Shown: positions 1-30,028 of the stretch, piece after piece
How the letters are laid out: each line of letters starts with the position of its first letter
Numbering within the stretch: position 1 is the first letter of the stretch
Source: a virus
DNA: 30,028 nucleotides
IMG/VR virus record: IMGVR_UViG_3300025314_000073
Coordinates: 1 to 30,028 of that record
Strand: one strand, 5' to 3'
Notes under the pieces: generated by a model
The model's input: the letters and a program-made list of their open reading frames with translations, nothing else
Told to the model about the DNA's origin: nothing
Database searches by the model: none
Program-made: the position numbers and the translations under genes

Positions 1-1
1 C

Positions 2-181
2 TGGAATCCCGACTGGACGGACCCGCGCCGCGCACCCGGAGGCGACTGGCGGCTACAGCGGCGACTCAATGAGGGCTTCCGGGCGCTCGCTTGCGGGGAT
101 GATGAGGACCTGTCTGACCGGACCCCGGAGGATAAGATTGCCGGGGGATTGCTGCCTGCGGATTGGGGGGATGAGCCGTGA
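2..181 (+). CDS. C-terminal fragment of an unrecognised phage protein (5' end outside window)
   Basis: An open frame enters from the left edge and ends at TGA 179-181, giving 59 residues beginning [10 protein letters not shown] and ending [10 protein letters not shown]. It is rich in Trp, Arg and acidic residues, and no family is recognised. Its stop overlaps the GTG start of the next gene (GTGA at 178-181), the translational-coupling arrangement seen elsewhere in this window, so it is probably the last part of a real gene in the same operon. The start and most of the protein are missing. No function can be proposed. Confidence 0.5.
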
Positions 182-783
182 AGAGCCTCCGTGTTGAATT
201 GCGCTTCAAAAACGCCGTGCTCTGGCAGGCCCTGTGGGATCGCTTCGGGAAGACGGCAAAGCTACTGCACGAAGGGTGCCCTGGGATGGTATCACCGATC
301 CCGGTTGCCGCGCAAGTCATAGGCATCTCCGCTGGGACTTTGCGCGAGCTGCTTCGCATGAGTATCTCCTCTTACAGGATTGACAATGGGTACCCTACGC
401 CACGCGCTTCCCGTATCGCTGATTTTTTTGATATGCCAGTTGCGGAATTATTCCCACTTGAACTCTACTCGCAGCGCTGGCCGAAACTCTGCGCTTACCA
501 TGTCGATGCCGAGATGTTCTTGCCGCTCGAAGCGGCTCGGAATCTGACAGTGCCGCCGCCAGATGAACTGATTGATACCCAGTTGTGTATCGACAAAGCA
601 CTCCTTCGATTGTCCCCACGAGAGGAGAAAGTGATCCGCCAGCGCTTTGGTCTTGATGGTGAGGAGAAAACGCTTGAGGAACTCGGTCGTGATCTAAATG
701 TCACGCGCGAGCGTGTGCGGATGATCGAGGCGCGCGGATTAAGGCACTTGCGGAAACATAAGGCGCTTCTCGCTCTGAGGTGA
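178..783 (+). CDS. XRE-like HTH / sigma-70 region 4 fusion regulator
   Basis: This 201-residue protein very likely binds DNA and acts on transcription. Residues about 139-193 are a textbook sigma-70 region 4: [17 protein letters not shown], then [20 protein letters not shown], then LRHLRK, closely matching RpoD region 4.2, which reads the -35 element. Residues about 40-95 resemble an XRE/Cro-type helix-turn-helix ending in [14 protein letters not shown]. Sigma regions 1-3 are absent, so it cannot be a complete sigma factor. It may be a phage appropriator of RNA polymerase, a late-gene activator or an anti-sigma-like factor (inference). It starts at GTG 178, overlapping the upstream stop, and the next gene follows by 6 bp. 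It lies on the strand opposite the late operon. Confidence 0.85.
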
Positions 784-789
784 GAAAAC

Positions 790-1215
790 ATGACTGCCCT
801 GGAATCCCTCGCCGAGCGTTATCGCTTGAAGATCCGCCGCGACGAATGCGGCGATCCGATCATACCGGGACGCCGGGGCCTCCTGTACTTCGATGCCGGC
901 AGGCTATGCCTGATGATGCTGAATGCCCGGCCCGTGCAACCCCGGCGTTTACGGGAACTGGTAGGCGACGGGACTTTCTGGCAAGGCGACATCTCACGGA
1001 CCCCGGAGGGGCGCAGAGCGCAGGACATTCAGGCTTGGGGGGTGCCTCCAAAGGCCGCGATCAAGTTGGCAGGAGTCAAGCGTCGGCGGGTGCTGTCCGA
1101 GAGCCAGACGGCGGCCAATACCGCCCGCCTGGCGGCGTCCAGGCAGGCTGGTAGAATCGCCGGGGTCTCGTCTAGCGCGCAACGCCACGCGCTAGAAACG
1201 CACGGGGGCGCCTAA
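790..1215 (+). CDS. Conserved phage protein of unknown function
   Basis: A 141-residue basic protein starting at ATG 790, with a possible ribosome site in the GGTGAGAAAAC just upstream. The central stretch GTFWQGDISRTPEGRRAQDI followed by a VPPKAAIKLAGVKRRRVLS segment resembles a family of small conserved phage proteins usually found with lysogeny or regulatory genes, from memory of such sequences. No catalytic motif is visible. The C-terminal 45 residues are Ala/Arg/Ser-rich and probably disordered. It sits 6 bp after the sigma-region-4 gene and 3 bp before the HNH gene, so the three are most likely co-transcribed. Confidence 0.7.
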   Translation: MTALESLAERYRLKIRRDECGDPIIPGRRGLLYFDAGRLCLMMLNARPVQPRRLRELVGDGTFWQGDISRTPEGRRAQDIQAWGVPPKAAIKLAGVKRRRVLSESQTAANTARLAASRQAGRIAGVSSSAQRHALETHGGA

Positions 1216-1218
1216 GCT

Positions 1219-1575
1219 ATGCTCCAGCCTGTCTCAGGGTCAGGGAACGCGCCACAGGGCCGAAATGGGCGCACCACGACCGCCAAGGGCTATGTCCGGC
1301 TCAAGGCCGGCCCCTTCCGCGACCACTACGAGCATCGGATCATTATGTGGGTTTCATTACAAATCTACTGCCCTGAATGGCTGGTGCCTCGACTGAATGG
1401 CGACGGTCTCCCCTCGGGGTTTCACGTCCATCACATCGACGGCCGGCGGGCGCACAATTGCCCGCAGAACCTCATGCTGCTCGATGCAACGATCCACGAC
1501 TACCTGACGCTGGAGGGGATCAGGCGGCGACGGCTGGCGCGACAACTGGAGACCCTGAGATGCCTGACGAATTAA
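1219..1575 (+). CDS. HNH endonuclease, phage type
   Basis: A 118-residue protein with an HNH core: HVHHIDGRRAHNCPQNLMLL at residues 69-88 carries the paired His (71-72) and the Asn (80), with a further His at 93 in TIHDYLT. These residues normally bind the divalent metal and activate water for phosphodiester hydrolysis. The N-terminal part (GYVRLKAGPFRDHYEHRIIM) is the beta-hairpin/strand region typical of NUMOD-like or phage HNH nucleases. No Cys zinc ribbon is present, unlike the second HNH gene at 29251-29640. It could be a homing endonuclease or a nuclease assisting packaging. It is the last plus-strand gene before the convergent late operon. Confidence 0.85.
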   Translation: MLQPVSGSGNAPQGRNGRTTTAKGYVRLKAGPFRDHYEHRIIMWVSLQIYCPEWLVPRLNGDGLPSGFHVHHIDGRRAHNCPQNLMLLDATIHDYLTLEGIRRRRLARQLETLRCLTN

Positions 1576-1683
1576 GCGTTCTCTCGATTCTCCATATCCG
1601 TAGCAACAATTCCCGTTCTCCGTGCTCTGTGCTGTACAGCGCTGTTGGTAGGCGGGCGTAGCTGGCCAGAAGCAGAGAAACCT
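1576..1683. other. Convergent intergenic gap with overlapping palindromes
   Basis: This is the gap between the plus-strand HNH gene and the last minus-strand late gene. It holds two overlapping perfect palindromes, GCTGTACAGC at 1631-1640 and CAGCGCTG at 1637-1644. A T-rich 3' tail of an intrinsic terminator is not evident on either strand, so transcription may end by another mechanism or the palindromes may be a protein-binding site. No further gene is seen. Confidence 0.35.
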
Positions 1684-1917
1684 TCAGTACGCCGCATCAA
1701 CACATTTTGCTGGTGGGATGCCGATGGGGGTGATCTTCGGCAAAACGCAGAGCGGTATGGCGTGCTTGTTCGGCAGCAGGGCCTCTCCCAGCCATGAGGA
1801 CCATCCACGGGCATATTTTGTATTTGCACCGTCCGTGATGGTGATTCTCTGATTGGGCATAGGCGCGTTGATGTTGTACCAGACAACCCGCGCCTTCTTC
1901 GTTTGCATCCGAGCCAT
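1684..1917 (-). CDS. Small hypothetical protein at the end of the late operon
   Basis: A 77-residue protein starting MARMQTKKARVVWYNINAPM. The ATG directly follows the TAA of the upstream gene (TAAATG at 1920-1915), so it is translationally coupled to the putative tail protein. It has a basic N-terminus, a Trp-containing centre (ARGWSSWLGEALLP) and a Pro-rich C-terminus. No signal peptide, transmembrane helix or known motif is visible. Its position as the last gene of the operon suggests a virion accessory or chaperone, but this is inference. A start at the second Met (1908) is also possible. Confidence 0.55.
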   Translation of the reverse strand: MARMQTKKARVVWYNINAPMPNQRITITDGANTKYARGWSSWLGEALLPNKHAIPLCVLPKITPIGIPPAKCVDAAY

Positions 1918-3444
1918 TTATGGCACCGTAAGCAGGATCCCTCCGGCGAGGCCGTTGATTCCTACACTTGTACCAGTGTTGTTGTGAGTGTAATTCAGCC
2001 AATTGCGACCGTCATACATGGGGATGGTCGGCGAAGTCAGATCCATGGTGAGCGTGTCGCTATAAGCTTGTGCCCCGAAAAATTGCCCGACGATTTTAGC
2101 CATCGCCGCCTCACCCGTCAGACCCCAGCCGAGGAGCGGCTCTGACAGCGTGCCGTCTTCATTGCTAAATAACGCTCGGTCGTGGTCCCCGCTTGCTCTC
2201 ACTATCGCTGAAGTCGGAAGATAGATGCGTCCTGCCCCGAATGGGCTGGCAATGCCTGTCTGCCGGAAGTAGTTCTGATTCCAACAGAAGAATGCGTTGG
2301 CGCCGGTGCCATGTAGTCGATTCCGCAAATTCACGGAGCTTGTTGTACCCTCTATACCATCCGCTATCATATAAAAAGCCTGCGCCGTCTCACCTAGATT
2401 GATATTTCCGACGATCGCGCTGCCGTCATAAATTGGATCAGACGTTGAGTTCTTGTCCAGACTGTACCTGTTGTCATCAATCTTTGTGATCGTGCTCAAG
2501 CCGCGAACACTCGGCATGTTGCCGCCAACAAGATAGACCTGCTGCGCAGTCAGATATCCGTGCGCGGGCTGAGTAACCACGGCGTTGACCGCGTTGCTGA
2601 TGTCCGCAATTGGTTTCGGCGAAGTTGGCGGATTGATGTACAGTGTTCCTGTTTGAAATGCATTCCCACGCTGGCTGACGCTGTCATTCCCGAGAACAAA
2701 TGGCCACAGTTGATGAGGGTTAGCGATGACCTTCACTTGCTTGCCGCAGTGAGTGACAATCCGCGCGCCTTTATCCATGAAGATTGTGTCATCATCGACG
2801 GCATAAGGCTGGAAATCAACAGCGCCATTGCCATAGCCGAAATCCCCAGGACCATAGAAGCCCAAGCCATTCCGGCCCGGATCGCTGACTAGCAGGCGGT
2901 ACTGCATGCCTTGACTGGTTTTGACCGACTTGTACATAGTTGCTCCACGCAGCCGGCCAACCGTAGCGGGATTTGATTGAGACCAGACGACAGCCAGAGG
3001 AGTTGCTGTTCTTGTAACGGTGATCTTGTTGCTCGGGTCCGAAATAACAGCCGTAACCAAGGAGCTGGTGCTATTGATGGCGTTGACCAGTTGAGTCATA
3101 TATTGAACTGGTATCCAAGGAGGAGGCACCCCGACGATCACTTCCACAACGTCTGGATCAACAGGGGGAGGCACGCTTGCTGTCTCCTTGAAAATATAAC
3201 GTTTGAAAGCTGTGCCCACCGTGTCGCTAAAAGTAGAAGTGCCGCAATCATAAAGCCTATGGTGAATATTGATGGAGTCGTCACTCAGCATAGAATTCGG
3301 CATTGTCCAAACGGCGCTAGTCGGGAAGTTAGTCTTCGTCCATCCCAGGGAAAGCAGGAGTCCGTCAATAGCGCTTAGGAACTCCTGCACCCGATCACAA
3401 GCGAGTTCCACATATACCTGCGGGTCCTTATAGACTAACCCCAT
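1918..3444 (-). CDS. Large hypothetical tail/virion protein
   Basis: A 508-residue protein beginning MGLVYKDPQVYVELACDRVQ. I chose ATG 3444 because an AAGGTGA ribosome site sits 4 bases upstream, overlapping the previous stop; an upstream TTG at 3462 would add six residues. The N-terminal 100 residues (AIDGLLLSLGWT, FSDTVGTAFKRYIF) are followed by beta-rich, Gly/Thr-rich sequence with a segment typical of DUF-type phage surface repeats (HGYLTAQQVYLVGG). There is no coiled-coil and no recognisable tailspike catalytic site. It follows the P22 gp10-like gene and one small gene, where needle, tail fibre or tailspike genes usually lie, so a distal tail role is inferred. Confidence 0.7.
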   Translation of the reverse strand: MGLVYKDPQVYVELACDRVQEFLSAIDGLLLSLGWTKTNFPTSAVWTMPNSMLSDDSINIHHRLYDCGTSTFSDTVGTAFKRYIFKETASVPPPVDPDVVEVIVGVPPPWIPVQYMTQLVNAINSTSSLVTAVISDPSNKITVTRTATPLAVVWSQSNPATVGRLRGATMYKSVKTSQGMQYRLLVSDPGRNGLGFYGPGDFGYGNGAVDFQPYAVDDDTIFMDKGARIVTHCGKQVKVIANPHQLWPFVLGNDSVSQRGNAFQTGTLYINPPTSPKPIADISNAVNAVVTQPAHGYLTAQQVYLVGGNMPSVRGLSTITKIDDNRYSLDKNSTSDPIYDGSAIVGNINLGETAQAFYMIADGIEGTTSSVNLRNRLHGTGANAFFCWNQNYFRQTGIASPFGAGRIYLPTSAIVRASGDHDRALFSNEDGTLSEPLLGWGLTGEAAMAKIVGQFFGAQAYSDTLTMDLTSPTIPMYDGRNWLNYTHNNTGTSVGINGLAGGILLTVP

Positions 3445-3448
3445 TGGC

Positions 3449-3985
3449 TCACCTTTCCGCAATCAACCGGAACGTGATAAAGACAGTCACGTGCTGCCCG
3501 GAGAATACCGATCCGACTTTCAGCACCCGGCCGGTAATGATGTCGCCCTCCACTGCTTGCAATGGAGATTGCGCGAACGTCGAGAACGTCACCACGCTGC
3601 CCGTGCCATTCGGGATGACAAGTTTCTCAGATCCGAAGATGGATGCGCCGTTGAGAAAAAAATCAAACTCCATCTCACTGCCGATGGGCGGCTCGGTCGC
3701 AATTGCGAATACCGCAATGGCTTGGCCTGCGGCTTGCCATGTCCAGATATCCTTGTAATCAAGTTCCTGCGGGACTGTCGGGGGATCGTCAATGCAGATG
3801 TTGAATGCGATGCGAACTTCGCCGGCGGCTGCCTGCTTCTTCGCCAAGCAATTAAAAAACATGATCCAGGGCCAGGTCAACTTGCCGACTTCGCCGTTTG
3901 CATTCGGTTCGGCTACGGACGCCCCCGTGAGCAAAGGCGTGGTGATGGGCACCACGCACTTGGTAGGCACGTTCACATCAGCCAT
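3449..3985 (-). CDS. Hypothetical tail-associated protein
   Basis: A 178-residue protein starting MADVNVPTKCVVPITTPLLT. The motif LTWPWIMFFNCLAKKQ at about residues 35-50 resembles the Trp/Phe-rich stretch with which many phage tail or fibre-attachment proteins begin. The remainder is beta-rich, with GTGSVVTFSTFAQ and a C-terminal GQHVTVFITFRLIAER resembling a jelly-roll or fibre-tip strand. Its ATG (3985) abuts the TAG of the gp10-like gene, and its stop overlaps the ribosome site of the next gene, so the three form a tight cassette. Direct homology is not recognised; a tail needle or fibre-adaptor role is inferred from position. Confidence 0.65.
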   Translation of the reverse strand: MADVNVPTKCVVPITTPLLTGASVAEPNANGEVGKLTWPWIMFFNCLAKKQAAAGEVRIAFNICIDDPPTVPQELDYKDIWTWQAAGQAIAVFAIATEPPIGSEMEFDFFLNGASIFGSEKLVIPNGTGSVVTFSTFAQSPLQAVEGDIITGRVLKVGSVFSGQHVTVFITFRLIAER

Positions 3986-5476
3986 CTACGGCTCCGTTCC
4001 GCCAACCACGTTCAGGTAGGCATTGATAAAGCGCACGGCCCCAGTCTCGATGAGTGTCACACGGTAAACTCGATCCCTTGAGCGTCCAAGCTGATTCCAT
4101 TTGTAGCGGCTCGGACTCTCTCCGCTCGGATTGATCGTGTAAGGACCCTGCGTGAAGGTCCGCCCACCGTCATTCGAGTACTCCAAGGTCATAGGAGCTG
4201 TGGTCGGTTCAACCGACAGGGCCAGAGAAGCATGCTTGATCCAGCGGTCGCCGTCTGAAATATGCGGCGCCGTCCGCCGGTACATCCGTGGGTCAGTATC
4301 ATCCCGCGTCCACTTGAGACCAAGCTGGTAGATAATGCCGCTGTTCCAGGCCCCGGCGAAAGTAATGGGAGTGGCGCTGCCGCCCCCGAAGTTAGCCAGG
4401 GTCGCCACGCAATGATACAGTGGGCGTTCGAGAGTTACGCCATCGGCTTTCAAGTGATACCGCTCATGCCACATCCCGGTGGTCAGATCATAAACGAGCG
4501 CCGAACCGTTGGGGTTGCCTGCCGTGGCAGGAAAGGTAAGCATGTAAAACAAATGCCCTTCCTCTTCATAGGTCAGGGCCGTAACCTGTGTGAGACCCGC
4601 TGATCCCAGTTGGTAGCTGGCAATCAAGTCCTCGATTGCCGGCGGGCTGATACGCACCGGGAGCAGGCCATCATTTCGGTACACGGCTCCGAAACCGCGC
4701 TCGCTGGCGGCCAGCCATATGATGATGTTGCCGACCTTCTGGATCGAATACTGCGCGAGCACGCCCATATTCATCGTGGAGCCAGGAATGCGTTCAAACG
4801 GAAATGGCGAGCCGCCTACATTGTGCCAGACCTCAAGATTCTTTGAAGAGAAGATCCAGAGTTGCCCATTCACCTGCACGATGTTCATGCCCAGATCAGG
4901 AGTACCGCTCCGGTCGGCAAATGCCAGTGCCGGCCACGTCGATAAATCCAGTTGCGCGGAAACGCGCAGACGGTTCTGTTCGGTCCCTGGCGATCCCAAG
5001 GCAACATAAAAGCTGTCCAGAAACTCCAAGGCCCAGGCTTCAAAGAGAACCTGCGTGATTCCAGTCCCGCTAAGTCCAGTCCCGATTTTGAAAATGGCGG
5101 GGACGCTTGAATCCATCAAGCCGAGTTCCGCGTTGGAACTATTTGTGCCTCCAGCAAAAAACTGCACCGGGCTGATTCCGTCACTACCCGGAATAACGCC
5201 GTAATCCGTGATAACCGCGCCGGCAGCACTGACTTCGTAGACGTGTTTACCTCCTACGGCGAATAAGCGACCGACGCCGGGCCAGAGAGAGCGCACCGGG
5301 CTCTCCGGGAGTGTCATCCAGTGGATAACTCCGGGCGCTTGGATCAGGGCAAACTTGCTTTTTGATGTTGGACTGCCAGCCTCGGGATAGAGATTGATGG
5401 CTCTGGAGGCGTCTAGAATCTTGGAGGCCGCCTGGTAGGTCGGTCCACAGAATCCGAACTCCGGAACAGTCGGCAC
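3986..5476 (-). CDS. P22 gp10-like packaged DNA stabilization protein (tail hub)
   Basis: At 496 residues this is close to P22 gp10 (472). In P22 that protein forms the tail hub under the gp4 ring and keeps packaged DNA in the head. It has the family's appearance: an N-terminal ASRAINLYPEAGS followed by a series of beta-propeller-like blades with recurring VFSS/WHNVGG, LAASERGFGAVYRNDG and YEEEGHLFYMLTFP motifs. It starts at GTG 5476, preceded by GAGGAG about 10 bases upstream. The tight neighbours are the gp4-like adaptors upstream and small tail genes downstream, the same order as in P22 (gp4-gp10). Assignment is by fold-like pattern and synteny. Confidence 0.8.
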   Translation of the reverse strand: MPTVPEFGFCGPTYQAASKILDASRAINLYPEAGSPTSKSKFALIQAPGVIHWMTLPESPVRSLWPGVGRLFAVGGKHVYEVSAAGAVITDYGVIPGSDGISPVQFFAGGTNSSNAELGLMDSSVPAIFKIGTGLSGTGITQVLFEAWALEFLDSFYVALGSPGTEQNRLRVSAQLDLSTWPALAFADRSGTPDLGMNIVQVNGQLWIFSSKNLEVWHNVGGSPFPFERIPGSTMNMGVLAQYSIQKVGNIIIWLAASERGFGAVYRNDGLLPVRISPPAIEDLIASYQLGSAGLTQVTALTYEEEGHLFYMLTFPATAGNPNGSALVYDLTTGMWHERYHLKADGVTLERPLYHCVATLANFGGGSATPITFAGAWNSGIIYQLGLKWTRDDTDPRMYRRTAPHISDGDRWIKHASLALSVEPTTAPMTLEYSNDGGRTFTQGPYTINPSGESPSRYKWNQLGRSRDRVYRVTLIETGAVRFINAYLNVVGGTEP

Positions 5477-5479
5477 ACT

Positions 5480-6208
5480 CTACGACTCCTCACTAAACTC
5501 TACATCAATCGTCAAAACCGTGCCGGCAGGAACGGCTGCCCCGTTCCAGTTAAGAGCCAAGGCCTGAGCGACGCCCCGAAGAACCACAGCCCGGCTGTTG
5601 CGGGTGCCGAAGTCGAAGACAATCTCTCCGGCCGCGCCCGCCGCACCGAGATTGAGAGTCTTGGCTCGCACCAACCCTATGCTTGTCCCGAGTCCAGTAG
5701 GGTTCACGCTGTAGGTGCTGACCACTGCCGTGGCCGCCGCATCGTTGGAATCATGCGGCGCGATCGTTAGGGTAGACGTAGTCCCGCCGGTGTTCGCACT
5801 GCTCCGTTTGATGAGTTGAATGCCGATGCTGGCGGCGGCGGTGGCAATGCCGGTGACAGTCACACGGAGGACACGGACAGTCTTGCTAGCCGAACCGATA
5901 ATCGTCCAGAAATCTGTCGGGGTCGCAACAGGCGTGAATCCTATTGTACCTGCCGAAAACGTAGGCTTGGTGCCTTCGGTATTGACGACCGGAACTCCGG
6001 TGGTACCTGCTGCCGCCCGCGCTAGATCGTAGGTGCCCGCCGGGTTGAGGACAAGGCCAACAGACTGAACCAGCCCGGCATAGAGACCAGCGAGGGTCCG
6101 CGCATCAATCGCAGTCAGCGCACTCGCATAGGCGGCAGCCGATGCCGGGTCCCCCCAAAGAATGATTTGCCGCTCGTTAGCGCCTACTAGTTTGCTGTCA
6201 ATGGGCAT
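5480..6208 (-). CDS. Hypothetical virion protein, beta-rich
   Basis: A 242-residue protein, Ala/Thr/Gly-rich and low in charged residues after residue 60. The first 60 residues (NERQIILWGDPASAAAY) look globular. The rest has strand-like stretches with TVRVLRVTVTGIATAAASIG and ends in GTVLTIDVEFSEES, which suggests a beta-sandwich such as a fibre knob or head decoration domain. It sits between the adaptor pair and the gp10-like hub, 3 bp before the gp10 gene and 2 bp after the adaptor gene. In P22 no gene lies at this position, so it is an addition to the canonical module. Confidence 0.65.
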   Translation of the reverse strand: MPIDSKLVGANERQIILWGDPASAAAYASALTAIDARTLAGLYAGLVQSVGLVLNPAGTYDLARAAAGTTGVPVVNTEGTKPTFSAGTIGFTPVATPTDFWTIIGSASKTVRVLRVTVTGIATAAASIGIQLIKRSSANTGGTTSTLTIAPHDSNDAAATAVVSTYSVNPTGLGTSIGLVRAKTLNLGAAGAAGEIVFDFGTRNSRAVVLRGVAQALALNWNGAAVPAGTVLTIDVEFSEES

Positions 6209-6210
6209 GT

Positions 6211-6963
6211 CTATCCCGCCATCCTCAGATTTCCGCTCCGATAGTTGAAGTAGCTCGAATCACTGACCGCCCCAAGTCCTCCGGGCGCATCCGAGTACAG
6301 CTTCTTTGTTGGCGAGTTATGCGCCTTGAGAATTGCTTTCAGTTCCCGTGATCGCGCCACTACCATATCGAGCCGCCCCTGTCGCATCTTGTCAGGGATC
6401 ATAGGAGCCAGGGCCACGGCCAGATTGTGACGGATCGCATCATCGTAGCCGTCCGGAAACGTGTAATTCGTCGTAGCGATATCGGCGAAGCGATCCAGTT
6501 GCGCCCAGGAGAACAATTCGAGTTGATAGGCGAGCAACGGCGCCGGCCACAGGTTGATCGTCCCGTTCGGCAGAGTCGGGTCGTAGTAGAGCTTGAGGGG
6601 CAGGCTGTTGGTGATCGCCCGCACGCGGATGGCCGCCCATTCGCTCGAATCGCGCAGAATCTCGAGCGGCAAGCGCACGGCCGGCGTTGTCTGCTGTAAT
6701 ATCAAGTTTGCATCCTTGATGTAGGTCGGGCGCGGAGCATTGAACGTGGCGCCAGATCCGATTGTATAGGCTTGCACGTTGACGCTGAGAGTGAAGATAT
6801 CGGCGCGAATGGCGAACACCAGCAACGATTCATTGCGCCAAGTGCCGATCATGTCGTTCAGAGCGTCCAACCCGTCAGATTCGAGATCCGCTGGCAGGCT
6901 CATGCCTTGACGGGCGTAGCCGAGTAACCGACAGGCGCGGTAAATCACTTGACGGGCCGTCAT
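6211..6963 (-). CDS. P22 gp4-like head-tail adaptor (second copy)
   Basis: A 250-residue protein resembling the P22 gp4 / packaged DNA stabilization family, which binds the portal as a dodecameric ring. Family-like features are the helical start (ALNDMIGTWRNESLLVFAI), a YTIGSGATFNAPRP strand, an LPNGTINLWPAP stretch and a helical FADIATTNYTFPDGYDDAIR segment ahead of LAVALAPMIPDKMRQG. It shares pattern with the gene immediately upstream (6960-7631), including YTIG...RP and a leading Asn-rich amphipathic helix, so the two look like tandem paralogues. The ATG overlaps the upstream stop (ATGA, 6960-6963). P22 gp4 is only 166 residues, so this version is longer. Confidence 0.75.
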   Translation of the reverse strand: MTARQVIYRACRLLGYARQGMSLPADLESDGLDALNDMIGTWRNESLLVFAIRADIFTLSVNVQAYTIGSGATFNAPRPTYIKDANLILQQTTPAVRLPLEILRDSSEWAAIRVRAITNSLPLKLYYDPTLPNGTINLWPAPLLAYQLELFSWAQLDRFADIATTNYTFPDGYDDAIRHNLAVALAPMIPDKMRQGRLDMVVARSRELKAILKAHNSPTKKLYSDAPGGLGAVSDSSYFNYRSGNLRMAG

Positions 6964-7631
6964 GCCGCCACCGTCGCTGCACGCGATACCAGTCCAGAGT
7001 GCTCCGAGTTTAGATCGTAGAGAGTTGCCAGCGCCATCGCTAACTGCTCTTTAGATTCCGGAGAGAAGGCAACGCTGTACTCCGGCGCCAGCATGCGCGC
7101 CAGTTCTAATCGCAGGGCCAGTTCATGTCCAGGCAGGAGCGTGAGAGAAGTTGTAGCATCGGCGAACTGCGCTAGAGCGATCCAGTTGGCAATCTCGATG
7201 GTGCCTCCCAGGGGCTTTGGGGCCACGTAGACTTTGCCGGTAGGATTCCCCCGGTCATAAAACAGGAACGCCACTTTGTAGCTGCTGCCCTCTCGATCCG
7301 GAATCGCCTCCCACTCAGCCACGTTTTGAAGCACTTGCACGGGGCTGCTCGGGCCGGCCGCTAGCAACAGTGTCGCCGCGTTGATCCTCACTGGTCTGGC
7401 TATGTTGATGGTTTGCGCTGGTCCGATGGTGTAGTTATTGGTCCCCGAGACCAAGGGGAAAGTGGTCAGCAGTTCTGAGATCACCATCTTGCCCTCGCTT
7501 GACCAATTGTCCAGAATTTCGTTCGCCGCAATCAAGGCATCGGCGAGTTGGGCTGCCGACAGTGACCCGCCGGAATCCATGATTCCCAAAGTACGGGCAG
7601 CGGCATTGGCGATGGTGGTTAGCGATGGCAT
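6960..7631 (-). CDS. gp4-like head-tail adaptor (first copy)
   Basis: A 223-residue protein with the same scheme as its downstream neighbour. It has an N-terminal helical region (ADALIAANEILDNWSSEGKM), then VSGTNNYTIGPAQTINIARP, then DREGSSYKVAFLFYDRGNP, then PKPLGGTIEIANWIALAQFA. The shared YTIG...RP and 'A(L/N)WxxLxQFAD' pattern supports two related adaptor proteins. It is placed immediately downstream of a 50-residue gene and upstream of the second copy. One copy may contact the portal and the other the hub (inference). Confidence 0.7.
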   Translation of the reverse strand: MPSLTTIANAAARTLGIMDSGGSLSAAQLADALIAANEILDNWSSEGKMVISELLTTFPLVSGTNNYTIGPAQTINIARPVRINAATLLLAAGPSSPVQVLQNVAEWEAIPDREGSSYKVAFLFYDRGNPTGKVYVAPKPLGGTIEIANWIALAQFADATTSLTLLPGHELALRLELARMLAPEYSVAFSPESKEQLAMALATLYDLNSEHSGLVSRAATVAA

Positions 7632-7784
7632 TCAGCGTTTGTCTTTCTTATTGCGCTTCAGCGGCTTCGGTTCTGGCTGTGGCGCCGCTTTCTTATGCGC
7701 CTCCTCCTCCAAGCGGTTCTGGACAATGCGCCTTTGGCCGTTTCGATCCGTGATCCACTTCGGATACTCCTGAAAATCGGCCAT
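7632..7784 (-). CDS. Small basic protein, 50 residues
   Basis: This ORF runs from ATG 7784 to TGA 7632-7634 and encodes MADFQEYPKWITDRNGQRRI, then a Pro/Lys-rich tail ending NKKDKR. Its stop is directly followed by the ATG of the adaptor (TGA-A-ATG), consistent with translational coupling. The net positive charge and disordered tail suggest a nucleic-acid or capsid-interacting factor. Small genes with 'YPKWI...' starts are common between coat and adaptor genes in phages, from memory. No further function can be stated. Confidence 0.6.
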   Translation of the reverse strand: MADFQEYPKWITDRNGQRRIVQNRLEEEAHKKAAPQPEPKPLKRNKKDKR

Positions 7785-7805
7785 GTTATCACTTACGGGG
7801 CTAGG

Positions 7806-7838
7806 CCGCCGACCCGGTATCCCGACCGGGGCCGGCGG
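7806..7838 (-). terminator. GC-rich hairpin after the exported protein gene
   Basis: CCGCCG-A-CCCGGT (7806-7818) pairs with ACCGGG-GC-CGGCGG (7825-7838) around the loop ATCCCG. It is a strong 12-pair stem with a 1x2 internal loop. It lies between the stop of the exported protein and the start of the 50-residue gene. There is no U-run on the minus strand after the stem, so it is more likely a weak or attenuating terminator or an mRNA-stabilising structure than a full intrinsic terminator. Confidence 0.4.
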
Positions 7839-7852
7839 TCCCGCCCCTTCGT

Positions 7853-8623
7853 CTAGTGGACGACGGTACCGAGGCTATAAGCCGTGTACGCCTCGTTTCC
7901 TGAGTCCACCCGAGTCAAGCGCACCAGGAAGGTCTTGCTGTTGTTCTGGGCGATGGTCATGGTTCCGCTGTCGGTGCCTCCCGTACCAGATGCCACCGTG
8001 ATCGTCTCGGCGGCATCCGCTGTATTCCGAATCGTGAATGTGAAACTCGATCCGACAGTGGCCCCCGGCATAGCTGCTACAAGCAGCGCCGCCGTGGGCA
8101 AGGTATCGGTGCGCGCCCCTCCAGCCGGGTCACGGAGAATCAATCCGCTTAGAATCTGCCCAGCCGTCAGGGTCAGATTACCGGCCGTAGCCAGCGTAAC
8201 CGGGAAGGTACTCGGGTAGAAGAGACTGGCGCTGTACTCCGAGCTGTAGCGGAATCCGCATTGGCCGAAACCGACGGCCCCTCCGCACGCGGCGAAGTTT
8301 TCATTAGGAGCCACCACTACAGGCATACCGTTGCCATGATTGGTAGCCCGTGTCCCGAATGCCCCCCGAATGATCCCGATGGTAGTACCGCTCACCGTGC
8401 GTACCCGGAGGAGCTCCCGCCCGATCTGAGCGACGGTCGTATTGGCCGTGAAGCCGGTGGCCGAAGCCACGCTCATCGACGTGTCGTCAGAATCGATGGC
8501 CGCTGACAGCGTGGTGACCGTGAAAGTGGGCTGCCCATAGGCCAAACCAGCCAAGAGCAGCAGGAGAATACCTTGCAATGTTGCCAGTTTCAGTTTTCTC
8601 ATGGTCGTTTTCTCTTTCAGCAT
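7853..8623 (-). CDS. Exported (signal-peptide) virion-module protein
   Basis: A 256-residue protein with an N-terminal signal peptide: from Met 8 (ATG 8602) it reads MRKLKLATLQGILLLLLAGL followed by AYG-Q, a standard n/h/c pattern with a cleavage site near G31. The longer start at ATG 8623 adds only seven residues, and both are possible. The mature part is beta-rich (TSMSVASATGFTANTTVAQI; ADAAETITVASGTGG). Its C-terminal domain resembles fibre or surface domains seen in other phages, from memory. It lies between the coat gene and the adaptors, where no secreted protein is expected in a P22-like phage. Cys occurs only as C113/C122 (ACGG...GQCG), perhaps a disulphide. Confidence 0.75.
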   Translation of the reverse strand: MLKEKTTMRKLKLATLQGILLLLLAGLAYGQPTFTVTTLSAAIDSDDTSMSVASATGFTANTTVAQIGRELLRVRTVSGTTIGIIRGAFGTRATNHGNGMPVVVAPNENFAACGGAVGFGQCGFRYSSEYSASLFYPSTFPVTLATAGNLTLTAGQILSGLILRDPAGGARTDTLPTAALLVAAMPGATVGSSFTFTIRNTADAAETITVASGTGGTDSGTMTIAQNNSKTFLVRLTRVDSGNEAYTAYSLGTVVH

Positions 8624-8629
8624 CCCCCG

Positions 8630-9856
8630 TTACGCCCCGAGCGCGCGAACCGCACAGTGGTCGGCATACAGATTGCCGAAGCCGATCAGCACGTCGAAGC
8701 GGTTGATCATCTTCGACTGTTGGCCGTCGAACATCCTGACGAACCGGATGGCGATTCCGGTCTGCGGGTCGCGAGTCTGGGATGACAACTCCACTGCCTT
8801 GGGAGTCTCCAGCTTCACGCCCACGAGCGCAAAGGCATCCCGATGGATAGCCAGCCCATTGGTTCCGGCCTTGCCGTTTGGCGAGCTGGTGCCGGGGAAC
8901 AACGTCAAGTCGGCGCCATTCGCGGGCAGTGCGCTCACGTTCTGGTATTGGCTGCCGGGCCCCACGATGGCCGGCTGGAACGTGATGGTCGCCGCCGAAG
9001 CCGCCGCCGTCACATCGGCAGTGATAACGAACTGCTTCAGCACGCCGGTCGAGCGCCGCGTTTTGGGGTTCACGTTGAAGACGCCGGCGATGTTGAACAC
9101 GTCACCCTTCAGGAACGTGTCTCCCGTAGTTGCGGTCAAAGCCAGTGAGCCACCGGATTGTCCGGCGCTGCTGGTCTCAACTGTGCTGGCCCATGTGCCG
9201 GCCGTGTGGCTGTAGAGCGACATCGACTCGGACCAATCAAAACCACGGGCGCGCCCGTAGTAGCCTTCCTTGAAGGCTTTGGAGATCTGCCCTTGGTCGT
9301 TGAACAGCGCGGTGCCGCCATTGACGATGCCGGTCATAGCCGCTGGTGAAATAATCAGGCTAAGCGGACCGGCCGGAACAGCGTTTTCCTTGAGTCGCTG
9401 GCGCGCCGAGCCAGCGAAGTTCGTAGTGGTTGGGTCGGTGCCGAGGATTCCGACGATGTTGTTGGTGTTCAGGTAAGCCCAGAGCGCCGCGCGAGAGTCG
9501 ATTTCTTGCGCCAGTTGCGCCATGGCCGGGTCGATGTACTCCCGCTTGATGGCATCCATACCGCGCTCGGCGTGGAGCGCAGCTTCAACCGAATCCCACT
9601 CGAAGTCAATTCCGAAAACCTGATCCACCGTCACAGTGGTATTCAGCCGGTTAATGGCCTGCGGCGAGTAGCCCAAGCCGTCTCGAACGGTGAAGCGTTG
9701 CGGCAGCTTCACACGCACTTGTTCACCGACCGCAAACTCTCGCGTGAACTCCTTGTTATAGTCGGTGTTGAACATCTCTGCCACTACCAACTGGTTCAGC
9801 AGGGTCCGCAGGGACTCCATGGTGATCCAGTCTACGACTTTGAAAATGTTGGGCAT
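8630..9856 (-). CDS. Major capsid (coat) protein, P22 gp5-like HK97 fold with insertion domain
   Basis: A 408-residue protein, slightly shorter than P22 gp5 (430). The N-terminal arm (MPNIFKVVDWITMESLRTLL) and the ERGMDAIKREYIDPAMAQLA helix match the P22 coat family. The insertion domain is recognised from GDTFLKGDVFNIAGVFNVNP followed by LKQFVITADV. It would assemble the icosahedral shell around the scaffold. ATG 9856 has GAGGAA about 10 bases upstream. It is flanked by scaffold (upstream) and exported protein (downstream), and the order portal-scaffold-coat agrees with P22 gp1-gp8-gp5. Confidence 0.9.
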   Translation of the reverse strand: MPNIFKVVDWITMESLRTLLNQLVVAEMFNTDYNKEFTREFAVGEQVRVKLPQRFTVRDGLGYSPQAINRLNTTVTVDQVFGIDFEWDSVEAALHAERGMDAIKREYIDPAMAQLAQEIDSRAALWAYLNTNNIVGILGTDPTTTNFAGSARQRLKENAVPAGPLSLIISPAAMTGIVNGGTALFNDQGQISKAFKEGYYGRARGFDWSESMSLYSHTAGTWASTVETSSAGQSGGSLALTATTGDTFLKGDVFNIAGVFNVNPKTRRSTGVLKQFVITADVTAAASAATITFQPAIVGPGSQYQNVSALPANGADLTLFPGTSSPNGKAGTNGLAIHRDAFALVGVKLETPKAVELSSQTRDPQTGIAIRFVRMFDGQQSKMINRFDVLIGFGNLYADHCAVRALGA

Positions 9857-9867
9857 CGCTCAGTTCC

Positions 9868-10881
9868 TCATTGTGGTCGCAGCCTCTTGATATCCCGAGC
9901 GTCCTGCACTCTGCGGTAACGCTCGAAATCTTTGGCTTCCAAGGCCGCATCCGCCTCATCCTCTGGCGCCGTATTCCGCGCCGCAAGGTCGGTAGGAGGA
10001 GGGGGAGCCTTGGAGTGCTGTAGGGTTTTCACGGGAGGAGCTGGAGCGCCATTAACCGGCTGCGCCGCCGCCAGGCTATCTTCGATCTTTCCCAACTCTC
10101 GGATTGCCTTTGCTGGCGTCAGCGCCGCAATGCGGTGGAACTCGGTTGGATTCCTTGCCAGATGGTAAAGCAACTTGCCGGGAATCTCAGATTCCACGAT
10201 CGCGGCGAGCATGGCCGGCGTCGGCTTCAGATTATCAGCCTTGCCGGTCACTGCCTCGAAATCCTGGATCTCGGCCGCATCCTTTTCGACGCGATTGGTG
10301 AACGCTTCGCGCTGTTCGGCGGCGGTCCTTTCTTTCTCAGCCGCTTGTCTTGTCGCTTCATGCTGGTCGATGGCCCATTTCGAGTGTGCCCGCTGGAACT
10401 GCTGCACAGCCTCTTCGTAGGTTTCGGCCTGATCCAGAAAGTGCTTGAAGATCGGTTCGTTCGTTGGCTCAGCGGCGGCGGGCGCAGCCGAGACCTTCTC
10501 GCCCTTTTCGCGCGCCAGTGTCGCTCGAACCTCCTCCAGTTCCCTACGGGCCTCGCGGCGCTCCCGCAGTATTTCCTGGATCTCGACGGCAAGCTGCTCT
10601 TTCCGCGCCTCAGCGCCTTTGTGCTTCTCTGGCTCCTCGCTCTTTTTTCCCGGTTCCGAGTCCGGCGCAGTTCCGCCCGCAGGCGCGGCAGATTCTTTTG
10701 CGGGGGCCGATTCCGCAGGTTTCGGCGTGGCTTCGGGGATTTCCCCGGTTTGTCTCCACTTATCGTACTGCTGTGAACTCAGCGCGGCCAGATCCACAGG
10801 AGTGTTTTGCGCATCTGTGCCGGCCGCTGCCAGTTCGGGCGCTACGGTTGACGAAGCCGTTACTTCTACGTCTGGAAGCAT
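9868..10881 (-). CDS. Capsid scaffolding protein
   Basis: A 337-residue protein, highly charged, with a disordered Pro/Ala/Ser-rich N-terminal half and long coiled-coil-prone helices (residues about 95-230). An EEVRATLAREKGEK-type stretch and an EKERTAAEQREAFTNRVEKD stretch are visible. The C-terminus is basic (RYRRVQDARDIKRLRPQ), as expected for the helix-turn-helix coat-binding end of P22-like scaffolds. It sits between portal and coat, 11 bp before the coat gene. Scaffolds are functionally conserved but poorly conserved in sequence, so the name rests on position and composition. Confidence 0.8.
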   Translation of the reverse strand: MLPDVEVTASSTVAPELAAAGTDAQNTPVDLAALSSQQYDKWRQTGEIPEATPKPAESAPAKESAAPAGGTAPDSEPGKKSEEPEKHKGAEARKEQLAVEIQEILRERREARRELEEVRATLAREKGEKVSAAPAAAEPTNEPIFKHFLDQAETYEEAVQQFQRAHSKWAIDQHEATRQAAEKERTAAEQREAFTNRVEKDAAEIQDFEAVTGKADNLKPTPAMLAAIVESEIPGKLLYHLARNPTEFHRIAALTPAKAIRELGKIEDSLAAAQPVNGAPAPPVKTLQHSKAPPPPTDLAARNTAPEDEADAALEAKDFERYRRVQDARDIKRLRPQ

Positions 10882-10900
10882 TTGCTTTTCCTCACCATGT

Positions 10901-10906
10901 ACTATA
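10901..10906 (-). promoter_or_regulatory. Candidate -10 element upstream of scaffold
   Basis: On the minus strand the portal-scaffold gap contains TGGTGTATAGTAC. The TATAGT hexamer (10901-10906) matches the TGGTGTATA seen before the late operon at 25772-25782. A -35 at the usual distance is poor (TGGAAA). It could be an internal promoter for scaffold and coat or a chance match. Confidence 0.3.
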
Positions 10907-10940
10907 CACCATCACAAGAACATTTTCCACACCTTCTGTT

Positions 10941-13013
10941 TCAGGCCCCGGTCGGCATGGCCGCATTCTGCATGGCCGTACCCTCCAAGGCGCTGGTTTT
11001 GGCGAACAATTCGAGCTGCTGCCGGATTGCCGCTAGTTCCCCTTGTACCATGGTCTGCGCCTTTTCGAGGTCCACTTTCATCTCAGCAACCGCCAGTTTC
11101 GTAGTCTCCTGAAGGGCAGCGATCCCCTCCCGGCTTTCCAGTTCCAGGATCTTAGCCTTTTTCTCGAACTCAGCTTGCGCAAGCGCCTGCTTTGCCGCAT
11201 CCAATTGCGTTTGAAGTCCTTGGAGGGTCGCTTGCAACTCAGCCGGAATCGGCTGCTGGCCAGCCTTTTGAGCCGCGATATCAGGCGGCGTCAGACGCTC
11301 GGCAATCTCATCACCGATCGGGCCGAGATTGCGCAAGCGCACGATCAGGTCTCCGATCCGCGCAAAGACTTCCGGCATACGAGCCAGTGTATCCGCGAAC
11401 TCCGCAGCCTCTTCTCGCTGGCTCTGGTAACTTGGGCCGGTCGTGATCGTGACGTCGAACTCTCCCTGATCGGTCATGTAGCAACATTGCTTGCCCGTCT
11501 TGTCCGTATACGCTTCATTGATGCGAATGACCTCATAGGAATCATCAGGCTTGCGGATGGCCTCATCTCGCGGTGTATCATAGTAGTACTTCAGCAGGTC
11601 GTTCAAGATGCGCCCACAATGCGCAAGCGCACGATCAAAGTTGTCCGTGTAGTGAAAGGACCCATGTTCTTGTATCTGCTGGATACGCTCGATTGCCACA
11701 CCGGATTTTTGATTCTGGCGCTGCGCGGAGGTGGGAAGCGCAGCCGTCCCCATCGCAGCTTGGATCGCTCGCCGGGCGGATTCGGCTCCCATTTCGAGGG
11801 ATTGAATAGGCGGATCGTACTGCGGCCGGTTCGGTGGCGGCAATAGGGCTCCTGCTGCGCCGTCAACCACCGGCTTGTATTCCAGATACCCCAATGGAGC
11901 CTTATTGACGTTCTGCCATGCTTCCTCGTAGCCCTCGAATTGGCCGGCAGCTCCCACAAAGGGCACCTTCGGGGTCATCCCCACAAGCTCTGCCTGACAG
12001 GTACGATAGTAACAATAGAGCATGTAGGGATCACGCGCTAGCCGCACCAGCGACATGATGATGCGTTTGGAGCCAGCCCCGGCGTCCACGTACATTTCTT
12101 TGCCCATTACGGGCACAATCGGAATCCATCGCCCCTTCCATGGGTTGGTCTCCAGGATCTCGATGCCGTTGGTGATGTACTGTATGACGGTCGGCGTTTC
12201 GGTCTTGGCCTGATTCAGAACACGGAACTGAAGGCCATCAGGCAATGTCACCGCCTCACCCTTTAGCTTTGCCCCTGGCAGTTCATCCAGGAAAATCTTG
12301 AGTGGGCCGTCCTGATTATCCAGCAACAGAAGCGTGCGAGCCTTCATCTCCACGCGCCAGTACTCAGCTACTTGAATACGATTGTCCTTGACCCAGGCCG
12401 GCGCCAGTTCCGCGATCTCCCCCGTAAAGGTCTTGATCTCCGCCTCGGGCCATCGACTCTCAAATCTTTTCACTGGTAAGGTATCGATGATGAATGCTGC
12501 GCGTCCGTCCGAAAAGTCCGCTTCTTTTGCGTCGGGGTCGAGCAACACCGTGTCAGGATTCGGAATCGCCCGAATGACAAGCTCCTGATCGAAACTGTCT
12601 GGCGCTGTCCGCCGGGCGGTGACCTTAAAGTACCCATAGGAGCGTTCCACCGCGTTCTGGAAGGCCGTGGCATAGGCGGCCTGGGCAGATGATCGGTACT
12701 CGATCTGGCGAATGATGTCCGCCCGGAAGCGCGCCAGGTCGTCAGTTGCGCCGGCGCCTTTTGGCACAATCTTGATAGCCCGTTTGGACACCCGCACGTC
12801 GTTGACCGTGCTATTGACGTACTGGCTCAACTCGTCCAGGCTCAGGCAGGGGCGTCCTGCCGCTTGACGGACGCGTCGTTCGCGGGGCTCCCAGGGATCA
12901 CCCGAGATGAACTTCATGTCCGTGCGCGCTTCCTCACGGATCTCGCGCCACTGCGCCATGTAGTAGTCAAAGTTCTGGCGAATCTCCTTGAGCAGGTCGT
13001 TGTTGTTGGGCAT
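10941..13013 (-). CDS. Portal protein, P22 gp1-like
   Basis: A 690-residue protein, comparable to P22 gp1 (725). In P22 it forms the dodecameric portal ring through which DNA is packaged and ejected. The N-terminus (NFDYYMAQWREIREEARTDM then KFISGDPWEPRERRVRQAA) and the 'GYFKVTARR...VLLDPDAKEADFSDGRAAF' pattern are characteristic of the family. The C-terminal 120 residues (TLQGLQTQLDAAKQALAQAE and a following QETTKLAVAEMKVDLEKAQT) form the coiled-coil barrel. I chose ATG 13013 (GAAGGACG upstream) over a TTG three bases before. The neighbours are scaffold downstream and a small Lys/Arg-rich protein upstream. Confidence 0.9.
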   Translation of the reverse strand: MPNNNDLLKEIRQNFDYYMAQWREIREEARTDMKFISGDPWEPRERRVRQAAGRPCLSLDELSQYVNSTVNDVRVSKRAIKIVPKGAGATDDLARFRADIIRQIEYRSSAQAAYATAFQNAVERSYGYFKVTARRTAPDSFDQELVIRAIPNPDTVLLDPDAKEADFSDGRAAFIIDTLPVKRFESRWPEAEIKTFTGEIAELAPAWVKDNRIQVAEYWRVEMKARTLLLLDNQDGPLKIFLDELPGAKLKGEAVTLPDGLQFRVLNQAKTETPTVIQYITNGIEILETNPWKGRWIPIVPVMGKEMYVDAGAGSKRIIMSLVRLARDPYMLYCYYRTCQAELVGMTPKVPFVGAAGQFEGYEEAWQNVNKAPLGYLEYKPVVDGAAGALLPPPNRPQYDPPIQSLEMGAESARRAIQAAMGTAALPTSAQRQNQKSGVAIERIQQIQEHGSFHYTDNFDRALAHCGRILNDLLKYYYDTPRDEAIRKPDDSYEVIRINEAYTDKTGKQCCYMTDQGEFDVTITTGPSYQSQREEAAEFADTLARMPEVFARIGDLIVRLRNLGPIGDEIAERLTPPDIAAQKAGQQPIPAELQATLQGLQTQLDAAKQALAQAEFEKKAKILELESREGIAALQETTKLAVAEMKVDLEKAQTMVQGELAAIRQQLELFAKTSALEGTAMQNAAMPTGA

Positions 13014-13023
13014 CAAGCGTCCT

Positions 13024-13242
13024 TCATCGCCTACCTTGATGGTTCCGCCAGTTATAACTATGCGATTCGCTGTCGCTCTTGCTTTTCACTTTGGCGGGCA
13101 GTTTCTTCCGTGGAGTTGTGGCAAACTCCCGCAGTTGCGAATCAGACATCTGCATCAGGCCCTTGTTGCGCTTGTAGAGCTTCCCCGGCTCATGCAGAGC
13201 TATCGCCATCGCCCGTTGCTGAGCCTTTGATTTGGCCGGCAT
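13024..13242 (-). CDS. Small basic protein (DUF3008-like)
   Basis: A 72-residue protein starting MPAKSKAQQRAMAIALHEPG and containing KLYKRNKGLMQMSDSQLREF. This Lys-rich N-terminal and 'S.QLREFA' pattern resembles the small DUF3008-type proteins often found in phages and bacteria (from memory, unverified). No catalytic motif is visible; a nucleic-acid-binding or assembly-helper role is inferred from charge. It overlaps nothing, and its ATG follows the stop of a tiny membrane protein (TGA-A-ATG). The next gene is the portal, 10 bp downstream. Confidence 0.7.
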   Translation of the reverse strand: MPAKSKAQQRAMAIALHEPGKLYKRNKGLMQMSDSQLREFATTPRKKLPAKVKSKSDSESHSYNWRNHQGRR

Positions 13243-13243
13243 T

Positions 13244-13342
13244 TCAGTCGCCTCCCTCTCGCCAACTGCGGTAAAGAATCAGGAGCGCCGAGCCGATCAG
13301 CACTGAACCGAAAAGCCGTATCGCCAAAACGTACTCGTCCAT
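13244..13342 (-). CDS. 32-residue single-TM membrane mini-protein
   Basis: A 99-bp ORF (ATG 13342 to TGA 13244-13246) encodes MDEYVLAIRLFGSVLIGSAL followed by LILYRSWREGGD. The hydrophobic span (about residues 5-25) would form one transmembrane helix, with a positively charged C-terminal end. A GAGGTG ribosome site lies about 6 bp before the ATG. It sits directly before the portal-proximal small gene and behind a two-TM protein. The pair could be part of lysis, for example a holin/antiholin. This is inference from topology and position only. Confidence 0.5.
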   Translation of the reverse strand: MDEYVLAIRLFGSVLIGSALLILYRSWREGGD

Positions 13343-13350
13343 AAATCACC

Positions 13351-13743
13351 TCAACCATCGCCCTCGTCTTTTGTGGGAACTACCTTGGTTTCCTCGACTG
13401 TGGTAACAACCTTAGTCTCGGGAGTTGCCTTACTCGCGGCGGTTGAGCGGTGCGCGGGTTCGACCGTTGTTTCTTGAACGGTTGTCCTGATCTGTTTGTG
13501 ATCCGGCACCGGCTTTTGCCGAAGGAACATCATCATGCTCATGATACCGTTCACCACAAACATTGCGCTCATCAGGGACAGGAGTTTTGGCAGTCCGTCG
13601 TTAAGGTTGTAGTCTTTGGGGTCCATCCCTACCACAACAAACCCGCTGGTGACCGCCGAGGCTCCGCCCCCAATAAACGCGCCGGTCAAACCATAGACCC
13701 ATTCACCGAAATCGAGACTGCCGAACCCGAGAGGAAGTTCCAT
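13351..13743 (-). CDS. Two-TM membrane protein, holin-like candidate
   Basis: A 130-residue protein. Two hydrophobic segments are visible: VYGLTGAFIGGGASAVTSGF (residues about 16-40) and LLSLMSAMFVVNGIMSMMMF (about 54-73). They are followed by a long charged tail rich in Thr, Val, Lys and Glu (KVVTTVEETKVVPTK). Two TM helices with a charged C-terminal tail fit class II holins, though many other small phage membrane proteins look the same. No endolysin is seen in the window, which weakens a simple lysis-cassette reading. It shares the operon with the 32-residue membrane protein 8 bp downstream. Confidence 0.6.
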   Translation of the reverse strand: MELPLGFGSLDFGEWVYGLTGAFIGGGASAVTSGFVVVGMDPKDYNLNDGLPKLLSLMSAMFVVNGIMSMMMFLRQKPVPDHKQIRTTVQETTVEPAHRSTAASKATPETKVVTTVEETKVVPTKDEGDG

Positions 13744-13778
13744 TGTGGCTCACCGAATACAAATGCGCTGGATGATTC

Positions 13779-14066
13779 TCATGTGAAGGAAGTTCCGTAA
13801 ACTGTAAACTCTCGATCCGGGGTTGTGACGATCAAGGCGCCGGCGGCTTCCCACCGATACAACCATGTGCCTGCCGTCGCCACGACAAAGAGCATGGTAT
13901 AGACGCCCGTGCTCTCCTTCGTCAGTTGACCCCCGGCGTAAGTATATGAGGTCTGCGAACCTCCGGGCGGGCGCACTTTCAAAGTGGTGGTCGTTGGATC
14001 GGTGAGCGCACCTGCGAGATTGCTGAAGGACGCGCGAAAACGAATCTCGGAACCAATGCTCAGCAC
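13779..14066 (-). CDS. Small Ig/BppU-like virion protein
   Basis: A 95-residue protein, starting at GTG 14066 inside the end of the preceding long gene (overlap GTGCTGA). The sequence 'FSNLAGALTDPTTTTLKVRP' followed by 'STGVYTMLFVVATAGTWLYR' has the strand-rich look of phage Ig-like or fibre-tip/baseplate modules seen in many metagenomic phages. Two W residues (WLYRW) and a closing REFTVYGTSF strand are typical. A decoration or tail-fibre role is inferred. It is translationally coupled to the 779-residue repeat protein. Confidence 0.6.
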   Translation of the reverse strand: MLSIGSEIRFRASFSNLAGALTDPTTTTLKVRPPGGSQTSYTYAGGQLTKESTGVYTMLFVVATAGTWLYRWEAAGALIVTTPDREFTVYGTSFT

Positions 14067-16399
14067 TTGATTATCTCCGAGACGACCTTCCCGGTCGGTT
14101 CCCAGGAATCTGTAATCGTGGCCGTCGCATAGATTTCATCGGTGATCTTGTTCGATTCGATAATAGCATAGATGCACCCTAGTGGCCCAGTCGCTAAAAC
14201 AGAAGGAAATTGACCATTCAGGATCAGCGTGCCTACAGGAACCTGAATGTTGGCGCCCCGACCAACAGTCGGGACATGACCGATCAGCGTCAGAAGTCCC
14301 GTATTGACCGGGATTGCAGTGGGCGCTATTACAGTTGGAACCTGGCCGCTGAGTGAAAGACTTCCTGCCTCGACCAGGATGCTTAGATGGAGTTGCGGGG
14401 TGAATCCATCGAACGACAGCAATCCGGCCGGGACAGCGACCGCGACCGGAATGAGGGGAACCTGCCCCGTGAGCGTCAGGCTGCCGGTATCCACGGGTAC
14501 GGCCAGATTCATTTGCGGGCTGAATCCTGTCAGGTCGAGCGAGCCGACAGGTATAGAGACCACGACTGGTTGTAGAATTGTTGGAACTTCTCCCGTCAGG
14601 GTGAGTTCACCGACCGGAATAGCGATTGTGAAGCTGACGCCGACTATTGGAATCTGCCCGGTAAGAGTCAGTTCCCCGGTCGCGATCGGCACTGTCAAAT
14701 TGACAGCGGGACCATAGCCCGTCAGGGTGAGTTCACCGGCGGGGACGGCGACCAGAAAGGTGATAACGGGCGTAGGATCGTGCCCGGTGAGGCTCAACGT
14801 CCCAGTGGCAGGTAAGATGCCGAAGTTCGCTTGGGGCGAATTGCCGGTGAGAGCTAACTCACCAACCGGAGGGATGACCACCACATTCGCGGCGGCAAGA
14901 ACCGTGGGGGCCTGCCCGTTGAGGGCCAACGCGCCCGCGTCGGGCAAGACACCTGTGGCGAGGACCGGAGCCTGGCCGTTTAGGGTCAACTCCCCGAGCG
15001 GGACGGGCACCGCGACCGGATTCAGGATGGTGGGCGCTTGGCCTGTCAGCGTCAGTTCACCAGCCGGGGGAGTGACGAATATGTTGTTTGCAGCTGTGAC
15101 AACAGGCGCTTGGCCCGTGAAAACCAAAGCGCCGACTGCGACGGGAACTGCGAGATTGACCTGCGGAGCCTGCCCGGAAAGAACCAACGCAGCCGCCGGG
15201 ACCGACACTGTCACTGGGGTAATGATCGTGGGCGCAAAACCCGTCAGCCCCAGCAAGCCAACGCCCACGGCGATAACTGTTCCAGCCGCCGCGGTAAAAA
15301 GCGCCTCTGCTATGACTCCACCGCAGCGCGGGTCAGGCGCAGCATCACTGGAAAAACCGAAGCGGAATAAGAGAGCATCAAAAGCTGCATCTGTCCAAGC
15401 TCCCCCCGAGGGTTTCGTAGGGTAGCCTTTGGTCCGAAATACGTCAGAAGTTTCAGAAGGATCGCCGGAGTACACGTCGGAATCAGTAGAGCCATCACGA
15501 ATCCGATACGTCGCATTGTTCGCGGTTGCCGTATCCGATCGTATCGCAAGAGAAACCTGCACATGCAGGGGCGCGGTGGTCTCGGCGGAATCGGCGAGTA
15601 CTACTTCAACGTAGTCGCCTGTCCCGATCGCACTCTGCGTCACATATTCAGTCTCGGCCGAGAGGGGCACAGCGTCCATCTGATCGTAAGCAGGATTGGA
15701 GCCGCTGATGGCGACGTTCCCGGCGTCCTCGAAATTCGCCGCATTCGAATGCGTGCCGTCCGCGCTCGGCTGATACCCGAGGACGTAGATATCGCCAATG
15801 GGATAGTCTCCAGCGGTAAAGCTGTACGCACAGTCATCAAGGAAGAAATCAACCGTGGTCGTTCCGGTCGCATGGCCAAATGAAATGGTTCCTATGTCAT
15901 CAGCAGCGGTAGCTAAAGTTGCCTGCGTTTCTGCCACCCCGTCGATACGCCAATCAAGAGTCCACGGGTCGGCGCTGGTATCCAGACGACACTCAACTCG
16001 GTACCATGTTCCAAGCGAAGGTCCGGAAGAACTTACTTGCGCTGTTCCTGAGCCTACTTGCGCGAACCATTTGTTCGTACCTGCTCGGATGCCAATTTTT
16101 ACCACAACGGCGCCCGACTGTACGACTAAGATAAAAGCATCGAAACTCGGGGGAAACGCAGCAAAATTAACGTGCACGACAGCTACGAGACGCCTGTTCC
16201 CAGCCGGGATATTGCGCGTGAGGCCCTGAAGAAACGCTGCTGGATTTATGCGAAGTGACGCTACGCCGGTGCGTTTTGTAGATGTGCTGATTGTCGGGCT
16301 GCCGGGAACACTATCCCACAACGCCTCGCCTGTCGCGTGGCTAGCGCCTAATGCGGCAACTTGGTGCTCAAAGCCAGTTCCAAATATCAGCGTTGGCAT
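14060..16399 (-). CDS. 779-residue LamG-like protein with 17 short repeats
   Basis: This is a probable virion surface or fibre protein. Residues about 1-210 look like a concanavalin/LamG-like beta-sandwich (for example SASADP-like 'RVECRLDTSADPWTLDWRID' and 'FFLDDCAYSF'). Residues about 376-731 carry 17 imperfect repeats of the type G-x-L-x-L-T/N-G-x-x-P (for example GELTLTGQAPTI, GSLTLTGQVPLI), spaced about 18-27 residues apart. The last 35 residues (ESNKITDEIYATATITDSWE and onward) form a distinct cap. ATG 16399 lacks a clear ribosome site. Tandem LTG repeats may form a beta-solenoid or array of small strands displayed on the capsid or tail. It shares operon position with small membrane and fibre-like genes. 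The exact function is unknown. Confidence 0.75.
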   Translation of the reverse strand: MPTLIFGTGFEHQVAALGASHATGEALWDSVPGSPTISTSTKRTGVASLRINPAAFLQGLTRNIPAGNRRLVAVVHVNFAAFPPSFDAFILVVQSGAVVVKIGIRAGTNKWFAQVGSGTAQVSSSGPSLGTWYRVECRLDTSADPWTLDWRIDGVAETQATLATAADDIGTISFGHATGTTTVDFFLDDCAYSFTAGDYPIGDIYVLGYQPSADGTHSNAANFEDAGNVAISGSNPAYDQMDAVPLSAETEYVTQSAIGTGDYVEVVLADSAETTAPLHVQVSLAIRSDTATANNATYRIRDGSTDSDVYSGDPSETSDVFRTKGYPTKPSGGAWTDAAFDALLFRFGFSSDAAPDPRCGGVIAEALFTAAAGTVIAVGVGLLGLTGFAPTIITPVTVSVPAAALVLSGQAPQVNLAVPVAVGALVFTGQAPVVTAANNIFVTPPAGELTLTGQAPTILNPVAVPVPLGELTLNGQAPVLATGVLPDAGALALNGQAPTVLAAANVVVIPPVGELALTGNSPQANFGILPATGTLSLTGHDPTPVITFLVAVPAGELTLTGYGPAVNLTVPIATGELTLTGQIPIVGVSFTIAIPVGELTLTGEVPTILQPVVVSIPVGSLDLTGFSPQMNLAVPVDTGSLTLTGQVPLIPVAVAVPAGLLSFDGFTPQLHLSILVEAGSLSLSGQVPTVIAPTAIPVNTGLLTLIGHVPTVGRGANIQVPVGTLILNGQFPSVLATGPLGCIYAIIESNKITDEIYATATITDSWEPTGKVVSEIIKC
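14205..15275 (-). repeat. 17 coding repeats of 'G-x-L-x-L-x-G-x-x-P' type
   Basis: At protein level each repeat carries a core such as GELTLTGQAPTI, GALALNGQAPTV or GLLTLIGHVPTV, preceded by a hydrophobic Val-rich linker (for example VAVPVPLGE). The DNA of neighbouring copies is similar but not identical, implying old expansion with drift. Some repeats vary in length, for example shorter spacing near GTLSLTGHDPTP. Such arrays can expand or contract by recombination. Confidence 0.75.
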
Positions 16400-16417
16400 A
16401 GCGCATTCGCATTAGGC

Positions 16418-16558
16418 TCATCGAATCAGAGGCGTTCGGATCGTTCCGAGCGACCCAAAGTTGACAAACAACGAGAGTAGCCAGAGCACCACTAGGATGA
16501 TGGCCACCACATTGATGATGCGCTTGATCGGCAAGCGCGCCGTCCAGCATGGCGACAT
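16418..16558 (-). CDS. 46-residue membrane mini-protein
   Basis: ATG 16558 to TGA 16418-16420 encodes MSPCWTARLPIKRIINVVAI followed by ILVVLWLLSLFVNFGSLGTI and a short basic tail. The hydrophobic core (about residues 13-33) is one clear TM helix, and 'PIKR-hydrophobic-GSLG-IR' resembles recurrent small phage membrane proteins (from memory). It lies antisense to a plus-strand ORF. It may belong to the lysis or entry machinery, or act as an accessory. Start choice is uncertain, with GGTGGCG just upstream. Confidence 0.5.
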   Translation of the reverse strand: MSPCWTARLPIKRIINVVAIILVVLWLLSLFVNFGSLGTIRTPLIR

Positions 16559-16703
16559 CGCCACCGACAATCAGTGGAATCCGGTCCAGCAGGGGGCTGG
16601 CGATACGCTGACCGCCCGTGCGGTGTCGATCGATGACGCTTCGCTCAAGGCGATCGGTGCAATGGTCGCCGCAGCGGTGGCCGAGGCATTGAGTAAGAAA
16701 TAG
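16497..16703 (+). CDS. Candidate plus-strand small protein inside the late operon
   Basis: A plus-strand frame (upstream TTG at 16461, ATG at 16497 used here) ends in TAG 16703. The last 40 residues read 'GDTLTARAVSIDDASLKAIG' then 'AMVAAAVAEALSKK'. This has natural codon and amphipathic-helix character and resembles tails of small phage proteins, more so than the minus-strand frame across the same bases. The 5' half overlaps the antisense membrane mini-protein. No good ribosome site is seen. A 38-bp hairpin lies beyond its end. It is unusual because every other gene between 1684 and 25749 is on the minus strand. I regard it as plausible but unproven. Confidence 0.4.
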   Translation: MMATTLMMRLIGKRAVQHGDIATDNQWNPVQQGAGDTLTARAVSIDDASLKAIGAMVAAAVAEALSKK

Positions 16704-16736
16704 ACCTTCGGGAAGACGGCGAAGGATAAGCGGAAA

Positions 16737-16774
16737 GGCGTTAGGAGAGTTGCGTTCGCAACTCATCTTACGCC
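16737..16774. terminator. Strong hairpin between opposing genes, candidate bidirectional terminator
   Basis: GGCGT (16737-16741) pairs with ACGCC (16770-16774), and GAGTTGCG (16747-16754) pairs with CGCAACTC (16757-16764) around TT, with a 5x5 internal loop between the two stems. It lies beyond the plus-strand candidate gene and covers the stop codon of the minus-strand gene at 16768. No T-run follows on either strand, so termination is not certain. Confidence 0.4.
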
Positions 16775-17226
16775 GTCATTCCAGTGACGGTTAATATCCC
16801 AGAGGCGTTCAGTTGAATCGTCAAAGTGTTGCCGGTAGTGACGGTAATGTCCGCAGGGGTCGTATCTAGGAGGCTGTAGCAGATCAGCGGATCTGCCGGG
16901 GCTGTTGGCGTGTCGTCCCAGATGACGGCAAAGCGGCAGACAATGGAACCGCCTGAGGCGGTCCACACGGGATCGGTGGAGGAATCCCACGTCGTGGTGT
17001 CGGTCGTAAACGACCAGACAGGAGTGAGCGTGATCCCGCCGGTAGTGTAGCCGTTGGCGTTGGCGTGCTCATTGGTGAGATCCGCCCTCACGGCGTTGCT
17101 GACCGTAGCGGCGTTCGAAGTGGACAGATAGAGCGCCATCTTGAACGTATCGGTGTCCATCTCGAACACCTTGTTCCCCAGACGCTCCGGAAACGACTGA
17201 TACTTACGCCAAGCAGATGCAGCCAT
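16768..17226 (-). CDS. Conserved phage structural protein (hypothetical)
   Basis: A 152-residue protein starting MAASAWRKYQSFPERLGNKV (ATG 17226), with a GGAGG ribosome site 7 bases upstream. An upstream start at 17253 would add nine residues but lacks this site. The pattern FKMALYLSTSNAATVSNAVR, YTTGGITLTPVW and VWTASGGSIVCRFAVIWDD is shared by a widespread family of small phage proteins (recognised from memory, function unknown, usually near tail/decoration genes). The end LTIQLNASGILTVTG is strand-rich. It sits 1 bp after the stop of a zinc-ribbon protein. Confidence 0.75.
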   Translation of the reverse strand: MAASAWRKYQSFPERLGNKVFEMDTDTFKMALYLSTSNAATVSNAVRADLTNEHANANGYTTGGITLTPVWSFTTDTTTWDSSTDPVWTASGGSIVCRFAVIWDDTPTAPADPLICYSLLDTTPADITVTTGNTLTIQLNASGILTVTGMTA

Positions 17227-17227
17227 G

Positions 17228-17464
17228 TCAATCCTCCAAGGGTACACCCTCAATCACGACACGTGCTTTTAAGAAAAAGTAGCGACCGCAACTTACGCAG
17301 CAGCGCGGGTCCTTGATGTTCTCAACCTGTACGATATCACCCTCGCGGACCATCAGCACCTCGCAGAAGCCGGCAACACAGTACGGGCAGGTGATCCGCA
17401 GAACATCCGCAGACGGCCCGCCTGAAATACGCGGCAGGTCTGAGAGGCTGGGCGGCATCTGCAT
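17228..17464 (-). CDS. Small zinc-ribbon protein
   Basis: A 78-residue protein (ATG 17464 overlaps the previous TGA as TGATG). Two Cys pairs, TCPYC and CCVSC, are about 30 residues apart, the spacing of a treble-clef or zinc-ribbon fold. The C-terminal RVVIEGVPLED is a short tail. It likely binds one Zn ion and a partner protein or nucleic acid. It occurs in the virion operon between two structural genes. No precise family is assigned. Confidence 0.65.
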   Translation of the reverse strand: MQMPPSLSDLPRISGGPSADVLRITCPYCVAGFCEVLMVREGDIVQVENIKDPRCCVSCGRYFFLKARVVIEGVPLED

Positions 17465-17964
17465 CAGTTCACCACCAAATAGCTGAAGCACGCCGGATTC
17501 GTGGTCGGTGCAGTGCCGACCGTGATAGTGAAACTCGTACCTGCGGTTCTGGCGGTGACTCCATACTCATCGACGAGCGTGGTGTTGCAGGTCACCCCCA
17601 ACTTGGTGCCAAGGCTCGAATCGAACAGAATCAAAATCTGGCTGTTGGCAGTAACGGCGGTGGTATTGACTACCTTGGTTGTAGCCGCAGCCGCCACTGT
17701 GACCGAGCCGGCCGCCGCCGATGCGCAGACCGCAGGCGAGGCCGAACTGGAGCAATTCGTTGCCGTTTTGTAGATAGTGCCGGTGATCCCGACTGACCCG
17801 CAAGGACCGATCGTGTTGGTCCCGATGTAACAGCCAACGTCTTCGGTAGCGCCAGTCGTGACAGTTCCGAAAGCTCCAAGGCTACTGCCGAGACGAGGTA
17901 CTTGGCCGGACAGTAAGACCCCTGCAAGCACCGCAATCAGAACTATCTTTGCTCGTTGAACCAT
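17464..17964 (-). CDS. Exported small protein with signal peptide
   Basis: A 166-residue protein. The N-terminus MVQRAKIVLIAVLAGVLLSG followed by QVP is a signal peptide or N-terminal membrane anchor. The mature portion is Ala/Thr/Ser-rich with Cys at about 45, 55, 70 and 81, and a strand-like C-terminal domain (TSFTITVGTAP and CFSYLVVN). A similar C-terminal motif is seen at the ends of fibre-like proteins in metagenomic phages (from memory). It overlaps the upstream gene by 22 bp. A cell-surface or virion-attached role is inferred. Two exported genes in tandem, with the zinc-ribbon gene next, form a compact unit downstream of TerL. Confidence 0.65.
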   Translation of the reverse strand: MVQRAKIVLIAVLAGVLLSGQVPRLGSSLGAFGTVTTGATEDVGCYIGTNTIGPCGSVGITGTIYKTATNCSSSASPAVCASAAAGSVTVAAAATTKVVNTTAVTANSQILILFDSSLGTKLGVTCNTTLVDEYGVTARTAGTSFTITVGTAPTTNPACFSYLVVN

Positions 17965-18413
17965 AGGAGGACCTTTAGTGTGCTCGTCTCGTTCGCTGGG
18001 CGCAGCGTCACGTTCTCGGTTGAGGCGTTTCCCTGCAAGACAATTCCGGTGAGATCAATGGTAATACCCTGACCGCCAGCGGCAACCTGGAAGACTCCCA
18101 CGGTCGATCCGGCGCCGACATTACTCGCGGAGAACGCCTGTGCTGTGCTGCTGGCGCCTGTCAGCGGCACGATGGTCATGGCCGTAGTCGTGGCCGCTGT
18201 GCCGCGCAATTCAAGCGTTACGGTGGTGGCGACCGTGCTGTGAATCCATGCCGCTTGCGGGCGAATCACGCGGTTTGAAGTGGTTGGCTTCTGAAGGGTG
18301 ATCGCTTGGCTTGAAGGATTTGAGATAGCGATGTAGGCGGTAAAAGAGTCAGCGACTTCTTGCCCTTGCGCCAGAACCGCCAAAACAAGCAACCCCAGGA
18401 ATGTTTTCATCAT
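17943..18413 (-). CDS. Exported small protein with signal peptide (second)
   Basis: A 156-residue protein, using ATG 18413 (MMKTFLGLLVLAVLAQGQEV). The N-terminal Lys plus hydrophobic core followed by AQGQ is a classical signal peptide. Starts at 18440 (GTG, overlapping the end of TerL) or 18422 (ATG) are alternatives. The mature part is small-residue rich with 'ISNPSSQAITLQKPTTSN' and 'LELRGTAATTTAMTIVPLTG', compatible with an Ig-like or beta-sandwich fold. It is placed right after TerL and overlaps the next exported gene. The ribosome site is weak. Confidence 0.65.
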   Translation of the reverse strand: MMKTFLGLLVLAVLAQGQEVADSFTAYIAISNPSSQAITLQKPTTSNRVIRPQAAWIHSTVATTVTLELRGTAATTTAMTIVPLTGASSTAQAFSASNVGAGSTVGVFQVAAGGQGITIDLTGIVLQGNASTENVTLRPANETSTLKVLLWFNEQR

Positions 18414-18430
18414 GGTAAGCATACCACAGT

Positions 18431-19912
18431 TTACGACCACGGCCCTCCAGAAAAAGGAATGCGGCTAGCTTTTTGCGGGCGCGGCGGAGCGACCTTACGA
18501 GCAAACGTCAGCGCCAAGCCATCCGCATCGTCCGGGCTGCGCTCCCCGCGCTTGGTGAGGTCCTGCTTGGATTCGAGAACCAGCTTGTTTGATCGGTTCA
18601 GATGGTAGCCAGGCAGTCCGAGCTGGTAACTCAGTGGCTCCTCTTCAGGGATGGCGCCGATCAGCAGCCATTCCTTCATCGCATCCCACATATAGGCCCG
18701 CATGTTGGCTTGATGCTGGTTAGGAGAGTCGCCGCCAAAGTTGATTTCATGCACTTGCTGAAAGCCGAGCATGTGGAGGCGCTCGATGATCGGAGAACCA
18801 AAGGCGGAATCGATAAACATGGCCGTGATCTTATGCTCTGGCCTTTGATCGGATAGAAGTTCGGCGAGTCTGCCTACCAGCAAACCTCGATCATGTCGGA
18901 TGGCCTCGCCCGGTATCCGTATGCGCGGGATAGTGCGGGCATCCATGCCACGACGGAAGAACACAACATTCCATGCGGCGCCGCCGCCAGAGACATCGAC
19001 TCCGGCAATCAGAGGCTCTTCAGGAAGCACCCGGATCGGTCGGCGCATCGCTTGACGGATGCGTTGATGGTCGATGAACTGGAACTCAGACGCAAGAGGA
19101 GGCAACCCCAGGACGCGCACGCGGACCCAATCCGAGTCTTCGCCGTAATCATGCAGCCACTCCTCGATCAGTTGCTTATTCGTAAAGCGCGAACTGCGAC
19201 TGTCCAGAGTCCGGCGGTTCCAGCGCTCACTGTCTTTACCAAAGCAGATATTGTGGAACTCGCCGGTGTTACGCTCGGGCTGCCCCCAAGCGAAAAACAT
19301 CGGCTCGCCGTCGGTCAGTCCCCCATAGGCAACCTGCCAGATCGTATCGGGGACAGCGCTTGCCTCATCAAACATGTACCATGACGTGCTGGTACGGGCG
19401 TGCTGGCCGGCGAAGCTCTGAGCGTTTTCCTCTTTGCACGTCTGCGCCACGATCTTCCAGTCGTTCGGGCTGCTCTTCGCGTAGATACCCGAGGCCATGA
19501 CCTCAAACCAATGCGCAGTGATGGACAAGCGCACCCAGTACTGAATCGCCGACCAAGTACGTTCCTCAAGCTGCGTGGCCGTCCCAGCCGTAACCGTACC
19601 TGTCGAATAAGGCCGAGTGCTCAAAATCCAGCAAGCAATCCAGGCGCCCATCGCCGTTTTGCCGGTTCCATGTCCGCTCGAAGCCGCCATGCGAATAGGC
19701 CGAACAGGATTCACGCCGTCGAATTTTCGCAGCACAACTTCGTGCCCCAATGCCCGCAGAAACTCTCGCTGATTATCGTCCGGACCTGTCTCGCTCTTGA
19801 GCGGACCGGGCTCCCCCCAGGGGAAGGCCATCATGACGAAGCCCAGGGGGTCCTCATAGTAGCGCTGGACCAGATCGGCTAGATCGAGGTGCGGATTGGT
19901 GGCGGCGGCCAT
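18431..19912 (-). CDS. terL: Terminase large subunit (TerL), packaging ATPase/nuclease
   Basis: A 493-residue protein. The ATPase domain shows Walker A SGHGTGKT (residues 79-86) and Walker B SWYMFDEAS (177-185, with D182/E183). The RNase H-like nuclease domain supplies acidic residues at GVDVSGGG (D306), FIDSAFG (D368) and SPDDADG (D461/D462/D464). It would translocate DNA through the portal and cut at headful or cos ends. Its size is typical of headful-type TerL. ATG 19912 follows the end of the ejection gene, and signal-peptide genes follow. The TerS-like gene lies about 5.5 kb upstream rather than next to it, unlike P22 gp3-gp2. Confidence 0.92.
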   Translation of the reverse strand: MAAATNPHLDLADLVQRYYEDPLGFVMMAFPWGEPGPLKSETGPDDNQREFLRALGHEVVLRKFDGVNPVRPIRMAASSGHGTGKTAMGAWIACWILSTRPYSTGTVTAGTATQLEERTWSAIQYWVRLSITAHWFEVMASGIYAKSSPNDWKIVAQTCKEENAQSFAGQHARTSTSWYMFDEASAVPDTIWQVAYGGLTDGEPMFFAWGQPERNTGEFHNICFGKDSERWNRRTLDSRSSRFTNKQLIEEWLHDYGEDSDWVRVRVLGLPPLASEFQFIDHQRIRQAMRRPIRVLPEEPLIAGVDVSGGGAAWNVVFFRRGMDARTIPRIRIPGEAIRHDRGLLVGRLAELLSDQRPEHKITAMFIDSAFGSPIIERLHMLGFQQVHEINFGGDSPNQHQANMRAYMWDAMKEWLLIGAIPEEEPLSYQLGLPGYHLNRSNKLVLESKQDLTKRGERSPDDADGLALTFARKVAPPRPQKASRIPFSGGPWS

Positions 19913-19953
19913 TTCAGGGTTTCTTTCGCTTGATCGCTATCTGCTGCTCCAAC

Positions 19954-22900
19954 TCATCGATGGCCTCGCTCGGGAATCCCCTGATCGCTTTCACCGAAAG
20001 CAGCGCGGTAAGCGGTTTCTGGGGTCATCGGCTTGCTCGTTTCTGGAAAAAGGCCAGGCCCTTCGATGGCGATCCGCCGAGCATGCTCAGCTTCTTCCAC
20101 GTACCGCCGAACTGCCGTGACAAGCTCGGAAGTGGGACGGTTCTGAAGCATTTTCGCAAGTTGCACCCCTTCTGCCGTCCATTGTTGTTGCGAGAATAAG
20201 CCAGATTGCTTGAGAAAGGCATCGAGGTCTTTCTGCCCATAGGACCGCGCCGCTTCGATCAAGTCTACGGCTTCCTGAATACGCGGCGTCAGGCTAAACT
20301 CTCCGGTTTCAGCACGAACCAAAGGCGCGGCCATACGTTCCAGTTTCCCTCGAATGGAAGGCGGGATGGTGTCAAGCTGCGCCGGATCGCGGAAGAAACG
20401 TCCAAGAATTAACTTTGAGATTCGTTCCTTTCCTGCTCTGGTCAACAGGTCCGCTTCAGCGAGCCCGGCACGTTCTTGTGGGGCAATGACGCCATCATCA
20501 ATCAGGCGGTTAAGAACTTCCCCGCCGCCCCTGCCCTCCAAGACCTGCGCCAGCGTTGCATCCGGGCCTTGCCGCTCAAGACGGCCAGCAACATCATCGA
20601 GTGTTGAAATCGGCACACGGCGGGAATCTGCGATGGCTTGTTCTGCGGGCCGAAGTGCAGCCGTTCCGGGTCGATTGAAAAGCGTCAGTGCATCCTGCTT
20701 GGAAGAAGGTGTCGTGAGTTCGGAATTATGGATGCGACGAAAAAGCCCAGGCTTTCTCATGCTGGCAACCGTATCAGGGTTCACCCCGAATTTGGGCGCT
20801 TCGTCTTGAAGCATCTGACGATAGGCCCGTGCACCTTCAGGATTTTGGGCGTAGACCCGATCAAGGATCATCTTGCGGCCGTTGCCGGCCAAAACATTGC
20901 CCGCACCATCAATCACGGTCGGCCCGTTGGTTGCGTCCGGGTTGTCGGTGATAAGCCAAGCCGGTTTGAACTTCTTCGGCAAAGCTCCGTTTAGAATCTT
21001 CGCCCGATTATCTGGCACCGAGTAATCACGGTCATTTTTCAGGTTGTACTTGGGGTTTTCAGCGAACGTCACGCCATTGTGCGAGGCCTGGATTTCGTCT
21101 AGTTCACGTACTTCGTAGGTAACGCGGTAGGTGATTTCGGAGCCTGGTACAAGGAGGGTCGCATCCTTGCCAGGTGCCTGGCTTGCGCCAAGCGGCTCAG
21201 AAATCGCCGTGCTCGCGCTTGCTTCGCGTACTCTTCCCGTTGCTGCTGTTTCTGGCGTTCCACTAGTTCTAACTATACCACGCTCCGCCGCAGCGGGCAA
21301 GTTCCCAAGGGTGCTTTCGACGTTCCTGGCTGCCATCAAAGCGCGCATTTCAGCCGGGATTCGCTTGATGGTCCTGGGTGCCGGCACCGGGATGCCGATC
21401 CGCTCAGCCATCGCCTTCCAATAGTCCGGCGTAATGCGCGCCACATCATCCGGCGAAATATTGCCATCGACAAGCATCTCGGCCAAGCTTTTTCTCGTGA
21501 TCCTGGCAACCTGCTTGTGATACTCGGCCTTCGGCTCCGCCAGTGGATCTCTGAGTGGCTTTGGGCCTGGCGGAGGCTCAGTTCGGACCGCTTCACCGAA
21601 AGCAGATCGCATTTGCGCAACGTCGCCCAATGATTCACCCGTGTAGAAAATCGTCGGTTCGCCCGTTATCGGATTGACTCCCATCTGTGGGCGAGGGTGA
21701 GAAACGACCATTGAGGATTTAGGGCTTGGCGGCTCAGTGAGCAGTATCCGTGGCGGCGCCGCCAATTGACGCGAGGGCGGCAAGGGTTCCACAAGTTCGG
21801 CGATAGAGAGCGCGGGAGGAGCAGCGGCTTCGCCAGTTGGAGCTTTAGCTGGCGCTTGCTCTATTGGAGAAGCCGCTGGTCTGGCCGGCGGGATCGTGGA
21901 TTCTGCCACAGGAGATTTGATCCGCTCAGCCAGATTTCTGACGCCCTGTTGCTGTTCAGGCGTGAGCTTTGCGAACGGTTTGCCGGCCTGCGCTACAGAG
22001 ATTTTTTCTAGCAAAAGTGAAGCGCCGCTCTCTGCCTCAGCCATCGCGATTCTCTGATAATCGGATAGACTGGTTTCGGCGGCGACTTGCTCCTGGGTTT
22101 TCTCAAGCATGGCATCAATACGTTCGCGGGTTTTCACGCGCTCTACGTCGGCTTGAGTAGCACGAGTGTATTCTGCTTCCTGGGCAGCTTGAACTTCGGC
22201 AGCTTGCTTGGCGCTTGCTTTGGCTGCTACTTCTCTATCCCGCAATCTGGATATATCTGATTCTGTGGCTCCAGAAATCTCCGCTTGTCTGCGAGCATCG
22301 GCGGCAGCTTCGGCTCGCGCTTGAGCCTTCGCCGCCTGTTTTGCTTGAGCCTCTCTAATTTGCAAACGCTCCCAGTCAAGGAGGCTTGCTTCTTTTATGG
22401 CAGACTCTTGTATGGGAGAAATTTCTTCCGTCTTCGCCATCTCTGCGGCCTTCTTCTGAATCGCTTCCTTGGCTCTCCTTACGGCAGCGTGTGCGATCGG
22501 GGCCGGCACACCGATCTTTCTCAAGGCCCAGGCCGCCGCGACCTCCGGCGCAGCCATTGCTATGCGCTTTCCACCTGCCACCCCGCGCTCAATGCTCGCT
22601 GCTGCTGCTTTTGGTCGAATCGGACCGCCAGCTCCGGCAGCTACCATGGGACCGCCAAATCCGTAGGCTGTGCCCAATGCGCCGGCCACATCTCCCCTGT
22701 TGACTTGCTCAGCAGCTTGCTCTAGGGCTTGCGCCGCTCCGATAGGGATGAAGTTCAGGAACGACGCATAGCCCTTGATGATACCGGTCTTGTAATCGCC
22801 GCGTTTGAATGCCGCCGCAGCCTCTTGCGTCATGCGGTCGGTTTCAGTTCCAGGCAGGCCAAGCGCTTCGGCCGGCGCCCTTTTCAACTCCGTCAAGAAA

Positions 22901-23139
22901 CTCTTGGCTGTTTCAAACGGGCTCGCGGCGAGCTCCGCGAGCAGTTTTGTGGGATGACGCGCCCAGACCGACGATACAAAACCCTTCGGACTTTTGGGCG
23001 CCGCTGCGGTTTCTTCCTCGGCGGTATTAACTTTCCTTTTGCCGCCATACTGCTGCGCAAGGGCATCATAATCGATCTTTCGACCGCCCCCGAATTGGCG
23101 GGCCAGAGCCTCATAATCAGGTTGAGCAGCGCTGGCCAT
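19954..23139 (-). CDS. Large polyvalent ejection protein with DdrB/ParB-like domain
   Basis: A 1061-residue protein. The N-terminal repeats (PDYEALARQFGGGR, IDYDALAQQYGGKR) are typical of phage internal-virion or polyvalent proteins. Long Ala/Glu/Lys helices follow at residues about 230-400, then Pro-rich linkers. Residues about 665-810 carry a DdrB/ParB-like domain, recognised from VTYEVRELDEIQASHNGVTF, NPKYNLKNDRDYSVPDNRAK, NGPTVIDGAGNVLAGNGRKM and an 'IHNSELTTPSSKQ' end. Such domains occur in phage P1 DdrB and polyvalent proteins that are injected to counter host defences or handle DNA. The C-terminus after 'GESDQGIP' differs in reading frame (see findings). It starts by TAATG overlap. Confidence 0.8.
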   Translation of the reverse strand: MASAAQPDYEALARQFGGGRKIDYDALAQQYGGKRKVNTAEEETAAAPKSPKGFVSSVWARHPTKLLAELAASPFETAKSFLTELKRAPAEALGLPGTETDRMTQEAAAAFKRGDYKTGIIKGYASFLNFIPIGAAQALEQAAEQVNRGDVAGALGTAYGFGGPMVAAGAGGPIRPKAAAASIERGVAGGKRIAMAAPEVAAAWALRKIGVPAPIAHAAVRRAKEAIQKKAAEMAKTEEISPIQESAIKEASLLDWERLQIREAQAKQAAKAQARAEAAADARRQAEISGATESDISRLRDREVAAKASAKQAAEVQAAQEAEYTRATQADVERVKTRERIDAMLEKTQEQVAAETSLSDYQRIAMAEAESGASLLLEKISVAQAGKPFAKLTPEQQQGVRNLAERIKSPVAESTIPPARPAASPIEQAPAKAPTGEAAAPPALSIAELVEPLPPSRQLAAPPRILLTEPPSPKSSMVVSHPRPQMGVNPITGEPTIFYTGESLGDVAQMRSAFGEAVRTEPPPGPKPLRDPLAEPKAEYHKQVARITRKSLAEMLVDGNISPDDVARITPDYWKAMAERIGIPVPAPRTIKRIPAEMRALMAARNVESTLGNLPAAAERGIVRTSGTPETAATGRVREASASTAISEPLGASQAPGKDATLLVPGSEITYRVTYEVRELDEIQASHNGVTFAENPKYNLKNDRDYSVPDNRAKILNGALPKKFKPAWLITDNPDATNGPTVIDGAGNVLAGNGRKMILDRVYAQNPEGARAYRQMLQDEAPKFGVNPDTVASMRKPGLFRRIHNSELTTPSSKQDALTLFNRPGTAALRPAEQAIADSRRVPISTLDDVAGRLERQGPDATLAQVLEGRGGGEVLNRLIDDGVIAPQERAGLAEADLLTRAGKERISKLILGRFFRDPAQLDTIPPSIRGKLERMAAPLVRAETGEFSLTPRIQEAVDLIEAARSYGQKDLDAFLKQSGLFSQQQWTAEGVQLAKMLQNRPTSELVTAVRRYVEEAEHARRIAIEGPGLFPETSKPMTPETAYRAAFGESDQGIPERGHR

Positions 23140-24530
23140 TACTTAATACCGGCTGCTGCCTTAAAGGCGTCCGCCGATTTCTTATCTGGAAACGTCATCA
23201 CACCGCCATCGGGCAGCCTTACATCGACAGCTGGCTGTGCGGGCGCGGGTGTAGTGCCTACGCCATGCGCTTGAGCCACAGAGTCAGCATAAGCATCAAT
23301 TTCAACCAAGGCCGCACGTAGGTTCTCGGGGGATTGCTTGCCGGCATCAACCAAATCCTTGAAGTGCTCCATGATTTGCACGCCGCCGCGAGCACCGACG
23401 TGCATCCGCATCAGAAGCGTCTGGAGCAACCCCATGTTGAGACGAAGGCGCGTAAACTCCGGGTTTGGCGCTCCGACCTTGCCGGCCATAAACTCAGCCC
23501 AGCGGCTCGCGGCCGGTCCGAGCTCTGCTTCTTGAAAGGCGACTTGATTGGTGATCCGTGCAACAAGATCCTTCACTTTGGGCGCCGTCTCTGCCATCGT
23601 GCGGGTGGCCGACGTGGGTACAGTTAAAGAACTCAACCCGCTTGGGCTGACGGTACCTTCTGGTACTGTCTGACCTGGCCGCACTTCTACAGCCTGATAA
23701 CCCCCACCGGCTTTAGGAGCCATCATCAAGGTTGTCTTGCCCTGATCTGGAGCTTGAGAAGCCTTGCGTAACCGGAGTTGCTGCGCTTCTTCCTCCGGCG
23801 TTAAAAGCTTCGGAGTTGCGGGCTTGCGTTGGTCGTAGGCTGTCAGCGCGTCCATGAGTGAAGCACCCGGGTTCACGCGCCGATATTCGTCAACCCAAAT
23901 CTGCTGTGCTTCTGGGAGTCGCGCGCCTGCCTTGGCTTTGTCCGCCTCAATCTGCGCCTTGAGCTTTGCCGTTTCCGTCTCAATCTTCAGGCGTTCTTCT
24001 TGTTTCAGTTGCAGTTCCCGTGCGTGCAAATCCTTCCCTAAAGCAGTCACCCCGAGTATTGGCCGCAAGTTCTTTCTGCCGGGGTACTCGATATTTGCGA
24101 ACTCCGGGAATGGGGCCATGGCCGCTGCCCATGCCGCTGTACTTTCCTCTTCGTTCGGCAGGCTAATTACCCCGGAGATTGCGCGGGTGACCTGATTCCC
24201 GTACTCCACGGCTGCCTTATTCTCGTCTTCCTTCGCTTCGCGAGCGGCCTTTTCCTCTTCGATGCGGAGTTTAGTGAATGCCGGATACATCCCTGGGGCG
24301 GTCCGCAGAATGTGCTGTCTGCCCTTTTCCCAGTCGCCCAGAGCTAAGGCCTCCCCCATCCGCTGCTGGTCTAGTTGAGCGCGTTGGGATTCACGACGCT
24401 TGCGGGCCGTTTCCTCCATGAGAAAACGCTGCTGCTCGAGGATGGCGGCCTGCTTCTGGCGCTCGGCAACACTCAGAACTTCGGGAACGTCTGCACCGCC
24501 AGAGGCGATCAATTGAGCGATAGAGGCCAT
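23139..24530 (-). CDS. Internal virion / ejection protein (coiled coil)
   Basis: A 463-residue protein. Residues about 15-75 and 185-245 are highly charged and coiled-coil-prone (AERQKQAAILEQQRFLMEET; LKQEERLKIETETAKLKAQI). The middle has 'YPAFTKLRIEEEKAAREAKE' and the C-terminal region contains 'FMAGKVGAPNPEFTRLRLNM' and 'ARGGVQIMEHFKDLVDAG', a pattern shared with phage injection proteins (from memory). It ends with a short DUF-type 'VRLPDGGVMTFPDKKSADAF' motif. It overlaps both neighbours by TAATG, so ejection genes are stoichiometrically coupled. Its role in forming a DNA-ejection channel is inferred. Confidence 0.65.
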   Translation of the reverse strand: MASIAQLIASGGADVPEVLSVAERQKQAAILEQQRFLMEETARKRRESQRAQLDQQRMGEALALGDWEKGRQHILRTAPGMYPAFTKLRIEEEKAAREAKEDENKAAVEYGNQVTRAISGVISLPNEEESTAAWAAAMAPFPEFANIEYPGRKNLRPILGVTALGKDLHARELQLKQEERLKIETETAKLKAQIEADKAKAGARLPEAQQIWVDEYRRVNPGASLMDALTAYDQRKPATPKLLTPEEEAQQLRLRKASQAPDQGKTTLMMAPKAGGGYQAVEVRPGQTVPEGTVSPSGLSSLTVPTSATRTMAETAPKVKDLVARITNQVAFQEAELGPAASRWAEFMAGKVGAPNPEFTRLRLNMGLLQTLLMRMHVGARGGVQIMEHFKDLVDAGKQSPENLRAALVEIDAYADSVAQAHGVGTTPAPAQPAVDVRLPDGGVMTFPDKKSADAFKAAAGIK

Positions 24531-25345
24531 TACACGTTCAATGGTTGCCGCCGCCGTAACCCGCGAATCGCCTCAATCAAGTCAGGGAGACTATTGAGGC
24601 CGCCAGCAACAGCCTGACGGGTTCCCACATTGCCTCCCAAGATGCCGGAGGCTTCTGCCTCCCCGATCCCGAGAGTGATAGGCGCCGCTGACCGGGCCGC
24701 TCCCGTGGTTACGTCGGCAATGCTCTCAGCCGTCCGCAATCCGACATCTCCAGCGTAGCGCCCTGCCCCTATGGTGTTCGCTCCGAATACCTCAGTCGCC
24801 CGCTGGCCGCGCCCGGCGAGGATGTCGTTGATATCTACGTTAGCGCCAAACGTCTTTAGCGCTCGCTGAAATGCCTGGTCGTAGTACGTACTGGCAAGCC
24901 CCTGCCCGAACTCCGTAAGCCCCTGGAGAACGTTCCCGCTCGATGCCAACCCGCGCGCAGCGGCGCTGTTCGCAATCGCCTGCGTTCCCTTGTTTAACTG
25001 GAACTGAAACGCAGGGTCGTTGGCATAGTCCTCATAGTTGAACTTGAAGCCAGCCCGAGCCAAGTCCGCCAAGGAAGTGATCCCCTGCTCGCCGGCCGTT
25101 CGGTACGGCTGCAAGCCCAAGTTGGCTGCTTCTGTGGCCTCGTATACCGCCTGGGGTGCATTCCGGCCGGCCTCAGCGAGTCCGGTACCCGCAGTCTCGG
25201 CAGCTCGGTAGATATCTCCCTTAGCGACCTCGCCGGCATTGGCAAGACTTGTAGCGGCACGTTTGGACGCGCCGCGACGAGATAAACCACTGAATATGCT
25301 GCCTACCGCAGGGATCGCCGCAGCAATCAATTGAGGCCATGGCAT
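24530..25345 (-). CDS. Phage DNA transfer/ejection protein (P22 gp7-like position)
   Basis: A 271-residue protein. It opens with a hydrophobic Ala/Gly stretch (MPWPQLIAAAIPAVGSIFSG) likely to insert in membrane. It then carries 'NDPAFQFQLNKGTQAIANSA' then 'AARGLASSGNVLQGLTEFGQ', a signature widespread in phage DNA-transfer or tail-length-associated proteins (from memory). The rest is helical and Gly-rich. It would be one of the proteins ejected into the host envelope before DNA. It is the first structural gene after the TerS-like gene, 32 bp downstream of its stop. Confidence 0.75.
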   Translation of the reverse strand: MPWPQLIAAAIPAVGSIFSGLSRRGASKRAATSLANAGEVAKGDIYRAAETAGTGLAEAGRNAPQAVYEATEAANLGLQPYRTAGEQGITSLADLARAGFKFNYEDYANDPAFQFQLNKGTQAIANSAAARGLASSGNVLQGLTEFGQGLASTYYDQAFQRALKTFGANVDINDILAGRGQRATEVFGANTIGAGRYAGDVGLRTAESIADVTTGAARSAAPITLGIGEAEASGILGGNVGTRQAVAGGLNSLPDLIEAIRGLRRRQPLNV

Positions 25346-25377
25346 GGCCCCACTATTGCACAGAGACGAAACAAAGT

Positions 25378-25749
25378 CTAGGGGGAATGTTCGGAGCTTC
25401 CATCCAGTTTTTGGAGCCGTTCGCGCGCCGCCTGAAGGCGTTGGACAATCTCAACCTCGATTGCGCCCCCGTCGCGCCCGGTGTGCTCCACGAGTTGCTT
25501 AACGCTCAGTCCAGCCCGATCCAACACAGCGATTACAGCAGCAACACGTACACTGGCTGGCGTCTTTTTGTTTCTCGCAATTTCTACCAGGGCGCCGGCG
25601 AGTAGATCGGCCGCTTGAAGTAACCGCTGCTGCGCTTTCGCTTTGACTTGCGGCGCGGAGCCTCCGTGAACGCGGCAAACATTACTACCCTTAATCGCTC
25701 GACCTCGGCATGGATCGCCGTTGCTGCTGCGGTGGGCAGAACAGATCAT
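25378..25749 (-). CDS. TerS-like zinc-containing protein, first gene of the late operon
   Basis: A 123-residue protein. The N-terminal MICSAHRSSNGDPCRGRAIK followed by GSNVCRVHGGSAPQVKAKAQ has Cys/His ligands (C3, H6, C14, C25, H28) ahead of 'HGG.APQV'. The C-terminal half is helical with 'TPASVRVAAVIAVLDRAGLS'. This combination is common in phages close to terminase genes and is sometimes annotated as small terminase or hypothetical (from memory). The location at the head of the late operon supports TerS. The weakness is the 5.5 kb separation from TerL. The ribosome site is weak. Confidence 0.55.
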   Translation of the reverse strand: MICSAHRSSNGDPCRGRAIKGSNVCRVHGGSAPQVKAKAQQRLLQAADLLAGALVEIARNKKTPASVRVAAVIAVLDRAGLSVKQLVEHTGRDGGAIEVEIVQRLQAARERLQKLDGSSEHSP

Positions 25750-25771
25750 AGGTCACAATGCCCTATGGGTC

Positions 25772-25777
25772 ATTATA
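25772..25777 (-). promoter_or_regulatory. Candidate late promoter -10 (TATAAT)
   Basis: On the minus strand the sequence TGGTGTATAATGACC lies 23 bases before ATG 25749. TATAAT is a perfect -10, and the start of transcription would be near 25765. No good -35 hexamer is seen at 16-18 bp, since that region is the end of a palindrome arm, so an activator or a modified RNA polymerase may be needed. The sigma-region-4 protein at 178-783 is a candidate. Its TGGTGTATA is repeated at 10903-10911. Confidence 0.45.
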
Positions 25778-25790
25778 CACCACAATCGCC

Positions 25791-25885
25791 CGTCCTACCC
25801 TCCGGCTCAGGCCAGCGCCGGGAGGCCCCGTCTGACCCGAACACGGGGCATAGTGCGGCGGCTTAGGAGGCCGGAGGGCAGGACG
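25791..25885. repeat. 95-bp imperfect palindrome with branched fold
   Basis: The outer arms 25791-25806 and 25870-25885 are inverted copies of each other with one mismatch in 16 bp (CGTCCT-A-CCCTCCGGC against GCCGGAGGG-C-AGGACG). Inside, GCCCCGT (25825-25831) pairs with ACGGGGC (25843-25849), and CGCCG (25816-25820) can pair with CGGCG (25856-25860). The whole element separates the early operon (ends 25891) from the late promoter. It may be a terminator, a cis-acting RNA or a packaging/cutting site next to the TerS-like gene. No tRNA signatures are present. Confidence 0.6.
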
Positions 25886-25890
25886 CGGGA

Positions 25891-26172
25891 CTAGTGCGGT
25901 AGCAAATCAGGCGCTAACAGGCGCACCAGATTGCGGGCTTCCTGTATTTCATAGCATGTGCACTCACCGTCACCGCCAGTGATATCGCACGGCTCACAGT
26001 GGCCAGATGCGATCATTAACGTGTAGTTCCAGCAGCCGGTACAGACATACTGCCCATCGGCTGTTACCAATTGTGAATTCTCTAAGTTTCTTAGTCCTGC
26101 CATGTACCGAGCACCGCATTTGCAAGCTCTAATGTCGGTGTCACAAGCCAAGTAAAGTCCTACTGTGTCCAT
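25891..26172 (-). CDS. Cys-rich small zinc protein
   Basis: A 93-residue protein starting MDTVGLYLACDTDIRACKCG. Cys pairs occur at CKC, CTGC, CEPC and CTC, so one or two Zn sites are likely. The C-terminal ARNLVRLLAPDLLPH is a short helix. It is the last gene of the early-type operon, followed by the palindrome. Such proteins are often DNA- or RNA-polymerase-binding, but no family is recognised. Confidence 0.6.
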   Translation of the reverse strand: MDTVGLYLACDTDIRACKCGARYMAGLRNLENSQLVTADGQYVCTGCWNYTLMIASGHCEPCDITGGDGECTCYEIQEARNLVRLLAPDLLPH

Positions 26173-26212
26173 AATCGGGGGTTCTCCTATACCCCGTCCT
26201 AGGCATCCGCTC

Positions 26213-26482
26213 TTAACCGGGGATGACTAGGGCGCGGGATAGGGTGTTTACCTCGCTGACCTCCCGTAAGAGCCGACAAGCGCGGTCCTCCGGGGTGTCC
26301 TTAGTCAGTTGCAGATACCGTCGCGTTGCCCGGTTTTTGTAGTGGTGAACGCCCGGCGGGTCTTCGTGCATCCACATGTAGTCTACACAACGTCTGAGCG
26401 GGAGACCCGCCAGCACAACCGCCCGCTCAAGTGGCGACCAGTCGGGCGAGGTAAAGTTGAACGGTCTGTAAGGGGTAGTCAC
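26213..26482 (-). CDS. Small early phage protein
   Basis: An 89-residue protein starting at GTG 26482, which overlaps the TGA of the upstream gene (GTGA). The sequence contains 'WSPLERAVVLAGLPLRRCVD' and 'RYLQLTKDTPEDRACRLLRE', rich in Leu/Arg and helical. No known family is recognised. Its operon overlaps indicate a real gene with coupled translation. Confidence 0.6.
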   Translation of the reverse strand: MTTPYRPFNFTSPDWSPLERAVVLAGLPLRRCVDYMWMHEDPPGVHHYKNRATRRYLQLTKDTPEDRACRLLREVSEVNTLSRALVIPG

Positions 26483-26682
26483 GATTGCACCTCCACGTGG
26501 CCGAGCAACGCCAGGTCACGGCGCGCGGCGCGAATATGTTGCGCCGCCAACTTTGCCTTGTAGGGTTTGGCGGTGGCAACGATGGTTTCCTGCTCGCGGA
26601 TTTTTTCGGTCAAGCGCGCGGCGAATACGGCGGGAGTCAGACCGCAGCGCCAAATGAGATGCTCAAGTTCGCGGCGCGTCAC
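26479..26682 (-). CDS. Small helical early protein
   Basis: A 67-residue protein starting at GTG 26682 within the overlap GTGA. It is mostly helical and basic, with 'RRELEHLIWRCGLTPAVFAA' then 'RLTEKIREQETIVATAK'. It could be a small regulator or DNA-binding factor. No helix-turn-helix is clearly delimited. It shares the operon with neighbours through 4-bp overlaps on both sides. Confidence 0.55.
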   Translation of the reverse strand: MTRRELEHLIWRCGLTPAVFAARLTEKIREQETIVATAKPYKAKLAAQHIRAARRDLALLGHVEVQS

Positions 26683-26954
26683 GCGGCGCCCCCTACGGCC
26701 TTCGTACCTTCGGCTTGATGTTCCAGTTCCCGGATGGCTAGGTTAATGATGGTTTGGAAATTGGAGATGTCCGTGGATCGGCAATAAGCTGGCGCCTGGG
26801 ACATCATCCGAAGTACGTACAAAGTGGAAAGATAGCCTACACGTGCTGCTTGCATCTCTCTCTTTGTTCGGCCACTCCAATGCCCTGGGAAATTGGCCGT
26901 AAGCCGTTCGAGTAACCCCGAACGGAATCCTGTTACTTCCTGTGTTTCACTCAT
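26679..26954 (-). CDS. Small early phage protein, unknown
   Basis: A 91-residue protein starting at ATG 26954 with a nearby AAGGAG ribosome site (26967-26972). Its leader repeats the sequence found upstream of the ArdC-like gene (see repeat entries). It contains 'WSGRTKREMQAARVGYLSTL' and 'ISNFQTIINLAIRELEHQAE', suggesting helices. No family is recognised. Confidence 0.6.
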   Translation of the reverse strand: MSETQEVTGFRSGLLERLTANFPGHWSGRTKREMQAARVGYLSTLYVLRMMSQAPAYCRSTDISNFQTIINLAIRELEHQAEGTKAVGGAA

Positions 26955-26979
26955 GGCTCAAGCGCTCCTTAATCGCTCT
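26952..26979 (-). repeat. Leader/ribosome-site repeat, copy 1
   Basis: On the minus strand AGCGATTAAGGAGCGCTTGA then G precedes the ATG at 26954. The same leader, with one A fewer, lies before the ArdC-like gene. It contains the ribosome site (AAGGAG) and the palindrome AGCGCT. Shared leaders may give equal translation control or be a duplicated gene start. Confidence 0.55.
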
Positions 26980-27011
26980 GTCACTCCCACGGCCCGCTGA
27001 AATCAGTGGGC
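26979..27011. repeat. Hairpin-bearing repeat, copy 1
   Basis: The 20-mer TGTCACTCCCACGGCCCGCT (26979-26998) recurs exactly at 27224-27243. Its last nine bases start a stem: GCCCGCTGA pairs with TCAGTGGGC (26992-27011) with one G-T wobble. This copy overlaps the 3' end of a gene, so it was tolerated in coding sequence. It could modulate mRNA stability or translation coupling. Confidence 0.6.
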
Positions 27012-27211
27012 GTGCGTAATTCCTGACGTTGGGTAACCATGCGGATTTGCCGCGCATAAGCGGCGCGGTCCCGTAAGTATTGGCGGGCATCGTAGAGCAG
27101 GTCAGAAGCGGGAAATTCCGCTCGACCCTCACCACTGACTTGCAGATAGGCGGTGTGCAGGATCACGATGGCGTCGTGGTCTGCGGTGTTGTCCATCTCA
27201 TGTGTGCTCAT
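26981..27211 (-). CDS. Small acidic early protein ending SGPWE
   Basis: A 76-residue protein starting MSTHEMDNTADHDAIVILHT (ATG 27211), with a GGAGG ribosome site. A longer start at 27235 has no such site. The helical 'ASDLLYDARQYLRDRAAYAR' segment and the end 'TDFSGPWE' are its features. The DNA encoding the last five residues is part of a 20-bp direct repeat with a hairpin, also found upstream at 27224-27256. Function is unknown. Confidence 0.6.
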   Translation of the reverse strand: MSTHEMDNTADHDAIVILHTAYLQVSGEGRAEFPASDLLYDARQYLRDRAAYARQIRMVTQRQELRTPTDFSGPWE

Positions 27212-27223
27212 GCGGCCTCCTCT

Positions 27224-27256
27224 TGTCACTCCCACGGCCCGCTCAGTGAGTGGGCC
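27224..27256. repeat. Hairpin-bearing repeat, copy 2
   Basis: The same 20-mer is followed by GCTCAGTGAGTGGGCC, forming a near-perfect palindrome GGCCCGCTCAGTGAGTGGGC and C (27236-27256). This copy is intergenic, between the 27272 gene and the 27211 start, close to the ribosome site. The hairpin could occlude or expose it, depending on upstream translation. Confidence 0.6.
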
Positions 27257-27271
27257 GCTGGCGGGATAGGT

Positions 27272-27607
27272 TTAGTCCGTGTGCAGCCTGTCTGGTAGCC
27301 TTCGCAAGATCAACTGATACCACTCTGCGCAATCGCCCCGTCGTACAATCAGACGCGGCGTGTTGATGGCCTGCGCCAGGAGCCGCAGATGGTTGTAGGT
27401 GTCGCCGCTGGCCTTCTTAGGGTAGCGCCCGGCCACCGGCATGGCCGATCCACGCGAATGGCTTGGGTCGTCTGGCCACCCCGCTCGCCGGTTGATTGCC
27501 TGCTCGACCAGCCAAGCTGGGTCACTGGTGTAGCTCACGGAGTAGCCAGCCGTTCGGGTGTCCTGGCAGCGCCGGAGGTAAGCGATGGTGCGGGCAGTTG
27601 GGGTCAT
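27272..27607 (-). CDS. Conserved early phage protein
   Basis: A 111-residue protein (ATG 27607 overlaps the upstream TGA as ATGA). The pattern DPAWLVEQAINRRAGWPDDP, then 'GRYPKKASGDTYNHLRLLAQ' and a final 'NTPRLIVRRGDCAEW' is shared with a conserved family in phages of proteobacteria (from memory; function unknown). A longer upstream start (27790) is rejected because the added sequence is the antisense-like frame across the ArdC-like gene. Translation is coupled to the ArdC-like protein. Confidence 0.7.
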   Translation of the reverse strand: MTPTARTIAYLRRCQDTRTAGYSVSYTSDPAWLVEQAINRRAGWPDDPSHSRGSAMPVAGRYPKKASGDTYNHLRLLAQAINTPRLIVRRGDCAEWYQLILRRLPDRLHTD

Positions 27608-27942
27608 GCGGCACCCCCGATCGGATCGGTCTGCGAAAGGTGAAACACGGTGGTAGTCCACGGCCGCGACGCCGTCCGCTCCACTTCCTGCCCGGTGGCT
27701 TCGTCGCGCTCCTTGCGCGTGGTTTTGATAATAGTGGCTACCTTGACGCCGTGCTCGCCCTTGCGCACCTGGCGCCCGAGTGCGCGCCATGCGTCGTAAG
27801 TGAATACATTTACTCGTGGGTTGATTTCAGCCTCGGGAATCCCCTTGGCTATGAATCCCGTGAAAATCGCGGGATAGTTCCCTACACTCCGGCCGTTTAC
27901 CGCATGGCTCAGAGCTTCCTGCTGAATTGCTTGGCTACTCAT
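27604..27942 (-). CDS. ArdC-N-like antirestriction/ssDNA-binding domain protein
   Basis: A 112-residue protein matching the ArdC N-terminal-type domain: NVFTYDAWRALGRQVRKGEH then GVKVATIIKT, ending in WTTTVFHLSQTDP. In ArdC this domain binds ssDNA and protects incoming plasmid DNA from restriction; the C-terminal protease domain is absent, so it is a single-domain version. It is the first gene after the strong promoter at 27975-28003, fitting expression early after DNA entry. A leader repeat precedes it. Confidence 0.75.
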   Translation of the reverse strand: MSSQAIQQEALSHAVNGRSVGNYPAIFTGFIAKGIPEAEINPRVNVFTYDAWRALGRQVRKGEHGVKVATIIKTTRKERDEATGQEVERTASRPWTTTVFHLSQTDPIGGAA

Positions 27943-27966
27943 AGCCTCAAGCGCTCCTAATCGCTT
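27940..27966 (-). repeat. Leader/ribosome-site repeat, copy 2
   Basis: AGCGATTAGGAGCGCTTGAG precedes the ATG at 27942, matching copy 1 except for one deleted A. Transcription from the 27975-28003 promoter would start next to it, making it the 5' end of the early mRNA. Confidence 0.55.
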
Positions 27967-27974
27967 GCAGTGTT

Positions 27975-28003
27975 ACTATACCGCAAGGGGAATAGAATGT
28001 CAA
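27975..28003 (-). promoter_or_regulatory. Near-consensus sigma-70 promoter
   Basis: On the minus strand TTGACA (28003-27998) and TATAGT (27980-27975) are separated by exactly 17 bp, one mismatch from the full consensus. Transcription would begin near 27968 and run into the ArdC-like operon. This is the best host-type promoter in the window, and it marks the operon as early. Confidence 0.8.
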
Positions 28004-28274
28004 GAGAAATCTTCGTCTAAGCGCAAGAATGTGTCTAGTAGTACTGCGAGACCAGGCATACCGTGAGTCATGGTACTAGGGCGCGCAGACTGGTGGAAGC
28101 AGAGAAGCAGAGGTCCCGCAGGAAAGTCTTGCAATCTCTAAACTACAGGCGTAGTGTAGGTAGGGTCCTGGTAGTTTTGGCCCTGCACAAGGCGGTCTGT
28201 AGTACGCGCGCGCCGTGGGTCTGGGCGATAGCCGCAAGCGGAGATTCCTAAAATGCTCCGGGGTAAGGTGGGGT
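28004..28274. other. Region without a clear gene
   Basis: No frame here shows convincing coding character. It holds short palindromic pieces (AGTACT near 28040; GCGCGCGC near 28206-28213) and may contain upstream regulatory DNA for the promoter at its left end. A tiny minus-strand ORF (28000-28071, 23 codons) has no ribosome site. Confidence 0.4.
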
Positions 28275-28533
28275 CTATACGGCGATCATCCCGGTCGCAC
28301 GGGCCAGCGGCGGGATTCGCCGCATGGCCATCTGGCAGTAGGGCCAGGAGAGGTCGAGGCCGACGAAGCGCCGGCCAAGGTTGAAGGCGACGAGGCCGGT
28401 GGTGCCAGAGCCGGCGAAGGGGTCGAGGACGAGGGCAGGGGTTGGCGGGCCAGCATTGCAGGCGCAGGTCGGCCGCCAGCCAATTGTAAAAGTAGGCTTG
28501 CATACAGAATCCTGTTTCTTGTGCGTTTCTCAT
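28275..28533 (-). pseudogene. C-terminal fragment of a beta-class DNA methyltransferase, frame broken
   Basis: The frame ending in TAG 28275-28277 encodes IGWRPTCACN, then PALVLDPFAGSGTTGLVAFN and LGRRFVGLDLSWPYCQMAM. DPFAGSGTT is the AdoMet-binding motif I, and in beta-class (CcrM-type) enzymes it lies at the C-terminal end after the catalytic DPPY motif. No DPPY region is seen. This frame opens after stop codons at 28530-28535 and has no start. The ATG at 28533 reads a different frame, MRNAQETGFCMQAYFYNW, and would join it if one T of TTTT near 28490 were absent. So it is either a remnant or a sequencing/assembly indel. Confidence 0.65.
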
Positions 28534-28623
28534 CAGGGGAGGGTCGGGCCTTGGTGCCTTTCCCCTTCCGCAATCTTGATGCCGCAGGCTTCATTGTGGC
28601 ACGTGGAACATTCGGGTTGTCAT
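28533..28623 (-). pseudogene. Zn-finger-like mini-protein with apparent +1 frameshift
   Basis: An ATG at 28623 opens MTTR, while the next frame reads ECSTCHNEACGIKIAEGERH then QGPTLP and ends at TGA 28533-28535. If one C of ACCCG were removed the result is a 29-residue protein with a C-x2-C-x4-C cluster. The stop overlaps the next ATG (TGATG). The match is suggestive, but the short length makes chance possible. Confidence 0.35.
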
Positions 28624-28626
28624 TTG

Positions 28627-28779
28627 TTACCCGTCAACCTTCCAGAACTTCCTCCAGGTCTCCATGTCCTTGACGTACCACTCCCACATCTTGGCCTTCA
28701 GCTCCGGGGGCTGGCCCTTGACGATCTCGGTAACCATCTCGGCCAGCGCCTTTACTGCTAGGGCAACGGCTTCAACCAT
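28627..28779 (-). CDS. Small helical phage protein (50 residues)
   Basis: ATG 28779 has a GGGGAGG ribosome site 4 bases upstream. The product MVEAVALAVKALAEMVTEIV, KGQPPELKAKMWEWYVKDME, TWRKFWKVDG is amphipathic with Trp-rich C-terminus, and resembles small conserved phage proteins (from memory). It overlaps the previous gene by 8 bp. The longer start at 28824 is rejected for lack of a ribosome site. Confidence 0.7.
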   Translation of the reverse strand: MVEAVALAVKALAEMVTEIVKGQPPELKAKMWEWYVKDMETWRKFWKVDG

Positions 28780-28978
28780 GTAGCCTCCCCATTCGTTCCA
28801 GCCCCGTCTTCTCGATGGTAACATTCCCCGGACGACCCGCCGGCGGCGGTACGTGGAACTGCACCGCGCTCAGGATTCGCTTGTGGCAGTCCGGGCAGTA
28901 CTGCCAATCGCGCCCGTCAGGTCGGCGGCGGGGGAACTGGAGATGGGGATGGCGGCAGCGGAAGGGCCAGAAGGTCAT
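28772..28978 (-). CDS. Small zinc-binding protein
   Basis: A 68-residue protein starting MTFWPFRCRHPHLQFPRRRP. Cys and His at C8/H10 and CPDC (C28, C31) followed by HKRI form a plausible Zn knuckle. It is Arg-rich and likely nucleic-acid binding. Its ATG overlaps the TGA of a 16-codon ORF (28975-29025) that begins just after the upstream gene's stop; that ORF may serve only to couple translation. Function unknown. Confidence 0.65.
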   Translation of the reverse strand: MTFWPFRCRHPHLQFPRRRPDGRDWQYCPDCHKRILSAVQFHVPPPAGRPGNVTIEKTGLERMGRLHG

Positions 28979-29021
28979 GCTGTCTCCATTATCCGCCGCT
29001 CCGTCTGCACTGCTGCACGTT

Positions 29022-29240
29022 TCATGGGTTCGTCATGCGCCATGCCATTTCCTTGATCCGCGTCAGGCCCTTCGGCCAGCGCTTCAGAATTGCCTGGTTC
29101 ACTTTGGCCCAGTCGATACTCGCACGCTCCGACGAAAGCATGGCCAGACGATAGGTCATAGCTACATCTCGCTGGTGCATCCGCGGATCGGCAATTTCCC
29201 CCAGTAGCGTTCTTTCGCAACATTCCAATTCCAGAGTCAT
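29022..29240 (-). CDS. Small early phage protein
   Basis: A 72-residue protein starting MTLELECCERTLLGEIADPR (ATG 29240), with GGGGTGACG just upstream. It is helical, with 'RDVAMTYRLAMLSSERASID' then 'WAKVNQAILKRWPKGLTRIK'. The C-terminus (EMAWRMTNP) is coupled to a 16-codon ORF. No family is recognised. Two overlapping longer frames (starting 29270 and 29223) are judged less likely. Confidence 0.6.
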   Translation of the reverse strand: MTLELECCERTLLGEIADPRMHQRDVAMTYRLAMLSSERASIDWAKVNQAILKRWPKGLTRIKEMAWRMTNP

Positions 29241-29250
29241 CGTCACCCCA

Positions 29251-29640
29251 TTATCCGCCGCCCGATCCACTCCGCGACTTGCGGGATGCCGTCATCGCCA
29301 CCTGTCGTCTTCGGCCAGCAGACCGCATTTCTTTAGCACATCTAGGGGAGCAGCACTTCTGTCTCTTTCTCTTTCGGGGATTTGCAATAAATGATTGCCC
29401 ACAGTTCCAACATGTCTTCAAATCAGGGTATTTCTGCTTGTGCAACCTGATGTGTGGACCAGCCCCAAGTACCTGGAGGTTCTCTATCCGGTTGTCCAGA
29501 GGGTTTCCGTTTATGTGATGAACGTGCTCGTATGCGCTGAGCTTCCTGCCAAGATACTGCTCTATAATCCAACGATGGGCACGTACTTTCCGCCCATCCC
29601 GCCAAATTAACCGCGTCCTTGTATGTTTACTACGAGCCAT
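29251..29640 (-). CDS. HNH endonuclease with C-terminal zinc ribbon
   Basis: A 129-residue protein. HVHHINGNPLDNRIENLQVL (residues 39-58) is the HNH core with H41/H42 and N50. HIRLHKQKYP follows with further His at 63 and 67. A C-terminal zinc ribbon, C77-x2-C80 and C97-x3-C101, suits DNA binding in a homing-type or phage-group-I-like nuclease. The N-terminal RLIWRDGRKVRAHRWIIEQY is a NUMOD-like strand. It lies directly downstream of a methyltransferase gene, a common setting for homing nucleases. Confidence 0.85.
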   Translation of the reverse strand: MARSKHTRTRLIWRDGRKVRAHRWIIEQYLGRKLSAYEHVHHINGNPLDNRIENLQVLGAGPHIRLHKQKYPDLKTCWNCGQSFIANPRKRKRQKCCSPRCAKEMRSAGRRRQVAMTASRKSRSGSGGG

Positions 29641-30028
29641 TGGAAACCCTCCACGTTTCCATTATACATTCGCCAATCCATTGCGCGACAGCGGGTACCA
29701 CTGCATTTCCGAGCGCCCGCAGTCGGTGTGTCCGATTGGAAAGCCCATGAGCCATTCCACGAAGACCGGATTCAGCCTCCGCTTGTGAGATCGCAGGCCG
29801 CAGTTCGGGGTGTTGCACCAGCAGGTCGGGCCATCGTGGGTCTGTTGGACCATGAGCGAAAGCGGGGAGCCGCCCTGTGCGTATGGCCTCGTTCGGCTCC
29901 CGGTATCGTCCGTCGTTGGTGTAGTCCAGAGATGAACCTGCTTCACAAACTCCCCGCCCACTCCTGCCTTGTGTCCCGTCGCATCCACGCCCATCATCCC
30001 GTGTGGTGTTTTCCACCGTTGCGCCTTC
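29630..30028 (-). pseudogene. Phage C5-cytosine-type DNA methyltransferase, C-terminal part with frameshift (5' end outside window)
   Basis: A frame entering from the right edge carries RWKTPHGMMGVDATG, WTTPTTDDTGSRTRPYAQGG and RRLNPVFVEWLMGFPIGHTD, as in the C-terminus of phage DNA methyltransferases. It ends at TAA 29662. A second frame in the same bases reads RLRALGNAVVPAVAQWIGE and ends at 29630-29632, the usual ending 'RALGNAVVP' of such enzymes. The two frames join if one base is added in the GGG run near 29728 (HTDCG-ALGNAVVP). A lesion, assembly gap or programmed -1 shift are all possible. The catalytic N-terminal half lies outside the window. Confidence 0.7.

Follow-up and report, generated by a model that had tools for sequence, protein, structure and literature searches.

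What the large palindrome between two consecutive minus-strand genes does for its virus is the question that this locus raises, the window being the whole 30,028-base virus record that was analysed. A sequence-only reading had described a branched element of about 95 bp at the boundary of an early and a late operon, beside a TATAAT-type late promoter and a TerS-like gene, and had offered a terminator, a structured RNA, an operator or a packaging site as its possible identities. We asked how large the element is, how it would fold, where else it occurs and which genes it accompanies, and we weigh the possible identities where the evidence bears on them.

Extent and predicted fold of the palindrome

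The two arms that had been proposed, of 16 bp each with one mismatch, are present as described, given that positions 25791-25806 and 25870-25885 are complementary at 15 of 16 positions, and the 30-kb window contains no other inverted repeat of at least 15/16 with a spacer of at most 110. As a control for chance, the window was resampled 20 times at first order (dinucleotide frequency), and this gave one inverted repeat of such quality in total, or about 0.05 expected per 30 kb; the palindrome at 25784-25893 is real and not a product of chance. The arms lengthen to 21 nt (25786-25806/25870-25890, 18/21 complementary), and the comparison with a second virus, described below, sets the limits of the full unit at 110 bp, from 25784 to 25893, with the minus strand as its sense strand and with the upstream gene's stop codon, TAG, as its first three bases. 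The unit thus reaches past the span of about 95 bp first given.

The predicted fold is one rod of 38 pairs with internal loops. At its base, the 5' arm of helix 1 (25867-25892, minus strand) is predicted to pair with the 3' arm (25784-25808) through 24 pairs with bulges, 16 of them uninterrupted; helix 2 would join 25855-25862 to 25811-25818 through 7 pairs with an internal bulge; and helix 3, within 25825-25849, is the inner 7-bp stem already claimed from the letters, exact as GCCCCGT/ACGGGGC at 25825-25831/25843-25849, with an 11-nt loop in which one base is T or C between the two viruses. Because this fold is a single rod, a model with zero branch points, the description of the element as branched was wrong.

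The expectation that the element could fold on either strand was borne out, with RNA folds far under those of shuffled sequences on both (z of -4.9 on the minus strand and -3.5 on the plus strand), the sense strand of the window element folding better than the antisense. After G+C correction, minus-strand positions 25781-25890 are the top-ranked 110-nt segment for structure on that strand, and the element ranks among the most structured segments in both viral genomes. G-C-rich DNA palindromes score well as RNA folds too, and the DNA single-strand fold of the element is likewise significant. No tRNA or tmRNA was found in the window with ARAGORN, and Rfam gave no gathering-level match for the window and none at E values up to 5 for either copy of the element.

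The element in a second virus

Scanning IMG/VR with one arm as the pattern recovered the window virus from three further samples, with no difference along the aligned lengths, and a single other virus with both arms, IMG/VR 3300002485_000002, here called G001, of 61,697 bases (61.7 kb) with a 73-base end repeat. Its copy, at 47712-47820 (locus L024, 507-615), is identical to that of the window at 106 of 110 aligned positions (96%), the copies differing by two substitutions and by a short stretch that includes a one-base indel. Homology has two abrupt edges: it starts with the stop codon that closes the upstream gene, which is TAG in the window but TAA in G001, and it stops at GATT, where the stem finishes; the flanks are unrelated on both sides, and the non-coding neighbour DNA cannot be aligned. 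Each virus has a stop codon, the hairpin, 34-35 nt and a start codon, all on the same strand, and the two copies agree in sense with respect to their flanking genes. Since a second virus, in other respects quite unlike the first, has it almost unaltered, the 110-bp element is, on this comparison of two genomes, a preserved unit.

All 38 pairs are kept in both copies, which is the conservation of pairing in relatives that had been looked for, though the two sequences compared (n = 2) are too alike to show covariation. The sole in-pair change, from A-U to G-U, retains pairing only in the sense RNA and is weak evidence for RNA function. Among the options of the sequence-only reading, that of a structured intergenic RNA gains strength from this nearly identical 110-bp element in the same intercistronic position of a second virus.

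At the DNA level, the two viruses share part of the early module and none of the structural genes: window positions 1-1565 and patches of 26255-28987 match G001 at 28483-30059 and at 43.0-47.2 kb, with 82-100% identity. The whole element differs by about 4%, compared with 26-41% at the four-fold sites of three genes (178-1575) that the viruses have in common at the window's left end, and the nearest shared gene, at 26213-26482, has a four-fold-site difference of 32.5%. Nevertheless, three of the four early patches compared in the region of 28.1-29.0 kb differ by only 0-11% at four-fold sites, and because some early patches are so much closer, recent exchange of a segment stays an alternative to strong selection. 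That the palindrome has no function and is shared through common descent only, having arisen by chance, is very improbable in our estimation: the viruses are indeed related in their early region, with nearly identical stretches there (55/55 at 28511-28565), but so few palindromes of this quality are expected in 30 kb, and all 110 bp can be aligned while the adjacent non-coding DNA cannot.

The sharp edges and high identity could equally well come from the recent transfer of a DNA element. We therefore considered a small palindromic DNA, mobile or passively exchanged (MITE-like or a host repeat), which inserted behind a stop codon and has no phage function, and we judge this unlikely, though deserving of real weight. 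The homology edges coincide with the ends of the terminal inverted repeats (TAATC...GATTA in G001), the flanks are unrelated on both sides and identity exceeds that of the neighbouring genes, and REP/BIME palindromes and MITEs are likewise intergenic imperfect palindromes of about 100 bp with terminal inverted repeats. Unlike these, the element has one copy per genome, in the window virus and in G001, and no transposase, empty site or empty-site relative was found. The paired-arm pattern gave five matches, all of them chance, across 84,980 species genomes of bacteria and archaea (GTDB), and whole-genome blastn found no copy in 388 and 386 genomes (about 770) of two arbitrarily chosen phyla, a search of little power; these negatives on bacterial repeats rest on exact patterns. 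Blastn against annotated phages and plasmids gave nothing above noise. Furthermore, both copies have the same orientation and the same position behind an early gene, and no clear or consistent target-site duplication is seen by eye in the two copies.

Other viral searches extended the family no further: beyond the same virus and G001, arm patterns in IMG/VR gave only single-arm or chance matches, a covariance model built from the two copies found nothing else in 0.5 Mb of loci, and relatives sought through four neighbouring genes were the same virus, G001, or the distant viruses G005 and G006, which are without the element. Two further candidates were rejected. A reading frame beginning MPRARVRRG is open in G001 and interrupted by a stop in the window (by eye), and because the one-base indel changes the frame between the viruses, the element is not protein-coding across its length; an integron attC-like cassette was set aside given that no second copy lies behind other genes.

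As a separate observation, G001 has a second large palindrome in its early region, at 39490-39581 (L103, about 2490-2582), with arms complementary at 15/16, a fold of about -68 kcal/mol per 110 nt and a position directly before a Shine-Dalgarno sequence and ATG; it has no sequence likeness to the window element and no plasmid or phage match.

Neighbouring genes and the end of the early arm

The upstream gene, at 25891-26172 on the minus strand according to the ORF list, encodes a small cysteine-rich protein of 93 aa, which has no PHROG or Pfam match and no counterpart in G001, where a different gene, of 97 aa, holds the corresponding position. The downstream gene, at 25378-25749 on the minus strand, encodes a 123-aa 'HGG' cysteine protein and starts 34 nt past the element, while its G001 equivalent in position is an unrelated gene of 141 aa that starts 35 nt past it. 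The TerS-like label given to 25378-25749 could not be established, as it matches just hypothetical proteins from Microbacterium phages and a PHROG without an assigned function. As for the TATAAT-type late promoter, the hexamer does exist on the minus strand, at 25777-25772 and just beyond the element, but it has no acceptable -35 at normal spacing and is unlisted by the promoter scan. A short inverted repeat, CATAGGTCA/TGCCCTATG, spans the start codon of gene 25378-25749 (window 25747-25767) and might serve as an operator or as a hairpin that blocks translation. The window also encodes, at 178-783 on the plus strand, a sigma-factor-like protein common to G001 (PHROG 351, E 4e-15), and given this protein, the phage may have promoters of its own.

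The TATAAT box is absent in G001, and neither it nor the TerS-like gene is conserved with the element there. The arm that bears the element, which we call early because of the order of its genes and their small size, is co-directional with the structural genes in the window but opposed to them in G001. Because the early region is partly shared, and because the structural genes are not shared and have the opposite orientation, the element is linked, as far as these two genomes tell, to the end of one early arm rather than to the TATAAT hexamer or the gene labelled TerS-like.

At such an arm end, a DNA site for a phage protein might also lie, in the form of a module recombination joint, a replication terminus or a packaging site, and to this reading we assign a small probability. 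The G001 copy is close to where convergent transcription meets and to the maximum of the cumulative GC skew, the element is the last shared feature on that side of the early module, and its DNA single strands fold well too. Nonetheless, the window copy is not at a convergent junction, and homology breaks on the early side as well, so the element is not simply a crossover edge. The large terminase gene of the window (18431-19912) is 6 kb from the element, and a weak TerL match in G001 (18001-19239) is about 30 kb from it, the terminase genes of G001 thus not being adjacent. Neither the TATAAT box nor the TerS-like gene goes with the element in G001, where the structural genes are reversed, and this weakens two of the identities proposed at the outset, a packaging site and an operator tied to the late promoter and TerS.

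A transcription terminator between early and late transcription, possibly one lacking a U-tract, is slightly more doubtful still. Intrinsic terminators, including the proposed U-tract-less hairpins, are likewise stable hairpins just past a stop codon, and the element follows an early gene with a very stable predicted hairpin. Unlike compact terminators, however, it has a long stem interrupted by internal loops and an 11-nt top loop, and in both viruses a same-strand gene lies downstream, beginning only 35 nt later in G001. No T-run follows the stem on either strand in either virus, where the bases after it are GTGGTG (window) and AGGAGC (G001), and the terminator scan of window positions 25300-26300 and L024 1-1500 found none. 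Because there is no U-tract, the element is not a canonical intrinsic terminator, and in that form the original terminator option has no support.

A candidate intercistronic RNA hairpin

We prefer, with a probability of about 0.45, the reading in which the element would be an intercistronic RNA hairpin of the early transcript, likely of an RNase III-type processing or mRNA-stabilising kind. An RNA element is favoured because of the stop-hairpin-start order in two viruses, the bias of folding towards the sense strand and the retained pairing. The hairpin, whose sense strand is that of the early genes, would be transcribed with them, as gene order suggests, and would then be cut by RNase III-type double-strand cleavage or kept as a 3' block against exonucleases; the cut or block would set the mRNA end and the stability of the upstream early gene, which would thereby be uncoupled from the downstream gene. 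Such an element would travel and persist with the early module, independently of the adjacent structural-gene module.

RNase III processing sites have about 20 or more bp of double-stranded RNA, usually interrupted, and RNase III cuts long interrupted helices of this kind in phage early messages, as at the T7 R sites and lambda sib. Helix 1, predicted with its 24 pairs in both viruses, reaches that length (~20+ bp), and it is this helix length alone that suggests RNase III cutting. The T7 and lambda hairpins resemble the element in being long interrupted hairpins between co-directional early genes and in having an outer helix of more than 20 pairs, while the rod of the element, at 110 nt, exceeds the T7 sites in both length and G-C content. 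A literature search on hairpins cut by RNase III in phage early transcripts, and on hairpins at module boundaries, found nothing that bears directly on the element.

Most probably, the element is an ordinary and known kind of intercistronic hairpin with a new sequence. It might instead be a self-contained non-coding cassette, acting as a regulatory RNA or as a site that a protein binds, which different phages exchange and place exactly behind the stop codons of early genes and which has an undescribed function in trans or in module exchange. We hold this to be a rather remote prospect; a true exchanged cassette would add a non-coding class to the modular evolution of phages. The element is a non-coding unit kept better than most of the surrounding genes in a highly mosaic early region, and because of this better preservation it is a good candidate for a functional phage RNA, and would offer a handle on early-transcript processing in uncultured phages.

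Several minor features of the two genomes were also recorded. A short repeat occurs in both early regions (window 26979-27011 and 27224-27255; G001 46401-46448, L103), arranged as GCCCACTG...CAGCGGGC, which forms a small hairpin, followed by CGTGGGAGTGACAGGAGG, that is, right before a Shine-Dalgarno sequence. On the minus strand of the window, 14060-16399 encodes a protein of 779 aa in which near-repeats of a VPVGELTLTGQAPTI-like motif are numerous, and 19954-23139 encodes a protein of 1061 aa that has a ddrB-like domain of the ParB superfamily (Pfam PF18763, E 4e-13) and sits among presumed ejection proteins. In G001, an in-gene 54-bp tandem repeat at 32835-33145 (L105) gives a repeated AASGDRSSA in the protein.
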